Source of the DNA: Nocardiopsis sp. MG754419
Lineage (GTDB): Bacteria > Actinomycetota > Actinomycetes > Streptosporangiales > Streptosporangiaceae
DNA: 64,000 nucleotides
Reading direction: 5' to 3'
Assembly: GCF_018207095.1 (NCBI RefSeq)
Contig: NZ_QOCZ01000009.1
Coordinates: 1-64,000 of the forward strand
Shown: one piece after another, positions 1 to 64,000 of the stretch
How positions within the stretch are numbered: the first letter of the stretch is position 1
Layout: every line of letters begins with the position of its first letter
Position numbers and translations under genes: made by a program
The notes under the pieces: generated by a model
The model's input: the letters and a program-made list of their open reading frames with translations, nothing else
Told to the model about the DNA's origin: nothing
Databases searched by the model: none

Positions 1-42
1 GGTCGGACGGGGGCGGGCGCAGGACCCGTATAGGTTTGAGGG

Positions 43-441
43 GTGTCTTCGCGTCCTCTCACCCTCATCGTCGCCGCCGCCCTGGAGGCCCTGATCGGGC
101 TGGCCGCGGCCGCCGGCGGCCTCTACAGCCTGTACACCGTCATCATCGGGCAGGCCACCGACGTGGCGTCCTCCGCGCTCCCGCTCACCGTCATCGGGGT
201 GGGGGTGGGCGCGCTGCTGATCTTCGTCGCCCGCGGCCTGCTCCAGCTGAGTGAATGGGCCCGTACCCCGGTGGTGGTCACCCAGCTGTTCATGGCCGTG
301 GTGTCCTACTACATGTTCACGGGCGAGCAGTACGTGGCGGGAGCGGTCATGCTCGGCACGGCCGTCGTCGCGACCGCCGCGGTGCTGGCGCCGCCGACGA
401 CGGCGGCGCTCTTCTCCGACGACTCCACCCGGGGCCGGTGA
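43..441 (+). CDS. Small four-helix membrane protein, function unknown
   Basis: 132 residues, almost entirely hydrophobic. Four membrane segments are visible at about residues 8-33, 46-69, 77-97 and 99-118, followed by a short hydrophilic tail. The GTG start at 43 follows a purine-rich GAGGGG stretch that is closer than an ideal ribosome site, so the start is not certain. No family motif was recognised. It is a single gene converging on the sigF operon, with a strong hairpin between them. Probably an integral membrane protein of unknown role. Confidence 0.6.
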   Translation: MSSRPLTLIVAAALEALIGLAAAAGGLYSLYTVIIGQATDVASSALPLTVIGVGVGALLIFVARGLLQLSEWARTPVVVTQLFMAVVSYYMFTGEQYVAGAVMLGTAVVATAAVLAPPTTAALFSDDSTRGR

Positions 442-527
442 CACCGCGGCCGCGGCCGCGTTCCCACGGTCCGGCGCGGGCCCGTGTCCGGTCGCCCCAC
501 AGCACGGCGGGGACCCTCGGGACCCGC

Positions 528-558
528 GGTGGGATGGCCCGTTGCGCGCCATCCCACC
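528..558. terminator. Bidirectional terminator hairpin between convergent genes
   Basis: Perfect 11-bp inverted repeat, GGTGGGATGGC at 528-538 and its complement at 548-558, around a 9-base loop. It lies between the ends of the membrane protein gene and sigF, so it can serve both strands. Confidence 0.65.
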
Positions 559-640
559 TGCGGTCTCTTCTCGGGGTCCGGGAAGCGCGGTCCACCGGCG
601 TCCCGACACGGCAACGCCACGGTGGCCCGACACCCGGGCC

Positions 641-1444
641 CTAGTCGTCGGTCGTCAGGGCCTGTCGTAGTTGCGCCAGGGTCCGAGCCAGCAACCGGGA
701 CACGTGCATCTGCGAGATCCCGAGTTCCTGGGCGATCTGCGACTGGGTCATGTTGCCGAAGAAGCGCAACAGCAGAATCCGCTTCTCCCGCGGCGGGAGC
801 TGTTCCAGGAGCGGCTTCAGCGACTCCCGGTACTCCACCCCCTCCAGGGACTCGTCCACGATCCCGAGCGAGTCCGCCACCGCGGGTGCGTCCTCGTCGC
901 CACTGTCGGGGGCGTCGAGCGACACCGTGGAGTAGGCGTTGGCGGACTCCAGGCCCTCCAGCACCTCTTCCTCGGTCATCTGCAGGTGCTGTGCCAGCTC
1001 CGCGACGGTCGGGGACCGCCCCTCCCGCTGGGACAGGTCGCTGACCGCCTTGGTCAGCGACAGCTTCAGCTCCTGGAGCCGGCGCGGAACCCGCACCGCC
1101 CAACCCTTGTCCCGGAAGTGGCGCTTGATCTCACCCACGATCGTCGGGGTCGCGTAGGTGGAGAACTCCACCCCGCGCTCCAGGTCGAACCGGTCGATGG
1201 ACTTGATGAGCCCGATCGTGGCCACCTGGGTGAGATCGTCCAACCACTCACCACGATTGCGGAACCGGCGGGCCAGGTACTCCACCAAGGGAAGGTGGAG
1301 CTCCACCAGCTCGTCACGTATCGCACGCCGCTCGGGCGCGTCCGCGTCGAGGACGTTAAGGCGCTCGAACAACTCTCTCGCGCGCGCCCGATCGGGCACC
1401 GCGTGCTCGGTCTTCGCTGTCAGAGCGGGCCCCCTTTCGCTCAC
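641..1444 (-). CDS. sigF: RNA polymerase sigma factor, SigF/SigB (SigB-SigF-SigG) family
   Basis: 267-residue group 3 sigma-70 factor. Region 2 spans about residues 50-118 and includes the core-binding and -10 recognition stretch (YATPTIVGEIKRHFRDKGW). Region 3 is about 125-200, and region 4 about 208-260 with a helix-turn-helix at 233-252 (QSQIAQELGISQMHVSR). Length and motifs fit actinobacterial general-stress or sporulation sigma factors. Its ATG overlaps the stop of the anti-sigma gene (ATGA, 1441-1444), so the two are translationally coupled and probably made in step. Likely held inactive by the upstream gene product. SigF is the closest label, given the partner; which SigB/F/G paralogue it is cannot be settled here. 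Confidence 0.93.
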   Translation of the reverse strand: MSERGPALTAKTEHAVPDRARARELFERLNVLDADAPERRAIRDELVELHLPLVEYLARRFRNRGEWLDDLTQVATIGLIKSIDRFDLERGVEFSTYATPTIVGEIKRHFRDKGWAVRVPRRLQELKLSLTKAVSDLSQREGRSPTVAELAQHLQMTEEEVLEGLESANAYSTVSLDAPDSGDEDAPAVADSLGIVDESLEGVEYRESLKPLLEQLPPREKRILLLRFFGNMTQSQIAQELGISQMHVSRLLARTLAQLRQALTTDD

Positions 1445-1866
1445 TCCGGCTCCAGCGTGCCGCGGTGTTTGTACAGGACGATGTAGACGCGGTCGTCCGG
1501 TCCGACCCCCGCGTCCACGTCCCCCGCCAGGGCGGACAGGACGGTCCAGGCGAAGGTGTCGCGGGCCGGGAGGCGCCCGTCCGCGGTCAACACCGAGACC
1601 GAGATGCGCATCCCCTCGGGGGTGAGTTCGAATTCGGTGGTCAGTTCTGTGCCGGGAAGCGCCTGGGAGAGGAGCATCGCGCAGGCCTCGTCGACACCGA
1701 TCCTCAGGTCCTCGATCTCGTCGAGGGTGAAGTCGAGCCGCGCGGCCAGACCGGCCGTGGCCGTCCTCAGCACCGACAGGTAGGCACTGTCCGCGGGCAT
1801 GTTGACGGTGACGGCGTCGCGGACACCGGTGGCGTCGGCCGTGGGCACAGCGGTTTCTTCGGTCAC
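1441..1866 (-). CDS. usfX: Anti-sigma factor, UsfX/RsbW type
   Basis: 141 residues from the GTG at 1866, which has a strong AAGGAGGG ribosome site; longer upstream starts are not needed. The fold is the GHKL/HATPase_c class of anti-sigma factors. The central stretch RIGVDEACAMLLSQALPG and the later TFAWTVLSALAGDV match the corresponding segments of Mycobacterium tuberculosis UsfX (RsbW) as I recall that sequence. The usual N-box Asn is replaced (E-A-C-A-M) and no clear DxGxG box is visible, so ATP-dependent kinase activity is doubtful. Expected role: binds and silences the downstream-encoded sigma factor in the cytoplasm. No anti-anti-sigma gene is adjacent. Confidence 0.85.
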   Translation of the reverse strand: MTEETAVPTADATGVRDAVTVNMPADSAYLSVLRTATAGLAARLDFTLDEIEDLRIGVDEACAMLLSQALPGTELTTEFELTPEGMRISVSVLTADGRLPARDTFAWTVLSALAGDVDAGVGPDDRVYIVLYKHRGTLEPE

Positions 1867-1991
1867 GTCCCTCCTTCGGGGGGCGAGGTTGCCGCTTGAA
1901 TGCAATGTATCTCGTTTCACCCTGCCACTGACGCAGGGGACGAAGATCGTGTCCGGCCGATGACGGTCGAAACCGAGACGAATGGTCGGGC

Positions 1992-2483
1992 TCAGCCCTG
2001 AACGGAACCCAGTGCGACCAGCGCGTCGCCGTCCAGGCGACGGACCGTCCACTCGTCCATGGGGGTGGAGCCCAACGACTCGTAGAATCCGATCGCGGGG
2101 GCGTTCCAGTCGAGCACCGACCACTCCAGACGCGTGTGACCGCGCTCCACGCAGATCCGGGCGAGGTTGCGCAGCAGGGCCTGTCCGTACCCGTGGCCGC
2201 GCATCTCGGGCCGCACGTACAGGTCCTCCAGGTAGATGCCGTGCTTGCCGGTCCAGGTGGAGTAGTTGCGGAACCACAGGGCGAAGCCCGCGGGCACGAG
2301 TGAGCCGTCGGTGTCCGCGTGCTCCGCCACGTGCGCGTACACGGCCGCGTCCGGCCCGAACAGCGCCAGGTGCAGATCCTCCTCCGTGGCGGTCACCGCG
2401 TCGGGTTCCTTCTCGTACTCGGCGAGCTCCCCGATCATCCGATGAATGACGGGAACGTCGTCGGGACGGGCAGGACGGATCAT
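1992..2483 (-). CDS. GNAT family N-acetyltransferase
   Basis: 163 residues. Begins with the typical MIRPARPDDVPVI strand and has the acetyl-CoA pyrophosphate loop in VRPEMRGHGYGQALL (about 91-105). A C-terminal NAPAIGFYESLG motif is characteristic of GNAT enzymes, and the sequence resembles the diamine/thialysine acetyltransferase (SAT-like) subgroup. Cytosolic, acetyl-CoA dependent; the acceptor, possibly a polyamine or small amine, is not determined. Transcribed in the same direction as usfX-sigF, 125 bp upstream of usfX, and 74 bp beyond the methyltransferase stop. Confidence 0.85.
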   Translation of the reverse strand: MIRPARPDDVPVIHRMIGELAEYEKEPDAVTATEEDLHLALFGPDAAVYAHVAEHADTDGSLVPAGFALWFRNYSTWTGKHGIYLEDLYVRPEMRGHGYGQALLRNLARICVERGHTRLEWSVLDWNAPAIGFYESLGSTPMDEWTVRRLDGDALVALGSVQG

Positions 2484-2557
2484 CGATTCACCTTCGAACG
2501 GCTCGGAGCAGCGATCCTTCCCAGGATATGCGCTGCTGGACGGCCGGTTCGCAGGGC

Positions 2558-3148
2558 TCAGTGCGGGCGGTGCGCCACTACGCGTTCCACCATGCCGAAG
2601 AACAGCCGATCGTGATGGCCCACCTCGAAGCCGACCTCCCGGGCCACCTCCCGGGGCAGCCGTCGCGGGTGCTCGCGGCGGCGCTCCCGGAGCAGCAGCG
2701 GCATGCGCGTGTACTCGATGTGGTCGACCATCAGCAGACGGCCCCCGGGGACCAGGACCCGGTACATCTCCCGCAGGGCCCGCTCCTGATCGGGGATCGT
2801 GCAGAGCGAGAGCGTGCAGACCACGGTCTCGAAGGACCGGTCGTCGAAGGAGAGCCGTTGCGCGTCACCCTCCACCAGGGTGATGGGTCGCCCCAGTTCC
2901 TCGGCCTTCTCCCGTGTCCGCTCGATCATGTCGGGGCTCGGATCGAGGCCGGTCAGTGCGACCTGTGGCGGGTAGAACCGAAGGTTCCGCCCGGTGCCCA
3001 CGGCCACGTCCAGGGTGCGCCCGCGGGCACCGCCGCACAGGAGCTCCCTGGTGTTGCGGATGGCCACGTGTTCACAGTGCCCTCCGAGGTCGTGACGGCC
3101 CGCCCGGTGCTCCCACAGCCGACGTGCCTTCTCCGTACGCGCGTCCAT
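2558..3148 (-). CDS. Class I SAM-dependent methyltransferase
   Basis: 196 residues from the ATG at 3148, preceded by GGGGAGAAGC; a longer frame to 3256 lacks a good ribosome site and its extra residues look non-coding. Motif I is LDVAVGTGRNLRFY, followed by the acidic end of strand 2 (LTGLDPSPDMIE). LVEGDAQRLSFDDRSFETVV and the later VLVPGGRLLMVDH are post-I and motif III regions of the UbiE/Methyltransf_11 family. The substrate is unknown; many relatives act on lipids or quinones. It appears to be a single gene following the ABC operon terminator. Confidence 0.8.
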   Translation of the reverse strand: MDARTEKARRLWEHRAGRHDLGGHCEHVAIRNTRELLCGGARGRTLDVAVGTGRNLRFYPPQVALTGLDPSPDMIERTREKAEELGRPITLVEGDAQRLSFDDRSFETVVCTLSLCTIPDQERALREMYRVLVPGGRLLMVDHIEYTRMPLLLRERRREHPRRLPREVAREVGFEVGHHDRLFFGMVERVVAHRPH

Positions 3149-3326
3149 GCTTCTCCCCGGGGCAGGATCGGGGTGCCCCTGGGCAACGACTCTGGGACCG
3201 GAAGGCCTCCTGGTCAAGGGGAGAGACGGGGTGTTTCGCGAGTCACCCGCATCCACGTGGGATTTCGGGGGGTCGGGGGCCCGATATGGGTCGCGCGGGG
3301 CGACCGTGCCGGTGGTGAAACGGCGC

Positions 3327-3358
3327 GGGGCCCGCGCACCGAGCGGTGCGCGGGCCCC
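3327..3358 (-). terminator. Terminator of the amino acid ABC operon
   Basis: Perfect 14-bp stem (GGGGCCCGCGCACC at 3327-3340, complement at 3345-3358) with loop GAGC. It begins 19 bases beyond the ATPase stop codon on the minus strand. No T-tract, as is common in this GC range. Confidence 0.8.
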
Positions 3359-3376
3359 GTGGTGCTCGGACGCGGG

Positions 3377-4207
3377 TCAGAGGACCTTGGACAGGAACGC
3401 GCGGGTGCGCTCGTGCCGGGGGTCGGACAGCACGTCGGAGGGTGTGCCCGACTCCACCACGGCACCGTCGTCCATGAAGACGAGGGAGTCGCCCACCTCG
3501 CGGGCGAACCCCATCTCGTGGGTGACGACCACCATGGTCATGCCCCCCTGGGCCAGGTCGCGCATGACGTCCAGGACCTCACCGACCAACTCCGGGTCGA
3601 GGGCGCTGGTGGGCTCGTCGAACAGCATCAGCGACGGCTCCATCGCGAGCGCGCGGGCGATGGCCACACGCTGCTGCTGACCGCCGGACAGCTGCTCGGG
3701 GTAGGCGTGCGCCTTGTCCGGCAGCCCCACCCGCTCCAGCAGTTCCCTCGCGCGTTCGGTGGCGCGGGCCCTCGGGACGCGCTTGACCTGGACGGGCGCC
3801 TCGATGACGTTGCCGAGCACGGTCAGGTGCGGGAACAGGTTGAACCGCTGGAAGACCATCCCGATGTCGCTGCGCTGAGCCGCGATCTCGCTGTCGCGCA
3901 GTTCGTACAGGCGCCCGCGCTTTTGCCGGTAGCCCATGAGTTCGCCGTTGACCCACAGGCGGCCGGCGGTGAGCTTCTCCAAGTGGTTGATGCAGCGCAG
4001 GAACGTGGACTTGCCCGACCCGGAGGGGCCGATGACGCACATCACCTCGCCGCGTTTGACCTGGAGGTCGATGCCCTTGAGGACCTCCAGACGCCCGAAG
4101 CTCTTGTGCACGTCCTCGGCGACGACGAGGGCGTCGGCGGGCAACGCGGCGCCCTCGGCGGTCTCGACGACCTCGTCGGTGCCGGTCACGTTGTTCTCCT
4201 CGGCCAT
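3377..4207 (-). CDS. Polar amino acid ABC transporter ATP-binding protein
   Basis: 276 residues. After a 26-residue acidic leader come Walker [10 protein letters not shown] (about 59-67), a Q-loop [15 protein letters not shown], the signature LSGGQQQR, Walker [13 protein letters not shown] and the switch His in [22 protein letters not shown] and the overall length place it in the GlnQ/HisP/polar amino acid subfamily. Its ATG overlaps the permease stop (TGATG), so it is the last gene of a binding protein-permease-ATPase operon. It powers import at the inner face of the membrane. Exact amino acid specificity cannot be read. Confidence 0.93.
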
Positions 4208-5166
4208 CAGTGCGCCCCTCCGACGATGCGGTCCCGCACCCCGCGCTCACTACGGCTGAACCGGCGCTCGATGAAGTACTGGCCCACCATGAGCACGCTG
4301 GTGATCGCCAGGTACCACAGGCACGCCGCCACCAGCATCGGGAAGATCTGGTAGGTCCGGGTGCCGATCGCCTGGAGTTGGTAGAAGAGCTCGATGGTCA
4401 CCGGCACGTACGCCAGCAACGCGGTGTCCTTGAGCATGGCGATCGTCTCGTTGCCCGTGGGCGGGATCACCACCCGCATCGCCTGCGGCAGGGTGATGCG
4501 CCGCATGATCCTGCTCCGGCTCATCCCGAGGGCCTGGGCGGCCTCGGTCTGTCCCTTGTTCACCGACTGCAGGCCCGCTCGGATGATCTCGGCCATGTAG
4601 GCGCCCTCGGAGAGCGACAGGGCGAGCAGACCGGCCGCGTACCCGCTCAGGAGCGTGCGGACGTCGATCTCGAAGAACCGGGCGTCGCCCTCGAACCCGA
4701 GGAGCGGCATCCAGTAGTTGTCGAACGGCAGCCCGATGTGGATGGTCGAGTACAGGATGGCGATGTTGCCGAACAGCACCGCCAGCACCAGCCGGGGCAC
4801 ACCGCGGAAGAACCAGGTGTACAGCCACGAGACCGAGACCAGGATCGGGTTGCCCGACAGGCGCATCACCGCGAGCACGACGCCCAGCAGGATGCCGATG
4901 ATCATGGACAGGACGGTGGCGCTGAGGGTCACCCAGACACCACGCAGGACCGGGTCCGAGAACATGTGCTCGAACATGAAGGGCCAGTTGAACGCCGGGT
5001 TCGTGATGAGCATGTTCACGAACATCGCGGCCAGGACCAGCACGACCCCGGCTGCGACCCAGCGTTCCGGGTAGCGGACGGGGACCGCGGTGATCGGTTC
5101 GACCGAACGACGCGGGGTCGGTTCCTTCGACCCCGGGCCGTCGGCCGATGCACTCGGTGAGGTCAC
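4207..5166 (-). CDS. Amino acid ABC transporter permease, His/Glu/Gln/Arg/opine family
   Basis: 319 residues with a hydrophilic N-terminal tail of about 35 residues, then a signal-anchor-like segment (38-55) and the BPD_transp_1 domain. The EAA loop is visible as [32 protein letters not shown], the contact site for the ATPase, and the [27 protein letters not shown] segment is typical of HisM/GlnP-like permeases. Only one permease is encoded, so a homodimer is expected. It overlaps the ATPase start by 1 base in TGATG. Confidence 0.92.
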
Positions 5167-5252
5167 GGATCAGACTTTCGCTAATGGCGGGCGAACAGGG
5201 CGGGCGGTCGCGGTGACCGGAGCGGTCGCCCGGACACGGTCGGTCGACACGG

Positions 5253-5285
5253 CCGCACGCCGGCCCGGATGAGCGCGGCGTGCGG
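5253..5285 (-). terminator. Intercistronic hairpin between binding protein and permease genes
   Basis: 10-bp perfect stem CCGCACGCCG (5253-5262) and CGGCGTGCGG (5276-5285) in the 138-bp gap after the binding-protein stop. Placement suggests partial termination or mRNA end protection, so the lipoprotein is made in excess over the membrane components. That function is inferred. Confidence 0.55.
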
Positions 5286-5304
5286 CGGTGCGAACCTGTG
5301 GTGA

Positions 5305-6213
5305 CTACTCGTCGACGTCGGGGTTCACCTCGGCGGTCTCGATGGCACCGACCTCGATGCCCCACTCCTGGAGAACGTCATCGTAGGTGCCGTCCTCGAT
5401 GATGGCGTTGAAGGCCGCGGCCAGGGCCTCGGCCAACTCGGTGTCGTCCTGGTGCGTCACCACACCATAGGGGGCGGCGTCGTACTGGTCACCGATGAAC
5501 TCGAGCTGGTCGCCGGTCTCCTGGAGAGCGAACAGGGAGGTGGGCAGGTCGGCCAGGGAGGCGTCGTTCAGACCGGAGATCACGCTGGAGGTGGCCAGCG
5601 GCTGGTTCTGGAACTTCTCGATGGTGATGGCCTCCTCGCCCGCCTCGACACAGGCCTCACTGCGGGCCTCGATGTCGTCGTCGTGCGTGGTGCCGGTCTG
5701 CACGGCGATACGCATGCCACAGGCGTTCTCCGGGTCGACCTCCTCGGGGTTGCCGGCGAGGGCGAACCACTGGGTGCCGGACGAGAAGTAGCTCACCATG
5801 TTCACGGCCTCCATCCGCTCCTCCGTGATGGTGAAGGAGGACGAACCGAGGTTGTGGTTGCCACTGTCGACGCCGATGATGATGGAGTCGAAGTTGGCGG
5901 GGACCCACTCGGCCTCGAGGCCGAGCTTGTTCACGGCCGCGGTGACCAGGTCCACGTTGAAGCCGAGGACGGTCTCGCCGTCGTCGTCGAGGTACTCGCC
6001 GGGGGGATACTCCGCCTCGACGCCGATGCTGACGACGCCGGACTCGCGGATCTCCTCGGGCAGGAGGGCGGCGAGCTCCTCGTCGGCGGAGACCTCAGGG
6101 GACTCGGGGGCGGCGTCGTCCTCGGCGCCGTCACCGCCGCCACATGCGGACAGGGTCAGGACACCCGCTGCGGCGAGGGCCGTGAAGTACGGAAGGGGCT
6201 TGCGCAGAGGCAT
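5305..6213 (-). CDS. Amino acid ABC transporter substrate-binding lipoprotein
   Basis: 302 residues. A lipoprotein signal peptide ends in the lipobox LSAC, with Cys24 as the expected lipidated residue, followed by a Gly/Asp/Glu-rich linker. The SBP_bac_3 domain follows: VSIGVEAEYPPGEYLDDDGETV opens it, then LGFNVDLVTAAVNKLG and WFALAGNPEEV. It should sit on the outer face of the membrane and deliver an amino acid or opine-like ligand to the permease encoded next. First gene of the operon; the divergent malic enzyme gene lies 381 bp away. Confidence 0.92.
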   Translation of the reverse strand: MPLRKPLPYFTALAAAGVLTLSACGGGDGAEDDAAPESPEVSADEELAALLPEEIRESGVVSIGVEAEYPPGEYLDDDGETVLGFNVDLVTAAVNKLGLEAEWVPANFDSIIIGVDSGNHNLGSSSFTITEERMEAVNMVSYFSSGTQWFALAGNPEEVDPENACGMRIAVQTGTTHDDDIEARSEACVEAGEEAITIEKFQNQPLATSSVISGLNDASLADLPTSLFALQETGDQLEFIGDQYDAAPYGVVTHQDDTELAEALAAAFNAIIEDGTYDDVLQEWGIEVGAIETAEVNPDVDE

Positions 6214-6594
6214 CTGAGGTCTCCTTCAAGGGCACGGATCGTGCCTGGTCGGAGGCGGGTTCGCGGGACCACGCCGCCAGCCTAAAACGACATTTAAGAC
6301 ATTATGCTGCATAGTGCGATGCGTCGGTAACGACCCATCGTGGCGACCCGCGATGTTCCTGTGGTCACCGTTGTGAGAGAATTGTGTAACGGGTCATCCC
6401 CGTGAGACGCGGACACGCAGTACTCGCAAAAGAGTCCGGCGAAGACCGTCCCTCCCGGCGAACACCACCGGTCATGGCCGACCGGCGTCGTGGGGGGCTC
6501 CCCTGGCACCCTGACGTCTTCGCGCGTGTTCCGCCGCCCACCGTCCCCGTCATGGCCGACGCGGGACGTAGCAGCAGACCGAGGGGTTTGAGCA
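6214..6594. promoter_or_regulatory. Divergent promoter region between amino acid ABC operon and malic enzyme
   Basis: 381 bp without a gene. It holds the only markedly AT-rich stretch nearby (6281-6315), with a 5-1-5 dyad TATGC-T-GCATA at 6303-6313 and two ATGTC repeats read on the minus strand just beside it. This is a plausible promoter or operator for the ABC operon. The part nearest the malic enzyme is GC-rich and shows nothing distinctive. Confidence 0.4.
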
Positions 6595-7788
6595 GTGACC
6601 ACTTTTACTTCGCGTACCCAGGACACGTCCGCATTGGATCGTGATCCGGCCTTCGCCATGCACCGCGGCGGCAAGCTGCACGTCGCCTCCTCCGTCGACG
6701 TCAGCGACCACGCCGGCCTCTCCCTGGCCTACACCCCCGGCGTCGCCCGCGTCTGCGACGCGATCGCCGAGGACGCCGCCCTGGTCGAGACCTACACCTG
6801 GAAGAGCAACCTGGTCGCCGTCGTCACCGACGGGACCGCGGTGCTGGGTCTCGGCGATATCGGCCCCGAGGCCTCCCTGCCGGTGATGGAGGGCAAGTCG
6901 CTGCTCTTCAAGCAGTTCGCCGACGTCGACTCCGTGCCGATCGCCCTCAACTGCACCGACGCCGACGAGATCGTCGAGACCGTCGTGCGCATGTCGCCGT
7001 CCTTCGGTGGCATCAACCTGGAGGACATCGCCGCCCCGCGCTGCTTCGAGATCGAGGCCAAGCTGCGTGAGCGACTCGACATCCCCGTCTTCCACGACGA
7101 CCAGCACGGCACCGCCATCGTCACCGTCGCCGCGATGCACAACGCCGCCCGCCTCACCGGCCGCACCCTGGCCGACCTGCGGGTCGTCGTCTCCGGTGCG
7201 GGCGCCGCAGGTGTCGCCGTCACCAAGATGCTCGTCGACGGCGGTATCGGTGACATCGCCGTCGCCGACTCCAAGGGCATCATCTACGACGGCCGCGAGG
7301 GCCTCACGCCGATCAAGCGCGAAATCGCCGCCATCAGCAACAAGGCCGGTCTGAAGGGCTCCATCGAGAGCGCTCTGGCCGGAGCGGACGTGTTCATCGG
7401 CCTGTCCGCCGGAGAGGTCCCGGAGTCGGTCGTGGCCACCATGGCCGAGGACGCCATCATCTTCGCCATGGCCAACCCGGACCCGGAGATCCACCCGGAC
7501 GTCGCCCGTAAGCACGCGAGCGTCGTCGCCACGGGGCGCAGCGACTTCCCCAACCAGATCAACAACGTCCTGGCCTTCCCGGGTGTGTTCCGGGGCGCCT
7601 TCGACGTCCGTGCCTCGGACATCACCGAGAACATGAAGCTGGCCGCGGCCAAGGCCCTGGCCGACCTGGTCGGCGACGACCTGACCGCCGACTACGTCAT
7701 CCCGAGCTCCTTCGACGAGCGGGTGGTCCCGGCGGTCTCCGCCGCGGTCGCCGCGCAGGCCCGTGAGGACGGCGTCGCCCGCCGCTAG
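6595..7788 (+). CDS. NAD(P)-dependent malic enzyme
   Basis: 397 residues, the usual length of short bacterial malic enzymes, starting at GTG 6595. It catalyses oxidative decarboxylation of malate to pyruvate, linking the TCA cycle to gluconeogenic or lipogenic pyruvate and NAD(P)H. The malic domain shows [14 protein letters not shown], the catalytic Lys region [19 protein letters not shown] and metal-binding [11 protein letters not shown]. The Rossmann fingerprint is [17 protein letters not shown], and the C-terminal part has [10 protein letters not shown] and [16 protein letters not shown] versus NADP preference is not clear. Monocistronic, divergent from the ABC importer. Confidence 0.93.
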
Positions 7789-7940
7789 CCGCGCCTGCTC
7801 GGGCCTCCACCGTGGTTCGGCCCGCGATCGAGGACTCGAAGGGCGGTGTCCTTCGGGGGCCGACCTTCGGGGAACACCCCCTGTGGTCGACCCCCAGGGG
7901 TGGCACCGCTCGGTGACACCCCCGCGTCCCGGCGCGAACA

Positions 7941-7988
7941 CGAGGGGCCCGAAAGACCGCGACCCCGTCCGGTCCTCCGGGCCCCTCG
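7941..7988. terminator. Hairpin between malic enzyme and the HicB-like gene
   Basis: 11-bp perfect inverted repeat (CGAGGGGCCCG at 7941-7951, complement at 7978-7988) with a 26-base loop, in the 268-bp gap between convergent genes. It shares the GAGGGGCCCG core with other terminators in the window. The rest of the gap is GC-rich with no open frame that looks coding. Confidence 0.55.
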
Positions 7989-8056
7989 GCCGTTTCCGAG
8001 CACGCGCCCGGCCGGACCCGCCCACGCGGAACCGACGCCCCTCGGGACGCCGGTCC

Positions 8057-8236
8057 TCACATCAGCTCCAGACGGGTGTCGCCCTCCGCGACCAGGAGGG
8101 CGAACTCCGCGCGCAGGTCGGCGAGGGCGGCGTCGGGGGTGTCGCCCACACCGCGGGCGCCGACACCGGGCCGCAGGCGCGCCCGAGCGCACCACACCCC
8201 GGCCTCGTCCTGCTCGATCGTGTACGGGACCAACAC
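8057..8236 (-). CDS. 59-residue HicB-like antitoxin-fold protein
   Basis: GTG start at 8236, preceded by GGAAGGAAC; product begins MLVPYTIEQDEAGVWCARAR and ends EGDTRLELM. The pattern of a beta strand with IEQDEAGVW, then GVGDTPDAALADLR, matches the HicB antitoxin half-fold (partial RNase H-like), where G-D-T-x-x-x-A before a helix is the hallmark. It lacks any DNA-binding C-terminal domain and there is no HicA-like partner next to it. It could be an orphan antitoxin or a member of the small HicB-like proteins with other roles. Coding status is supported by the ribosome site, the third-position GC pattern and the motif. Confidence 0.6.
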   Translation of the reverse strand: MLVPYTIEQDEAGVWCARARLRPGVGARGVGDTPDAALADLRAEFALLVAEGDTRLELM

Positions 8237-8276
8237 CGTTCCTTCCCTTCCTCGTCATCCGCCCGAGCGTCGCCGA

Positions 8277-8318
8277 GGGGCCCGTTGGACCACGCCCCCG
8301 TGTGGTCCAACGGGCCCC
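8277..8318 (-). terminator. Terminator of the DUF4097-PadR operon
   Basis: 17-bp perfect stem (GGGGCCCGTTGGACCAC at 8277-8293, complement at 8302-8318) with an 8-base loop, 12 bases past the PadR stop codon on the minus strand. Confidence 0.85.
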
Positions 8319-8330
8319 GTGCGCCTGTGG

Positions 8331-9365
8331 TCAGTCGCTCCGTTCCGCGTCCTCGCCGGTGGCGGTCGACCAGGGGTCCCCGCCCGTCTTCGGCATGGGG
8401 CGCGCCTCACGCCGCTCCGAGGGGTCCTCCCCCTCGCCTTCGGAGGTGGGGGTGGAGGACGGCTCGCGGGGGGCGTCGGTCTCACCCGTGGTGGGCTCGT
8501 CCTCGCCACGCTCGCTCGGGCCACGGCCCTCGTCGTCGTGTTCGCCCTTGGTCGGCCCCCACCGGCCCATGTCGCGGCGGATCACCTCGACGGTGTCGTC
8601 GAGGATCCGACGCAGGTCGTGGGCGGCGGACCCGCCGACCTGACCGGCGCCCCGCACCATGTCGCGCACGCGCGTGGAGAAGTCCCGCAGGGCCTGCTCG
8701 AACTCGGGGCCCTCACGCCCGGCCTCCTCACGCCCGGCCTCTTCGCGTTCGGAGCCCTCACCCTCGGTCCCGCTCGCGCCGCCGTGTTCGGAGCCGGGAC
8801 GGCCCCAGGCGGCGCCGAACGCGCCGAAGCCCTGGGCGAAGCGCTCCCACTCACGGGCCCACATGCCGCCGTCCCCGCACTCCCGGGCACGGTCGCCCTC
8901 GCGGCGGGGTTCCTCGTCCCCCTCGCCCTTCTCGCGCCCGGCCTCGTCGGAGGCGGCGGTGCGTTCGGACTCCTCACGGCGGGCCCCACCGGCGGCGAAC
9001 TTCAGTTCCTCGCGCAGGGAACCGATGGTCGCGCGCACGTCCTGCTTGACCGCGCGGGCGATGTCGCGCACCGAGTCGGTGATCTCCTGCTCCAGGTCGT
9101 CCAGGTCGCTCTCACGGGCGCGCAGTTCCTCGCGGCCCTTGTCGGTGAGGCTGTAGACCTTGCGTCCGCCCTCCTCCGTGTGGGTGACCAGTCCCTCCTC
9201 CTCCAGCCGGGCGAGCCGGGGGTAGATGGTGCCGGGGGAGGGCGAGTACACGCCCAGGAAGCGGTCGCGCAGCAGGCTGATGATCTCGTAACCGTGGCGC
9301 GGGCTCTCGTCGAGCAGTTTGAGAAGGTACAGGCGCAGTCTTCCGTGGCCGAAGATGGTGCTCAT
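8331..9365 (-). CDS. PadR-family transcriptional regulator with long charged C-terminal extension
   Basis: 344 residues. Residues 1-80 form a PadR winged helix (MSTIFGHGRLRLYLLKLLDE, PRHGYEIISLLRDRF, PSPGTIYPRLARLEEEGLV, GRKVYSLTDKGREEL). About 85-125 is a helical dimerisation segment. From about 130 on the chain is low complexity, rich in Glu, Gly, Arg and Asp with near-repeats of EEAGREEAGREG. A second helical patch at about 225-275 (FEQALRDFSTRVRDMVRG, DDTVEVIRRDMGRW) precedes a disordered tail. Typical PadR proteins are 110-190 residues, so the extension is unusual. The ATG abuts the DUF4097 stop (TGAATG), indicating coupling. Likely an autorepressor of this operon. Confidence 0.88.
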   Translation of the reverse strand: MSTIFGHGRLRLYLLKLLDESPRHGYEIISLLRDRFLGVYSPSPGTIYPRLARLEEEGLVTHTEEGGRKVYSLTDKGREELRARESDLDDLEQEITDSVRDIARAVKQDVRATIGSLREELKFAAGGARREESERTAASDEAGREKGEGDEEPRREGDRARECGDGGMWAREWERFAQGFGAFGAAWGRPGSEHGGASGTEGEGSEREEAGREEAGREGPEFEQALRDFSTRVRDMVRGAGQVGGSAAHDLRRILDDTVEVIRRDMGRWGPTKGEHDDEGRGPSERGEDEPTTGETDAPREPSSTPTSEGEGEDPSERREARPMPKTGGDPWSTATGEDAERSD

Positions 9366-10217
9366 TCAGGCCCCCTCTGGGATCGCGGCCGGAGCCTCGG
9401 GCGCACGTCGCAGCAGCGCGGCCCGACCGGACACGGTGTTGACACTGATGGAGGCGGGGTCGACGCCCACGCCGATCTTGCCGCTCAGAGTGGTGCGGGC
9501 CGGCGCGCTGTTGCGGTCCAACCCGAAGTCCGAGTCCACGTCGCCGGTGACGGCGCGCAGTTCCACCGCGGCCGAACTCTCCGAGGGCACCCGCAGGGCC
9601 ACCTCGCCCGACACGGTGTTCACCCGCACCCGGGCGGAGGAGGTCAGGTCGGTGTCGACCAGGACCGAACCCGAGACCGTCTTGGCCCGCAGCTCCGACA
9701 GTCGGCCGCCCGCCACCGCCAGCTGCCCGGTGGCGGTGTTGAAGCCCAGTGTCCCGCCCGGGCCGCGCACGGAGGCGTTGCCGTCGGCGGTGTGCAGTTC
9801 GGTCTCGCCCGAGACCTCGTCCAGGGTGACCTCGCCGGTGGCGGTCCGGATCTTGGTGCGCGCGCTCAACCCGGCCGCCACCACCGGGGCGGTGGCCGTG
9901 GTGACCTCGACCGGGCAGTCCCGGGGGACCCGCAGGTTCACGGTGGCCCGGCGCGAGTGCACGTTCTTGTACCCGGTCAGCTGCAGGGGCTTGAGGCGGT
10001 CCAGGAAGCCCTGGCCGGTCAGGTCCCGATAGTGGATGGTGAGGATCCCCGCCTCCTGGGTGACCTCCAGGGGCTCGCCCTCGATGTCACCGATCTCGAA
10101 GGTGACGGGGTCGTCGGTGGGGATGATGTTGACCTGGCCGCCGACGATCCGCACCTTCAGGGCGACGATGCCGTCGAGGGTGTGGGTCATCGGACTGTCG
10201 ATGGTCCAACGTGCCAT
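9366..10217 (-). CDS. DUF4097 beta-strand repeat protein
   Basis: 283 residues, no signal peptide or membrane segment. Repeats of the type TATGEVTLDEVSGETELHTA, VNTVSGEVAL and RAVTGDVDSDFG run through residues 110-265, giving the right-handed beta-solenoid pattern of the DUF4097/DUF4098 family. DUF4097 genes are often paired with PadR or with envelope-stress regulators; the biochemical role is unknown. First gene of a two-gene operon, directly followed by padR with no gap. Paired direct repeats lie 34-72 bp upstream of its start. Confidence 0.87.
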   Translation of the reverse strand: MARWTIDSPMTHTLDGIVALKVRIVGGQVNIIPTDDPVTFEIGDIEGEPLEVTQEAGILTIHYRDLTGQGFLDRLKPLQLTGYKNVHSRRATVNLRVPRDCPVEVTTATAPVVAAGLSARTKIRTATGEVTLDEVSGETELHTADGNASVRGPGGTLGFNTATGQLAVAGGRLSELRAKTVSGSVLVDTDLTSSARVRVNTVSGEVALRVPSESSAAVELRAVTGDVDSDFGLDRNSAPARTTLSGKIGVGVDPASISVNTVSGRAALLRRAPEAPAAIPEGA

Positions 10218-10251
10218 CGTGAACCCTTTCGTTCGCTCTCTCTGACTTCAC

Positions 10252-10289
10252 GATATGTCGCGTCTGGAGCGAACTCAAGATATGTCGCG
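10252..10289 (-). promoter_or_regulatory. Paired repeats, candidate PadR operator
   Basis: Two identical 11-bp copies of GATATGTCGCG at 10252-10262 and 10279-10289, starting 27 bp apart (between two and three helical turns). They lie upstream of the DUF4097-PadR operon. Autoregulation by PadR proteins through repeated sites in their own promoters is common in the family; binding here is inferred. Confidence 0.55.
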
Positions 10290-10351
10290 GATTTCGGGGG
10301 TCGATTCGGGGGTCTCTCCGGGTCGACCCCGAGAACCGCTCCGGGCACACG

Positions 10352-10385
10352 CGAGGGGCCCGGGTCGTTCGACCCGGGCCCCTCG
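10352..10385 (-). terminator. Terminator of the kgd-DUF6104 operon
   Basis: 16-bp perfect stem, CGAGGGGCCCGGGTCG (10352-10367) with its complement (10370-10385), separated by only TT, so the top will open into a small loop. It lies 30 bp past the DUF6104 stop on the minus strand and is among the most stable hairpins in the window. Confidence 0.85.
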
Positions 10386-10414
10386 GCCGTCACACCGCTC
10401 GACGCGGTGCCGTG

Positions 10415-10597
10415 CTACTCCTCTTCGTCCTCGTCGTCCAGCCGGGCCAACCAGGTGGCCAGCCGTTCGACGGGCGTCTCGAACTCGGGGTTGATGTCGG
10501 TGAACACCCGCAGCTGCTCGGCGAGCCAGGCGAAGCTGACCTCCTCGTCGCCGCGGCGGTTCTCCAACTCCTCGATTCCGCGATCGGTGTAGTACAT
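10415..10597 (-). CDS. DUF6104 family small acidic protein
   Basis: 60 residues, ATG at 10597. It opens MYYTDRGIEELENRRGDEEV and ends in an acidic DDEDEEE tail, with the central FAWLAEQLRVFTDINPEFE conserved in a small actinobacterial family that I associate with DUF6104. It begins 4 bases after the kgd stop and must be cotranscribed with kgd. Function unknown; the position invites the guess that it acts with or on Kgd. Confidence 0.8.
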   Translation of the reverse strand: MYYTDRGIEELENRRGDEEVSFAWLAEQLRVFTDINPEFETPVERLATWLARLDDEDEEE

Positions 10598-10601
10598 GGC
10601 G

Positions 10602-13600
10602 TTACTCGGCGGGCGGGAACACCGTGTCCACCAGGGCTCGCTGCTCCGCCTCGTGGCGCTTGGCCGAACCGGCCGCGGGCGCGGAGGAGGCCGGACGCGA
10701 GATCCGGGTGAACGGGCGGTCCAGCTGCTCGGAGAAGACGAGCGCGACGAAGGGCCACGGACCCATGTTCGCCGGCTCCTCCTGGACCCACAGGACCTCG
10801 CCCGCGTTCGGGAAGGCCTTGAGCTGCTCGCGGATCTCCTCGGTCGGCAGCGGGTACAGGCGCTCCGCGCGAATGATCGCGGTGTGCTTGTCGCCGCTCT
10901 TGCGACGGGCCGCGTCCAGCTCGTAGTAGATCTTGCCGGAGCAGATGACCACACGGCGGACCTTGTCCGGCGTGATCGAGTCGTCCCCGATCAGCGGCTG
11001 GAAGTGGCCCGACGTGAAGTCGGAGGCCGCGGAGGTCGCCGACTTCAGACGCAGCAGCGACTTGGGCGTGAACACCACGAGCGGGCGCTCGACCGGCGAC
11101 TTCGCCTGCCAACGCAGCAGGTGGAAGTAGCTGGCCGGGGTGCTCGGCATCGCGACGGTCATGTTCTCCTGCGCGCACTGCTGCAGGAACCGCTCGATGC
11201 GGGCCGAGGAGTGGTCCGGGCCCTGGCCCTCGTAGCCGTGCGGCAGCAGCAGGGTCACGCTGGAGCGCTGACCCCACTTCTGCTCACCCGAGCTGATGTA
11301 CTCGTCGATGACCGTCTGGGCGCCGTTGACGAAGTCGCCGAACTGGGCCTCCCACATGGTCAGCGTGTCGGGACGGGTCAGCGAGTAGCCGTACTCGAAG
11401 CCCAGCGCCGCGTACTCGCTCAGCAGCGAGTCGTGCACGTGGAACTTGGTCGTGCCGTTGTCGAACTGCTTCAGCGGCGTGTGGGTCTCGCCGGTGTCGC
11501 GGTCCATGAGCGAGGCGTGACGCTGTCCGAAGGTGCCGCGACGGCTGTCCTGACCGATGAGACGGACCGGGTGGTCGTCCAGCAGCAGCGAGCCGAAGGC
11601 CAGCAGCTCACCGGTGGCCCAGTCGATCGCGTCGGTCTCGACCATGGTCGCGCGACGGGTCAACTGCGGGGCCAGACGCGGGTGCGGCGTGAAGCCGTCG
11701 GGCAGGTTCACCTGGGTGTCGATGACCCGCTTGACGGTCTCGGAGCTGATCGCCGTCTCGACCTTGGAGTGGACCAGACGCGACTCTGTGAACACCTGCG
11801 GCTTGACCACGGCGCCCGGCTCGATCGGCTTCTTCTCGACCTCGCGGGTCTCGGTGAAGGCGCGCTCGAGTTCGCTCTGGTAGTCGCGCAGGGCCTGCTC
11901 GGCCTCTTCCACCGTGATGTCGCCGCGGCCGATGAGGGCCTCGGTGTACAGCTTGCGGGTGGAGCGCTTGGCGTCGATGACGTCGTACATGAGCGGCTGG
12001 GTGAACGCGGGGTTGTCGCCCTCGTTGTGCCCACGACGCCTGTAGCAGACCAGGTCGATGACGACGTCCTTGTGGAACGCCTGACGGTAGGCGAAGGCCA
12101 GATCCGCGACCCGGACCACGGCCTCGGGGTCGTCCCCGTTGACGTGGAAGATCGGCGCCTGGACCATCCGCGCGACGTCGGTGGCGTACACGCTGGAGCG
12201 GCTGTCGGAGGGGGAGGTGGTGAAGCCCACCTGGTTGTTCACGATGACGTGCACCGTGCCACCGGTCCGGTAGCCGCGCAGCTGGGACAGGTTCAGGGTC
12301 TCGGCGACCACGCCCTGACCGGCGAACGCCGCGTCACCGTGGATGAGGATGGGCAGCACGGTGAACCCGTGCGGGCCCTTGTCCAGCACGTCCTGCTTGG
12401 CGCGGACGATGCCCTCGGCGACCGGGTTGACGGTCTCCAGGTGGGACGGGTTGGCCGACAGCGAGATCTGGATCTTGTCGCCGTCGCGCGTCTCGAAGAG
12501 CCCCTCGGTGCCCAGGTGGTACTTGACGTCACCGGAGCCGTGCGCGCTGCGCGGGTCGAGGTTGCCCTCGAACTCACCGAAGATCTGCCCGTAGGACTTG
12601 CCACAGATGTTGGCCAGCACGTTCAGGCGACCACGGTGGGCCATACCGATGACGGCCTCGTCCAGCTCCGACTTGGCGGCGCGGGAGATCACACCGTCCA
12701 GCAGCGGGATGAGGGACTCGCCGCCCTCGAGCGAGAAGCGCTTCTGACCCACGTACTTGGTCTGCAGGAAGGTCTCGAACGCCTCGGCGCTGTTGAGTCG
12801 GTGCAGGATGTGCAGCTGCTCGTCACGGTCGAGCTTCTCGTGCTCGCGCTCGACGTGCGACTGCAGCCACTCCCGCTCCTCCGGGCTCTGGATGTGCATG
12901 TACTCGATACCCACCGTGCGGCAGTAGGTGTCGCGCAGCACGCCCAGAACGTCGCGCAGCTTCATGACCTGCTTGCCACCGAAGCCCCCGGTGGGGAACT
13001 CGCGGTCCAGGTCCCAGAGCGTCAGGCCGTGCTGGAGCACGTCCAGGTCCGGGTGCTTGCGCTGCTCGTGGTCGAGCGGGTTGGTGTCGGCCATGAGGTG
13101 GCCGCGCACACGGTAGGCGTGGATCAGCTCCTGGACCCGGGTGGTCTTGTCGAGCTGGGTCGCCTTGTTGACGTGGATGTCCTGCACCCAGCGGACCGGC
13201 TCGTAGGGGATCCGGAGCGAGTTGAAGATCTCGTCGTAGAACCCGTCATCGCCCAGCAGCAGCTGGTGGATCCGACGCAGGAACTCACCCGACTGGGCAC
13301 CCTGGATGATCCGGTGGTCGTACGTCGAGGTGAGCGTCATGACCTTGCTGATGCCCAGCTCGCTCAGGGTGTCCTGGGACGCGCCCTGGAACTCGGCCGG
13401 GTACTCCATGGCCCCGACGCCGAGGATGGTGCCCTGTCCGGGCATCAGGCGCGGCACCGAGTGCACGGTGCCGATGCCGCCCGGGTTGGTCAGGCTGATC
13501 GTGGTGCCCTGGAAGTCCGGAACGCCCAGCTTGTTGTTGCGGGCCTTGCGGACCAGGTCCTCGTAGCCGCTCCAGAACTCGTTGAAGTCCATCTCGTCGG

Positions 13601-14237
13601 ACTTCTTGATGGAGGGCACGACCAGCTGACGGGAACCGTCCGGCTTCTGGAGGTCGATCGCCAGACCGAAGTTCACGTGTTCGGGCTTGGCGACGCCGGG
13701 CTTGCCGTCCAGCTCCGTGTAGGAGTGGTTCATCTCGGGCAGGGCCTTGAGGGCCTTGACCATGGCGTAGCCGATGAGGTGGGTGAAGGAGACCTTCCCA
13801 CCGCGGCCGCGCCGGAGATGGTTGTTGATGACGATGCGGTTGTCGAACAGCAGCTTGACCGGCACCGCGCGCACGCTCGTCGCGGTGGGCAGGGTCAGGC
13901 TGGACTCCATGTTGGTCGCGGTGCGGGCGGGTGCGCCACGCAACCGCTCCTCCTTGACCTGGAGTGCATCGTCGGTATCGGTGTTCTTGGGTGCAGGGGC
14001 CGCGGCGGCCTTCTTCTTCGGCGCGGGTGCGGCGGGGGCCTTCTCGGACTGCGCCTTAGCGGTCGCAGCGGCCCCACCCTTCCCGCCGGCCGAGTCCGCG
14101 GGCTTGTAGTCCGCGAAGAAGTTCCACCAAGCCTTGTCAACCGAATTCGGGTCGGTGAGGTACTTCTGGTAAAGCTCCTCTACCAGCCACTCGTTCGGGC
14201 CGAAATCTGTCAGGGGTTGAGACGCCTCAGACGACAC
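10602..14237 (-). CDS. kgd: Multifunctional 2-oxoglutarate metabolism enzyme (Kgd/SucA type)
   Basis: 1211 residues. N-terminal SucA/OdhA segment ([20 protein letters not shown], residues 13-32), an Ala/Pro/Lys-rich linker (about 50-90), then a lipoyl-less E2 acyltransferase domain (about 105-345) with catalytic [16 protein letters not shown]. The thiamine diphosphate-dependent E1 part fills the rest, with [15 protein letters not shown], a [20 protein letters not shown] metal/ThDP segment and [16 protein letters not shown]. This E2-E1 fusion is the actinobacterial form. It decarboxylates 2-oxoglutarate and works within the PDH/ODH supercomplex or as a carboligase, regulated in relatives by FHA protein GarA/OdhI. 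Followed by DUF6104. Confidence 0.96.
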
Positions 14238-14811
14238 GGCGGAGATCGCCCACTTCCGCAGCTCGCTTGTGAATGTGTAGGAAAGACGGGTGGCTGTCGG
14301 CTAGGCGGGCTCGAAGAAGCATGGAGTCGCTCCCCAACGGGGGAGTGTCTGACCTGGCCAGCACTCGTCGGGTACAAGGCTACTTGTACCGACCTCCCGG
14401 ACGGGAACGCGAGGGTTGTGGAAACTGGGAGATACCTAACAATCTTTCACACGAACCTTGCCGCTACGTGCCGGTCACTTTGCGTTGCGTGGTCGTGGCG
14501 ACCCATTTGCCCCTATTTGGTGGGGTTTTCGGGGCGTCCCATCGTGATCGTCGTGGGGCGACAAGAATGTGGCGCGTACCACGTTTCCAGCGAGTAACAC
14601 CGGGGGAGATGTTTCGATCCCCGTGAGGGCGCCCGCCGGCGGCCCGGGCGGCAACCGATGGCGCGCGGGGCGCTTCCGGCGGTGAAACGCCGGTGAACCC
14701 CGCCTTGGATGTCCGGATCTGCGTGTTCTCCCCGGTTCTTCCTGTGCGCTGTGTCTCGCACACCTACGATGCGCCTACGTACTGATGCAACGACGGGGGC
14801 TAGGGGGACCC
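14238..14811. other. Long divergent intergenic region, kgd and BlaI promoters
   Basis: 574 bp with no frame that looks coding. The kgd-proximal half is less GC-rich (14410-14460 is the most AT-rich part) and probably carries the kgd promoter. A small inverted repeat CTCCCC/GGGGGAG lies near 14330-14345, and a 6-bp CCGGCG/CGCCGG stem is at 14676-14693. Close to the BlaI gene, CCTACG occurs twice 6 bp apart (14763-14780), possibly part of an operator. Confidence 0.35.
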
Positions 14812-15213
14812 ATGAGGGGTCTGGGGGAACTGGAGGCGGCCATCATGTCCGCCCTGTGGCGCGCGGAGGGGCCGCTGCCGGTCCGCGACATCCGCGAGAG
14901 CATGGTCTACGACCGCGAACTCGCCTACACGACCGTCATGACGGTCACCAACATCCTCCATCAGAAGGGCCTGCTCGAGCGCGAGAAGACCGGCCGCGCC
15001 TGGGTCTACTGGCCCCGGGAGACCCACGCCGAGTTCACCGCCCGCGTCATGGGCGAGGTCCTGCGCACCGGCCCCGACCCCGGAGCCACCCTGCTCCGCT
15101 TCGTCGAACGCTTCAGCGACGAGGACATGGCGCGGCTGCACCACGTGTTCCGGCAGGTCCGGGACCGCCGCGCGGGCGGGCCCCTGCCCCGTCCCTCACC
15201 CGCGGCGCAGTGA
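14812..15213 (+). CDS. BlaI/MecI/CopY-type transcriptional regulator
   Basis: 133 residues from the second ATG (14812), which follows AGGGGGACCC; an in-frame ATG at 14785 is possible. The winged helix covers residues 1-75: LGELEAAIMSALWRAEGPL, VRDIRESMV, AYTTVMTVTNILHQKGLLE, then the wing RAWVYWP. This is the penicillinase repressor family, which normally controls a sensor protease (BlaR/MecR, M56) or a metal/antibiotic gene. No M56 peptidase is encoded beside it, so the target is elsewhere or lost. Its last 18 bases overlap the end of the converging MFS gene. Confidence 0.88.
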   Translation: MRGLGELEAAIMSALWRAEGPLPVRDIRESMVYDRELAYTTVMTVTNILHQKGLLEREKTGRAWVYWPRETHAEFTARVMGEVLRTGPDPGATLLRFVERFSDEDMARLHHVFRQVRDRRAGGPLPRPSPAAQ

Positions 15214-16434
15214 CCGCACGCTCGGCGCCGCCACGGCCGCCAGCGTGGCGATGATCGTCAGTCCCGCGACGATCAGGATCGACCGCTCCGGGCCGATCGT
15301 CTCGGCGAGCGGCCCGATCGCGACCTGCCCCACCGGCATCGCCACGAACGAGCCGAGGGCGTCGTAGGAGTACACCCGGGAGAGCCGGTCCGGTGGGATG
15401 TTCTCCTGTACCGACACCTCCCAGGCCACGGTGAACTGCTCCACCGCGACCCCGCCCACGAACATCGCCGCGAACAGCAGCGGCACCATCGGTGAGGGGT
15501 CGGCCAGCACGAAGAACGGCAGGGTCTGCAGGGTGACCAGGGCGGTGCCGTAGAACAGCGCCCTTCGGGGCTGCCACCGCGCCGCCAGGACCCCGCCCGC
15601 CAGCAGCCCCACGCTGTTGGCCGCCATGACCAGCCCCCACGTGGTCCGCCCGAACGTCTCGTCGGCGATGCCCGGGCCGAGTACCGCCGTGGTCGCCGAC
15701 CAACCCGCGTTGACCACCATGAACTGCAGCACGATGATCCACACCCAGGGGCGCGCCACGAACTCGCTCCAGCCCTCGCGCAGGTCGCGCAGGACGTTGC
15801 TCCGCCCCGGCGACACCGTCGAGGGCACCCGCAGGAAGAGGAAGGCGACCCCGGCCGCGGCGAACATGAGGGCGTCCACGCCGATCGCCCACCCGGGACC
15901 GAGCAGCCCCACGGCCACACCGCCCACCGACATGCCCGCGAACATGCCCATCTGCTTCGCGATCCCCACGAGGGCGTTGGCCTGCCGCAACAGGGTGAGC
16001 GGCACCGTCTGGGGGGTCAGCGCCGCCGCGGCGGGCAGGTTGGCGGCGGCCGCGGCCCCGTTCAACAGGCTCAACACGATCATCACCGTCAACGTGGCGG
16101 TCCCGGTGAGCAGTGTCAGCGCCAGAAGCCCCTGGGAGAGCGCGGCGAGCACACAGGCGCCGCGGATCACCAGGGCGCGCGGCATGCGGTCGGCGATCAC
16201 CCCGCCCAGGAGGAGCAGGGACACGTTGGCGACCGAGCGGGCCCCCACCACCAGACCCACCTGGGCCAGCGACCCGGTCACGTCGAGGACCGCGAACGCC
16301 AGCGCCACGCTCGCCATGCCGTTGCCGAACATCATCAGCACCCGGCCCAGCGCCAGCGCGCGGAAGTTCCCGTGCCGCAGCGGGGCCATGATCCCCGCGC
16401 GCCGATCCGTGTCCGTCCCGTCCGTCCGGCCCAC
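15196..16434 (-). CDS. MFS transporter, macrolide-efflux/enterobactin-exporter-like
   Basis: 412 residues with 12 predicted membrane segments in two halves. The first half opens LRHGNFRALALGRVLMMFGN, a common start of MFS_3/MefA-like exporters, and the loop 2-3 motif appears as GGVIADRMPRALVIRG. The second half starts near 215 (FVARPWVWIIVLQFMVVNAG). Likely a proton-coupled drug or metabolite exporter; the substrate is unknown. Convergent with the BlaI-type gene with an 18-bp overlap. Confidence 0.85.
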   Translation of the reverse strand: MGRTDGTDTDRRAGIMAPLRHGNFRALALGRVLMMFGNGMASVALAFAVLDVTGSLAQVGLVVGARSVANVSLLLLGGVIADRMPRALVIRGACVLAALSQGLLALTLLTGTATLTVMIVLSLLNGAAAAANLPAAAALTPQTVPLTLLRQANALVGIAKQMGMFAGMSVGGVAVGLLGPGWAIGVDALMFAAAGVAFLFLRVPSTVSPGRSNVLRDLREGWSEFVARPWVWIIVLQFMVVNAGWSATTAVLGPGIADETFGRTTWGLVMAANSVGLLAGGVLAARWQPRRALFYGTALVTLQTLPFFVLADPSPMVPLLFAAMFVGGVAVEQFTVAWEVSVQENIPPDRLSRVYSYDALGSFVAMPVGQVAIGPLAETIGPERSILIVAGLTIIATLAAVAAPSVRSLRRG

Positions 16435-16562
16435 GTGCCCTGCCCACCTTCACCTCGCGCGACCCATCGACCGGGGCATGGTCGTCGAACCGCGCGGGCG
16501 GGTCAACCGGTTTTCGGGAGGGCGATGGGGCGCCGACGGAGGACGTCGGCTCGGGGCGGAAC

Positions 16563-17648
16563 TCAGCCCAGGATCCAGCTGCGGTTCTCCGCCGCGAGCT
16601 TCTCCACCAGGGTCGCGCTGTCGTGCTCCTTGGCGAACAGGTGCTCCGGGCGGGTGATCGGCACGATCCACAGCCACCGCACCGGGTCGCCCTGGAAGGA
16701 GAGCCCGGAGGTGTCCGGTGGCACGTGGGTCGGGTCGGTGACCAGGGGACCGGGGTCCTCCAACAGCAGGACCGCGCCCGCGTCGCCGCGCATCGCGCGG
16801 TCCTCGGGGTTGTCCAACCACTTGACCGTGTGCCCGGTCCCGAACCAGGTGACCGCGCGCCACGGGAAGGCCCCGATCCACCGGAAGATCCGTGCCGCGT
16901 GGTGCGCCGGCAGTGTCGTGGCCAGCGCCAACTCCACCCGGGCGTGGTGGGAGGTGTCGGCCATGTACCGGTCCAGGGTGGGCATGCGCTGCCCGCACAT
17001 CCCCACCGTGGACAGGATCGTGAACGGTCGTTCCGCGGTCGGAGGGCGCTCCGACACCCGGAGCAGCGGGGGATGCCCGTCGGAGACGTCCCAGTAGTGC
17101 CCGGCCGCGCCCACCCGGCGGTTGAGGTGGCTCAGCACCGTGCGCTGCACGCTCCGCCAGGCCCCGGAGGCCCGTCTCCAGTCCCAGTAGGCCTCGGCGT
17201 GCACGACCCGCGGCCACAGTCGGCGCTTCACCGAGTCCAGCTCCCACGCGTAGGCGCTGCGCCCGATCGCCTCGCGCGCGTACCCGGGAAGTCCGCTGTC
17301 GGCGTCCGCCCATCCGGGGATGACCGCCAGCAGCCCCTCCTCGTCCAGCAGGGCCACCCCGTCGCCCTCCTCGAACCAGACGGCGCGCAGGGTCTCCGGA
17401 TCGAAGCGGGGGCGCCCTTGGGGGTGCTTGGTGTGCGCCTCCGGCATGAGCGGCGCCCGGCCCTGGTAGAGGTCGCCGGGCTGTACCTCGCTCGGGGCGC
17501 TCTCGTGGTTGGCCAGCCACACCGGGACGCGGATGCGCTCGCGGGCGTCCAACAGGTAGGCGGCGGTGGTGTGGGAATCGCACTCCACGACGACGCGTCG
17601 GCTCTGGTAGGGGCTGATCTCGTCGAGCAGGACGTCGATCTCGGTCAC
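16563..17648 (-). CDS. Suppressor-of-fused (SUFU) domain protein
   Basis: 361 residues from GTG 17648 with ribosome site GGAGGG. The C-terminal half carries the SUFU pattern: FTILSTVGMCGQRMP, then RVELALATTLP, IGAFPWRAVTWFGTGHTV, LLLEDPGPLV and the family signature WLWIVPITRPEHLFAKEHDS near the end. The N-terminal half (VVVECDSHTTAAYLLDARER, RVPVWLANHE) looks like a separate domain that I do not recognise. Bacterial SUFU proteins include immunity proteins of polymorphic toxin systems, but no toxin gene is adjacent. Cytosolic, no signal peptide. The role is open. Confidence 0.75.
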   Translation of the reverse strand: MTEIDVLLDEISPYQSRRVVVECDSHTTAAYLLDARERIRVPVWLANHESAPSEVQPGDLYQGRAPLMPEAHTKHPQGRPRFDPETLRAVWFEEGDGVALLDEEGLLAVIPGWADADSGLPGYAREAIGRSAYAWELDSVKRRLWPRVVHAEAYWDWRRASGAWRSVQRTVLSHLNRRVGAAGHYWDVSDGHPPLLRVSERPPTAERPFTILSTVGMCGQRMPTLDRYMADTSHHARVELALATTLPAHHAARIFRWIGAFPWRAVTWFGTGHTVKWLDNPEDRAMRGDAGAVLLLEDPGPLVTDPTHVPPDTSGLSFQGDPVRWLWIVPITRPEHLFAKEHDSATLVEKLAAENRSWILG

Positions 17649-17866
17649 CGGCCCTCCACGTATGCCGACCCAGGGGGTTGTCGTGTTGTCGTGGTCACCG
17701 AAAGGGCAGGACCCGTCCGGGCTGTCCACACTGCGCGTAGAATCGACGGTAGTGCCCTGACAGGCGGAGCAACGCCGCAGCCGCGTATAAGTCGTATAAC
17801 GACCCGCGGCGCCACATCCCTTCCGCGCCGGGCGCAGTCCACCGACTCCACTCGTTACGGATCCTT

Positions 17867-18964
17867 ATGCCCGCCGAGCTGACATTCGTCGCACCCCGCC
17901 GTGCCAAGCCGCCCCGGCACCTGGCCGACCTGACCCCACAGGAGCGCCAGGAGGTCGTCCGCGAACTGGGCGAGAAGCCGTTCCGCGCCAAGCAGATCGC
18001 CAAGCACTACTACGGTGCCCTGGAGTCGGACACCTCGAAGATGACCGACCTGCCCGAGGCCTCCCGGGAGAAGCTCGGAGAGGCGCTCCTGCCGACGCTC
18101 CTCACCCCCGTCCGGCACATCACCTGTGACAACGGGATGACCCGCAAGACCCTGTGGAAGGCCTTCGACGGGGTCATGTTCGAGTCGGTGCTCATGCGCT
18201 ACCCGGACCGCGTCACCCTGTGCATCTCCTCCCAGGCCGGCTGCGGCATGAACTGCCCGTTCTGCGCCACGGGGCAGGCGGGTCTGACCCGCAACCTGTC
18301 CACCGGCGAGATCGTCGAGCAGGTGGTCGCCAGCGCCCGGGACCTGGCGCGCGGTGAGGTCGCCGGTGGCCCCGGGCGGGTCAGCAACATCGTGTTCATG
18401 GGCATGGGCGAGCCCATGGCCAACTACAAGCGCGTGCTCCAGACCACCCGCCAGATCACCGACCCGGTCCCCGAGGGCATGGGCATCTCCCAGCGCGGCG
18501 TGACCGTCTCCACCGTCGGTCTGGTCCCGGCCATCAACAAGCTCATCGACGAGAAGATGCAGGTCCGCCTCGCGATCTCCCTGCACGCCCCCGACGACGA
18601 GCTGCGCGACGAGCTGGTGCCGATCAACACCCGCTGGAAGGTCCGGGAGGTCCTGGACGCGGCCTGGCGCTACGCCGGTACCACCGGGCGGCGCGTGTCC
18701 ATCGAGTACGCCCTCATCAAGGACATCAACGACCAGGCTTGGCGTGCCGACCTGCTCGGCAAGCTCCTCAAAGGCCACCTGGTGCACGTGAACCTCATCC
18801 CGCTCAACCCCACACCGGGGTCGAAGTGGACCGCCTCGCGTCCCGAGGACGAACGCGAGTTCGTCCGGCGTCTGCAGTCCCACGGAGTGTCCGTCACCGT
18901 CCGCGACACCCGCGGTCAGGAGATCGACGGCGCCTGCGGGCAGCTCGCCGCCGCCGAGAAGTAG
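17867..18964 (+). CDS. rlmN: 23S rRNA (adenine(2503)-C(2))-methyltransferase
   Basis: 365-residue radical SAM enzyme that methylates C2 of A2503 in 23S rRNA (and A37 of some tRNAs), cytosolic. The 4Fe-4S motif is CGMNCPFC (Cys126, Cys130, Cys133). The methyl-carrier Cys is Cys357 in [14 protein letters not shown], and the GMGEPMANY glycine-rich SAM-binding segment is also present. Length is standard for actinobacterial RlmN. Followed 6 bp later by a small membrane protein gene, likely in the same transcript. Confidence 0.97.
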
Positions 18965-18970
18965 ACGCCC

Positions 18971-19444
18971 GTGGTCGAGACCCTCCTGGCCTTCGTGGTG
19001 GCCACGGCGGCCGGGCTGGTCCCGATCCTCAACATCGAGGTGTACCTGGTGGGCGCCGTCGCCCTGGTGGACGACGGCGCCCTCGTCGCGATGGCGGTGG
19101 CCGCCGCGGTGGGACAGACCCTCGGCAAGATCCCCTACTACTACGTGGGCAAGGGGACGATCTCCGCGCCCTGGCTCAGGCGCAGGGCCGCCACCCCCGG
19201 CAAGTGGTCGGCGCGGATGGCGGAATGGCGCGCGAAGGCGGAGGCCCGACCGGCCTGGGGCGCGGGCCTGCTGGCCCTGAGCTCCTTCGCGAGCGTCCCG
19301 CCGTTCATGGTGGTCTCGGTACTCGCCGGGGTGGTCCGGATGAACCTCGTCCTGTTCTGCGTGATCACCTTCGTGACCCGCGCGGCGCGCTTCCTCATCC
19401 TCGTCCTGGCGCCCGCCTGGGCCCTGTCCTACCTACCGGGCTGA
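18971..19444 (+). CDS. Small membrane protein, YqaA/DedA (VTT)-like
   Basis: 157 residues, GTG start 6 bp after rlmN. Hydrophobic segments at about 3-25, 31-50, 95-118 and 120-150, with AVGQTLGKIPYYYVGKG between the second and third, and SSFASVPPFMVVSVLAGVVRMN in the region where VTT-domain proteins carry their re-entrant loop. Resembles the shorter DedA/YqaA relatives, which have been linked to lipid or proton movement. Family membership is suggested by pattern only. Confidence 0.65.
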   Translation: MVETLLAFVVATAAGLVPILNIEVYLVGAVALVDDGALVAMAVAAAVGQTLGKIPYYYVGKGTISAPWLRRRAATPGKWSARMAEWRAKAEARPAWGAGLLALSSFASVPPFMVVSVLAGVVRMNLVLFCVITFVTRAARFLILVLAPAWALSYLPG

Positions 19445-19483
19445 GCCGCCGAACGGAAGGCCGGCGAACGAGGCCGGTGCGGA

Positions 19484-20347
19484 TCACAGCACGTGGTCGG
19501 CCAGGCGGGTGAACGCCCCGATCACCTCGGGGCCGTGCACGAGTTCGGCGTCGTTGTGGTCCGCTCCCGACAGCACGACCTCCTCGAACGGTCCCCCGCG
19601 GGCCAGGGCCACCGCGTGGCTCTGCTCCGCCGGAACGATCGCGTCGACGTCCCCGATGACCACGGTCGTGGGGGACTCCACCCGCGCCACCTGCTCGGTG
19701 ACCGGGTAGCGGTCCCAGAGCATCGAGCGCACCGGTAGGAGCGGGTAGTGGACCTCGCCCAATTCCGCCAGAGAGCTGAACGGCGAGCGCAGGAACAGTC
19801 CGGCGGGTGGACGTTCGACCGCCAGGGCGGTGGCCACGGCGGCACCCAGACTTTCTCCGAAGTAGAGCGTGCGGTCGGCGTCGAAGCCCCGTGCGGCCAG
19901 ATGGTCGGCGGCGGCGCGGGCGTCGGCGGCCAGCCCCTCCTCGGAGGGCGAACCCTCGTTGCCGCCGTAGCCGCGGTAGTCGAACAGCAGGACGGAGAAG
20001 CCCTCGGACGCCAGGGCCCGGGCCAGTGGCGCCCGGCTCTCCCGGTTGCCCGCGTTGCCGTTGGTCACCAACACGGCGGCCTCGCGGTCCTCGTCCCGAG
20101 GCGGTACGAACCAGCCGCCCAGGTCGACCCCGTCCTCCGTGGTCAGCCGGACGTCCTCGGCCCCCTCGATCACGTCGGCGGCGGTTGGTGGCGCACCTCC
20201 GAAGGGCGCGTAGATCACCGATCTCTGCATGGCCCACATCAGTCCCGCCACCACCACGAGTACGACCGCCACCGCCGCCGCGACGATCAGCGCACGTCCT
20301 CCCCGGTGACGCCGGGGCGCGGGTGTCGAAGCGTCGGTACTGCTCAC
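19484..20347 (-). CDS. Membrane-anchored alpha/beta hydrolase (ABHD13/BEM46-like)
   Basis: 287 residues. A single N-terminal anchor (about 19-40) follows a basic cytosolic tail, so the hydrolase domain should face outside. Catalytic triad candidates: Ser166 in FGESLGAA, Asp235 in GDVDAIVP and His264 in GADHND. The oxyanion region is VLVTNGNAGNR, and LLFDYRGYGGNEG is typical of BEM46/ABHD13-like serine hydrolases. Substrate unknown. Divergent from a small winged-helix regulator 77 bp away. Confidence 0.86.
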   Translation of the reverse strand: MSSTDASTPAPRRHRGGRALIVAAAVAVVLVVVAGLMWAMQRSVIYAPFGGAPPTAADVIEGAEDVRLTTEDGVDLGGWFVPPRDEDREAAVLVTNGNAGNRESRAPLARALASEGFSVLLFDYRGYGGNEGSPSEEGLAADARAAADHLAARGFDADRTLYFGESLGAAVATALAVERPPAGLFLRSPFSSLAELGEVHYPLLPVRSMLWDRYPVTEQVARVESPTTVVIGDVDAIVPAEQSHAVALARGGPFEEVVLSGADHNDAELVHGPEVIGAFTRLADHVL

Positions 20348-20424
20348 GACGGTCCTTTCGGGGGAGTACGGGGTTCCTCTCCGTCCGGGCTACCCGATTT
20401 CCGGTGCGTGGGAACGGACCGACC

Positions 20425-20751
20425 ATGGGCACGCACTTGGAGGACATCGCGGAGATCGACCGTCTGGTGCACGAACCCTCGCGGTTGGCGATCACCAGCG
20501 CGCTCCGGTCCTGCGAGAGCACGGACTTCCTGTTCCTCCAACGCGCCACCGGGCTCTCCAAGGGCAACCTCTCCAGCCACCTGTCCAAGCCGGAGCGCGG
20601 CGGGCTCGTCGTCATCACCAAGACCGCCCGAGGTCGTCCCCGCACCCTCCTCGCCCTCACTCCGGTCGGCCGCGACACCGTCGCCGAACACGGGGAGCGA
20701 CCGACCCGACTGCGCGACGCCGCACGCGACCGGACCGCCCCTGAGGAATGA
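20425..20751 (+). CDS. Winged-helix transcriptional regulator, MarR/ArsR-like
   Basis: 108 residues from ATG 20425; an in-frame GTG at 20404 is an alternative and no strong ribosome site favours either. The chain is a single winged helix: IDRLVHEPSRLAITSALRSC, FLFLQRATGLSKGNLSSHLS with the recognition helix, then GGLVVITKTARGRPRTLLALTPVG as wing. This matches the small HTH_34-type family. Divergent from the hydrolase gene, which it may control. Confidence 0.82.
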   Translation: MGTHLEDIAEIDRLVHEPSRLAITSALRSCESTDFLFLQRATGLSKGNLSSHLSKPERGGLVVITKTARGRPRTLLALTPVGRDTVAEHGERPTRLRDAARDRTAPEE

Positions 20752-20990
20752 GCCCCGGCGGCGCCGCTGCGTTCCGCGCGGCCCCGTGCGCCGTGGGGTG
20801 ACCGCGTCGGGACCACGGAGCCCGGCAGGGGAGCCGGCACCGGCCTCTCGGCCGTCCGGCGGCGACCGTGCGTTCCCGGTGTCGTCGGACCACCGCCCCG
20901 CGGGTGGGCGGAGCCGGCCCGGACGTACACTCGTGGCACGTTCGGGGTGGGCCGGCCGGGTCGCGCCCCAGGCCTCGAGGGGGAAGTTCG

Positions 20991-21803
20991 ATGGTGCAGG
21001 TCGCGGTCGCCCAGTTCGCGCCGGGGCAGGACAAGGCCGAGAACGCCCGCTCGGTGGCCGAGCTGGCCGCACGTGCCGCCGTCGCCGGCGCCGGGGTCGT
21101 CCTGCTTCCCGAGTACACGATGTTCACGGCGCCGCGCACCGATCACCGCTACGTCGAGGCGGCCGAGTCGCTGGACGGGCCCTTCCTCGCCGAGGCCGCC
21201 GACACCGCGCGCCGCGAGGGTGTGCATCTGGTGCTGGGGGTCAACGAGTCCGGGGGCGAGGGCTCCTCGCACTTCACCAACACCCTGGTGGCACTGTCCC
21301 CGCAGGGGGAACGCGTGGCCCTGTACCGCAAGATCCACCTGTACGACGCGTTCGGTGTCAAGGAGTCCGACGTGGTCGCGCCCGGCCCGATCGAGGCCCC
21401 GGAGACCTTCGTCGTCGACGACGTCGTCTTCGGTCTGCAGACCTGCTACGACCTGCGCTTCCCCGAGGTGACGCGGCGGATCGCCGACGCCGGGGCGCAC
21501 GTGGTGCTCTTGGCCGCTCAGTGGGTGCCGGGGCCGCTCAAGGAGGAGCACTGGCGCACCCTGGCGCGCGCCCGCGCCGTCGAGAACACCGTCTACGTGG
21601 CCGCATCCGGCCAGGCCGCCCCCAGCGGCGCGGGTAACAGCATGCTCATCGATCCCATGGGCACCCCGCTGGCCTCCCTGGGCGAGCAGACCTTCGAGGT
21701 CGCCGCCGCTCGGGTTTCGGCCGAACGCGTCGAGTCCGTCCGCGTCACCAATCCCGCGTTGGCGATGCGTCGATTCGCGGTGGTCCCTCGTACCGAAGCG
21801 TGA
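20991..21803 (+). CDS. Carbon-nitrogen hydrolase, nitrilase superfamily amidase
   Basis: 270 residues from ATG 20991 with GGGGAAG upstream; a longer frame to 20868 encodes residues unlike the family. The Glu-Lys-Cys triad is visible: Glu41 in LLPEYTMF, Lys114 in YRKIHLYDAFG and Cys152 in LQTCYDLRFPE. HLYDAFG and TCYDLRFPE are typical of the Nit1/Nit2 branch, which includes omega-amidases and deaminated-glutathione amidase. Cytosolic. Monocistronic by position. Confidence 0.88.
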   Translation: MVQVAVAQFAPGQDKAENARSVAELAARAAVAGAGVVLLPEYTMFTAPRTDHRYVEAAESLDGPFLAEAADTARREGVHLVLGVNESGGEGSSHFTNTLVALSPQGERVALYRKIHLYDAFGVKESDVVAPGPIEAPETFVVDDVVFGLQTCYDLRFPEVTRRIADAGAHVVLLAAQWVPGPLKEEHWRTLARARAVENTVYVAASGQAAPSGAGNSMLIDPMGTPLASLGEQTFEVAAARVSAERVESVRVTNPALAMRRFAVVPRTEA

Positions 21804-22025
21804 AGGCCCTGATCGGCTTCGTGTGCACATATCGGTCACAGTGCATGAATGGCCACTTCTCGCCCCGGGTCTTCCCAGGGTTCGTTACTTAGGGTTATGA
21901 TTTACCTTCACGGAGTGATTTAGATCGGTCCGGGCCCTTCCAGGCGCCGAGGGCTTCTGATTCAATTAAGAGCCGGTAACTATCGGCCCGCCAGACTGTC
22001 CTAAACCACGGGGGGAGCAAGGACA

Positions 22026-22286
22026 TTGCGCGGAACGAGCACGATGTGCGAACCAGACATGCCGACCGACGCCGTATTCGAGCCTTACGTCTATGACCCG
22101 AGCCTGCTGAGCCGGGCGCAGTGCATGGGGGATGCCTGCGCCGTCTGCCACACCAAGTGGCCCCGGCCTCGCCGGGTGCTCGGGGAACTGCCGGACGGGG
22201 CCCATGTGTACGGGTGTGACGAGTGCGCGGGGATCATCGGCCTCCAGCCGGTGACCGCGGGCGAGCCGCTGATGGCGGCGCGCTGA
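22026..22286 (+). CDS. Small Cys-rich protein, possible zinc-binding, unknown function
   Basis: 86 residues if the TTG at 22026 is used; ATG codons at 22044 and 22059 are alternatives. A GGGGGAGCAAGGA stretch lies just before the TTG. The core has CMGDACAVCHTKWPRPRR and later YGCDECAGIIG, giving Cys pairs that could bind a metal. No known domain was recognised. It stands alone, 220 bp after the amidase, with the less GC-rich interval 21870-21990 as likely promoter. Confidence 0.65.
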   Translation: MRGTSTMCEPDMPTDAVFEPYVYDPSLLSRAQCMGDACAVCHTKWPRPRRVLGELPDGAHVYGCDECAGIIGLQPVTAGEPLMAAR

Positions 22287-22322
22287 TCGGCATCCCGCCC
22301 TTCAGGGGCGGAAGTGACGGTC

Positions 22323-22361
22323 GCGCTCCGGGTCCAGGGGGAGAAGTCGGACCCGGAGCGC
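22323..22361 (+). terminator. Terminator after the Cys-rich protein gene
   Basis: Perfect 13-bp stem GCGCTCCGGGTCC (22323-22335) with its complement (22349-22361), 13-base loop, starting 37 bp after the stop codon. It could also act on minus-strand transcripts leaving mmsA. Confidence 0.7.
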
Positions 22362-22543
22362 TTCCGTCGACGCGCCCGCTTCCATGGGGAGGAGGGGAAT
22401 TGAGCGCGTCTTCTCAGGATGGCTCGCATGGCTGCGTGGCCGATGGCCACGCCCCGTGAAGGGCGCCACCGTCAACGATACTCCGTGTCGCGCGTCACCG
22501 ACGGTCAGTGAGAGACATCCATGCGGTATTTCGCCGAAGTTCC

Positions 22544-24052
22544 TCAGCCATTGGTGGGGAATCCCAGGTCCACGCCGCCTTCGGGCCGACGGCCCGGGTC
22601 GGCCCAGCGGGCGGTGACCGCCTTCGTCCGTGTGTAGAAGTGGACACCCTCCGTGCCGTGGACGTGCGAGTCTCCGAAGAGCGACTGCTTCCAGCCGCCG
22701 AACGAGTAGTACGCCATGGGCACCGGGATGGGCACGTTGATGCCCACCATGCCGACCTCGATCTCGTTCTGGAAGCGGCGGGCGGCGCCCCCGTCGTTGG
22801 TGAAGATCGCGGTCCCGTTCCCGTACGGGTTGTCGTTGATGAGCTTGACGGCCTCGTCGTAGTCGCCCACGCGCACCACGCTCAGCACCGGACCGAAGAT
22901 CTCCTCCCGGTAGCAGGACATCTGCGGTCCCACGTGGTCCAGCACGGACGGACCCAACCAGAACCCGTCCGCCTCCCCGCCCGACACCGGGTGCACCCGG
23001 CCGTCGACGGCCAGGGTCGCCCCCTCGCGCACACCCGACTCCAGGTACGAGGCCACCTTGTCCCGGTGCTCCCGGGTCACCAGTGGCCCCATCTCGCTGC
23101 GGTCGTCGTCCCCGGGGCCCACACGCAGCCGGGCCACCCGCTCCTTGATCCGGTCCAGCAGGTCGTCGGCGACCGAGTCCACGACCGCGATCGCGGAGAT
23201 GGCCATGCACCGTTCGCCCGCCGAACCGAACCCGGCCGAGACCGCCGAGTCCGCCGCGAGGTCGAGGTCGGCGTCGGGCAGCACCACCATGTGGTTCTTC
23301 GCGCCACCGAGCGCCTGCACACGCTTGCCGTGTTCGGCGGCGGTCCGGTAGATGTACCGCGCGATCGGGGTGGAGCCCACGAAACTGACCGCGGCCACGT
23401 CCGGGTGCTCCAAGAGCGCGTCCACCGCGACCTTGTCGCCGTGCACCACGTTGAACACACCGTCGGGCAGCCCCGCCTCCTTCCACAGCCGGGCCAGGAG
23501 GTCGCCCGCCGAGGGGTCCTTCTCGCTGGGCTTGAGCACGAAGGTGTTCCCGCAGGCGATCGCCACCGGGAACATCCACATCGGCACCATCGCGGGGAAG
23601 TTGAACGGGGTGATGCCCCCGACCACGCCGAGCGGCTGCAGGATCGAGTAGGAGTCCACGCCGGTGGACACGTTCTCGGAGTAGCCGCCCTTGAGCAGGT
23701 GGGGGATACCGCAGGCGAAGTCCACGACCTCCAGGCCGCGCGCCACCTCGCCCTGGGCGTCGGAGAACACCTTGCCGTGCTCGGAGCTCACCAGGGCGGC
23801 CAGTTCGTCGGAGTGGGCGCTCAGCAGCTCACGGAAACGGAACAGGATCTGGACCCGCCTGGAGAGCGAGGTGTCCCGCCAGCCGGGGAACGCGGCCTTG
23901 GCGACCGCCACGGCCGCGTCGACCTCCTCGGGGCCGGCGAAGTCCACCGTGCCGGTGATCCGACCGGACGACGGGTCGTAGATGTCCCCGCTCCGTCGCG
24001 CGGGCCCCTCGTGGGCGCCGCCGCCGATCCAGTGGGTGACGTGCTTGCTCAT
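22544..24052 (-). CDS. mmsA: CoA-acylating (methyl)malonate-semialdehyde dehydrogenase
   Basis: 502 residues of the aldehyde dehydrogenase superfamily. Catalytic Cys282 sits in GSAGERCMAIS. ITPFNFPAMVPMWMFPVAIACGNTFVLKPSEKDP is the diagnostic stretch of methylmalonate-semialdehyde dehydrogenases, which lack the general-base Glu and use CoA as acyl acceptor. It converts malonate or methylmalonate semialdehyde to acetyl- or propionyl-CoA with NAD+, in beta-alanine, valine or inositol degradation. The upstream aminotransferase in the same transcript suggests the beta-alanine/omega-amino acid route. Confidence 0.93.
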   Translation of the reverse strand: MSKHVTHWIGGGAHEGPARRSGDIYDPSSGRITGTVDFAGPEEVDAAVAVAKAAFPGWRDTSLSRRVQILFRFRELLSAHSDELAALVSSEHGKVFSDAQGEVARGLEVVDFACGIPHLLKGGYSENVSTGVDSYSILQPLGVVGGITPFNFPAMVPMWMFPVAIACGNTFVLKPSEKDPSAGDLLARLWKEAGLPDGVFNVVHGDKVAVDALLEHPDVAAVSFVGSTPIARYIYRTAAEHGKRVQALGGAKNHMVVLPDADLDLAADSAVSAGFGSAGERCMAISAIAVVDSVADDLLDRIKERVARLRVGPGDDDRSEMGPLVTREHRDKVASYLESGVREGATLAVDGRVHPVSGGEADGFWLGPSVLDHVGPQMSCYREEIFGPVLSVVRVGDYDEAVKLINDNPYGNGTAIFTNDGGAARRFQNEIEVGMVGINVPIPVPMAYYSFGGWKQSLFGDSHVHGTEGVHFYTRTKAVTARWADPGRRPEGGVDLGFPTNG

Positions 24053-24188
24053 ACTGCCTCTTCCTGGTGCGGGGAGCTGTTCTCGGGCGTCGGATCGGCG
24101 CGGGCGGCCCGCGGCCGTGCGGACGCGAAGGACGTCGTGCGCACCCGGGGGAGGACGGTGTCGCGCCGCCCCTCCACCCGGGGTCGGC

Positions 24189-25475
24189 TCACGCCTGGTC
24201 GGCGACGGACCGGACGGCGTCCAGCAGGATGTCGCGTCCCTCGGCCGCCTCCTCCGTGGACAGGGTCAGGGGCGGGGCCATCCGCAGGACGTTGCCGTGC
24301 ACGCCGCCCTTGCCCACCAGCAGTCCGCGCTCGCGGGTGGCCTCCAGGACCCGGCCCGCCAGCGGGGAGGAGGGCGCGCCGGTGGCCGGGTCGACCATCT
24401 CGATCGCGAACATCAGCCCCTTGCCGCGCACGTCCTTCACACAGTCGAACTCGCGCAGGGCCCGCAGCCCGTCGATGATGGTGTCACCCTGCCGCAGCGC
24501 GTTGCCCTGAAGGTCGTGTTCGAGCACGTAGTCGAGGGTGGCGCCGGCCGCGGCCATGGACACGGGGTTGCCGCCGAAGGTGGCCACGCCCAGTGCCTTC
24601 AGGCCGTCCATGAGGTCGCCGCGGGCGACCACGCCGCCCACCGCGAACCCGTTGCCCAGGCCCTTGGCGAAGGTCATGGCGTCGGGGGTCACCCCGTGGT
24701 TGCCGATCCCGAAGAAGCTCGTACCGGTGCGGCCCCACCCGGTCTGCACCTCGTCGGAGACGAGCAGGATGCCGTGCTCGTCCAGGACCTCCTTGTACGC
24801 GGCGTACAGGCCGTCCGGCGGCATCGCGAACCCGCCCACGCCCTGCACGGGCTCGGCGATCAGGCACGCCACGTTGGGCGCGGTGGTGTCGAGGACCTCG
24901 CGCAGGTCGGCCACGCACACGTCGATGTACTCCTGCTCCGACAGATGCCGGAAGGCGGGGGAGGAGTGGTCGGTGCCGTGCAGGTAGTGCACGTTGAGCG
25001 GGGACAGGGAGGAGTTCTTCCAGGCCTTGTTGCCGGTGACCGCCACGGTGCCGAAGGAACGACCGTGGTAGCTGCCGCGCAGGGCCAGCACCTCGTCGCT
25101 GCCCCGGGCGTGGGTGGCCAGCAGCAGGGCGGTCTCGTTGGCCTCGGTGCCGGAGTTGGTGAAGAACACCTTGGCGTCGGGGATGCCCGACAGGCGGGCG
25201 ATCTTCTCGGCCAGCTCCACCTGGGAGCGGATGAGGTACAGGGTGGAGGTGTGCACGACCCCCCGGGCGATCTGCCGCTCGACGGCCTCGCGGACCTCGG
25301 CCACGTCGTAGCCGAGCATGTTGGTGACGATGCCGGTGAAGAAGTCGAGGTAGGTCCGGCCTTCGGCGTCCGTGACACGGGCGCCCTTACCGCCGACGAT
25401 CTCCAACGGGGACTCGTAGTACAGGGGCAGCCAGGAGGGCATGACCGCCCGGTGGCGCGCAAGAAGTTCCGACAT
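24189..25475 (-). CDS. Class III (omega-amino acid) aminotransferase
   Basis: 428 residues from ATG 25475 (preceded by GAGGGC); the frame extends to 25520 without need. PLP-dependent fold type I: FFTNSGTEANETALLLA, the SYHGRSFGTVAVTGNK segment, the PLP Asp in LLVSDEVQTGWGRTG, the Schiff-base Lys in MTFAKGLGNGFAVGG, and TFGGNPVSMAA. Relatives transfer amino groups from beta-alanine, GABA or 2-aminoisobutyrate to pyruvate or glyoxylate (AGXT2-like). The product semialdehyde would feed the mmsA enzyme encoded 136 bp downstream. Divergent PucR regulator shares the promoter region. Confidence 0.9.
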   Translation of the reverse strand: MSELLARHRAVMPSWLPLYYESPLEIVGGKGARVTDAEGRTYLDFFTGIVTNMLGYDVAEVREAVERQIARGVVHTSTLYLIRSQVELAEKIARLSGIPDAKVFFTNSGTEANETALLLATHARGSDEVLALRGSYHGRSFGTVAVTGNKAWKNSSLSPLNVHYLHGTDHSSPAFRHLSEQEYIDVCVADLREVLDTTAPNVACLIAEPVQGVGGFAMPPDGLYAAYKEVLDEHGILLVSDEVQTGWGRTGTSFFGIGNHGVTPDAMTFAKGLGNGFAVGGVVARGDLMDGLKALGVATFGGNPVSMAAAGATLDYVLEHDLQGNALRQGDTIIDGLRALREFDCVKDVRGKGLMFAIEMVDPATGAPSSPLAGRVLEATRERGLLVGKGGVHGNVLRMAPPLTLSTEEAAEGRDILLDAVRSVADQA

Positions 25476-25541
25476 GCCCTCAGTCTCCCCAGGGGCCGAA
25501 CACTTGGCCAGGATCAGCATGGTGACAACATGATGGGTGGC

Positions 25542-25556
25542 TTTACATGATGTAAA
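25542..25556. promoter_or_regulatory. Perfect palindrome, candidate PucR operator
   Basis: TTTACAT-G-ATGTAAA, a perfect 7-1-7 dyad and one of few AT-rich elements in the 183-bp divergent region between the aminotransferase-mmsA operon and the PucR gene. Position suits control of both promoters. Binding by the adjacent PucR protein is inferred. Confidence 0.6.
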
Positions 25557-25658
25557 TCCGCCCCCGTGGCGTGGAACCCGTGCTCACGCGACCGGTGCGC
25601 GGTTCACCCTGTCAAGGGAAACCCGCCTGAACGTGACAGAACGTCCTAGACTGACGGC

Positions 25659-27263
25659 GTGCTTCCCACCCTCGCCGAGGTCCTGCGTCTTCCCGCCCTG
25701 CAACGCGCCCGTCCCCGTGTGGTCGCCGGCTCCGCGTACCTGGACGTGGCCGTGCGCTGGGTGCACATCGCCGAGGTGACCGACCTCGCCCATCTCTTGC
25801 GCGGGGGCGAACTCGTGCTCAGCACCGGCATCGCCATGCCGGACGACCCCGACGCCCTGCGCCGCTACATCGAGGACATCGCCGACGCCGGGGTGAGCGG
25901 TATCGCCGTCGAACTCGGCCGCAAGTACCACGCCGAGCTCCCCCGGGCCTTCCTCGACGCCGCCGAGGACGCCCGCGTCCCCGTGATCCTCCTCGACCGG
26001 GAGGCGCGGTTCGTCGAGATCACCGAGGCCGTGCACATCCGTGTGGTCAACGAACAGCTGGAGGAGCTGCGCGAGTCCGAGAAACTCCACTCGGTCTTCA
26101 CCCAGCTGTCCGTCGAGGGGGCCGACGCCACGCAGATCCTGCGCGAGGTGGCGCAGCTGTCCGGATGCCCCGTCGTCCTGGAGAACCTCACCCACCAGGT
26201 CCTGGCCTGCGACCTCAACGGCGAGGACCCCGGGACCCTGCTCACCTCCTGGGAGAGCCGGTCGCGGTCGGTCCGCTCCGGGACCCGTACCGTGCACGCC
26301 CCGACCACGGGCTGGCTGGTCACCACCGTCGGCGCCCGAGGGCAGGACTGGGGGCGTCTCATCCTCATCGTCGGTGCCACCCCCACCGCCCGCCAGACCA
26401 TGCTCATCGAACGCGCCGCCATCACCCTGGCCCTGGGCCGGTTGCTGGAACGCCACCAGGAGAGCCTGGAGCGGCAGACGCACCGAACGATCATCACGGG
26501 CATCATCGACCGCTCCTACTCCGATCCCGAGGAGGCGCTGGTGCGCGCACGGGCGGTGGGCGTACCGCTCAACGGGCGCGAGCTGGTGGGGTTGGTGTTG
26601 CGCCTGCGCGAGAACGGGACCGGTCTGGCGGCCCAGGCACGTCTGTCCGACACCGCCGAGGGCGCGGCCCGGGCCTGCCGTGAACTGCGGTTGCCCGCCC
26701 TGGTGGGTTCGCTGGACGACCTCCGGGTCGGGGTCCTGCTGGCCCTGCCCGCCCGCCAGAGATTGGACGCCACCCTGCAACTGCTGGCCGACCGGGTGCG
26801 TTCCAAGCTGGGCGACGCCGCGGTGCTGGCGGTGGGTTCGGCGGCCGACGACATCCGCGACGTGCGCCGTTCCTTCCTGGAGGCCCGTCAGGTCGGTGAC
26901 GTGGCCATCAAGCAGAGCGACCGGCGCTCCTTCTACCGGCTGCCCGACCTGCACCTGCGCGGACTGCTGCACCTGTTCCGGGACGACGAGCGGTTGCAGA
27001 CCTACGTGGAGCGCGAACTGGGGCCGTTGCTCGACCACGACGCCCGCCACGGCGGCGACCTCGCCGACATGCTCCGCCACTACCTGGGGGCCGGGCGCAA
27101 CAAGGCGCTGGCGGCGAGCCGGGCGCACCTGTCCCGACCGGCGTTCTACGAGCGGTTGCGTCGCATCTCGTCGGTGCTGGACGTCGACCTGGAGTCGGTG
27201 GAGACGTGTCTGTCGCTCCACGTGGCACTGCTGTCCCTGGACTCGGTCCGGGACCAGCACTGA
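25659..27263 (+). CDS. PucR-family transcriptional regulator
   Basis: 534 residues from GTG 25659. The N-terminal PucR domain (about 5-125) shows VRWVHIAEVTDLAHLLRGGELVLSTG. A GGDEF-like/CdaR middle domain (about 280-420) follows, and the C-terminal helix-turn-helix (about 475-530) is LADMLRHYLGAGRNKALAAS followed by YERLRRISSVLDVDLES. PucR proteins respond to purine or amino-nitrogen catabolites and often activate a divergent operon. Here the divergent operon is the omega-aminotransferase-mmsA pair, with the 25542-25556 palindrome between them. Confidence 0.9.
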   Translation: MLPTLAEVLRLPALQRARPRVVAGSAYLDVAVRWVHIAEVTDLAHLLRGGELVLSTGIAMPDDPDALRRYIEDIADAGVSGIAVELGRKYHAELPRAFLDAAEDARVPVILLDREARFVEITEAVHIRVVNEQLEELRESEKLHSVFTQLSVEGADATQILREVAQLSGCPVVLENLTHQVLACDLNGEDPGTLLTSWESRSRSVRSGTRTVHAPTTGWLVTTVGARGQDWGRLILIVGATPTARQTMLIERAAITLALGRLLERHQESLERQTHRTIITGIIDRSYSDPEEALVRARAVGVPLNGRELVGLVLRLRENGTGLAAQARLSDTAEGAARACRELRLPALVGSLDDLRVGVLLALPARQRLDATLQLLADRVRSKLGDAAVLAVGSAADDIRDVRRSFLEARQVGDVAIKQSDRRSFYRLPDLHLRGLLHLFRDDERLQTYVERELGPLLDHDARHGGDLADMLRHYLGAGRNKALAASRAHLSRPAFYERLRRISSVLDVDLESVETCLSLHVALLSLDSVRDQH

Positions 27264-27418
27264 CCGGTATCGGGGTGCCGGTCCCTCCCTCCGTTGGAGC
27301 GGTGCAGTACCTTGGAATCCGTTGTCTCGGCCCGTGTGAAGAATGATTTTCCACGGTCGAAACGTCGAAAAACTGTGGTAACCGTATCCAGATCCATCGG
27401 TAACACTCGGAGGGCCCT

Positions 27419-27907
27419 GTGACCGAACCGCCCGAGCCCGGCCCCGCCCGCCGGGTCAACGGGGTGGCGTTGGACGACACCGCCAAACGCATCATCGAGG
27501 TCCTGCAGGAGGACGGACGCCTGTCCTACGCGGCCATCGGCAAGACCGTCGGCCTGTCGGAGGCCGCGGTGCGCCAACGCGTGCAGCGGCTCCTGGAGGC
27601 GGGTGTCGTCCAGGTCGTGGGGGTCACCGATCCCATGACGCTCGGCTTCCACCGCCAGGCGATGATCGGTGTCCGCACCACCGGGGACCTCAACGCGGCG
27701 GCCGACGCCGTGTCCGACCTTCCCGGAGTGGAGTACGTCGTCATCACCGCCGGCTCCTTCGACCTCCTGGTGGAGGTCGTGGCCGAGGACGACGCCCGAC
27801 TGCTGGAGATCCTCGCCGACATTCGCGCGGTGGACACGGTGGAGAGCACCGAGACGTTCCTGTACCTCAAGCTGCGCAAACAGACCTACGCCTGGGGCAC
27901 CCGGTAG
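27419..27907 (+). CDS. Lrp/AsnC-family transcriptional regulator
   Basis: 162 residues, GTG start with CGGAGGG. A 15-residue Pro-rich leader, then the AsnC-type HTH (DDTAKRIIEVLQEDGRLSYA, AIGKTVGLSEAAVRQRVQRL) and the RAM/ASND effector domain (about 80-150: GVRTTGDLNAAADAVSDLPG, EYVVITAGSFDLLVEVV). It converges on gabT. In actinobacteria such genes commonly neighbour gabT, so control of GABA or related amine use is likely. The upstream 27340-27400 interval is relatively AT-rich, with CCAC/GTGG half sites that could be its own binding site. Confidence 0.9.
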   Translation: MTEPPEPGPARRVNGVALDDTAKRIIEVLQEDGRLSYAAIGKTVGLSEAAVRQRVQRLLEAGVVQVVGVTDPMTLGFHRQAMIGVRTTGDLNAAADAVSDLPGVEYVVITAGSFDLLVEVVAEDDARLLEILADIRAVDTVESTETFLYLKLRKQTYAWGTR

Positions 27908-28181
27908 CCGTGGCCCCCGGGGCCCGCGCCGCGCCTCGCCCCGTGTTCGGGCGTCCGAGTGGTCGGGAGCCTTCGGCGTCCACGGTGCGATGGCCCGTTC
28001 CTCGCGCTCCCACCCACCGCGCCCCCACGGGTTCCGGGGGCAGGGGCGCCGGCGCCCGGACCCACACCCCTTCGGGGCGGGGGCTGCGCGTTCACCGAAC
28101 CCCTCCACATGGCGTGGGGCGGTGTCCGCAACAGCCCCCGGGTGGCGCGGCGGGCTTCGGTGGGGGCTCCCCGGGCCGGGA

Positions 28182-29516
28182 CTACAGCGCGGCGAGCGCC
28201 TCCTCCAGCAGGTTCAGGCCCTCGACGAGCAGGTCGTCACCGATGACCAGCGGGGGCAGCATCCGGATCACGTTGCCGTGGGTGCCGGCGCTCAGCAGCA
28301 CCAGGCCCCGGGCGTGGCAGTGCTTCAGCACCCGTGCCACGGCCTCCGGGTTCGGCCGCCCGTCGCCCTCGACCAGCTCGATCGCGACCATCGCGCCCCG
28401 ACCACGCACGTCGCCCACGACGTCGAACCGCTCGGCGAAGGTGCGCAGCCGGGCCAGCATCAGCGCACCGATCTCGCGGGCGCGCTCCACCAGGCCCTCG
28501 GACTCGATCACCTCCAGTGCGGCCAGGGCGGCCGCGCACGCCGCGGGGTTGCCCCCGTAGGTGCCGCCCAGGCCGCCCCTGTGCACGGCGTCCATCAGCT
28601 CGGCGCGGCCGGTCACGGCGGCCAGCGGCAGCCCGCCCGCGATGCCCTTGGCGGTCGTGATCAGGTCCGGGACGATCCCCTCGTGCTCACTGGCGAACAT
28701 GTGCCCGGTCCGCGCGAACCCGGTCTGCACCTCGTCGGCGACGAACACGATCCCGTGGGCCCGGCAGAACTCGGCCAAGGCCGGAAGGAACCCGGGGGCC
28801 GGTTCGATGAACCCGCCCTCGCCCTGGATCGGCTCGATCACCAGGGCCGCCACGTTGTCGGCGCCGATCTGCTCTGTGATCCGGTCGATGGTCACGGCGG
28901 CGGCCTCCGGGCCACAGTTCTCCGGTCCGGTGGGCCAGCGGTAGGCGTAGGCCATGGGCATGCGGTGGATCTCGCCGGCGAACGGACCGAACCCGTGCTT
29001 GTAGGGCATGTTCTTGGCGGTCAGACCCATGGTGAGGTTGGTGCGGCCGTGGTAGGCGTGGTCGAACACCACGACGGCCTGGCGTCCGGTCGCGCCGCGG
29101 GCGATCTTCACCGCGTTCTCCACCGCCTCGGCGCCGGAGTTCAGTAGGATCGACCGCTTCTCGTGGTCGCCCGGGGTGACCCGGTTCAGGGCCTCGCACA
29201 CCTCCACGTAGCTCTCGTAGGGGTTGACCATGAAGCAGGTGTGGGTGAACCGGCCCAGTTGCTCGGCGGCGCGCTCGGCCACGCGCGGGTCGGCGTTGCC
29301 GACGTTGGTCACGGCGATGCCCGAACCGAAGTCGATGAGCGCGTTGCCGTCGACGTCCTCGATGATGCCGCCGCCCGCGCGTTCCACGTACACGGGCAGC
29401 ACGCTGCCCACGCCCTGGGCGACCGCCGCGCCACGGCGTTTCTGGATGGCGCGGGACTCGGGCCCGGGGATCTCGGTGACGATCCGACGGGACTGGACGA
29501 CCTCGGTCGTGGCCAT
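28182..29516 (-). CDS. gabT: 4-aminobutyrate aminotransferase
   Basis: 444 residues from ATG 29516, with strong AAGGAGG 8 bases upstream. Class III PLP enzyme: LLNSGAEAVENAVKIAR, FDHAYHGRTNLTMGLTAKN, the PLP Asp in FVADEVQTGFARTGHMFA and the Schiff-base Lys in ITTAKGIAGGLPLAAVTGR. The opening EIPGPESRAIQKRRGAAV and the LTAKNMPYKHGFGPFAGEIH block are characteristic of actinobacterial GabT. It converts GABA and 2-oxoglutarate to succinate semialdehyde and glutamate. No gabD is present in the window. Convergent with the Lrp gene, divergent from a PucR gene. Confidence 0.94.
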   Translation of the reverse strand: MATTEVVQSRRIVTEIPGPESRAIQKRRGAAVAQGVGSVLPVYVERAGGGIIEDVDGNALIDFGSGIAVTNVGNADPRVAERAAEQLGRFTHTCFMVNPYESYVEVCEALNRVTPGDHEKRSILLNSGAEAVENAVKIARGATGRQAVVVFDHAYHGRTNLTMGLTAKNMPYKHGFGPFAGEIHRMPMAYAYRWPTGPENCGPEAAAVTIDRITEQIGADNVAALVIEPIQGEGGFIEPAPGFLPALAEFCRAHGIVFVADEVQTGFARTGHMFASEHEGIVPDLITTAKGIAGGLPLAAVTGRAELMDAVHRGGLGGTYGGNPAACAAALAALEVIESEGLVERAREIGALMLARLRTFAERFDVVGDVRGRGAMVAIELVEGDGRPNPEAVARVLKHCHARGLVLLSAGTHGNVIRMLPPLVIGDDLLVEGLNLLEEALAAL

Positions 29517-29729
29517 GCGGCTGCCTCCTTGCGGGGGTCGGTGCTCCGGGGTGAGGCACGAGGACACGGTCCGGGACGCTCTCCGGCACGCGGTGTCTCC
29601 ATGCGGACCCGCCTGACATTAGGCCGCGTGGAAAACGACACACATGGACATAGTGGATAATCGAACCAGCGTCCTGTGCCATTGCGGCAGGGAACGCGAG
29701 GACGTCGACGGGTGATCAGGGGAGGGGCC

Positions 29730-31214
29730 ATGCCACCGACACTCGGTGCGCTGCTGCGCACGCCCAAGCTGCGGTTGCGCCTGCTCACCGGCGGAGACCG
29801 GCTGGACCGGCAGGTCGAGTGGGTGGCGGTCAGCGAACTCACCGACCCCACGCCCTACCTGGCCGGGGGCGAGCTGGTGCTCACCACCGGGGTGCGGTGG
29901 GCGGAGGAGATGCCCGACCTGCGCTCCTACGTGCGTCGCCTGGCCGAGCGCGACATCGCCGGGGTGGGGTTCGGCGCCGCGGTCGTGTGGGAGCGCACCC
30001 CCGACGAGCTGTGCGCGGCGGCCGAGGAGTTCGGCGTGACCCTCGTGGAGGTGGCGCGCGAGACCCCCTTCATCGCGGTCGGCAAGGAGGTCTCGCGGCT
30101 GCTCGCCCAGGAGGAGTACGAGGGGCTGGGGCGGGCCTTCACCGCCCAGCGCGCGCTCACCCGGGCCGCCCTGAGCGGGGCCGGTGCGGTGGTGGACCGG
30201 CTCGCTCGTGAACTCGACGGCTGGGTGGTGCTGATGGAACCCGACGGCGCGGTCCGGCACGCCGCCCCGGCCTCGGCGGCCGACCACGCGTACCGGTTGG
30301 CTCCCGAACTGCCCCGGCTGCGCGGTGCCGGTCCGCGGGCCGGCGCCTCCGTGGTCTCGGGCCGTGAGCACGTGGCCCTCCAGTCCCTGGCTGCCGGTCG
30401 CCGGGTGCGCGGGTTCCTCGCCGTGGGCGCCCGGGAGGGGTTCGGTTCGCACGACCGCACCCTGGTGCACGCCGCGGTCTCGCTGCTGACGCTGGAACTG
30501 GAACGCCCCGCCGCGGAGGTGGGCTCCGGGCTCGTCCCCGGTGTGGTGGCCGCGCTCTTCGACGGTGCCCTGGACCCGACGAGTCCGGGGGCCGCGGCGT
30601 TGGCTCGCGTCCTGCCCGCCGCACCGGTGGTGGTGGCCGCCGCCCAGGACCCGCCGCCGGAGGGGCCGTGGCCGGAGGGCGTGTGGGGCACGGAGACCAC
30701 CGACGTGTCCACCCCCGGTACCGCGCGCACGCTCCTCCTCGCCGCGGCCGACCGGGCCGACCTGCTGCCCGAGGTGTGCGACGAGCTCTTCGAGGGGCCG
30801 GTGGGTCTGAGCGAACCCGTGGACTACAGCGAGCTGGCCGTCGCCCGTGCCCAGGCCGAGCGCGCCCTGTCCGTGGCGGTGGAGGAGGCACGCGCGATCG
30901 TGCGCTCCGGTGATCTGCCCGGCGGCCTTCTGGGGATGACGGACACCCCGGCCGGGCTCCGGTTGGCCGACGACCTGCTCGGCCCTCTCGACCGGCAGCG
31001 CAACGCCGCCGAACTGCTCGCCTCGCTGCGCGCCTACCTCGCCGCCTCCGGACGCTGGGACGCGGCGTCCGAGAGCCTGGGGGTGCACCGACACACCCTG
31101 CGTTACCGGATGCGGCGCATCCGGGAACTGCTCACCGTGGATCTCGACGACCCCGATCACCGCGTGGAACTGTGGATCGCGCTCCGTGTCCGGGAAGGGC
31201 GCGGTCGACCCTGA
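29730..31214 (+). CDS. PucR-family transcriptional regulator, gabT-linked
   Basis: 494 residues from ATG 29730 with AGGGGAGGGG. N-terminal PucR domain (about 1-125: PTLGALLRTPKLRLRLLTGG, YLAGGELVLTTGVRW), a variable middle, and a C-terminal HTH_30 (about 430-485: NAAELLASLRAYLAASGRWD, LGVHRHTLRYRMRRIRELL). Divergent from gabT, so it probably activates gabT in response to GABA or a related amine. Only distantly similar to the PucR protein encoded at 25659; the two look like separate lineages rather than a local duplication. Confidence 0.9.
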   Translation: MPPTLGALLRTPKLRLRLLTGGDRLDRQVEWVAVSELTDPTPYLAGGELVLTTGVRWAEEMPDLRSYVRRLAERDIAGVGFGAAVVWERTPDELCAAAEEFGVTLVEVARETPFIAVGKEVSRLLAQEEYEGLGRAFTAQRALTRAALSGAGAVVDRLARELDGWVVLMEPDGAVRHAAPASAADHAYRLAPELPRLRGAGPRAGASVVSGREHVALQSLAAGRRVRGFLAVGAREGFGSHDRTLVHAAVSLLTLELERPAAEVGSGLVPGVVAALFDGALDPTSPGAAALARVLPAAPVVVAAAQDPPPEGPWPEGVWGTETTDVSTPGTARTLLLAAADRADLLPEVCDELFEGPVGLSEPVDYSELAVARAQAERALSVAVEEARAIVRSGDLPGGLLGMTDTPAGLRLADDLLGPLDRQRNAAELLASLRAYLAASGRWDAASESLGVHRHTLRYRMRRIRELLTVDLDDPDHRVELWIALRVREGRGRP

Positions 31215-31325
31215 GTGCCCCTTCTTCGTCACCCTGAGTGAAATTCGCTGCGGGTTCCTGCGTTCCCCGGGTGGGGGCGCGCGGAATGCACCACAATGGG
31301 ACCCGATAGCACGGAGTAATCACGT

Positions 31326-31339
31326 GGTCACATGTGACC
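31326..31339 (+). promoter_or_regulatory. Perfect palindrome upstream of the pseudo-helicase gene
   Basis: GGTCACATGTGACC, a perfect 14-bp palindrome. With two wobble pairs and three further pairs the symmetry extends to 31321-31344. It lies 20 bp before the start codon, where a repressor would block transcription or where an RNA stem could affect translation. No matching regulator is adjacent. Confidence 0.55.
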
Positions 31340-31358
31340 GTGTGCTCAGGGGGACGCT

Positions 31359-34300
31359 GTGAGGTCACTGCGGGACGAGGCACAGATCGGACCGGCCGCG
31401 GTCCACACCGCCGGCGGTCCGGTCGGCGAGACGGGCGCCCAGGGGGTCGGGGTCGGGACGGCCTCGCGACGCTGGAAACCCCCGGTCGATCAGGGCGAGG
31501 TCCGTTCGTTCCTGGCCTACCTGCGCTCCTGCCTGCACCGGGAGGCGGTCCACGGCCACGTCGTGGACGCCGAACACCTGGACTCCGACACCTGCGCCTG
31601 TCTGCCCGCCGGGCCCGAGCTGCTCTTCAGCGGGGCCAGGGACACCCTGCCCCTGCACCACGAGAGCGCCCGCGTCATGCGGCTCGCCGGGCGCTACGGC
31701 CAGGCCCTGCGCTACGGCTACCCCCTCGTCGTCCTGCCGGGCGGGCCCGAGGACGGTCCGGGCGAGCCACGGGTGACGTTGCCGCTGCTCACCGTCGACG
31801 TGCGGGTCGTGGACGAACACGAGGAACGCCACGTGGGCGACCGGACGGGCGTCGGCGACGCGCTGTTGGTCCGCGCGGTCGGCCCTCCCGACGTCAACAC
31901 CGCCCTGCTGGCGCTTCTGGGCATCACCGACCCCGAGGACCTCTTCGAACTCCGCACCCGGCTGCGCGCCGGGGCGCCCGACGTCTTCCACCGCCCCGCC
32001 GCCGTCGCCGACCTGGCCGCCAAGGTCCGCACCCTGCTCACCCGGCTGGAGATCGAGCGGGTGGACGACATCGCCCCGCTCGGTACCCGGGGGCTGCCCC
32101 GGCGGCTGCACATCGGAGCGCACAACACCGCCGTGTTGTTCCGCGCGGGGCCCGGCGGGCAGCCCGAGGTCGACGAATCCCGCCCCGGCAGCGTCGAGGG
32201 CCTCCTGGCCGACCTCGACCCCACCGACAGGGACGGTCTGGACCCCGACGCGATCGGCGGCACCGCCCTGGAGGCCCTCCTGGGGGCCCGTCCGGCCGGT
32301 GGTTCCACCGACCGCGACCACGGATCGACCACGGCACGGCCGACCCGGTCCCTCCTGAGGCGCGGGGCCGGTCGGCGTGCCGACGCCACGCGGGACGCGA
32401 CCCCGTCGGTCGTCCCCGTCTCCACCACCGCGCTCGGCCAACCCCAGTACCGGGCGTTGCGGGCCGCCATGCACGAACAGCTCACCGTGGTCGCCGCCCC
32501 ACCGGGCGGTGGTGTGCACGACCTCGTGGACGCCATGGTCCGCACCGCCGTCACGGCCGGACAGCGCGTCCTGGTGTGCGGGCGCACCGAGGCCGACGTC
32601 GAGGCGGTCTTGGGCCGGGCCGACACCGACCCCGGCCACCCCGTCGTCCGGGCCGGCGGCGCCGGCGGGCGTGCCGACGAGGTGCACCTGCTCACCCGTC
32701 TCCTGGGACAGCGCTCGGGCGCCCTCCCGGTCTCCCTGACCCCGGACGAGGACGACCCCGACCGCACCGACGACCTCGGTGCCGCCTGGGCCCGGGTCCA
32801 CGACGTGTGGAACGCCATGGACACCATGGCCTCCGGCGGACACGCCCTGGCCCACCTGGCCGAGGAGCGCGGCCGCAGCATCGCTCTCGGCTGGGACCCC
32901 GAGACCCTGTTCACCCCCGAACGCGGCGGCCCCGAGTACTGGCTGCACCGCGCCGAACGCGCCGCGGCCCGCGGTCTGGGCGGCCTGTCCCACCGCGCCG
33001 CCGTGCGCCGGGAACTCGGCGTGACCACCGACCCCGACAGCCTGGCCCGACTGCGCGCGGTGGCCCGCCTGGAGAGCGAGTGGCGTGAGGCCGTCGACCG
33101 TCGGACCCGGTGCGCGCCCCTGGCCGAGCTCACCGGTGACCTCGCCCGCGCCCTCGACGACCACCGACGTGCCGCGGGACGCCGCCTGAGCACCATCACC
33201 GAGCCCCGCCTGTGGCGCGGCCGGTCCGCCCTCGAGAACCGTCTGGAGACCCTGAACTGGCACCACGGCGACGGTCGGACGCAGCTCAGCGGTCTTCTCG
33301 ACACCCTGCCCGCCTGGGTCTGCCGCACCGACCAGGCCCGGGCCCTGCCCTCGCGGGCCGGACTGTTCGACCTCGTGATCGTGGTGGGTGCCGAGCGGAC
33401 CCGGGTGGGCGAGCTCCTGCCCGTCCTCTACCGGGCCGACCGCGCCGTGGTCGTCGGCGACCCGGCGCACCCCGGGCCGCTCACCGTGCTGGAGCCCGAG
33501 GAGGAGCGCCGAGCCCTGGCCACCGCCGGACTCACCGCCGACCACCTCGATGACCGCGCGCTGCGCCACGGCTCCGGCTCGGCGCTGTGCGCCGCCTACA
33601 AGGCGGCTCCGACCATGATCTGGCTGGACGAGCAGCGGGGCGCGCCTCGCGCCCTGGCCACGGTGGCCTCCCGTCACTGTTACGGGGATCGGATCTCGGT
33701 GACCACCGAACCCGCTCCGGCCGACGGCCCGGCCTTCGACTGGCGTGACGTCGCCGGAGAGTGCCAGGCCGCCCCGGGGTCCTCCTACGTCAACCGGGAG
33801 GAGGCCTACCGGGTCGCCGTGGTGGTCGACGAACTCGACCAGGTCCTGCCCGAGGGGCACACGATGGTGGTGGTCGCTCCGTTGCAGCCCCAGGCGGCGC
33901 TGGTCCGCCGTCTGCTGCGGCAACGGGTCCTGCGCCACCGGGTCCGCGTCGGGGGACCGGATCTGCTGACCGAGGGGGTGGGAACGGCCGATGTCACCGT
34001 GCTGTCCCCGATGCTCTCCACCGGGGCGCCCGCCATCGCCGAACGGCGCGTGCGTCGGATGACCCACCTGTGGGCGGCGGTGCTCACCCGGACCCGGGGC
34101 CGTCTCGTGGTCGTGGGCGACCGGTCCCACTGGTCCGAGGGCGACGGGCCCCTCGCCGACCTGCTCGCCGGGGCCGTGTCCACCGCCGGTGTCGCCACCG
34201 CCGCCGACCCGGCCGGCGCCTCCCTGGTGGAGGCCCTGCGCACCGCCGGCACCGACGTCACCGTCGGACCGCGCATCCACGGATGGCCCGCGGACCTGCT

Positions 34301-34490
34301 GGTCCGGTACGGGGCCCGCGGCGTCGTGCTCCTGCTCGACCGTGAACCCGACGGCGCGGCCCTGCGCCGGTTGCTGGCGCGTGGTGAGGCCCTCAACCGG
34401 TCGACCGAGGAACTCGTCGTGATCGTTCCCGCCTGGCGCTGCCTGGCCGACCCCCACGCCCTGGTCGAGGAGATCCTCGCCGCCTGCTGA
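31359..34490 (+). CDS. Degenerate DNA2/NAM7-type superfamily 1 helicase (pseudo-helicase)
   Basis: 1043 residues, GTG start with AGGGGGAC. Residues 1-345 form an unrecognised N-terminal part, followed by an SF1 scaffold. Q-motif-like GQPQYRAL (360-367). A Walker A-like APPGGGVHD (380-388) lacks the Lys and Thr/Ser. FDLVIVVGAER (670-680) stands where FDLVIIDEASQ would be, so Walker B Asp-Glu are lost. VVGDPAHPGPL (698-708) is motif III; WLDEQRGAPRALATVASRHC (755-774) matches LDEQYRMHP...SRLFYGD; TADVTVLSPM and VLTRTRGRLVVVGD (908-921) are motifs V and VI. Residues 955-1043 resemble a Vsr/DUF559-type nuclease domain that keeps one Asp (ADLLV) but not the ExK pair. The frame is intact and codon use is normal, so it is expressed and selected, probably as a non-enzymatic scaffold. 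Monocistronic. Confidence 0.75.
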   Translation: MRSLRDEAQIGPAAVHTAGGPVGETGAQGVGVGTASRRWKPPVDQGEVRSFLAYLRSCLHREAVHGHVVDAEHLDSDTCACLPAGPELLFSGARDTLPLHHESARVMRLAGRYGQALRYGYPLVVLPGGPEDGPGEPRVTLPLLTVDVRVVDEHEERHVGDRTGVGDALLVRAVGPPDVNTALLALLGITDPEDLFELRTRLRAGAPDVFHRPAAVADLAAKVRTLLTRLEIERVDDIAPLGTRGLPRRLHIGAHNTAVLFRAGPGGQPEVDESRPGSVEGLLADLDPTDRDGLDPDAIGGTALEALLGARPAGGSTDRDHGSTTARPTRSLLRRGAGRRADATRDATPSVVPVSTTALGQPQYRALRAAMHEQLTVVAAPPGGGVHDLVDAMVRTAVTAGQRVLVCGRTEADVEAVLGRADTDPGHPVVRAGGAGGRADEVHLLTRLLGQRSGALPVSLTPDEDDPDRTDDLGAAWARVHDVWNAMDTMASGGHALAHLAEERGRSIALGWDPETLFTPERGGPEYWLHRAERAAARGLGGLSHRAAVRRELGVTTDPDSLARLRAVARLESEWREAVDRRTRCAPLAELTGDLARALDDHRRAAGRRLSTITEPRLWRGRSALENRLETLNWHHGDGRTQLSGLLDTLPAWVCRTDQARALPSRAGLFDLVIVVGAERTRVGELLPVLYRADRAVVVGDPAHPGPLTVLEPEEERRALATAGLTADHLDDRALRHGSGSALCAAYKAAPTMIWLDEQRGAPRALATVASRHCYGDRISVTTEPAPADGPAFDWRDVAGECQAAPGSSYVNREEAYRVAVVVDELDQVLPEGHTMVVVAPLQPQAALVRRLLRQRVLRHRVRVGGPDLLTEGVGTADVTVLSPMLSTGAPAIAERRVRRMTHLWAAVLTRTRGRLVVVGDRSHWSEGDGPLADLLAGAVSTAGVATAADPAGASLVEALRTAGTDVTVGPRIHGWPADLLVRYGARGVVLLLDREPDGAALRRLLARGEALNRSTEELVVIVPAWRCLADPHALVEEILAAC

Positions 34491-34627
34491 CCCCTTCCGG
34501 CGTCCCTCACCGGGGTCGGTTCCGACCGCGGACCGCCCTATCCTGAGGGCGACGGACACATGCCCGCGCGACCCCCGACGACGCCCGCCTCCCGGGCCGG
34601 GGCGAGGGCACGACGAAGGGGACACGG

Positions 34628-35506
34628 GTGCCTGAGGGCCACACACTGCACCGGTTGGCGGCGCACTTCGACAAGACCTTCGGCGGCTCCGCGGTGCGGG
34701 CCACCAGCCCCCAGGGGCGCTTCGTCGAGGGGGCCGCGCGGCTGGACGGTCGTGTCCTCACGGTGGGGGAGGCCCACGGCAAGCACCTCTTCCTCGGGTT
34801 CGACTCCGGGGCGTGGCTCCGGGTCCATCTGGGCCTGTACGGTGCCTGGACCTTCGGCGACGCCGACGGTGAACGCCACCTGGGCGCGCCCCGCGCCCCC
34901 GGTGCCGAGCGGATCGACCTCGACCGCGACCCCGACGGCTTCGTGGTCCCGCCCGCACCCGTGGGTGCCGTGCGGGTGCGCCTGGTCAACAGCACCGGCT
35001 GGGCCGACCTGCGCGGCGCCTCGGCCTGCGAGGTCATCACCATCGATGACAAGCGGGCCGTCCAGGACCGTCTCGGGCCGGACCCCCTGCGACCCGACGC
35101 CGACCCCGAACGGGCCTGGCGCCTCGTCTCCCGCTCGCGCACCACCATCGCGGCGCTGCTCATGCGCCAGGACGTCATCGCGGGCATCGGCAACATCTAC
35201 CGTGCCGAATCACTGTTCCGCGCGCGGATCGACCCGATGACCCCCGGCCGGGAGCTGGGACGGGAACGGTGGGAGGCCCTGTGGGAGGACCTGTCCGGGC
35301 TGCTCCGGGACGGGGTGCGCGACGGCCTCATCATCACCACCCGGCCCGAGCACCGGCTCGATCCGGACGCGCGTCCGGTGCCCCGGCCCGACACCCTCTA
35401 CGTCTGTTACCGGACCGGCGATCCCTGCCGTGTGTGCTCCTCGCCCATCGCCGCCACCGAGCTCGCCGGCCGCACCCTGTACTGGTGCCCCGGCTGTCAG
35501 GGCTGA
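34628..35506 (+). CDS. nei: DNA glycosylase/AP lyase, endonuclease VIII (Nei/Nei2) family
   Basis: 292 residues, GTG start with GAAGGGGACACGG. After Met removal the protein begins PEGHTLHR, with catalytic Pro2 and Glu3; the PEGHT start is typical of actinobacterial Nei2 rather than Fpg. Lys52 in GKHLFLGF is the conserved beta-hairpin Lys. The H2TH domain has VIAGIGNIYRAESLFRARI, and the C-terminal zinc finger uses Cys267, Cys270, Cys287 and Cys290. It removes oxidised bases and cleaves the abasic site. The gene lies 137 bp after the pseudo-helicase, transcribed the same way. Confidence 0.93.
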   Translation: MPEGHTLHRLAAHFDKTFGGSAVRATSPQGRFVEGAARLDGRVLTVGEAHGKHLFLGFDSGAWLRVHLGLYGAWTFGDADGERHLGAPRAPGAERIDLDRDPDGFVVPPAPVGAVRVRLVNSTGWADLRGASACEVITIDDKRAVQDRLGPDPLRPDADPERAWRLVSRSRTTIAALLMRQDVIAGIGNIYRAESLFRARIDPMTPGRELGRERWEALWEDLSGLLRDGVRDGLIITTRPEHRLDPDARPVPRPDTLYVCYRTGDPCRVCSSPIAATELAGRTLYWCPGCQG

Positions 35507-35606
35507 GTCACACCCGCATCGCCTTGCTTATCCGTCCCACCGGTCACACTCGAAGAATCCCCTGGACGACGGTCGGGAGAGGTGGGTTAAAATCCCCTGT
35601 CGATGA

Positions 35607-35620
35607 CTGAACCGGTTCAG
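35607..35620 (+). promoter_or_regulatory. LacI-type operator before the lacI-family gene
   Basis: CTGAACCGGTTCAG, a perfect 14-bp palindrome with the central CG typical of LacI-family operators. A TAAAAT -10-like hexamer lies at 35588-35593, so the site would fall just after the transcription start, fitting autorepression. The core AACCGGTT recurs at 36703-36710 before the transporter operon. Confidence 0.75.
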
Positions 35621-35654
35621 TCTCATGTGCACGGGAGGCGGCTTGGGTTCTGTG

Positions 35655-36674
35655 ATGCGGCGTCCGACGATCATGGACATCGCCAGGGCGGCGGGCGTGT
35701 CCAAGGGGGCGGTCTCGTACGCCCTCAACGGCCGTCCCGGTGTCTCCGAGGCCACGCGGGAGCGGATCCTCAGTATCGCCAGCGACCTCGGCTGGGCGCC
35801 CAGCAACCCCGCCCGCGCGCTCGCGCCCGGTGGCCGGGTCGGCGCGATCGGCATGGTGGTGGACCGCCCCGCCCGGTCCCTCGGTATCGAACCGTTCTTC
35901 ATGCAACTGGTCTCGGGCGTGGAGACCGAACTCGCCGCCGTCGGCATCGACCTGATGCTCCAGGTCGCCGACAACGTCGACTCCGAGATCGCGGTGTACC
36001 GCCGCTGGGCCGCCGAGCGCCGCGTCGACGGGGTCGTCATCGTGGATCTGCGGGTGGAGGACCCTCGCCCGGAGGCGATGGGCGTCCTGCCGCTCCCCGC
36101 CGTGGTCCTGGGCGGGCCGGAGGGCACCGGTGGCCTGCCATGCCTGTACACCGACGACGCCGCCTCGGTCCGTGAGGTGGTGCACTACCTCGCCGCGCTG
36201 GGGCACCGGCGGATCGTGCGGGTGGCCGGTCCCGAGGACTTCGTGCACACACGGGACCGGTCCGCGGCCTTCCAACAGGCGGCCCGGCGGGCCGGGCTGG
36301 ACGAGGCGCGCACCGTGCACGCCGACTACTCCGGGGAGGACGGCGGCCGTACCACCCGGCGTCTTCTCGCCGACGCGGAGCCGCCCACCGCGCTGGTCTA
36401 CGACAACGACCTGATGGCGTTGGCCGGCCTCGGAGTGGCCTCGGAGATGGGCGTGGACGTGCCCTCGCAGCTGTCCATCGTGGCCTGGGACGACTCCGCG
36501 CTGTGCCGATTGGTGCGCCCCTCGCTCACCGCGATCAGTCGCGACGTCGTCGCCCACGGGCGCCGGGTGGCCCAGATGCTCAACGGCGTGCTGTCGGGGG
36601 AGCGGGTCGCCAACGAGGAGACCCCCCTGGGTGAACTCCGACCGCGGGGGAGCACGGGCCCGCTGCTCCCCTGA
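35655..36674 (+). CDS. LacI-family transcriptional regulator of the mannoside uptake operon
   Basis: 339 residues from ATG 35655, chosen because LacI proteins usually start about five residues before the TIMDIA helix; GTG 35652, TTG 35643 and ATG 35625 are in frame, and the GGGAGG at 35633 suits none perfectly. The HTH is TIMDIARAAGVSKGAVSYAL with hinge region after it. The periplasmic-binding-like domain follows (VGAIGMVVDRPARSLG, FFMQLVSGVETELAAVG, LVYDNDLMALAGLGVASEMG, LSIVAWDDSALCRLVRPSLT). Likely a sugar-released repressor of itself and of the downstream transporter-mannosidase operon, via AACCGGTT sites. Confidence 0.88.
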   Translation: MRRPTIMDIARAAGVSKGAVSYALNGRPGVSEATRERILSIASDLGWAPSNPARALAPGGRVGAIGMVVDRPARSLGIEPFFMQLVSGVETELAAVGIDLMLQVADNVDSEIAVYRRWAAERRVDGVVIVDLRVEDPRPEAMGVLPLPAVVLGGPEGTGGLPCLYTDDAASVREVVHYLAALGHRRIVRVAGPEDFVHTRDRSAAFQQAARRAGLDEARTVHADYSGEDGGRTTRRLLADAEPPTALVYDNDLMALAGLGVASEMGVDVPSQLSIVAWDDSALCRLVRPSLTAISRDVVAHGRRVAQMLNGVLSGERVANEETPLGELRPRGSTGPLLP

Positions 36675-36700
36675 ACGCGGGCCCGGCGCGTCGTGCCCGC

Positions 36701-36713
36701 GGAACCGGTTCAG
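36701..36713 (+). promoter_or_regulatory. Second AACCGGTT operator, upstream of the transporter operon
   Basis: GGAACCGGTTCAG matches 12 of 13 positions of the site before the lacI-family gene, including the AACCGGTTCAG stretch. A weaker copy, ACCCGGTTCAG, lies at 36824-36834. Both precede the binding-protein gene at 36934. Confidence 0.6.
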
Positions 36714-36857
36714 CGTCGTTGCCTCCACGTGTCCACGGCCCATCATGGCTGTTACAAGCGGATAACACCGAAGTGACGGGGATTGACGGGGTTCCGCCGC
36801 GCATGTTGTTGTTAACGTCACTTACCCGGTTCAGCAACGGTCCTTCGCGCTCACTAT

Positions 36858-36871
36858 TGGGAGCGCTCCCA
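36858..36871 (+). promoter_or_regulatory. CelR/CebR-type operator TGGGAGCGCTCCCA
   Basis: Perfect 14-bp palindrome identical to the operator described for Thermobifida fusca CelR, the cellobiose-responsive LacI-family repressor of cellulase genes (CebR in Streptomyces). It sits 63 bp before the lipoprotein start, a repressor-like position. It implies that this operon also answers to a second LacI-type regulator that is not encoded here. Confidence 0.8.
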
Positions 36872-36933
36872 GCCTTCCTCGAAGGAATCGGCTACCCCCC
36901 GAAAGGACCGACCGGGTGAAAGGAGGAGTCGAG

Positions 36934-38625
36934 ATGAGATCTCTGAGGCTTCCCGCCGCCCTGGCGGCCGTGGCGCTCATCGCCACGGCCTGCTCGGACG
37001 AGGGCGGGGATGGGTCCTCCGGGGGGTACCCCAGGAACGAGACCCTGTACACGACGGGTACGGCGTGGAGCCCGCCCACCAACTGGAACCCGATCATGCG
37101 GGGCCAGTACGCGGTCGGCACCTTCGGTCTGGCGTACGAGTCGCTCTTCCACTACGACCCGGAGGCCGGAGAGTACGTCCACTGGCTCGCCGAGAGCGAC
37201 GAGTGGACCGACGAGGACACCCACGTCATTACCCTGCGCTCCGGTATGACCTGGAACGACGGTGAGGCCATCGACGCCGAGGACGTGGTCGCCACGCTCG
37301 AACTCGGTCAGATGGAGGTCCACTACAGCAACGTGTGGAACTACGTGGAGAGCGTGGAGGCGACCGGTGACCTGGAGGTCACCGTCGACTTCTCCGAGAC
37401 GCGTCCGCAGGAGTGGATGAACTGGGCCTACTCCACCCCCATCGTCCCCGAGCACGTCTGGGGCGAGGCGAGCCAGGACGAGCTCACCGACAACCCCAAC
37501 AACGACCCGGTCGGCAGCGGGCCCTACGTCTACGAGAACCACGCCGACGACCGCATGGTCTGGAAGCGCAACGACGACTGGTGGGGCATCGAGGCGCTGG
37601 GCCTGGAGATGCAGCCGACCTACATCGTGGACATCGTCAACTCGTCCAACGAGGTCACGATGAACATGCTCAACGGTGGAGAGGTCGACGCCTCCAACAA
37701 CTTCCTCCCCGGCATCGACCAGGTCATCGACGGACAGAACGTCACCAGCTTCTACGACGGACCGCCCTACATGCAGTCCGCCAACACCGCCTGGCTGATC
37801 TTCAACCACGACCGTGAGCCCCTGAACGACCCCGAGTTCCGCAAGGCGCTCGCGCACGCCATCAACATGGACCAGATCATCGAGGGCCCCTACTCGAACC
37901 TCGTCCAGGCCGCGAGCCCCACGGGTCTCCTCCCGCAGTGGGACGACTTCATCGACCACGAGCTCGTCGAGGAGGAGGGCCACCGCTTCGACGCGGACGA
38001 GGCCGTGAGCCTGCTCGAGGAAGCCGGGTACACCGACGAGGACGGCGACGGCTTCGTCGAGGACCCCGACGGCGAGCCCATCTCCCTGACCCTGCAGGTC
38101 CCCTCCGGGTGGACCGACTGGATGGAGTCGGCCAGCGTCATCGCGGACAACGCCCGGGCCGTGGGGATCAACCTGGAGTCGGCGACCCCCGACGAGGACC
38201 TCCTGGTCACCGACCGCAACGAGGGCGACTTCGACATGGTGATCAACAACGAGCGCCAGTTGAGCAACACGCCCTGGACCTACTACGACTACCTCTTCCA
38301 GCTGCCGGTGCGCGACCAGCAGACCACCGCGAACTTCGGTCGCTACGAGAACGAGGAGGCGTGGGAGCTGGTCGAGGACTTCGCCGCCGTCCCCGCGGAC
38401 GACCAGGAGGCCGCCGCCGAGATCGCCGCGCAGATCCAGGAGATCCAGCTCGCCGAGGTCCCGGCCATCCCCCTCTGGTACAACGGCCTCTGGTCGCAGC
38501 AGACCAACGGGGTCTGGACCAACTGGCCCAGCGAATCCGGTGACCCGGGCTACGCCACCATGTGGCACGGCTGGTACGAGCTCGGTTCCGTCGACACCCT
38601 CGCCCAGATCCAACTCGCCGAATAA
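36934..38625 (+). CDS. Oligosaccharide ABC transporter substrate-binding lipoprotein (SBP family 5)
   Basis: 563 residues from ATG 36934, which has a textbook AAAGGAGG 7 bases upstream; a GTG at 36916 is less likely. Lipobox ATAC with Cys20. SBP_bac_5 features: NWNPIMRGQYAVGTFGLAYE, LRSGMTWNDGEAIDAEDVVA, GSGPYVYENHADDRMVWKRN, FRKALAHAINMDQI. The family is best known for peptides, but Thermotoga members bind mannobiose or cellobiose. The beta-mannosidase in this operon and the CelR-type site argue for beta-manno- or gluco-oligosaccharides. First gene of a six-gene operon. Confidence 0.9.
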   Translation: MRSLRLPAALAAVALIATACSDEGGDGSSGGYPRNETLYTTGTAWSPPTNWNPIMRGQYAVGTFGLAYESLFHYDPEAGEYVHWLAESDEWTDEDTHVITLRSGMTWNDGEAIDAEDVVATLELGQMEVHYSNVWNYVESVEATGDLEVTVDFSETRPQEWMNWAYSTPIVPEHVWGEASQDELTDNPNNDPVGSGPYVYENHADDRMVWKRNDDWWGIEALGLEMQPTYIVDIVNSSNEVTMNMLNGGEVDASNNFLPGIDQVIDGQNVTSFYDGPPYMQSANTAWLIFNHDREPLNDPEFRKALAHAINMDQIIEGPYSNLVQAASPTGLLPQWDDFIDHELVEEEGHRFDADEAVSLLEEAGYTDEDGDGFVEDPDGEPISLTLQVPSGWTDWMESASVIADNARAVGINLESATPDEDLLVTDRNEGDFDMVINNERQLSNTPWTYYDYLFQLPVRDQQTTANFGRYENEEAWELVEDFAAVPADDQEAAAEIAAQIQEIQLAEVPAIPLWYNGLWSQQTNGVWTNWPSESGDPGYATMWHGWYELGSVDTLAQIQLAE

Positions 38626-38633
38626 CGAACACG

Positions 38634-38666
38634 GGTGGGGCGCCCCCTGTCGGGAGGCGCCCCACC
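38634..38666 (+). terminator. Intercistronic hairpin after the binding-protein gene
   Basis: Perfect 11-bp stem GGTGGGGCGCC (38634-38644) with GGCGCCCCACC (38656-38666), 9 bp beyond the lipoprotein stop and before the permease start. Likely a partial terminator or 3'-end stabiliser giving excess binding protein; inferred from position. Confidence 0.55.
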
Positions 38667-38687
38667 TCCGCACCCCTGGAGGATTCC

Positions 38688-39683
38688 GTGTGGCGTTACA
38701 TCGGACGCAAACTCGGCATCTACACGATCACCTTCGTGATCGCGGTCACCATCAACTGGATGATCCCCCGCTTCATGCCGGGTGACCCGGTACGCAGCAT
38801 GCTCAACCGGGCCTCGGTCTCCGACCCGGAGGCGCTGGAGCGCATGAGCGACTACTACGAGGGCGTGTTCGGCGTCGACGCCCCTCTGCACGAGCAGTAC
38901 CTGAACTTCTGGGCCGGGCTCCTCCGCGGGGACCTCGGCATCAGTGCGTGGCTCTACCCCGAGCCGGTCGCCGACATCATCCTGCGCGCCGTGCCCTTCA
39001 CCCTGGGCCTGCTCCTGCCGGCCATCATCCTGAGCTGGATCGTGGGCAACTACGTCGGGGCCTTCGCCGCCCGCAGCAAGGTCCTGGACAACACGGTCCT
39101 GCCGGTCGGCTACATCCTCACCGCGACCCCCTACATGTGGCTGGCCCTCCTCCTGGCCTGGGCCCTGGGCGTGGTCGGCGGATTCTTCCCCGCGGCGGGC
39201 GGTTACAGCTTCGCGCTGACCCCCTCGTTCACGTGGCCGTTCATCTCCAACCTGCTCACCCACTGGTTCCTGCCGTTCCTGTCCATGTTCATCGTGGCGC
39301 TCGGGGGGTGGGCGATCGGGATGCGCAACATGATCATCTACGAGTTGGAGGCGGACTACTCCAACTACCTGCAGGCCCTGGGCGCACCGCGCCGACTGAT
39401 CCGTCGCTACGCGTTCCGCAACGCGATGCTGCCGCAGATCACCGGGCTCGCGGTCCAGCTCGGCACCATCATCTCCGGTGCCCTGCTCACCGAGATCGTG
39501 TTCAACTACCCCGGCCTCGGGATGCTGATCCTCAACGCGCTCAACAACCGGGACTACTTCATCCTGCAGGGCGCCTTCCTGTTCGTGGTGATCGGCGTTC
39601 TCATCGCCAACTTCATCATCGACATCATCTACGTCCTCGTCGATCCGCGCACGCGTGTGCAGATGACGGGAGGAGCATCATGA
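38688..39683 (+). CDS. ABC transporter permease 1 (DppB/OppB family)
   Basis: 331 residues from GTG 38688 with TGGAGG. Typical DppB layout: first helix IYTITFVIAVTINWMIPRFMPG, a large external loop, then five helices. The EAA loop is ADYSNYLQALGAPRRLIRRY, and the C-terminal GALLTEIVFNYPGLGMLI is a hallmark of this family. It pairs with permease 2 to form the membrane channel. Its stop overlaps the next start (ATGA at 39680-39683). Confidence 0.93.
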   Translation: MWRYIGRKLGIYTITFVIAVTINWMIPRFMPGDPVRSMLNRASVSDPEALERMSDYYEGVFGVDAPLHEQYLNFWAGLLRGDLGISAWLYPEPVADIILRAVPFTLGLLLPAIILSWIVGNYVGAFAARSKVLDNTVLPVGYILTATPYMWLALLLAWALGVVGGFFPAAGGYSFALTPSFTWPFISNLLTHWFLPFLSMFIVALGGWAIGMRNMIIYELEADYSNYLQALGAPRRLIRRYAFRNAMLPQITGLAVQLGTIISGALLTEIVFNYPGLGMLILNALNNRDYFILQGAFLFVVIGVLIANFIIDIIYVLVDPRTRVQMTGGAS

Positions 39684-40588
39684 GCAACGTCGCCGGCGCT
39701 CCGGGGGCCGACGCCGCCACCCCCGCCGAACCCGTCGCTGAACGCGGCCGCTCGGAGATCCTGCACTTCGCCGGGCGCAACCCCAAGCTGCTCATCGGTG
39801 CGGGTGTGGTCCTCACACTGCTGCTCACCGGGCTCATCGGACCCCTGTTCGTCGACCACGGTCCCAACGAGTACATCGGCCCCAAGAACCAGCCGCCGAG
39901 CGGCGAGTACTGGCTGGGGACCACCTCGTTCGGGCAGGACATCTGGGCCCAGTTCGTCTACGGCCTGCGTTCGACCTTCATGATCGGCGCCCTCGGCGGC
40001 GGCATCGCCTTCCTCCTGGGCACCACCATCGGCTTCCTGGCCGGTTACAAGGGCGGGATCGTCGACGAGATCCTCAACCTGATCACCAACGTGGTCCTGG
40101 TGCTGCCCACGCTGGTCGTGCTCATCGTGGCCGTCAGCTACCTGCAGGTGGAGGGTCTGCTGGTGCAGGGGCTGTTCATCGGCCTCACCTCCTGGCCGTG
40201 GGCCGCCCGCGCGGTGCGCTCCCAGGCCCTGACCCTGGCCAACCGCGACTACGTGGACCTGGCCCGCCTCAGCGGTCGGCGCACCTGGAGGATCATCACG
40301 TCGGAGATCGCCCCCAACATGAGCTCCTACCTGATGATGTCGTTCATCCTCCTGTTCGGCGGCGCCATCCTCATCGCGGCCGGACTCGACTTCATCGGTC
40401 TGGGCCCCGCGGGCGGTGTCTCCCTCGGCCTCATGTTGGAGAGCTCCATGCAGTGGAGCGCGCTCCAGCTCGGCCTGTGGTGGTGGTTCATCCCACCGGG
40501 TGCCGGGATCACCGCGATCGTCGGTTCGATGTACATCCTCAACGTCGGGTTGGACGAGGTCTTCAACCCCAAGCTGCGGGAGCTGTGA
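39680..40588 (+). CDS. ABC transporter permease 2 (DppC/OppC family)
   Basis: 302 residues. N-terminal cytosolic tail (1-30), first helix LLIGAGVVLTLLLTGLIGPLF, the family signature GEYWLGTTSFGQDIWAQFVYGLRSTF, and the EAA loop DYVDLARLSGRRTWRIITSEIAPN. C-terminal helices end in ILNVGLDEVFNPKLREL, the usual DppC ending. Four-base overlap with permease 1 and TGATG overlap with the next ATPase gene show tight coupling. Confidence 0.93.
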   Translation: MSNVAGAPGADAATPAEPVAERGRSEILHFAGRNPKLLIGAGVVLTLLLTGLIGPLFVDHGPNEYIGPKNQPPSGEYWLGTTSFGQDIWAQFVYGLRSTFMIGALGGGIAFLLGTTIGFLAGYKGGIVDEILNLITNVVLVLPTLVVLIVAVSYLQVEGLLVQGLFIGLTSWPWAARAVRSQALTLANRDYVDLARLSGRRTWRIITSEIAPNMSSYLMMSFILLFGGAILIAAGLDFIGLGPAGGVSLGLMLESSMQWSALQLGLWWWFIPPGAGITAIVGSMYILNVGLDEVFNPKLREL

Positions 40589-41541
40589 TGACCCTGCGCG
40601 TCAAGGACCTGAAGGTCTACTACCAGACCCTGCGCGGGGACGTCCACGCCCTCGACGGGGTGAGCTTCGACCTCGCCGACGGCGAGATCATGGGTCTGGC
40701 GGGAGAGTCCGGCTGTGGCAAGACCACGCTCGGCAAGAGCCTGATCCGGCTGGACGGCCGGATGCGCCACGTGGGCGGCACGATCGAGCTGAACGGGGCC
40801 GAGGTCCCGATCACCGACGAACGCGCCATGAACCCGCTGCGCTACCACGAGATCTCCCTCATCCCGCAGTACGCGATGAGCGCGCTCAACCCCACCCGCA
40901 AGATCGGGCGGATGATCAACGAGCTGTTGCGCGCACGCGGGGTGCGTCCGTCGAAGGTCGCCGACGAGCTGCGGCGCCGCCTGGAACTGGTGGGTCTCGA
41001 CCCCGACGTCCTCAACCGGTTCCCGATCGAGCTGTCCGGCGGGATGAAGCAGCGCGTGGTCATGGTCATGGCCACCCTGCTGGACCCGTCGCTGCTCATC
41101 GCCGACGAGGCCACCTCCGCACTGGACGTGTCCACGCAGCGTTCGGTGGCCGAGTCCATGGTGGAGTTCCGGGACCGCGGGTTCGTCAAGAGCATGATCT
41201 TCGTGACCCACGACATCTCGCTCGTCTACCAGATGGCCGACACGGTCATGGTGATGTACGCGGGTCAGGTCGCCGAGAAGGGCCCGGCGAGCACGATCAT
41301 CAACGATCCGCAGCATCCCTACACCAAGATGCTCATCGGTGCCCTGCCCGAAGTGGGTTCCACCACGACCGAGGCCCGCCTGGAGGGCATTCCGGGCACC
41401 CCGCCCGGTCTGCTCAAGCCGCCCACCGGCTGCCGGTTCAAGGAGCGGTGCCCGATCGCCTCGGAGGAGTGCGACGAGACGCCGCCGCTGGTCGAGATCG
41501 ATACCGGCCACTGGGCCGCCTGCTGGAAGACGGGGAGGTAG
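40588..41541 (+). CDS. ABC transporter ATP-binding protein 1 (DppD/OppD family)
   Basis: 317 residues. Walker A GESGCGKTT (about 40-48), Q-loop SLIPQYAMSALNPT, signature LSGGMKQR, Walker B LLIADEATSALD and switch His in FVTHDISLV. The C-terminal oligo_HPY extension has HPYTKMLIGALPE and a Cys cluster (GCRFKERCPIASEEC), which in relatives binds an iron-sulfur centre. Starts within the permease stop. Confidence 0.94.
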   Translation: MTLRVKDLKVYYQTLRGDVHALDGVSFDLADGEIMGLAGESGCGKTTLGKSLIRLDGRMRHVGGTIELNGAEVPITDERAMNPLRYHEISLIPQYAMSALNPTRKIGRMINELLRARGVRPSKVADELRRRLELVGLDPDVLNRFPIELSGGMKQRVVMVMATLLDPSLLIADEATSALDVSTQRSVAESMVEFRDRGFVKSMIFVTHDISLVYQMADTVMVMYAGQVAEKGPASTIINDPQHPYTKMLIGALPEVGSTTTEARLEGIPGTPPGLLKPPTGCRFKERCPIASEECDETPPLVEIDTGHWAACWKTGR

Positions 41542-41545
41542 CGCC

Positions 41546-42457
41546 GTGCTGGAACTGAGCCACGTGCACAAGGTGTACCGGGTGGGCGCCTTCGGCGCCG
41601 GCACGATGCGCGCGGTGCGCGACGTGAGCCTGGTGGTGCGCCCCGGTGAGGTGGTGTCGCTGATCGGGGAGTCGGGCAGCGGCAAGAGCACCCTCGGCAA
41701 GATGGTGCTGGGGCTGACCAAGCCCACCCAGGGCACCATCACCTTCGAGGGGAACGACGTGACCCGCCTGCGGGGGTTCGGCGCGAAGAAGGAGTACTAC
41801 CGCCACGTGCAGGGCGTCTTCCAGGACCCCTTCAGCTCCTTCAACCCCATCTTCAAGGCCGACCGGGTCTTCGAGATGATCCGCACCTCCTACTTCCCGG
41901 CGATCTCCGACGCCGCCTGGAGGGCGAAGGTCCTGGACGTGGTCGGCACGGTCCGGCTGGACCCCGACAACGTCCTGAACAAGTACCCGCACCAGCTCAG
42001 TGGCGGACAGCTGCAACGGCTGCTCATCGCGCGGGCGCTGCTGCTGGACATCCGGCTGCTGGTGGCCGACGAGATCATCAGCATGCTGGACGCCTCGACC
42101 CGGATCGACGTGCTCAACCTGCTGGCCGATCTCAAGGAACGCGGTCTGGGGATCCTCTTCGTCACCCACGACCTGTCCCTGGGCAACTACGTCAGCGACC
42201 GGTCGGTGATCCTGCGCAAGGGAGCCATCGCCGAGATGGGGCCGACCCGCAGGGTGTTCGAGAACCCGCTGCACCCCTACAGCCGCCACCTGCTCTCGTG
42301 CGTGCCCCAGCTGCACCGCACCTGGGCGGAGGTCGACGCCGAACTGGCCGCGAACCCGCCCGAGGACGTCGAACTGCCCACCGTCGCCGAGGGCGACGAC
42401 TCCGCCCCGCTGGTGGAGGCCGAGGAAGGGCACTTCGTCGGCATCGACCAACGCTGA
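41546..42457 (+). CDS. ABC transporter ATP-binding protein 2 (DppF/OppF family)
   Basis: 303 residues from GTG 41546, whose ribosome site GGGGAGG overlaps the end of the first ATPase gene. Walker A GESGSGKST, Q-loop GVFQDPFSSFNPI, signature LSGGQLQR, Walker B LLVADEIISMLD, switch His FVTHDLSLG. HPYSRHLLSCVPQ begins the oligo_HPY tail, which lacks the Cys cluster of its partner. The two ATPases form the heterodimer driving uptake. Confidence 0.94.
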   Translation: MLELSHVHKVYRVGAFGAGTMRAVRDVSLVVRPGEVVSLIGESGSGKSTLGKMVLGLTKPTQGTITFEGNDVTRLRGFGAKKEYYRHVQGVFQDPFSSFNPIFKADRVFEMIRTSYFPAISDAAWRAKVLDVVGTVRLDPDNVLNKYPHQLSGGQLQRLLIARALLLDIRLLVADEIISMLDASTRIDVLNLLADLKERGLGILFVTHDLSLGNYVSDRSVILRKGAIAEMGPTRRVFENPLHPYSRHLLSCVPQLHRTWAEVDAELAANPPEDVELPTVAEGDDSAPLVEAEEGHFVGIDQR

Positions 42458-42503
42458 CCCGCCCCTCGCACGGGACGCCGCACACCTAGGAAGAGGAACG
42501 CGC

Positions 42504-45023
42504 ATGACCGCGTGGTTCGACCTGCACGACCATTGGACCCTCGCGGTGGCGCCCGTGGAGGGCGGCACACCGTCGGAGACGACCGCCACGGCCGGGGAGG
42601 TCGTGACGGGGGAGGTCGCCGCCACCGTGCCGGGCTGCGTCCACACCGACCTGCTCGACCACGGCCTCGTCGACGACCCGTTCGTCGACGACAACGAGAC
42701 CCGGCTGGGCTGGATCGGGCGCACCGACTGGCGGTACCGCCGTCCCCTGACGGCGGAGGCCGAGGCCCTGGCCTCGGCCCCGCAGGCCGAACGCGTCGAC
42801 CTGGTGTGCGAGGGGTTGGACACCTTCGCCACCGTCCTGGTCGGCGACCGTGTGGTGGGGCGTACGGCCAACATGCACCGGTCGTACCGGTTCGACGTCA
42901 CCGAGGCACTGGCCGAGGCCGGGACCGACGCCGGACTGGAGGTGCGTTTCGACGCCCCCTACCGCCGCGCGGAGGCCGAGCGGGACCGGTCGGGTCCGCT
43001 GCCCGCCGCCTATGACGAGCCCTACCAGTACGTGCGCAAGATGGCCTGCAACTTCGGGTGGGACTGGGGGCCCACCGTGGTCACCTCCGGTATCTGGCGG
43101 CCGATCCGGTTGCACGCCTGGTCCACGGCACGGCTGGCCTCGGTGCGTCCGCTGGTGTCGGTCGACACCGAGGAGGCCCGGGGTCGGGTCGCGCTGCGCC
43201 TGACGGTGGAGCGCACGGAGCGGGGACGCGACGCCGAGCTGACGGTCACCGCCTCGGTCGCCGGGGTGAGCGGTACCGTCACCGTTCCCGCGGGGGAGGA
43301 GGAGGTCGCCCTCGACCTCGACGTGGCCGATCCCGAGCTGTGGTGGCCGCGCGGCCACGGCGACCAGCCCCTGTACGACCTGTCCGTTGAGCTGGCCACG
43401 CCCGGGACGGTGCTGGACGCCTGGGAGCGTCGGATCGGGTTCCGCAACGTGGCCGTGCACAGTGCCCCGGACCAGCACGGCGCCGCCTTCGCGGTCCGCG
43501 TCAACGGCCGTGACGTGCTGGTCAAGGGCGCCAACTGGATCCCCGACGACACCTTCCCGTCCCGGATCGACCGTGACCGCTACCGGGAACGGATCGACCA
43601 GTCCTGCGAGGCCGGCATGAACCTGCTGCGCGTGTGGGGCGGTGGGATCTACGAGTCCGACGACTTCTACGACCTTTGCTCCGAGCGGGGCGTGCTGGTC
43701 TGGCAGGACTTCCTGTTCGCCTGTGCCGCCTACCCCGAGAACGAGCCACTGTGGTCGGAGGTGGAGGCGGAGGCGCGCGACGCCGTCGTCCGTCTCGCCC
43801 CGCACGCCTCGCTCGCCGTGTGGTGCGGCAACAACGAGAACATCTGGGGACACGAGGACTGGGGCTGGAAGGAACAGCTGGACGGGCGGCCCTGGGGCGC
43901 CGGTTACTACCTGGACCTGTTGCCCCGGGTGGTGGCCGAACTCGACCCCACCCGTCCCTACTGGCCGGGCAGCCCCTACTCCGAGGGCGAGGGTGTGCAC
44001 CCCAACGACGCCGCCCACGGCACCATGCACCTGTGGGACGTGTGGAACCGACTGGACTACACCGTGTACCGGGAGCACCGGCCCCGGTTCGCCGCCGAGT
44101 TCGGCTACCAGGCGCCGCCCGCCCACGCGACCCTGCGCGGTGCGGTGTCCGACGACCCGCTCACCCCCGACTCACCCGGTGTGCGGCACCACCAGAAGGC
44201 AATCGACGGTGACGAGAAGCTCGCCCGCGGGCTCTCCCGGCACTTCGGCGACCGCGCGTGGTCCTACGACGACTGGCACTACCTCACCCAGGTCAACCAG
44301 GCCCGGGCCGTGACCGTGGGCATCGAGCACTTCCGCTCCACCTGGCCGTACTGCACCGGGACGGTGGTCTGGCAGATCAACGACTGTTGGCCCGTCACCT
44401 CCTGGGCCGCGGTGGACGGCGCCGGTCGGCGCAAGCCGCTGTGGTACGCGCTGCGCCGTGTGTACGCGGATCGGGTCGCCACGGTCCAACCGGGTGACGA
44501 CGGGCTCACCGTGGTCCTGGGCAATGACACCGACACCGAGTGGGTGACCGAGGTGGCGATCGCTCGCCGCGACATCGCCACGGGCGCGGCGCTGGCCGAC
44601 TCCGGCCACCCGGTGCGGGTGGCCCCGCGCGGGGCCCTGCGGATCACCGTGCCCGCGGAGGTCGCCCGTGCCGAGGATCCGGCCCGGGAAGTGGTCACCG
44701 TCGACGGTGTCGGGGAACGCGCGTGGTGGTTCTTCGCCCATGATCGCGATGTGGACTACCGAAAGCCGGAATTCGATGTGGAAACCCGGGCCATTGGTTC
44801 CGATTTGCGGGTGAAGGTCCGCGCCGGGGTGCTCTTGCGGGATCTGGTCCTGAACGTCGACAGGCTCGCGCCGGACGCCGTGGTGGACAGCGCCCTGGTG
44901 ACCCTGTTGCCGGGGGAGGAGCACACGTTCACGATTCTGGGCGGTGCCGGCCTCGACCCGGGGCAGGTGTCGGCGTCACCGGTCCTGAGGTGCGTCAACG
45001 ACGCGCTGACGGCCTCTTCGTGA
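42504..45023 (+). CDS. Beta-mannosidase, glycoside hydrolase family 2
   Basis: 839 residues, no signal peptide, so cytosolic and acting on imported oligosaccharides. N-terminal jelly-roll (about 1-205, with VPGCVHTDLLDHGLVDDPF and ACNFGWDWGPTVVTSGIWRP), an immunoglobulin-like domain (about 210-320) and a TIM barrel (about 325-680). The acid/base is Glu445 in WCGNNENIWG and the nucleophile Glu532 in FAAEFGYQ. DWGP-x-GIWRP and GNNEN distinguish beta-mannosidases from GH2 galactosidases and glucuronidases. It releases mannose from non-reducing ends. Last gene of the uptake operon, 46 bp after the second ATPase. Confidence 0.93.
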   Translation: MTAWFDLHDHWTLAVAPVEGGTPSETTATAGEVVTGEVAATVPGCVHTDLLDHGLVDDPFVDDNETRLGWIGRTDWRYRRPLTAEAEALASAPQAERVDLVCEGLDTFATVLVGDRVVGRTANMHRSYRFDVTEALAEAGTDAGLEVRFDAPYRRAEAERDRSGPLPAAYDEPYQYVRKMACNFGWDWGPTVVTSGIWRPIRLHAWSTARLASVRPLVSVDTEEARGRVALRLTVERTERGRDAELTVTASVAGVSGTVTVPAGEEEVALDLDVADPELWWPRGHGDQPLYDLSVELATPGTVLDAWERRIGFRNVAVHSAPDQHGAAFAVRVNGRDVLVKGANWIPDDTFPSRIDRDRYRERIDQSCEAGMNLLRVWGGGIYESDDFYDLCSERGVLVWQDFLFACAAYPENEPLWSEVEAEARDAVVRLAPHASLAVWCGNNENIWGHEDWGWKEQLDGRPWGAGYYLDLLPRVVAELDPTRPYWPGSPYSEGEGVHPNDAAHGTMHLWDVWNRLDYTVYREHRPRFAAEFGYQAPPAHATLRGAVSDDPLTPDSPGVRHHQKAIDGDEKLARGLSRHFGDRAWSYDDWHYLTQVNQARAVTVGIEHFRSTWPYCTGTVVWQINDCWPVTSWAAVDGAGRRKPLWYALRRVYADRVATVQPGDDGLTVVLGNDTDTEWVTEVAIARRDIATGAALADSGHPVRVAPRGALRITVPAEVARAEDPAREVVTVDGVGERAWWFFAHDRDVDYRKPEFDVETRAIGSDLRVKVRAGVLLRDLVLNVDRLAPDAVVDSALVTLLPGEEHTFTILGGAGLDPGQVSASPVLRCVNDALTASS

Positions 45024-45074
45024 GCACCTCGTGACACCCCGGTGACCGTCACGTGAATCACATGCGTTCCCCGC

Positions 45075-45104
45075 ACGGCCCGCCGGTATTCCTCGGCGGG
45101 TCGT
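45075..45104 (+). terminator. Terminator of the mannoside operon
   Basis: 11-bp stem with one G-T pair (45075-45085 with 45094-45104), loop of 8, followed by a GTGTGTGTTG run. It lies 52 bp after the mannosidase stop. Confidence 0.75.
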
Positions 45105-45196
45105 GTGTGTTGCCACATCCGAACCCCTCGCAAGGGAGGCCGGCTGTGGTACGTTCAAGGGGATTGTTAGTCGTTGAATTTCGCAGTTGGTGTCTT

Positions 45197-45222
45197 GCCC
45201 GCGGAGTTTGTGACCGGCGGGC
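45197..45222 (+). promoter_or_regulatory. Stem in the leader of the cold-shock gene
   Basis: GCCCGC (45197-45202) pairs with GCGGGC (45217-45222), followed by a short T-rich run (TTTCTCTT), in the long stretch before the cold-shock gene. The interval 45145-45301 is much less GC-rich than its surroundings, as expected for a cspA-type promoter and 5' leader. A thermosensitive or attenuating role is only a guess. Confidence 0.35.
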
Positions 45223-45301
45223 GGTTTCTCTTGGAGTCGGCTCGCGGCAATTTTTCGGGCGTGAGTATGCGTCCGTAGTACACCGAGCTGAAGGAGAGAA
45301 C

Positions 45302-45505
45302 ATGGCTCAGGGAACTGTGAAGTGGTTCAACGGCGAGAAGGGCTTCGGCTTCATCTCCCCCGACGGCGGCGGCCCCGACGCCTTCGTTCACTACAGCGCC
45401 ATCCAGGGTTCGGGCTTCCGTAACCTGGAGGAGAACCAGCGCGTGGAGTTCGAGATCGTCGAGGGCACGCGTGGCCCGCAGGCCGAGAACGTCGTCGCGA
45501 TCTAA
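45302..45505 (+). CDS. Cold-shock domain protein CspA family
   Basis: 67 residues, ATG with GAAGGAGAGAAC. A single cold-shock OB fold: [19 protein letters not shown] contains RNP1 (KGFGFI, 14-18 region), and DAFVHYSAI carries RNP2. It binds single-stranded RNA/DNA as an RNA chaperone. The length is standard for actinobacterial Csp proteins, which are usually abundant. Monocistronic with its own strong terminator. Confidence 0.96.
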
Positions 45506-45554
45506 GAACGTCGACACGTAGCGTCGTCGCCCCCTCGGGGGCGTGAACGTCGCT

Positions 45555-45591
45555 GAACACCCCCGGACGGGTCCGCCCGCCGGGGGTGTTC
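45555..45591 (+). terminator. Terminator of the cold-shock gene
   Basis: Perfect 12-bp stem GAACACCCCCGG (45555-45566) with CCGGGGGTGTTC (45580-45591), then TCAT. A smaller CGCCCCC/GGGGGCG hairpin at 45528-45543 precedes it. The remaining GC-rich stretch to 45818 shows no gene. Confidence 0.82.
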
Positions 45592-45818
45592 TCATGTCCG
45601 GAGCCCGTGGTCGCCATCCCCGGACACACACGGCCACCGCGCCCGTGGGGCCTCCGGGCCCCTGAGGGCCCGCTCACGCGTGGCCCGGACCCGTGAGGAC
45701 CCCGTTGCACGTGTGCGCCTGCGCGCACGCCCGGCCACGGACACGCGCGGCGCCCGTTCACCCGAGAGTCCCCTCGACGCGTGGACGGCCCGGGCACGCG
45801 GACCCCGGACACACGCGT

Positions 45819-45847
45819 GCCCCGGCCGAGAACCGGTCGACCGGGGC
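45819..45847 (-). terminator. Terminator of glpD
   Basis: 11-base arms GCCCCGGCCGA (45819-45829) and TCGACCGGGGC (45837-45847) with one C-A mismatch, located 15 bp past the glpD stop on the minus strand. Confidence 0.65.
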
Positions 45848-45861
45848 CCGCGAGGCGCGGT

Positions 45862-47427
45862 TCAGCCGGCCAGGAGTCGCTCCGTACGCTCGCGCACCTC
45901 GGCCGTGTCCAACCCGCGCACCGTCACCGTGGTGCGGCGACGCAGCGCGTCGTCGACGGTCACCGCCCATTCACGGTCACGGGCGAACACCACCTGCGCC
46001 CAGACGTCGGGGCCGTCGGGGTGGACGCGCTCGCCCAGCGCCGGTTCGTCCCGGATCATCGCCGCCAGGTCCAGCGCCAGGCTTCCGTAGTGGGTGGCCA
46101 GGTGCCGGGCCACGAGCGGGTCCAGGCGCGCGCCCGGCTCACTGTCCATGATGAGCCGTTGGGCGACCGCGTCGGGGCTGGCCAGGCCGGGCAGGGGAAC
46201 GGTCCGCAGCGGGTCGGCCATGTCCTCGCCCACCGGCACCGCGGTGACCTTGCGCAGCTCCTCCAGGACCGTCCGGCCGATGTGCCGGTACGTGGTCCAC
46301 TTGCCGCCCGCCACCGACAGCATCCCGCCCCGTCCCTGGCTGACCACGGTCTCCCGCTTGGCGGAGCTGGTGTCGCCGGGGCCGCCCGGCAGCACGCGCA
46401 ACCCGGCGAACGAGTACGTCATGCGGTCGCGGTCCAGGTAGGACGGCTCGATGCCGAGGGACGCCTCGCTCAGGATCTGGTCCACGTCGGTGGAGACCAC
46501 GCCGACGTCGGCCGGGTCGCCCTCGTAGGCCTCGTCCGTGGTCCCGAGCAGGAGGTGCCCCTCCCACGGGATGGCGAAGGACACGCGGTACTTGTCCACC
46601 GGGATGGTGAGCGCCGCCCGCCACGGTTCCGGAGTGCGCAGGACCAGGTGGGCGCCCTTGGACAGGCGCACACTGGGCGCCGCGTCCGGGTCCTCCATCC
46701 GACGCAGGTGGTCCACCCACGGCCCGGTGGCGTTGAGCACCAGCCGCGCGTCGACGCCGAACTCGTCGCCGGCGATCCGGTCGCGCACGTCCGCGCCCGT
46801 GACCCGGCCGCCCGTGGTGCGCAGGCCCCGCACCTCGGCGTGGTTGAGGACCACGGCCCCGGCGTCCACGGCGGCGCGCACCGTCATCACCGCCATGCGG
46901 CTGTCGTTCATCTGGTGGTCGCTGTAGGCGGCCACCGACTTGAGGCCGTCGGTCCGCAGACCCGGTGCCAGACGCTTGGCCTGCTTGGGCGACAGGAGCC
47001 GTCCCATGCCGTCGCCGAAGGCCGACAGCGCCGAGTACAGGAACACCCCGGCGCCCATCTTCGCGGCGCCGTGCGGGCCGCCCGCGTAGACCGGCACGAG
47101 GAAGGGGCGGTGGTTGACCAGGTGCGGGGCGACGTCGGAGGCCAGGGAACGACGTTCCCGGTGGTTCTCGGCGACCAGGCGCACGTTACCGGTCTGGAGG
47201 TAGCGCAGCCCTCCGTGCACGAGCTTGGAGGAGGCACTGGACGTGGCGCCCGCGAAGTCACCGGCGTCGATCATGGCCACACGGAGTCCGGCCTGGGTGG
47301 CGGTCCAGGCCACCGAGGTGCCCAGGATGCCGCCCCCGATGACGAGGAGGTCGAAGGTGCCCCGGGTCAGTTCCTCGCGGGTGCGGGGCCGGAGGGCGGT
47401 CGTGTCGCGTTGGGTACCGGCGGTCAT
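45862..47427 (-). CDS. glpD: Glycerol-3-phosphate dehydrogenase, FAD-dependent
   Basis: 521 residues from ATG 47427 (GGAG 8 bases upstream); an in-frame start at 47466 is less likely. FAD fingerprint FDLLVIGGGILGTSVAW (about 25-41), SSASSKLVHGGLRYLQTGN, which is characteristic of GlpD, and GGKWTTYRHIGRTVLEEL. The C-terminal DAO_C domain is also present. It oxidises glycerol-3-phosphate to DHAP at the membrane and feeds the quinone pool. Works with GlpF and GlpK encoded 1.5-4 kb away. Two IclR-type dyads lie 86-100 and 221-235 bp upstream, indicating shared control with glpK. Confidence 0.95.
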   Translation of the reverse strand: MTAGTQRDTTALRPRTREELTRGTFDLLVIGGGILGTSVAWTATQAGLRVAMIDAGDFAGATSSASSKLVHGGLRYLQTGNVRLVAENHRERRSLASDVAPHLVNHRPFLVPVYAGGPHGAAKMGAGVFLYSALSAFGDGMGRLLSPKQAKRLAPGLRTDGLKSVAAYSDHQMNDSRMAVMTVRAAVDAGAVVLNHAEVRGLRTTGGRVTGADVRDRIAGDEFGVDARLVLNATGPWVDHLRRMEDPDAAPSVRLSKGAHLVLRTPEPWRAALTIPVDKYRVSFAIPWEGHLLLGTTDEAYEGDPADVGVVSTDVDQILSEASLGIEPSYLDRDRMTYSFAGLRVLPGGPGDTSSAKRETVVSQGRGGMLSVAGGKWTTYRHIGRTVLEELRKVTAVPVGEDMADPLRTVPLPGLASPDAVAQRLIMDSEPGARLDPLVARHLATHYGSLALDLAAMIRDEPALGERVHPDGPDVWAQVVFARDREWAVTVDDALRRRTTVTVRGLDTAEVRERTERLLAG

Positions 47428-47511
47428 GGCTGGTGCTCCGTCCGTTGGCAGGGGTGGCTGTCGCACCCACCTGAACGGGCTCCTCGTTGCAGGCCGGTGA
47501 CGATTTCATGA

Positions 47512-47526
47512 TACGACAATGCCGAA
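47512..47526 (-). promoter_or_regulatory. IclR (GylR-type) operator, glpD proximal
   Basis: TACGACA-A-TGCCGAA, a 7-1-7 dyad with two mismatches. The left half is identical to those before glpK and the IclR gene. Confidence 0.65.
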
Positions 47527-47646
47527 CGTTGCCCAAGACTGCCCGCCCGCGACCGGGCCGCCCTCCCCGTGATCTCGCACGAAGGCAGCGGAGTGCGTGC
47601 CGGTGCTTCGGCGCTGTGCGCGCGCTCGTGCAGTGGGTGACTTCTG

Positions 47647-47661
47647 TTCGGCAATGTCGCA
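47647..47661 (-). promoter_or_regulatory. IclR (GylR-type) operator, glpD distal
   Basis: TTCGGCA-A-TGTCGCA, same 7-1-7 architecture, 135 bp from the proximal site. On the other strand it reads TGCGACATTGCCGAA, sharing TGCCGAA with the proximal site. Confidence 0.55.
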
Positions 47662-47900
47662 CCCCGCATGACAGTGCTACCCGATGGGCGGCCCTGGGGT
47701 CCGTCCGCAGGGTCTCCACCGGGCTCGTGAAGCGTCCTCACGCGTGGCGCGGCGACCGTGGGTGGAAGCCGCTAGGAATGTGGATTCCAGCGTGAGAGAA
47801 GGCGGTATCCGGGTTTTCCGTTCGGATCCGCGCGCTGGACTCCGGATTCCCCGGATTGCCCCACTTCGAAGGCATCCCCGGATCTACGATGAGCCCCATC

Positions 47901-48743
47901 ATGGCCACTAGGTACTCACCCACCATCCGGCGCCGCCGTCTGTCCGCCGAACTTCGCCGTGTCCGGCTCGCCGCACGCAAGACCAGCGAAGAGGCCGCCG
48001 CCGACGCCGGCCTGTCCAAGTCCACCTACTCCAACATCGAGTCGGGGGTGAAGAAACGGCCCACGGTCCCCGAGGTCGAGGCGGTCCTGGGGGCCTGCGA
48101 GGTCCCACCCGGTCGGGAGTACGACGAGATCCTCGCCCTGTGCCGCCAGTCCCTGGAACGGGGTTGGTGGACCCGCTACCGCGACGTCCTCGCGCCGCGC
48201 TTCGTCGGCTTCGAGACCGAGGCCCGCGCCATCACCACCTGGCAACCCGTCATGATTCCCGGCCTGCTCCAGGTGCCCGAGTACATGAAGGTCACCGCTC
48301 AGGCCTGCCTGGCCGGCCCTCAGGAGATCCGGAGGGCCATCGACGCCCGGATGACCCGCCAACGGATCCTGGAGGACCAGGATCCCCCCGAGCTGTGGGC
48401 GATCTTCGACGAGGGTTCGCTGCTGCGGCTGGAGGGCCACCCCGAGGCCAAGCGCGTCCAGGTCGGGCACATCCTCGACATGGCCCGGCGCCCCAACGTC
48501 ACGGTGCAGATGACCCGGGCGAACCGGCTCAACCCCGGCTGCGGCGGCTCCTGCGTGGTGCTGGAGTTCCCCGACCCCATCGACCCCACGGTCGTCTTCC
48601 TGGAGACCGCGACCGACGGCATCTACCTGGAGGAACCGGACGAGGTGGCCCGCTACCAGAACCTGGTCGACCACCTGCGCCTGGTGGCACTGCGTCCGGA
48701 GGAGACCCTGGACTATCTGCGGGAGGTGCATCTGACCCCCTGA
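47901..48743 (+). CDS. XRE-type regulator with DUF5753 (Scr1-like) domain
   Basis: 280 residues from ATG 47901; ATG 47889 is an alternative, and neither has a clear ribosome site, so a leaderless message is possible. The HTH_31 domain is LSAELRRVRLAARKTSEEAA, then AGLSKSTYSNIESGVKKRPT. The DUF5753 domain starts near residue 95 (FVGFETEARAITTWQPVMIPGLLQVPEYMK), continues VTVQMTRANRLNPGCGGSCVVLEFPDP and VFLETATDGIYLEEPDEV. Such genes are usually followed by a DUF397 gene; none is present here. It interrupts the glycerol gene cluster. Confidence 0.88.
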   Translation: MATRYSPTIRRRRLSAELRRVRLAARKTSEEAAADAGLSKSTYSNIESGVKKRPTVPEVEAVLGACEVPPGREYDEILALCRQSLERGWWTRYRDVLAPRFVGFETEARAITTWQPVMIPGLLQVPEYMKVTAQACLAGPQEIRRAIDARMTRQRILEDQDPPELWAIFDEGSLLRLEGHPEAKRVQVGHILDMARRPNVTVQMTRANRLNPGCGGSCVVLEFPDPIDPTVVFLETATDGIYLEEPDEVARYQNLVDHLRLVALRPEETLDYLREVHLTP

Positions 48744-48872
48744 GCGCCGGTACGCGTCGGGGCGCACGGACGGAACGCCGACCGAGGCGCCCGTCACCGT
48801 CACGCGACCGGCCCCGGTCCCTCCGTGCGGGAGGACCCGGGGTTCCCGCCGCCGCTCGCCCCCGCACGACGG

Positions 48873-48906
48873 ACGGGGGCGTCCAGCCCGAGCCGGACGC
48901 CCCCGT
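48873..48906 (-). terminator. Terminator of the glpK-glpF transcript
   Basis: Perfect 12-bp stem ACGGGGGCGTCC (48873-48884) with its complement (48895-48906), 10-base loop, 26 bp past the glpF stop on the minus strand and also downstream of the converging DUF5753 gene. Confidence 0.8.
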
Positions 48907-48932
48907 GACCTTCCGGGATCGGGATCGCCTGC

Positions 48933-49688
48933 TCAGCCGCCGAAACCGGTGAGCTTCCAGATCCAGGCGCCGATGAGGCCACCGATGATCGGGCCCACGA
49001 CCGGGATCCAGGAGTAACCCCAGTCCGAGGAACCCTTGCCGGGAATGGGCAGCACCGCGTGCGCGATACGGGGACCGAGGTCACGGGCCGGGTTGATCGC
49101 GTACCCCGTGGGACCACCGATCGACAGACCGATCGCCAGCACCAGCAGACCCACCAGCAGGGGCGCCAGACCGTTGGCGAAGAGCCCCGACAGGTCGACG
49201 CCGCCCTCGGCCGTGACCGCGTCGGCGTTGGCGCCGATACCGAGGATGCCCAGCAACAGCATCGCGGTACCGATGATCTCCGTCGCCAGGTTGGCGATCG
49301 GGTTCCGCACACCGGGCGAGGTGCTGAACACGCCCAGCTTGGCCTCCGGGTCCTCGGTGTGCTTCCAGTGCGCGGAGTAGGCCAGGAACACCAGGCAGGC
49401 GCCCACGAACGCGCCCGCCACCTGGGCGGCGATGTAGCCGGGCACCAACGCCCACTCGAACTCGCCGATACTGGCCAGACCCAACGTCACGGCCGGGTTG
49501 ATGTGCGCGCCACTGGTGGAGCCGACGACGTAGACGGCCATGGCGACCGCCATACCCCAGCCCATCGTCACCACGATCCAGCCACCGTTGAGGGCCTTGG
49601 ATCGAGCGAGTGAGACGCCGGCGACGACACCGCCACCGAGAAGGATCAGGATCGCGGTTCCGATGAACTCTGCGAGATAGACGAGCAT
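48933..49688 (-). CDS. glpF: Glycerol uptake facilitator (aquaglyceroporin)
   Basis: 251 residues, MIP family. Six membrane helices and two re-entrant NPA boxes: GAHINPAVTLGLAS and GYAINPARDLGPR. The Asp after the second NPA-Arg (NPARD) is typical of glycerol facilitators rather than water channels. It lets glycerol diffuse in for phosphorylation by GlpK. Follows glpK after a 229-bp GC-rich gap, probably in the same transcript. Confidence 0.93.
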   Translation of the reverse strand: MLVYLAEFIGTAILILLGGGVVAGVSLARSKALNGGWIVVTMGWGMAVAMAVYVVGSTSGAHINPAVTLGLASIGEFEWALVPGYIAAQVAGAFVGACLVFLAYSAHWKHTEDPEAKLGVFSTSPGVRNPIANLATEIIGTAMLLLGILGIGANADAVTAEGGVDLSGLFANGLAPLLVGLLVLAIGLSIGGPTGYAINPARDLGPRIAHAVLPIPGKGSSDWGYSWIPVVGPIIGGLIGAWIWKLTGFGG

Positions 49689-49917
49689 GGGACCTCCACC
49701 CCCGAAGGGGTAGCCGGGTCACGGGCGGTCCCTGCCGGAACAGCGGGGTCCTGGGTGGACCCGCTCCCACACGGGCATCATCGGACCCACCCGTCACGAA
49801 TGGATGGGGCGGGGCACCGTTTCGGCGCCCCCGAACCGCGCCCCAGGGGTTCCGGCCTGTGCCGGTGCCCCCGGGGTGCGGTCATGAGCGGGTGCGGACG
49901 ATGGGCGTCCGACCGCG

Positions 49918-51414
49918 CTATTTCTCGTCGTGCTCCACCCAGCCGAGGGTGCGCTGCACGGCCTTGTTCCAGTTGTGGTACTCGCGCTCGCGGACCTCCG
50001 GCTCCATCTTCGGGTTCCACTCGGCCGCCTTGTGCCAGTTGGCGCGCAGCGTCTCGATGTCGGGCCAGTAGCCCACCGCCAGACCGGCCGCGTAGGCGGC
50101 GCCCAGGCACGTGGTCTCGGCGACCATGGGGCGCACCACCTCGGCGTCCAACACGTCGGACAGGATCTGCATGAGCAGGTTGTCCGCGGTCATGCCGCCG
50201 TCCACCTTCAGGGTGGTCAGGTCGATCTTGGAGTCGGCGTTCATGGCGTCGACCACCTCGCGGGTCTGCCAGGCCGAGGCCTCCAGCACCGCGCGGGCGA
50301 TGTGGCCCTTGTTCACGTAGCCTGTGAGACCGGCGATGACGCCGCGGGCGTCGCTGCGCCAGTGCGGGGCGAACAGGCCGGAGAAGGCCGGGACGATGTA
50401 GCAGCCGCCGTTGTCGTCCTCCGTGCGGGCCAGCGTCTCGATCTCCGGGGCAGTGGAGATGATGCCGAGGTTGTCGCGCAGCCACTGCACCAGGGCACCG
50501 GTGACCGCGATGGAGCCCTCCAGGGCGTACACCGCCGGAGCGTCACCGATCTTGTAGCCCAGGGTGGTGAGCAGACCGTTCTGCGAGGTGATGGGTTCGG
50601 TACCGGTGTTCATGACCAGGAACGAGCCGGTGCCATAGGTGCCCTTGACGTCACCCGGGTCGAAACAGGTCTGGCCGAACAGTGCGGCGTGCTGGTCGCC
50701 CAGCGACGAGGCCACCGGGGTGCCGGCCAGGTAGCCCTTGGACACGCCGTAGACCTCCGACGAGGAGCGGATCTCCGGTAGCAGACTCTCCGGGATCCCC
50801 ATGGCCTCCAGGATCTCCTCGTCCCAGTCGAGGGTCTGGAGGTTCATGAGCATGGTGCGGCTGGCGTTGGTGACGTCGGTGACGTGCCGGCCGGTCATCT
50901 TCCAGATCAGCCAGGTGTCCATCGTGCCGAACAGCAACTCGCCGCGCTCGGCGCGCTCGCGCAGGCCGTCGACGTTGTCGAGCAGCCAACGGATCTTGGG
51001 CCCGGAGAAGTAGGTGGCCAGTGGCAGTCCGCACTTGGAGCGGAACCGGTCCTGGCCCTTCTCCGCGCCGAGCGCGTGCACGAGCGCGTCCGTGCGGGTG
51101 TCCTGCCAGACGATCGCGTTGTGGACCGGCTCACCGGTCTTCTTGTCCCACAACAGGGTCGTCTCACGCTGGTTCGTGATGCCGATCGCGGCGATCTGGT
51201 CCGGCGTGATGTCGCTCTTCTGCAGGGACTTCTGCACCACCGCCTCGACGTTGGTCCAGATCTCCAGGGCGTCGTGTTCCACCCAGCCCGGCTTCGGGAA
51301 GATCTGGCGGTGTTCGCGTTGGTCGACCGAGACGATACGCCCGTCCCGGTCGAAGAGAATGCAGCGGCTCGACGTGGTGCCCTGGTCGATCGCGGCGACG
51401 TACTGCTGACTCAT
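49918..51414 (-). CDS. glpK: Glycerol kinase
   Basis: 498 residues from ATG 51414, where FGGY kinases normally start; a longer frame reaches 51480. Phosphate loop [20 protein letters not shown], substrate region [20 protein letters not shown] and [10 protein letters not shown], then the ATP-binding [20 protein letters not shown] and [27 protein letters not shown] and [16 protein letters not shown] complete the C-terminal half. It phosphorylates glycerol to sn-glycerol-3-phosphate. Order is glpK then glpF, the reverse of the common glpFK order. An IclR-type dyad lies 76-90 bp upstream. Confidence 0.97.
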
Positions 51415-51489
51415 CGGTCTCGCCTTCAGTGGACGTGTCTGGGGACGGGGAGTCGGATGGTGCGATGGGGCGGTGGTCACCGCACGATG

Positions 51490-51504
51490 TACGACATTGA
51501 CGTA
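51490..51504 (-). promoter_or_regulatory. IclR (GylR-type) operator before glpK
   Basis: TACGACA-T-TGACGTA, a 7-1-7 dyad with one mismatched pair, 76 bp upstream of the glpK start and after the iclR terminator. Confidence 0.68.
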
Positions 51505-51621
51505 TGATTAGGCGTCAGTTTCGACCGTCTTTCCTTTCCGTGTCAAGGCCGAGTGACGCAATCGTGTCGCGTGGATCACACGCTCTTGACCCACCATCTC
51601 AGGGGAACGCGAAGACACGAA

Positions 51622-51654
51622 GAGCACCACTCCGGAAATGTCCGAGTGGTGCTC
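51622..51654 (-). terminator. Terminator of the IclR-family gene
   Basis: GAGCACCACT (51622-51631) pairs with AGTGGTGCTC (51645-51654); after one bulged base, CGGA pairs with TCCG, leaving a 4-base loop. It lies 30 bp beyond the stop codon and insulates glpK from iclR transcription. Confidence 0.75.
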
Positions 51655-51683
51655 GTGGGAGGTCGAGGGAGGCCCCTCGTTCT

Positions 51684-52472
51684 TCAGTAGGGAGTGACGC
51701 CCAGCTCGCGGGAGATGGCGCGCGCGGCGTCGCGCACGTAGGAGACCTGCTCCATGTCGGGCCTGCCGGAGTCGTCGCGCAGACGCTCCACCGCGCCCCG
51801 TACGCCGATCGCGCCCACGGTCACGCCCCGCCGGTCGCGGATGGGCGCGGCGATGGACACCTCGCCGTCGACGAGTTCCTCGGCCTCCCAGCCCCAGCCC
51901 TGCTCACGGATCTCGTCGAGCCGACCCTCCAGGGTCGCCATGGAGGCGACCGTGTGCCGCGTGAACGTGGTGAGCCGGACGGGCGCGTCGGTCTCCACCG
52001 ACGTCACCTCCTCGGGCACGACCAGGGGGTCGAAGGCCATCAGGACCTTGCCCAGGGCCGTGGCGTGCAGAGGTAGCAGGGCGCCCACGTCCAGGGTCTG
52101 ACGAGTGGAGTCGGGGCGGAACACGTGGTGCACCACCAGGACCTGGTGCTTGTGCGGCGTACCGATGCGCACGCTCTCCCCGCTGCGCGAGGCCAGTGTG
52201 TCGGCCCAGTTCAGCGCCCGGGTGCGCAGCTCGTTGCCGTCCAGGTAGCGGGTGCCCAGGCTGAGCATGCCTCCGCCGAGGCGGTATCGGCCGGATTCGG
52301 GGTCCTGTTCGACGAACCCCACGTGCTGGAGGGTGCGCAGGATGCCCAGGGCCGTGCCCTTGGGCAGCTCCAGGGAGCGGGAGATCTCCGCCAGGCTCAG
52401 TCCCCGGGCGCCACTGGCCAGGAGCCGCAGGATCGCGGCGGCGCGTTCGATGGACTGGATTCTTCCCGGCAT
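51684..52472 (-). CDS. IclR-family regulator of glycerol genes (GylR-like)
   Basis: 262 residues. The HTH is at 1-70: IQSIERAAAILRLLASGARG, LSLAEISRSLELPKGTALGI, then LRTLQHVGFVEQDPES. The IclR effector domain follows (about 85-255: LSLGTRYLDGNELRTRALNW, HATALGKVLMAFDP, ELVDGEVSIAAPIRDRRGVT). Position next to glpK-glpF and shared dyads before glpK, glpD and its own gene make it the likely glycerol or glycerol-3-phosphate responsive repressor, equivalent to Streptomyces GylR. The ATG lies 22 bp from its own dyad. Confidence 0.88.
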   Translation of the reverse strand: MPGRIQSIERAAAILRLLASGARGLSLAEISRSLELPKGTALGILRTLQHVGFVEQDPESGRYRLGGGMLSLGTRYLDGNELRTRALNWADTLASRSGESVRIGTPHKHQVLVVHHVFRPDSTRQTLDVGALLPLHATALGKVLMAFDPLVVPEEVTSVETDAPVRLTTFTRHTVASMATLEGRLDEIREQGWGWEAEELVDGEVSIAAPIRDRRGVTVGAIGVRGAVERLRDDSGRPDMEQVSYVRDAARAISRELGVTPY

Positions 52473-52493
52473 TGCGGTGCTACCACTCTCTAG

Positions 52494-52508
52494 TACGACA
52501 ATGTCATA
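52494..52508 (-). promoter_or_regulatory. IclR (GylR-type) operator before its own gene
   Basis: TACGACA-A-TGTCATA, the best of the four dyads (one mismatched pair in seven), within the 48-bp gap between the threonine aldolase stop and the iclR start. Autoregulation is expected. Confidence 0.7.
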
Positions 52509-52520
52509 CGCACGATGCTA

Positions 52521-53618
52521 CTACGCGATGTGATGCGCGACACCTTCCGGATTCGGCCCGCCGGTGTGGTCGGCCAAGTGTACCGACGCGTCACCGCTCT
52601 GACCTGCGATCGGTCGGAGCCCCTCGACGGCCCGCGCGAGCGCCGTCGCGGCCTCCTCCACGTCACCGTCGGTGATCTCCAGGCTCATCACCATGCGGAT
52701 CCGGTCGCCACCGCCCAGCGCGCGCACCCCCTGGGCCGCGAACGCCTCCAGGTAACGGTCGGCCTCGCCTTCGGGCGTGGTCACCAGCACCATGTTGGTC
52801 CGCGCCACCGCGTTCAACCCCGGCAGTGCGTCCACCCGTGCGGCGAGTCGGGTCGCCCGCGCGTGGTCCTCCGCCAGGCGTGCGCGGTGGTGGCGCAGCG
52901 CGTACAGGGCGCCCGCGGCGATGACGCCCGCCTGACGCATGCCACCGCCCAGGAGCTTGCGGCCCCGCCGTGCCCGCCGGATCGTGTCCGCGTCACCGGC
53001 CACGGCCGAACCCACGGGTGCGCCGAGGCCCTTGGAGAAGCAGACCGACACCGTGTCGAAGCCCTCGGCGACCCCGGCAGGCTCCACCCCCAGGTGGACG
53101 GCGGCGTTCCAGAGTCGTGCGCCGTCCAGGTGCGCCTTCAGGCCGTGGGCGTGGGCGAAGTCCGTCACCCGCCGCTGTTCGTCGAGCGGTACGACCCGCC
53201 CGGAGAAGGTGTTCTCCAGCCACAGCAGGGCGGGATCCGCCCGGTGCACGTTGCCCAACCCGGCGATCCATCGCTCCAGGAGCTCCGCCGGGGGGAAGGG
53301 GTCACCCGAGTACAGCCGCGGCAGTACCCGCGAGAGTACGACGGCGGCACCCTGTTCGTCCCCGATGAGGTGGTGGTTCTCGTGCGCCCACACCTCCTCG
53401 CCGCTGCGCGAGGACACCCAGAGCCCCAGCTGGTTGGCCATGTGGCCCGAGGTCACGTAGAGGGCGGACTCCTTGCCGAGCAGGGCCGCGGTCTCCTCTT
53501 CCAGCTCCCGCACGGTGGGGTCCTCGCCCCACACGTCGTCGCCGACCTCCGCGTCGGCCATCGCCCGGCGCATCTCCTTCGTGGGGCGGGTGAAGGTGTC
53601 CGAGCGCAGGTCGATCAT
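52521..53618 (-). CDS. Low-specificity L-threonine aldolase
   Basis: 365 residues from ATG 53618 (IDLRSDTFTRPTKEMRRAM is the standard start). PLP fold type I beta-eliminating lyase family: VGDDVWGEDPTVRELEEE, YVTSGHMANQLGLW, HLDGARLWNAAVHLG with the PLP Asp, SVCFSKGLGAPVGSAVAG with the Schiff-base Lys, then GRKLLGGGMRQAGVIAAG. It cleaves L-threonine or allo-threonine to glycine and acetaldehyde. It ends 48 bp before the IclR gene in the same direction, and read-through is possible. Confidence 0.93.
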   Translation of the reverse strand: MIDLRSDTFTRPTKEMRRAMADAEVGDDVWGEDPTVRELEEETAALLGKESALYVTSGHMANQLGLWVSSRSGEEVWAHENHHLIGDEQGAAVVLSRVLPRLYSGDPFPPAELLERWIAGLGNVHRADPALLWLENTFSGRVVPLDEQRRVTDFAHAHGLKAHLDGARLWNAAVHLGVEPAGVAEGFDTVSVCFSKGLGAPVGSAVAGDADTIRRARRGRKLLGGGMRQAGVIAAGALYALRHHRARLAEDHARATRLAARVDALPGLNAVARTNMVLVTTPEGEADRYLEAFAAQGVRALGGGDRIRMVMSLEITDGDVEEAATALARAVEGLRPIAGQSGDASVHLADHTGGPNPEGVAHHIA

Positions 53619-53700
53619 GAGGGTCCCCCGGGTGGCTGAGGTGGGTGTGGGCTCGACGATACTGCGCACCCGTCGCGCGCGCCGTCCCCGGGAGTGTGGA

Positions 53701-54330
53701 TCAGCCCTCATCCGCCAGGGTCAGCGAGGCGTCGTCGTGCAGGGCGTAACGGCGGTACCAGGCGTCCAGGAATCTGGGGGAGTGCCCCTCCAGCCGGCCC
53801 AGGATCTCCCGCGCGAACTCCACCGGGGCCGTCGGGGCCGCGGTGATCAGATCGCCGTCGGTGACCGCCAGTCGGGCCCGGTAACGGTGGGCGCCCGCGT
53901 AACCGGTGATCGCCAGGTCCTCGCGGGAGACCCCCGTGTGGTCGCGGTAGTCCAGCAGGCCCTCCCGGGCCAGGCCCACCGTGGCCGAACCGATCGCCCC
54001 GACGGGGACCCCCGCGTCCAGGAAGATGCCGGCGGCCGAGACCAGCGGGGCCATCACCTCGGGTGCCCAGTCCCACTCCGCCGACCCCGGTAGCACCAAC
54101 ATCGCGCTCGCCGACGGTTTGAGCTGCGGCAACGTGATGTCGGGGAGGATGGTGAGCCCGCCCGCGGTGGTGATCGGGGCTCCGGTGAGTCCCACGGTGA
54201 CGACGTCGCGGCCCCCGTACCCGTGCGGGCCCGGCCCTGAGCGCACGTGTGCGACCGCGTGACCGTAGTGCCAGTCGGCCATCCGGTCGTACACGGCGAG
54301 GTGGAGGGAGGTGGGGAGCTCTGCGTTCAT
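53701..54330 (-). CDS. DJ-1/PfpI (GATase1-like) family protein
   Basis: 209 residues from ATG 54330; no clear ribosome site, so the start is provisional. LHLAVYDRMADWHYGHAVAH opens the Rossmann-like fold, SASAMLVLPGSAEWDW carries the strand 3 region, and the nucleophile-elbow region reads GVPVGAIGSATVGLAREGLL, where the usual Cys is replaced by Ser (G-S-A-T). The subgroup with an N-terminal DRMADWE-like motif is common in bacteria and often annotated as putative intracellular protease/amidase or transcriptional co-factor. The missing Cys argues against classic PfpI activity. The gene is 82 bp upstream of threonine aldolase. Confidence 0.8.
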   Translation of the reverse strand: MNAELPTSLHLAVYDRMADWHYGHAVAHVRSGPGPHGYGGRDVVTVGLTGAPITTAGGLTILPDITLPQLKPSASAMLVLPGSAEWDWAPEVMAPLVSAAGIFLDAGVPVGAIGSATVGLAREGLLDYRDHTGVSREDLAITGYAGAHRYRARLAVTDGDLITAAPTAPVEFAREILGRLEGHSPRFLDAWYRRYALHDDASLTLADEG

Positions 54331-55006
54331 GGCATGAGGTTGGGGTCTTGGGCGGTGGGGTGTCAATTTTCGGAAACCGGGGTTTCGGGGTTCACCGTTC
54401 CCGTCTTCGGTTTTATTCGTGGGTGCCGTGAAAATACCGGTCTGGTGGTTCGGAGGGGGCGTGTGCCGCGCCACCTGCGGAGCGTGCGTCTCACGAGACC
54501 CGTCCACCCTGGCCCGGCCGAGGAGCGTCGCGTCGGCGGCGGCCCGGAACGGCATGGCGACGGCCGCGCCGACCTCACCGCGCGGTGGGTGCCGGTGTGG
54601 CCGTCGAGGAGGGCGGCGCGCCCGGGGCCGAGGGAGGGTCGTTGCGTGTCGCGGTCCGGGGAGCGCCGACACGCGGCGTTTCGGACCTTGTCGCACCGTC
54701 GTTTTCGGCTGTGTCGGTGCCCGGATCGACGCCGTCGACGCGGTGGGTGCCCGCGCTCGGAGGGCTCCCCCGCCGCTCCGATCGGACCCGGAGGAAGGCC
54801 CGGAGGCGATCCAACCAATGTGCTCTGTTTCGAGGTGATTTCACCTGATTTGGGTGCTGTGACCTGCGTCTCCATCACAGAAGCTCACTGAGGTGTTCAC
54901 AGGACCTCACAAATGGTATTACCATTCTCGAAGCCTGATCCAAGACCAGGTCACGGCGGTGCCCGGTGCCCGCCACGTCCCACCCCGCCCACTGGAAGGC
55001 TCCGTC
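54331..55006. promoter_or_regulatory. Long region upstream of gntP
   Basis: 676 bp without a convincing gene. Open frames near 54420-54850 are Arg-rich and lack ribosome sites. The last 180 bp are less GC-rich and hold the gntP promoter with the AATGGTATTACCATT dyad; CATCACAGAAGCTCACTG just before it may be part of a further site. Confidence 0.45.
54912..54926 (+). promoter_or_regulatory. GntR-type operator before gntP
   Basis: AATGGTA-T-TACCATT, a perfect 7-1-7 dyad containing the TGGT-x-x-x-ACCA pattern of FCD-type GntR operators. It lies 81 bp before the gntP start and is the likely target of the regulator encoded at 56422-57132. Confidence 0.75.
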
Positions 55007-56383
55007 GTGGAGAACTTCGCACCCGTCTACGGCACGGGTCCCCTCCTCGGGATCGCGGCGGGCGCCATCGCGCTCCTGCTGTTCCTGATCATCCGCCTCA
55101 AGGTGCACGCGTTCATCGCGCTCGTGCTCGTCAGCGTGATCACCGCCCTGGCCGCGGGGATCCCCGTCGACGCGGTGGTCCCCACGCTGTTGGACGGCTT
55201 CGGCGGCACCCTCGCCAACGTCGCCCTCCTGGTCGGCCTCGGCGTGATGATCGGTCGCATGGTCGAGATCACCGGTGGTGCCGCCGTGCTCGCCGGCGCG
55301 CTCATCAAGCTGTTCGGCGAGAAGCGTGCCCCGATGGCGTTGGGCGTGGCGTCCCTGCTGTTCGGCTTCCCGATCTTCTTCGACGTCGGTCTCATCGTCA
55401 TGTTGCCGATCGTCTTCAGCGTCGCCCGCCGCGTGGGCGGTTCCGTGCTGCTCTACGCCCTGCCCACCGCGGGCGCCTTCGCGGTGATGCACGCGTTCGT
55501 GCCGCCGCATCCCGGTCCGGTCACCGCAGCGGTCGAGATCGGCGCCGACATGGGCCTCACCCTGCTCATCGGCACGCTGTTGGCCATCCCCACCTGGTAC
55601 CTGGCCAGCTACCTGTTCGGTCTGTGGGCGGGCAAGCGCTGGGAGATCCCCGTCCCGGACGACATCATGTCCAACGGTGACGTCAAGCACGAGAACCCGC
55701 CGCACCTGGCGACGGTCATCAGCGTCCTCCTCCTGCCGATGCTGCTCATCTTCGCCAACACCGGCATCACCACGGCCATCGCCACGGGCGCGGTGCCCGA
55801 GGACGCCGTGTGGGTGCAGACCATGCGCCTGGTCGGCGAGACCCCCATCGCCCTGCTCATCACCGTGATCTACGCGATGATCGTGCTCAGCAACGGTCGC
55901 TTCACCCGCCAGCGGGTGGAGGAGATCGTCGGCGGCGCGCTCGGACCCGTCTGCGGCATCATCCTCATCACCGGCGCCGGTGGCATGTTCGGCGGCGTCC
56001 TGCGCACCAGCGGCATCGGCGACGCCCTCGCCGGCAGCCTGGAGTCCACGGGGATGCCGGTCATCGTGGCGGCCTTCATCATCGCCCTGGCCCTGCGCGT
56101 GGCGCAGGGGTCGGCCACCGTCGCCATCACCACGGCCGCGGGTCTCATCGCTCCGGCGGTCCAGGCCACCTCGGGTCTGACCTCCATCGACCTGGCCCTG
56201 ATCGTGATCGCCATCGCCTCCGGCGCCACCGCGTTGTCGCACGTCAACGACTCCGGGTTCTGGCTGGTCGGCCGGTTCCTGGGGATGGACGTCAAGACCA
56301 CGCTCAAGACCTGGACCGTGATGGAGACGCTCATCGGCTTCATCGGCTTCGGGTTCGCGTTCGGCCTCTCGCTGGTCCTGTAG
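55007..56383 (+). CDS. gntP: Gluconate:H+ symporter, GntP family
   Basis: 458 residues from GTG 55007 with GGAAGG upstream. The open frame continues to 54893, but that would place the operator inside the gene. About 12 membrane helices. GntP signatures: LKVHAFIALVLVSVITALAAGIP, FGFPIFFDVGLIVMLPIVF, HAFVPPHPGPVTAA, QGSATVAITTAAGLIAPAVQ and LSHVNDSGFWLVGRFLGMDV. It imports gluconate with protons across the inner membrane. Convergent with the GntR-family gene; the kinase lies beyond it. Confidence 0.94.
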   Translation: MENFAPVYGTGPLLGIAAGAIALLLFLIIRLKVHAFIALVLVSVITALAAGIPVDAVVPTLLDGFGGTLANVALLVGLGVMIGRMVEITGGAAVLAGALIKLFGEKRAPMALGVASLLFGFPIFFDVGLIVMLPIVFSVARRVGGSVLLYALPTAGAFAVMHAFVPPHPGPVTAAVEIGADMGLTLLIGTLLAIPTWYLASYLFGLWAGKRWEIPVPDDIMSNGDVKHENPPHLATVISVLLLPMLLIFANTGITTAIATGAVPEDAVWVQTMRLVGETPIALLITVIYAMIVLSNGRFTRQRVEEIVGGALGPVCGIILITGAGGMFGGVLRTSGIGDALAGSLESTGMPVIVAAFIIALALRVAQGSATVAITTAAGLIAPAVQATSGLTSIDLALIVIAIASGATALSHVNDSGFWLVGRFLGMDVKTTLKTWTVMETLIGFIGFGFAFGLSLVL

Positions 56384-56421
56384 GGGAGCGGGGCGTGGTC
56401 ACCGAGCGACCCGGGAAGGGT

Positions 56422-57132
56422 TCACCGCCGCGAGGGACGGGTGTTCTTCAGTGCGTCGGCGACCTCGGTGACGATGGCCCGCATCGCCGCCTCGGCCACG
56501 TCCGGCAGCCCGTCCCGGATGGCCTGCGCCACCGCCATGTGCAGGCGCAGCGCCTCCGGGCGCGGCTGTTGCGGCATCAGGTCGTAGGAGGTGCGGCCGA
56601 CCAGGACCTCGGTCACCACCTCCGCCAGCCCGGACAGCATCTCGTTGCCGGACAGCTCCAGGATGCGTCGGTGGAAGGTGACGTCCAGCTCCATGAAGGT
56701 GTCGAGTTCGCCCGCCTGGCCGGTCCGGATCATCTGCTCGGCCAGCACCACGAGCCGGGCCCGCTCGTCGGAGGGGCCCCGTTCCGCCGCCAGGGCGGCG
56801 GCGCCCGGCTCCACTGCGGCGCGCAGTTCGTTCAGGGAGCGCAGTTGTTCCATGCGTCCGTCCCCGGCCAGGCGCCAGCGGATCAGCTGCGGGTCGAAGA
56901 CGCTCCAGTCGCTCTGGGGCCGCACCCGGATCCCGGTACGGGGGCGGCTGACCACCAACGCCATGGACTCCAGGACCCGCACCGCCTCGCGGGCGACCGT
57001 CCGGGAGACACCGAAGTCCCGTTCCAGGCCGCTCAGGGTGAAGGTGTGACCGCTCGCGTACTCACCCGCGGCGATCGCGGGGCCGAGCACCGCCAGCACC
57101 CGGTTGTGCAGTGTGCGGTGCGTCGTGCCCAT
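56422..57132 (-). CDS. GntR-family (FCD/FadR-type) regulator of gluconate genes
   Basis: 236 residues. N-terminal winged helix (LHNRVLAVLGPAIAAGEYAS, LSGLERDFGVSRTVAREAVR, VLESMALVVSRPRTGIRVR). The FCD effector domain (about 90-225) shows LNELRAAVEPGAAALAAERG, FMELDVTFHRRILELSGNEM and HMAVAQAIRDGLPDVAEAAM, with the metal-binding Asp/His residues. Its position between gntP and gntK indicates a gluconate-responsive repressor of both. Divergent from gntK. Confidence 0.91.
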   Translation of the reverse strand: MGTTHRTLHNRVLAVLGPAIAAGEYASGHTFTLSGLERDFGVSRTVAREAVRVLESMALVVSRPRTGIRVRPQSDWSVFDPQLIRWRLAGDGRMEQLRSLNELRAAVEPGAAALAAERGPSDERARLVVLAEQMIRTGQAGELDTFMELDVTFHRRILELSGNEMLSGLAEVVTEVLVGRTSYDLMPQQPRPEALRLHMAVAQAIRDGLPDVAEAAMRAIVTEVADALKNTRPSRR

Positions 57133-57205
57133 CGGCGGTTCCCTCGAACTTCCCGGATCAGCTGCAGCGGCCGCGACGGGCCGGGGTCAGGCTGAAGCCT
57201 AACCG

Positions 57206-57230
57206 GAATGATTGATACCACTATTGATGG
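57206..57230. promoter_or_regulatory. Possible second GntR site before gntK
   Basis: The only AT-rich stretch of the 133-bp gntR-gntK divergent region. On the minus strand it contains TGGTATCA, matching one half of the gntP dyad, and ATTGAT occurs twice 6 bp apart. The dyad is poor, so this is a weaker candidate than the gntP site. Confidence 0.4.
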
Positions 57231-57265
57231 CGACGCCGCGGGGCGGGCCACGAGCAGGAGAGACC

Positions 57266-57781
57266 ATGCACTTTGTCTTCATGGGTGTGGCGGGCAGTGG
57301 CAAGACGAGCGTGGCCGAACGGGTCGCGCACCGTCGGGGGCTGCCCTTCGCCGAGGCGGACGCGTTCCACCCCGAGGCCAACATCAGCAAGATGGCCTCG
57401 GGGATGCCCCTGACCGACGAGGACCGCTGGCCGTGGCTGCGGGAGCTGGCGGGGTGGATCGGTGAGCACGAGGCCCGGGGCGCGTCCACGGTGATGGCCT
57501 GCTCGGCGCTCAAGCGCGACTATCGCGACGTCCTGCGGACCGGGGCCCCGGGCGTGCACTTCCTCCACATGCACGGCCCGTCCGAGGTCATCTCACAGCG
57601 GATCGACGCCCGCGAGGACCACTTCATGCCGCCCGCGCTGCTGAGATCGCAGCTGGAGACCCTGCAGCGGCTCGACGCGGACGAGCCGGGGCGCGAGCTC
57701 GACGTGCGCGGTGACCTGGACCTGCTCACCGCCGAGGCCCTGGAGTACGTGGGGGAGCGGCTGCGGTCCGCGGAGGTCTGA
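57266..57781 (+). CDS. gntK: Gluconokinase
   Basis: 171 residues from ATG 57266 with AGGAGAGACC. P-loop GVAGSGKT (7-14), then RRGLPFAEADAFHPEANISK, MASGMPLTDEDRWPWL and STVMACSALKRDYRDVLR, all diagnostic for GntK. The later EDHFMPPALLRSQLETLQ is also conserved. It phosphorylates gluconate to 6-phosphogluconate for the pentose phosphate pathway. Works with GntP; probably controlled by the divergent GntR-family regulator. Confidence 0.95.
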   Translation: MHFVFMGVAGSGKTSVAERVAHRRGLPFAEADAFHPEANISKMASGMPLTDEDRWPWLRELAGWIGEHEARGASTVMACSALKRDYRDVLRTGAPGVHFLHMHGPSEVISQRIDAREDHFMPPALLRSQLETLQRLDADEPGRELDVRGDLDLLTAEALEYVGERLRSAEV

Positions 57782-57959
57782 GCCGGGGTGGTGCGGCGCC
57801 CTGCTCCGCCGCGTCCTCTGTCCCGCGGGCGACCGTGCCCGGGGTTCGCACCCGGTCCCACCACGCGGATCATCGGCCCTCCGTCACACGACGAGCACGG
57901 TCCGTTGTGTGGGCTTGCTCCACTTGTGCAGTCGGGCGCGGCACGCGACCCTGTTCGTC

Positions 57960-58454
57960 ATGCAAGACTCCCGATCGTCCCCCACCCTCACGGTGTCCCG
58001 TCCCTTCAGCGTGCTCCCCACGCCCCGACAGAGCCTGCTGGCCCAGCGTCACCCCGGAGTGCGGCCCCCGCAGGACGTGCGCCAGACCTGCGTCCTGATG
58101 TTCGTCTCCGCGATCCTGTTCGGTGGGCTGGCGTACCTGTCCTGGACCATGCTGTCCGAGGGCGCGCCCTCGGTGGTGGTGTCCGACCTGTGGCTGCTGC
58201 TCGTGGTGGCGTCCCTGGTCGCCCTCGGCCTGGCCGGGTTGGCGATGCCCGTCCGGCGCGCCGGATACGTGCTCTGGCGCGCCTCCCAGTTCGGCTCCCT
58301 GGTCGCCTTCGGCACCGCGTTGTTCGCGCTGTTCCTGGCGGCCAGGCTCGCCGACACCCCGCTGCTGCTCGCGGGGGTGGTCGTGGCGCTCTTCGCGATC
58401 ATCGTCAACATCGCGCTGTGGAGCACCAACGTGCGTCGCTGGTGCGACCGGTAG
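57960..58454 (+). CDS. Membrane protein of unknown function
   Basis: 164 residues from ATG 57960. Residues 1-48 are hydrophilic and Pro/Arg-rich with no signal peptide, followed by four helices at about 50-70, 77-100, 107-128 and 133-155. No motif was recognised. The start lacks an obvious ribosome site (GTTCGTC before ATG), so an upstream start in the same frame remains possible. Single gene between gntK and a terminator. Confidence 0.6.
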   Translation: MQDSRSSPTLTVSRPFSVLPTPRQSLLAQRHPGVRPPQDVRQTCVLMFVSAILFGGLAYLSWTMLSEGAPSVVVSDLWLLLVVASLVALGLAGLAMPVRRAGYVLWRASQFGSLVAFGTALFALFLAARLADTPLLLAGVVVALFAIIVNIALWSTNVRRWCDR

Positions 58455-58604
58455 CTCCGGCGCCTCGGGAGCGGCCCACGAGGGCCCGCACGGCCTCCCC
58501 GGTTCGTGCGACCCACCCGCGGCCGGCGGTTCCCCGCCGACCGTCGCGGCGTCCCCCACGCCCCCGCTCCCCGTCACCCGTCTCTCCGACTCCCTGATAC
58601 GGCG

Positions 58605-58632
58605 AGGGCCCGGTGGTCTCCCACCGGGCCCT
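58605..58632. terminator. Terminator between convergent small genes
   Basis: Perfect 12-bp stem AGGGCCCGGTGG (58605-58616) with its complement (58621-58632) and loop TCTC. It is 14 bp past the minus-strand gene ending at 58646 and also downstream of the membrane protein gene. Confidence 0.8.
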
Positions 58633-58645
58633 TCCTCGTGTGCGA

Positions 58646-59050
58646 TCAGTCCTCGTCCTCACCATCGGCCAGGACGTGCAGTCTGGCCAGGTGCTCTCCG
58701 TCGTCCTCGCCGTGACGGGTGACGTAGGCCTCGCGGGCCTCGTCGGCGACGTCACCGATCTCGTCGTCGAACCCGTAGTCGATCAGGTCGTCCAGCAGGT
58801 CGAGCACGCGGTGCAGGGGATCGCCGTCGTCGGGGTCCTCCTCGGACTCGTGCGGAACGTGGGCGGTGACCCGAGACAGCACGAGGGCTCGTGCCTCCTC
58901 GACCGCGCTCTCCGCTCCGGCGGCACCGCTCAGGCGGATGCGGGTGATGGGGTCCTCGTCGGCGATCAGCATCAGCTGTTCGGCGAGCCAGGCGCTGTCC
59001 TGACCTTCGAGGAACGCGGTGAGGGCCGCGTCGTCCAGGGGAGTGTCCAT
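58646..59050 (-). CDS. Acidic protein of unknown function
   Basis: 134 residues, strongly acidic (about a quarter Asp+Glu) with few basic residues. A helical N-terminal part (DDAALTAFLEGQDSAWLAEQ, LMLIADEDPITRIRLSG) resembles HEAT-like or clamp helices, followed by VLDLLDDLIDYGFDDEIGDV and an acidic end GEDED. No signal peptide. No family recognised. The ATG lies just downstream of CCCCTGGACGAC on the minus strand, and the upstream ribosome site is weak. Monocistronic with its own terminator. Confidence 0.6.
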   Translation of the reverse strand: MDTPLDDAALTAFLEGQDSAWLAEQLMLIADEDPITRIRLSGAAGAESAVEEARALVLSRVTAHVPHESEEDPDDGDPLHRVLDLLDDLIDYGFDDEIGDVADEAREAYVTRHGEDDGEHLARLHVLADGEDED

Positions 59051-59434
59051 TCGCAGATCATAGGACGGTCACCGGGCCGTCCGGTCCGTCGGCTCCGGGT
59101 GGGGCCCGCGCCGACCCCGTCACCCCGGGTGATCTGAAATCGGACGAAAAGCCTCATTGTGTCGAGAAAGTTAATTCATCCCATGACGGGATGCCGCGCT
59201 GAATTCGTGTCAACATGCGCACTCAGCGTCACCGAATTCGGCTTTTCGTTGCCCCCCGAAAGAACCCGAACAGTTGAACACCTGTGTGCCAAAACCCGAG
59301 CTATGGATCACGGCACAGATCTGAAACGGTTGTATTAATACCCAGCCGTCTATCTTCCCAGGGGGTCACGGGCCGGTTTAGGGTCCACATCATCGTTCTG
59401 GGCCTCAACCCCACGTCCCCCTGAGGTGGACCAC
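59051..59434 (+). promoter_or_regulatory. Upstream region of the second Opp/Dpp operon
   Basis: 384 bp without a gene, unusually low in GC from 59140 to 59340, so a promoter region. It includes a 6-bp stem CATCCC/GGGATG (59177-59193) and two GAATTC-containing repeats (59200-59206 and 59234-59240) in similar context. No operator can be assigned to a regulator. Confidence 0.4.
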
Positions 59435-61102
59435 ATGTTCACGAAGTCTTCCCGAAAGCCGCTCGGCCTGGTGGCCGTCGCGGCGTCGCTCACCCTGGTG
59501 GCGACAGCCTGTGCGGAGAGTGACCGCGACTCCGCCGACGGCGACCAGCCTTTCGTCTTCGGATCCGCAGGTGACATCACCTCGCTGGACCCTTTCCTCA
59601 CCAACGACGGTGAGACCTTCCGGTACAGCCGACAGGTCTTCGAAACCCTCCTGGACCACGAATCCGGTGGTTCGGAAATCGTCGGTGGCCTCGCCGAGAC
59701 CTGGGAGCAGTCCGAGGACGGAACCGTCTGGACCTTCGATCTCCGCGAGGGCGTGACCTTCCACGACGGCGACGAACTCGACGCCGAGGCCGTCTGCGCC
59801 AATTTCGACCGCTGGTACAACATGACCGGCGCGTACCAGAGCTCCAACCTCTCGTACTACTGGCAGTCGATCTTCGGTGGGTTCGCCGAGCCGGACGAGG
59901 ACTTCAGCACGGGGGAGTCGCGTTTCGTCTCCTGTGACGCCGAGGACGAGCTCACCGCCGTCATCGAGATCTCCGAGTACTCCTCGATCTTCCCCGGCGG
60001 GTTCAGCCTCGCGGCCTTCGGCATCATGAGCCCCACCACCCTGGAGGCCATCTCCGACGAAGAGGTCACCGGCGAGGAGGGCAACCTCACCCTCCCCGAG
60101 TACGCCCAGGTCGCCGGCTCCCTCGCCGGCACCGGTCCGTTCACCGCCGAGGAGTGGAACCAGGACCAGGCGGAGGTCACCCTCCGGCGCAACGACGACT
60201 ACTGGGGCGACCCGGCGGGCTTCGAGACCATGATCCTGCGGGCCATCCCCGACGAGACCGCCCGCCGTCAGGCGCTGGAGGCCGGTGACATCCACGGGTA
60301 CGACCTGGTCGCCCCGGCCGACGTGGCCCCGCTGGAGGACGCCGGTTTCCAGGTGCCCACCCGTGACGTGTTCAACGTCCTGTACCTGGCCTACCAGCAG
60401 GAGAGCCACGAGGCGCTCGGCGAGATGGAGGTCCGTGAGGCCCTCTCCCACGCCGTGAACCGCCAGCGCATCGTCGACACCATCCTCCCCGAGGGCGGCG
60501 AGGTCGCCACGCAGTTCCACCCGAACACCCTCGACGGGTGGTCCTCGGACGTGCGGACCTTCGACTACGACCCGGAGCTGGCCCGCGAGATGCTCGCCGA
60601 CGCCGGTTACGAGGACGGCTTCGACGTCGAGTTCTGCTACCCGACCGAGGTCACCCGCCCGTACATGCCCGCTCCCAAGGACATCTTCGACGTCATCACC
60701 GAGGACCTCCAGGAGGTCGGCGTGACCGTCGAGGCGACCCCGTACGAGTGGTCCGTGTACTCCGGCCAGGTCGACAGCGGCAACTGCCCGATGTACCTGC
60801 TCGGGTGGACCGGCGACTACAACGACGCCTACAACTTCATCGGTACCTGGTTCTCCACGCACAACGACGCCTGGGGCCTGGACGACGACGAGCTCTTCGA
60901 CCGGATGAACGAGGTGAGCACCAACCCGGACGAGGAGGAGCGCGTCGCGGGCTACGAGGAGCTCAACGAGCTGGTCATGGACGCCCTTCCGGGTCTGCCC
61001 ATCTCCAGCTCCCCGCCCTCCATCGCGTTCGCCCCGGACGTCGAGCCGCCGAACGTCAGCCCGCTGACGCAGGAGATGTTCTCCGAGGCGTCCTGGAAGT
61101 AG
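59435..61102 (+). CDS. ABC transporter substrate-binding lipoprotein (SBP family 5)
   Basis: 555 residues from ATG 59435 (GAGGTGG 5 bases upstream); a GTG at 59426 is an alternative. Lipobox ATAC with Cys26. SBP_bac_5 features: GDITSLDPFLTNDGETFRYS, WTFDLREGVTFHDGDELDAE, GTGPFTAEEWNQDQAEVTLR, VREALSHAVNRQRIVD and YLLGWTGDYNDAYNFIGTWF. The last motif is common in peptide-binding members, so oligopeptides are a reasonable guess, but the ligand is not fixed by sequence. Contains several extra Cys residues (about 117, 156), possibly a disulfide. First gene of the operon. Confidence 0.9.
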   Translation: MFTKSSRKPLGLVAVAASLTLVATACAESDRDSADGDQPFVFGSAGDITSLDPFLTNDGETFRYSRQVFETLLDHESGGSEIVGGLAETWEQSEDGTVWTFDLREGVTFHDGDELDAEAVCANFDRWYNMTGAYQSSNLSYYWQSIFGGFAEPDEDFSTGESRFVSCDAEDELTAVIEISEYSSIFPGGFSLAAFGIMSPTTLEAISDEEVTGEEGNLTLPEYAQVAGSLAGTGPFTAEEWNQDQAEVTLRRNDDYWGDPAGFETMILRAIPDETARRQALEAGDIHGYDLVAPADVAPLEDAGFQVPTRDVFNVLYLAYQQESHEALGEMEVREALSHAVNRQRIVDTILPEGGEVATQFHPNTLDGWSSDVRTFDYDPELAREMLADAGYEDGFDVEFCYPTEVTRPYMPAPKDIFDVITEDLQEVGVTVEATPYEWSVYSGQVDSGNCPMYLLGWTGDYNDAYNFIGTWFSTHNDAWGLDDDELFDRMNEVSTNPDEEERVAGYEELNELVMDALPGLPISSSPPSIAFAPDVEPPNVSPLTQEMFSEASWK

Positions 61103-61137
61103 GACCTCCCCACCTCGACCCGAGGTGATGGGTCGCA

Positions 61138-61229
61138 CGGGCCCGATCGTCGACGACGGTCGGGCCCGGAACCACGGGGGTTCCTCGACGGAACCCCCGT
61201 GCCGTGGGCCCCGTTCGCGCGGGGCCCAC
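61138..61229 (+). terminator. Three tandem hairpins after the binding-protein gene
   Basis: Hairpin 1: 61138-61151 with 61155-61168, 14 bp with one G-T-like mismatch. Hairpin 2: CACGGGGGTTCC (61173-61184) with its complement (61190-61201). Hairpin 3: GTGGGCCCCG (61204-61213) with CGGGGCCCAC (61220-61229). They fill most of the first half of the 264-bp gap before the permease gene. Probably partial termination plus protection of the lipoprotein mRNA. Confidence 0.65.
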
Positions 61230-61366
61230 ACGTGGGCCTCCCCACGGCGGTGTTCCCCCGTCGCCGCACCTCCCCTGGGGCGCCCCACTCCACCCGATCA
61301 TCCCGCCACACCCCGGCGGGGACGCTTCGCGTCCAACGTTCTCACCACTGGCGAAAGGCGGCGAAG

Positions 61367-62371
61367 GTGCTGCGATTCATCGTCAGGCGACTCCTTCAGC
61401 TCATCCCGACCCTGGGTGGCCTGTCGATTCTGTTGTTCGTCTGGCTGCAACGGTTGCCGGGCGGGCCGGAGTACGCCCTCCTCCCCGACGACGCGACCGC
61501 CGAACAGCGCGCGATGCTGCGCCGGTCGCTCGGCCTGGACGAACCGGTCATGGTTCAGTACCTGGCCTTCCTGCGACGTATCGTCCAGGGCGACCTCGGC
61601 ACCTCCCTCCAGACCGGACGTCCGGTCCTGGACGAGTTCTTCCTGAGGTTCCCCGCCACGTTCGAGCTGGCCGTGACCGCGATGCTCATCGCCGTCACCA
61701 TCGGTCTGCCGCTCGGCTACCTGGCCGCGCGTCGGCGCGGCACCGCCCTGGACTTCGCCGCCGTCGGCGGCTCGCTCCTGGGTATCTGCACCCCGGTCTT
61801 CTTCCTCGCGTTCATCCTCAAGGTGGTCTTCGCCGAGCGCCTGGGCCTGTTCCCGTCCGCCTTCCGGCTCTCGCCCGGGATCAGCCGCACCGACATCACC
61901 GGGTTCGTCGTCCTGGACGGCATGATGACCCGTGAATGGGACGTGGTCTGGGACGCGGTCGCGCACCTGGCACTGCCGGGTCTGGCGCTGGCGTCCATCC
62001 CGCTGGCCGTGATCACCCGTATGACACGCGCGAGCGTTCTGGAGGTCATGGGCGAGGACTACGTGCGCACCGCCAACGCCAAGGGCCTGCACCGCGGCAC
62101 GGTCCGCACCCGCCACGTGCTGCGCAACGCCCTGCTGCCGGTGGTCACGGCCGTCGGTCTGCTCGCGGGCAGCCTCTTCGCCGGTGCGGTCCTCACCGAG
62201 AGCGTGTTCGCCTTCCCGGGTATCGGCTCGTTCGTCTACATCGCCACGCAGGAACGCGACTACCCGGTCCTCACCGGGTTCATCCTGCTCATCGCCACCA
62301 TGTACGTGCTCATCAACCTCCTGGTCGACATCTCGTACAGCCTCCTCGACCCGAGAGTGCGGGCCCAGTGA
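61367..62371 (+). CDS. ABC transporter permease (DppB/OppB family)
   Basis: 334 residues from GTG 61367; upstream sequence in the frame is not family-like. FIVRRLLQLIPTLGGLSILL is the standard first helix. The external loop includes LRRSLGLDEPVMVQYLAFLR and GDLGTSLQTGRPV. The EAA loop reads DYVRTANAKGLHRGTVRTRH, and the tail AGAVLTESVFAFPGIGSFVY and LLVDISYSLLDPRVRAQ is typical. Overlaps the next gene in TGATG. Confidence 0.93.
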   Translation: MLRFIVRRLLQLIPTLGGLSILLFVWLQRLPGGPEYALLPDDATAEQRAMLRRSLGLDEPVMVQYLAFLRRIVQGDLGTSLQTGRPVLDEFFLRFPATFELAVTAMLIAVTIGLPLGYLAARRRGTALDFAAVGGSLLGICTPVFFLAFILKVVFAERLGLFPSAFRLSPGISRTDITGFVVLDGMMTREWDVVWDAVAHLALPGLALASIPLAVITRMTRASVLEVMGEDYVRTANAKGLHRGTVRTRHVLRNALLPVVTAVGLLAGSLFAGAVLTESVFAFPGIGSFVYIATQERDYPVLTGFILLIATMYVLINLLVDISYSLLDPRVRAQ

Positions 62372-63417
62372 TGCCTACGACACCGAGCTCCCAGAACCCC
62401 TCCGAGAGCCCCGAGACGCAGGGCGCCGAGGACACGATGACCGAAGAGAAAGTGCCCTTCCACAAGCGCAAGGCCGCCAAGGTCGACCGGCTCGCCGAAC
62501 TCATGGGCGACCGGAGCGACGGCGGCCACGGCGCCGGGATCTGGCGTGAGGCCTTCGCCCGGATGCGGCGCAGCCCCATGGCGATCACCGGCGCGATCAT
62601 CGTCGCCGTGTTCCTGCTGGTGGCGCTGTTCTCTCCGCTCATCGCGCCCTACAGCCCCACGTCCCAGGCCTGGGGCAGCGAGGTCTTCCCCAACCGCAAC
62701 GAGTTCGTCGGCCCGCGCGCCGAGAACTGGTTGGGCCTGGACCACCTCGGCCGCGACATGTTCTCCCGGATGGTGATCGGCGCCCGCCAGACCCTCATGG
62801 TCGGTGTGGTCGCCACCCTCGTCGGCTTCCTGTTCGGCGCGCTGCTGGGCGGCGTCGCCGGTGCCTGCTCGGTCCTGGGCGGCCGTTGGGGACGTCAGGT
62901 GGACAACGCCATCATGCGCGTCATCGACATGATGCTGGCGCTGCCCGCGCTGCTGCTCGCCGTCACGGTCGCCGCGCTCATCGGCCCCAGCCTGACCACC
63001 GTCATGATCGCGGTGGGCGTCGCGCAGATCCCGATCTTCGCCCGCCTGTTGCGCGGTGCCATGATCTCCCAGGGCAACCGCGAATACGTGCTCGCGGCCC
63101 AGGCGATGGGGGTGCGCAACCACAAGATCGCGCTGACGCACATCCTGCCCAACTCCATGGGCCCGGTGATCGTGCAGTCCACGCTCACCCTGGCGACCGC
63201 CATCATCGACGCGGCCGCGCTGTCCTACCTGGGGCTGGGCAACCCCAACGCGAACTTCCCGGAGTGGGGCACGATGCTCTCCGAGGCCCAGCGGTTCCTG
63301 TCCAGCGCCCCGTCCCTGGCCGTCTACCCGGCCCTGGGCATCATCATCACCGCGCTCGGTTTCACCCTGCTGGGTGAGTCCCTGCGCGAGGCGCTCGACC
63401 CGAAGTTGAGGAAGTGA
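62371..63417 (+). CDS. ABC transporter permease (DppC/OppC family)
   Basis: 348 residues. A cytosolic tail of about 65 residues, longer than usual, then FARMRRSPMAITGAIIVAVF. The family signature ENWLGLDHLGRDMFSRMVIG follows, with the EAA loop EYVLAAQAMGVRNHKIALTH and the closing LGFTLLGESLREALDPKLRK. A downstream ATG (about residue 28) could also serve as start, but the coupling to the previous gene favours 62371. Confidence 0.92.
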   Translation: MPTTPSSQNPSESPETQGAEDTMTEEKVPFHKRKAAKVDRLAELMGDRSDGGHGAGIWREAFARMRRSPMAITGAIIVAVFLLVALFSPLIAPYSPTSQAWGSEVFPNRNEFVGPRAENWLGLDHLGRDMFSRMVIGARQTLMVGVVATLVGFLFGALLGGVAGACSVLGGRWGRQVDNAIMRVIDMMLALPALLLAVTVAALIGPSLTTVMIAVGVAQIPIFARLLRGAMISQGNREYVLAAQAMGVRNHKIALTHILPNSMGPVIVQSTLTLATAIIDAAALSYLGLGNPNANFPEWGTMLSEAQRFLSSAPSLAVYPALGIIITALGFTLLGESLREALDPKLRK

Positions 63418-63419
63418 CC

Positions 63420-64000
63420 ATGAGTTCCAGCACGCCGCTGTTGGCGGTGGACGATCTGTCGGTGGTGTTCCACCGGCGCGGGTCCGGTGAGACGCGCGCC
63501 GTCGACGGGGTCTCCTTCAGTCTGGAGGAGGGTCGCGTCACGGGCCTGGTCGGCGAGTCCGGTTGCGGTAAGAGCGTCACCTCCCTGGCCCTGATGGGGC
63601 TGCTGCCCGACCGTGGGGTCAAGGTCGGGGGCAGCGCCGTCATGCGGCTGCCGGACGGTGAGGCGGACCTGCTCCGCATCTCCCAGCGCCGCATGCGCGA
63701 CCTGCGCGGGTCCCAACTGGCGATGATCTTCCAGGACCCGCTCAGCTCGCTCAACCCGGTGGTCCCCATCGGGCTGCAGGTCACCGAGATCCTCAAGCGT
63801 CACCGGGGGTTGCGCGGCAACGCGGCCCGCAAGGAGGCGGCCGACCTGCTGTACCGGGTCGGTATCCCCGACCCCACGCGACGGCTCAACGAGTACCCGC
63901 ACCAGCTCTCCGGCGGTATGCGCCAGCGTGCGCTCATCGCCATGGCGGTGGCCTGCCGTCCCCGTCTGATGATCGCCGACGAGCCCACCACCGCCCTGGA
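63420..64000 (+). CDS. ABC transporter ATP-binding protein (DppD/OppD family), cut by window end
   Basis: Partial: 193 codons visible from ATG 63420 (GAGGAAG 9 bases upstream). Walker A GESGCGKSV, then Q-loop MIFQDPLSSLNPV, signature LSGGMRQR and Walker B LMIADEPTTALD at the very end of the window. The usual C-terminal oligo_HPY part lies beyond. A second ATPase gene is expected just outside. Confidence 0.93.
   Translation, partial: MSSSTPLLAVDDLSVVFHRRGSGETRAVDGVSFSLEEGRVTGLVGESGCGKSVTSLALMGLLPDRGVKVGGSAVMRLPDGEADLLRISQRRMRDLRGSQLAMIFQDPLSSLNPVVPIGLQVTEILKRHRGLRGNAARKEAADLLYRVGIPDPTRRLNEYPHQLSGGMRQRALIAMAVACRPRLMIADEPTTAL

Follow-up and report, generated by a model that had tools for sequence, protein, structure and literature searches.

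The window, by which we mean the whole stretch of 64,000 nucleotides that was analyzed, contains a gene for a helicase-like protein with a dead ATP site, lying between genes for a PucR-type regulator and an Fpg/Nei-family DNA glycosylase (Table 1). A sequence-only reading had taken the product for an intact pseudo-helicase on an SF1 scaffold, and we agree: the 1043-residue frame is open throughout, two RecA lobes of the UPF1 type are present, and the ATP-site residues are absent, with V386/H387 at Walker A (no Lys/Ser) and V676/G677 at Walker B (no Asp/Glu). Motif III (GDP, residues 700-702) is retained in the RecA1 lobe. The window protein is a relative of the UPF1/IGHMBP2-type SF1B helicases, and part of residues 41-310 aligns with the UPF1/Ighmbp2 region that precedes RecA1 in a VIA-align fold comparison. 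Unlike SF1B proteins of the UPF1/IGHMBP2/Dna2 type, however, it lacks the Walker A Lys, the Walker B Asp and Glu, the motif IVa Arg and the motif V Gln. Confidence in the predicted structure is no better than fair (mean pLDDT 65, pTM 0.54), with lobe 2 mostly poor and values below 50 at residues 758-811 and 885-949; the best fold matches have a large rmsd of about 11-14 Å, and the comparison barely probes the C-terminal domain. Upstream of the gene, the conserved block that is a candidate promoter has the consensus CGGgTTcc.gcgTTC ... AT.CaCcACAATGg, locus L056 being omitted from the count.

Table 1. Features of the pseudo-helicase locus, in window positions.
Feature	Position	Strand	Remarks
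PucR-type regulator, frequent upstream neighbor	29730..31214	+	Pfam
Promoter-like conserved block, candidate	31251..31299	+	about -108 to -60 of the gene; 17 congeneric sequences aligned
Pseudo-helicase gene (P0001, 1043 aa)	31359..34490	+	frame intact
N-terminal region, residues 41-310, common to catalytic paralogues	31479..32288	+	
Linker, residues 311-350, variable, low confidence	32289..32408	+	dN/dS 0.41-0.81 (three comparisons); pLDDT <50 at 311-348
RecA1 lobe and helical insertion, residues 351-710	32409..33488	+	dead Walker A 383-387, Walker B 676-677
RecA2 lobe, residues 711-940	33489..34178	+	motif IVa/V residues gone; motif VI Arg911 retained
C-terminal domain, residues 941-1043	34179..34487	+	REase-like element order; no Glu at E-x-D position
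Fpg/Nei-family DNA glycosylase, conserved downstream neighbor	34628..35506	+	Pfam

The pseudo-helicase was matched in all 40 congeneric (Nocardiopsis-type) genomes, and in 33 of them the frame is complete and open. Contig ends cut five of the other copies (G009, G017, G026, G027 and G036, with only residues 2-150 present in G017), and frame breaks occur in two, near residue 147 in G022 and at several places in G013, a low-quality genome that is 84% complete. The 25 named loci comprise 23 from Nocardiopsis and one each from Streptomonospora nanhaiensis and Glycomyces fuscus. Our congeneric alignment has 33 rows from 37 genus genomes, with the fragments in G013, G017, G027 and G036 left out; it predates the finding of G190, G250 and G251, and three of its rows (L011, L024, L030) are partial. 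No row carries the Walker A Lys, and position 386 (V in 13 rows, A in 11, L and D in three each, I in two, M in one) varies more than do 87% of the positions in the core. At the Walker B Asp site the residues are likewise mixed: V (17), L (10), A (4), I (1) and T (1). The sequence-only reading had raised the idea that Val386, Val676 and Gly677 might be conserved as substitutions, and this is true of Gly677, which replaces the Walker B Glu in 33/33 rows, but not of the two valines. The motif IVa Arg has become Gly in 32 of the 33 rows, and G383, G385, the GDP of motif III and Thr910-Arg911 are retained in every one. Because the Lys and Asp sites drift while these other residues stay, the ATP site appears to be largely free and the scaffold held. 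Recent local decay can be dismissed, as the Walker A Lys is gone throughout the congeneric rows and most frames are complete; the gene is neither locally decayed nor a pseudogene. With degenerate catalytic motifs, an intact frame and long-term retention, its product has the sequence hallmarks of a pseudoenzyme, one that, judged from its residues, would be incapable of ATP hydrolysis.

The dead lineage extends beyond the genus, occurring in 29 of 200 family genomes (68 genera) and in nine genera (g1, g30, g43, g52, g62, g64, g65, g75 and g77), although G138, one of three g52 genomes, gave no match. We retrieved and read 14 of the 18 non-congeneric carriers, which come from eight other genera. 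When orthologues were checked for a retained GKT or DE, as had been proposed from the sequence, the Lys was again missing from all 14 rows, and an intact Walker B DE was found only in L082 (g75). The Walker B Asp alone persists in g64 and in two of the three g62 rows, the Glu persists in g30, and the motif VI Arg911 is gone in g75, g64 and g62 (5/14 rows). The simplest order suggested by this distribution is that a common ancestor lost the Lys and that Walker B then decayed separately. In a tree of 32 rows with the motif columns removed, which samples seven of the 33 congeneric rows and the 14 other-genus carriers and excludes L043 and the broken L044, the 21 dead rows form one clade (support 100/100) on a stem of 0.60. 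The grouping of this clade with the Nocardiopsis-type catalytic clade, as against the other catalytic rows, has support of only 89/65. Among 121 genomes of the order the dead lineage is confined to the family of the window; the single match outside it, in G038 (28% identity), is to a helicase with intact Walker motifs and no caspase domain.

The catalytic relatives are caspase-helicase fusions of about 1240 residues, and one is encoded at locus L034 (G000:C38) of the genome from which the window comes. Its N-terminal caspase matches Pfam Peptidase_C14 (E=1.4e-15) and, above the cut-off, NF047832, 'caspase, EACC1-associated type' (E=2.7e-43). In the catalytic rows the motifs GK[ST], DEA[ST], FQG and TRA[RK] are intact, position 386 being counted in nine rows with L043, which lies at a contig end, excluded. 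Profile comparison of the dead and catalytic families aligns residues 51-1035 with a probability of 100% (E=3e-108, 34% identity), and together with the tree it establishes common descent with caspase-helicase members. This ancestry was beyond the reach of the first sequence-only reading. Directly upstream of the catalytic gene is a small gene of 130-182 codons whose product has one hydrophobic segment by eye. At 14 of 16 catalytic loci these small genes fall in one cluster; L092 matches weakly (1.6e-5) and L093 does not match the cluster. Pfam and NCBIfam gave no credible match for the small protein and none naming it EACC1; because no library model names it, our use of that name is based on position, the hydrophobic segment and the published description. 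The architecture fits the two-gene EACC1-caspase conflict system of Kaur et al. 2020 (PMC7159879), in section 33 of which the text lists many C-terminal domains, an SF1 helicase not among them. At the dead loci, our own profile built from the 14 upstream genes, itself without library confirmation, found nothing at E<=0.1.

The protease half of the ancestor can still be traced in part of the dead lineage. Dead proteins of g62, g64, g65 and g75 retain a caspase domain, and four of these that were scanned match NF047832 at E=3e-22 to 8e-11, all under the cut-off. Two residues that we take to be the catalytic ones of the caspase, the SGHG His and the second Cys in DCC, are present in 15/15 catalytic rows and replaced in 6/6 dead rows of an alignment that again excludes L043 and L044. 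Neither the window nor the dead loci of g1, g30, g43, g52 and g77 yielded a caspase domain by tblastn at E<=1e-3, and these five genera form one sub-branch (97/94). Because the dead caspase is found in one sub-branch and not in the other, its death may or may not predate the split; perhaps it was already dead in the common ancestor.

At the other end of the protein, the predicted element order of the C-terminal domain (helix-3 strands-helix-strand-helix) is compatible with that of PD-(D/E)xK nucleases, and Asp979 and Asp994 are invariant in 22/22 congeneric rows. The MTES_1575 model matches only the tail of the outgroup L045 (E=0.13) and none of the four other tails scanned; a nuclease-like identity is weakly supported. 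The Glu position of the E-x-D/K motif, which we placed by eye on the presumption of a Vsr/DUF559-like nuclease motif, is hydrophobic in dead and catalytic copies alike. Since the Glu is missing even where the helicase motifs are intact, the absence of nuclease residues has no link with helicase death, and the degenerate tail noted earlier in the sequence loses its standing as a trait of the dead protein.

Purifying selection on the pseudo-helicase is well supported by dN/dS estimates of 0.24-0.40 (NG86, six pairs, one covering residues 1-306 only). These resemble the values for pucR (0.24-0.35, six pairs), but because they exceed those of neighboring nei (0.11-0.21, five pairs) the constraint is only moderate. 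Such values, together with the complete frames in 33/40 genomes, bear out the earlier proposal of selection for a role that is presumably non-catalytic. Between dead and catalytic rows, 94 positions are conserved in common; another 30 show conservation within the dead rows but differ in the catalytic ones. Half of these 30 (15/30) fall in the lobe 1 helical insertion (residues 470-665), possibly a new interface, although the alignment is less certain there. The pI of the core ranges from 5.4 to 11 among dead copies, with no clear sign of a retained nucleic-acid surface.

PucR is upstream of the gene at 22/25 congeneric loci, one of the remaining three being cut, and at 8/14 loci of other genera; Nei is downstream at 24/25 (L072 is cut) and 11/14, respectively, and in g65 it is on the same contig but some 6 kb further along. 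At two g52 loci the pseudo-helicase is present and that nei does not adjoin it. Conversely, g28, g32, g45, g67 and g70 have a close nei (69-74% identity) and no pseudo-helicase match, and in g32 PucR and Nei are near each other with the pseudo-helicase absent. The gap to nei varies from about 64 to 2324 bases and, by eye, a TA[TC]CCT-like box recurs before nei; the variable gap and this box suggest that nei is transcribed separately, from its own promoter. Within the genus this is a core gene passed on vertically, situated mostly between pucR and nei. Carriage as phage cargo was rejected, the window protein having no phage match, as was plasmid cargo, for which the catalytic paralogue served as query: 780 records matched it in part, and no place covered 80%. 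The survey for defense genes that the sequence-only reading had envisaged gave no defense-island context, since the near neighbors are an aminotransferase gene (by eye) and PucR, Nei and LacI-type genes (Pfam).

These comparisons give good support for the ancestry, for the loss of catalytic residues and for selection, and the history that probably unites them is that of a conflict effector that lost both activities and was kept, domesticated, as a scaffold for non-catalytic binding. Having no ATP cycle, the dead RecA lobes would neither translocate nor unwind, so that the protein would act by binding. The old helicase surface would most likely hold a nucleic-acid structure or a protein partner, and the bound scaffold would present the N-terminal and C-terminal domains. 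By analogy, such binding would most likely resemble that of the PriA pseudohelicase of Deinococcus radiodurans, described as binding fork DNA and DnaB without ATPase (PMC4504706). A bolder version, which we hold only tentatively and at well under an even chance, is that a whole caspase-helicase effector has become a permanently disarmed immune core protein that recognizes or ties up nucleic acid, whether an invader's or damaged, purely by binding it. Both catalytic centers would have died, perhaps as early as the common ancestor, one branch would then have shed the protease module, and the helicase scaffold would have become fixed. If true, this would be a prokaryotic parallel to the pseudo-caspases and pseudo-helicases that regulate immunity in animals.

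The same ancestry invites two other readings in which the dead protein works against something active. It could be a dominant-negative brake, as cFLIP is on caspases, pairing with the catalytic EACC1-caspase-helicase and stopping a suicide response from misfiring. The two proteins share domains in the same order at the identity given above, the dead caspase domain is still present in four genera, and for related systems Kaur et al. propose that inactive modules serve as dominant negatives or decoys (PMC7159879). A catalytic paralogue was found, however, in only 12 of the 40 congeneric genomes (broken into several frames in G006, cut by a contig end in G026, and in G021 covered by an open frame despite one counted internal TGA), as against the dead copy in all 40. 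The dead copy, present without one in the other 28, is therefore not simply the regulator of an active paralogue that the sequence-only reading had offered as one role. More broadly, EACC1-type caspases were matched in 22/40 genomes (17 above the cut-off; 22/36 of those of good quality), leaving 18/40 (14/36) with no match at E<=0.001. Retention of the dead protein where no such system was detected speaks for a role of its own rather than a dedicated brake, and the caspase domain, a likely contact, was not found in the window's lineage; we regard the brake as unlikely. Quite unlikely, in our estimation, is a decoy for phage inhibitors of active helicases or caspases that protects the cell or triggers a response. 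Descent in common with a conflict effector and the free drift of former ATP-site residues on a kept scaffold would suit a decoy, as would weak similarity to defense helicases (MkoC, E=1.9e-8; PLuB_AAA, E=1.6e-6). Decoys usually turn over quickly, however, whereas this protein evolves at a moderate rate from a fixed chromosomal locus adjoining metabolic and repair genes.

The frequent presence of Nei downstream could also mean that the protein is a DNA-repair accessory to the glycosylase, for example in recognizing unusual DNA structure. This is very unlikely given the signs of separate nei transcription, the five genera in which a close nei occurs without the pseudo-helicase and the two g52 loci where the reverse holds. 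Least credible is a slowly decaying, functionless relic. Its dN/dS is indeed higher than that of nei and two of 40 genomes have frame breaks, but five of the seven incomplete copies are cut by contig ends, the gene is conserved across nine genera with its upstream block also conserved, and, by contrast, it is the catalytic paralogue that has fallen into pieces in G006. Open frames and purifying selection largely refute the relic reading.

The domesticated binding scaffold that we favor is kin to several known systems and identical with none. It has ancestry in common with caspase-SF1B-helicases that carry the NF047832 caspase and an EACC1-like upstream gene; in contrast to the EACC1-caspase system, no EACC1-like partner and no caspase His-Cys domain were found in the window lineage, its Walker motifs are not intact, and its gene sits at a fixed locus adjoining housekeeping genes, with PucR upstream. 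MkoC/MkoA, PLuB_AAA, ProA and Hhe, from a defense library and NCBIfam, match the helicase part of the window protein, but these models were built on other, longer architectures, the NCBIfam scores are far under their cut-offs, and PADLOC gives no cut-offs. PriA is an SF2 helicase, and we know of no conflict-system ancestry for the Deinococcus protein. Like the window protein, the latter is a bacterial helicase described as having been retained in its lineage with both Walker motifs degenerate, but its Walker A change, K to R, is milder and it is a replication-restart protein (PMC4504706). Utp25 similarly has vestigial helicase motifs on a retained scaffold, but is eukaryotic, of the DEAD-box type and involved in ribosome assembly (PMC9539457).

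Pseudohelicases are, from these two accounts, a known but tiny class (PMC4504706, PMC9539457), and the Utp25 paper calls its subject only the second proposed (PMC9539457). Within the limited literature collection searched, we found no paper about this protein or any dead caspase-helicase; a pseudohelicase with caspase-conflict ancestry is new in that no earlier report turned up there. Living intermediates exist in the form of catalytic relatives, proteins with a dead caspase and a dead helicase, and the dead helicase alone, and the order of catalytic loss and domestication is therefore directly testable. The series suggests that multicellular bacteria can disarm predicted suicide or conflict effectors and retain them as core genes, and it offers a tractable protein for asking what role a helicase scaffold can have without ATP. 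A minor observation concerns composition: the window protein has 3 Lys in its 1043 residues, a poverty that need not be an adaptation, as several high-GC neighbors are comparable.

The locus in G069 (L100) carries a LURP-one-like gene, named by eye, between its PucR and Nei genes, and is a pucR-nei locus without the pseudo-helicase gene. In two congeneric genomes (loci L050 and L063), about 4 kb of additional DNA separates pucR from the pseudo-helicase; this DNA contains an ABC-ATPase-like match (40%) to window gene W06. On the other side, the gap upstream of nei holds a TA[TC]CCT-like box that is repeated, as judged by eye, in many of the congeneric gaps compared, and this box is a possible nei promoter. 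Only 3 of the 1043 residues of the pseudo-helicase are lysine and 11.5% are arginine, a lysine poverty also seen in several high-GC neighbours of the gene.

The window's own genome also encodes a catalytic caspase-SF1B-helicase, which is overlapped from upstream by a small gene with one hydrophobic segment. This pair is predicted to be a conflict system like the published EACC1-caspase two-gene systems, with the helicase as effector. In G006, the catalytic gene (L044, contig C11) is split over several frames, and the dead copy of that genome is still open.

Features with coordinates
Feature	Sequence	Coordinates	Strand
Pseudo-helicase gene	window	31359-34490	+
Gap with TA[TC]CCT-like box	window	34491-34627	
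Caspase-SF1B-helicase gene	L034 (G000:C38)	7228-11414	

Two Nocardiopsis-like loci, L067 (genome G001) and L060, come from sequences deposited under the names Streptomonospora nanhaiensis and Glycomyces fuscus, respectively. Because of these loci, and because G001 groups with the window's genus, both names may be wrong.
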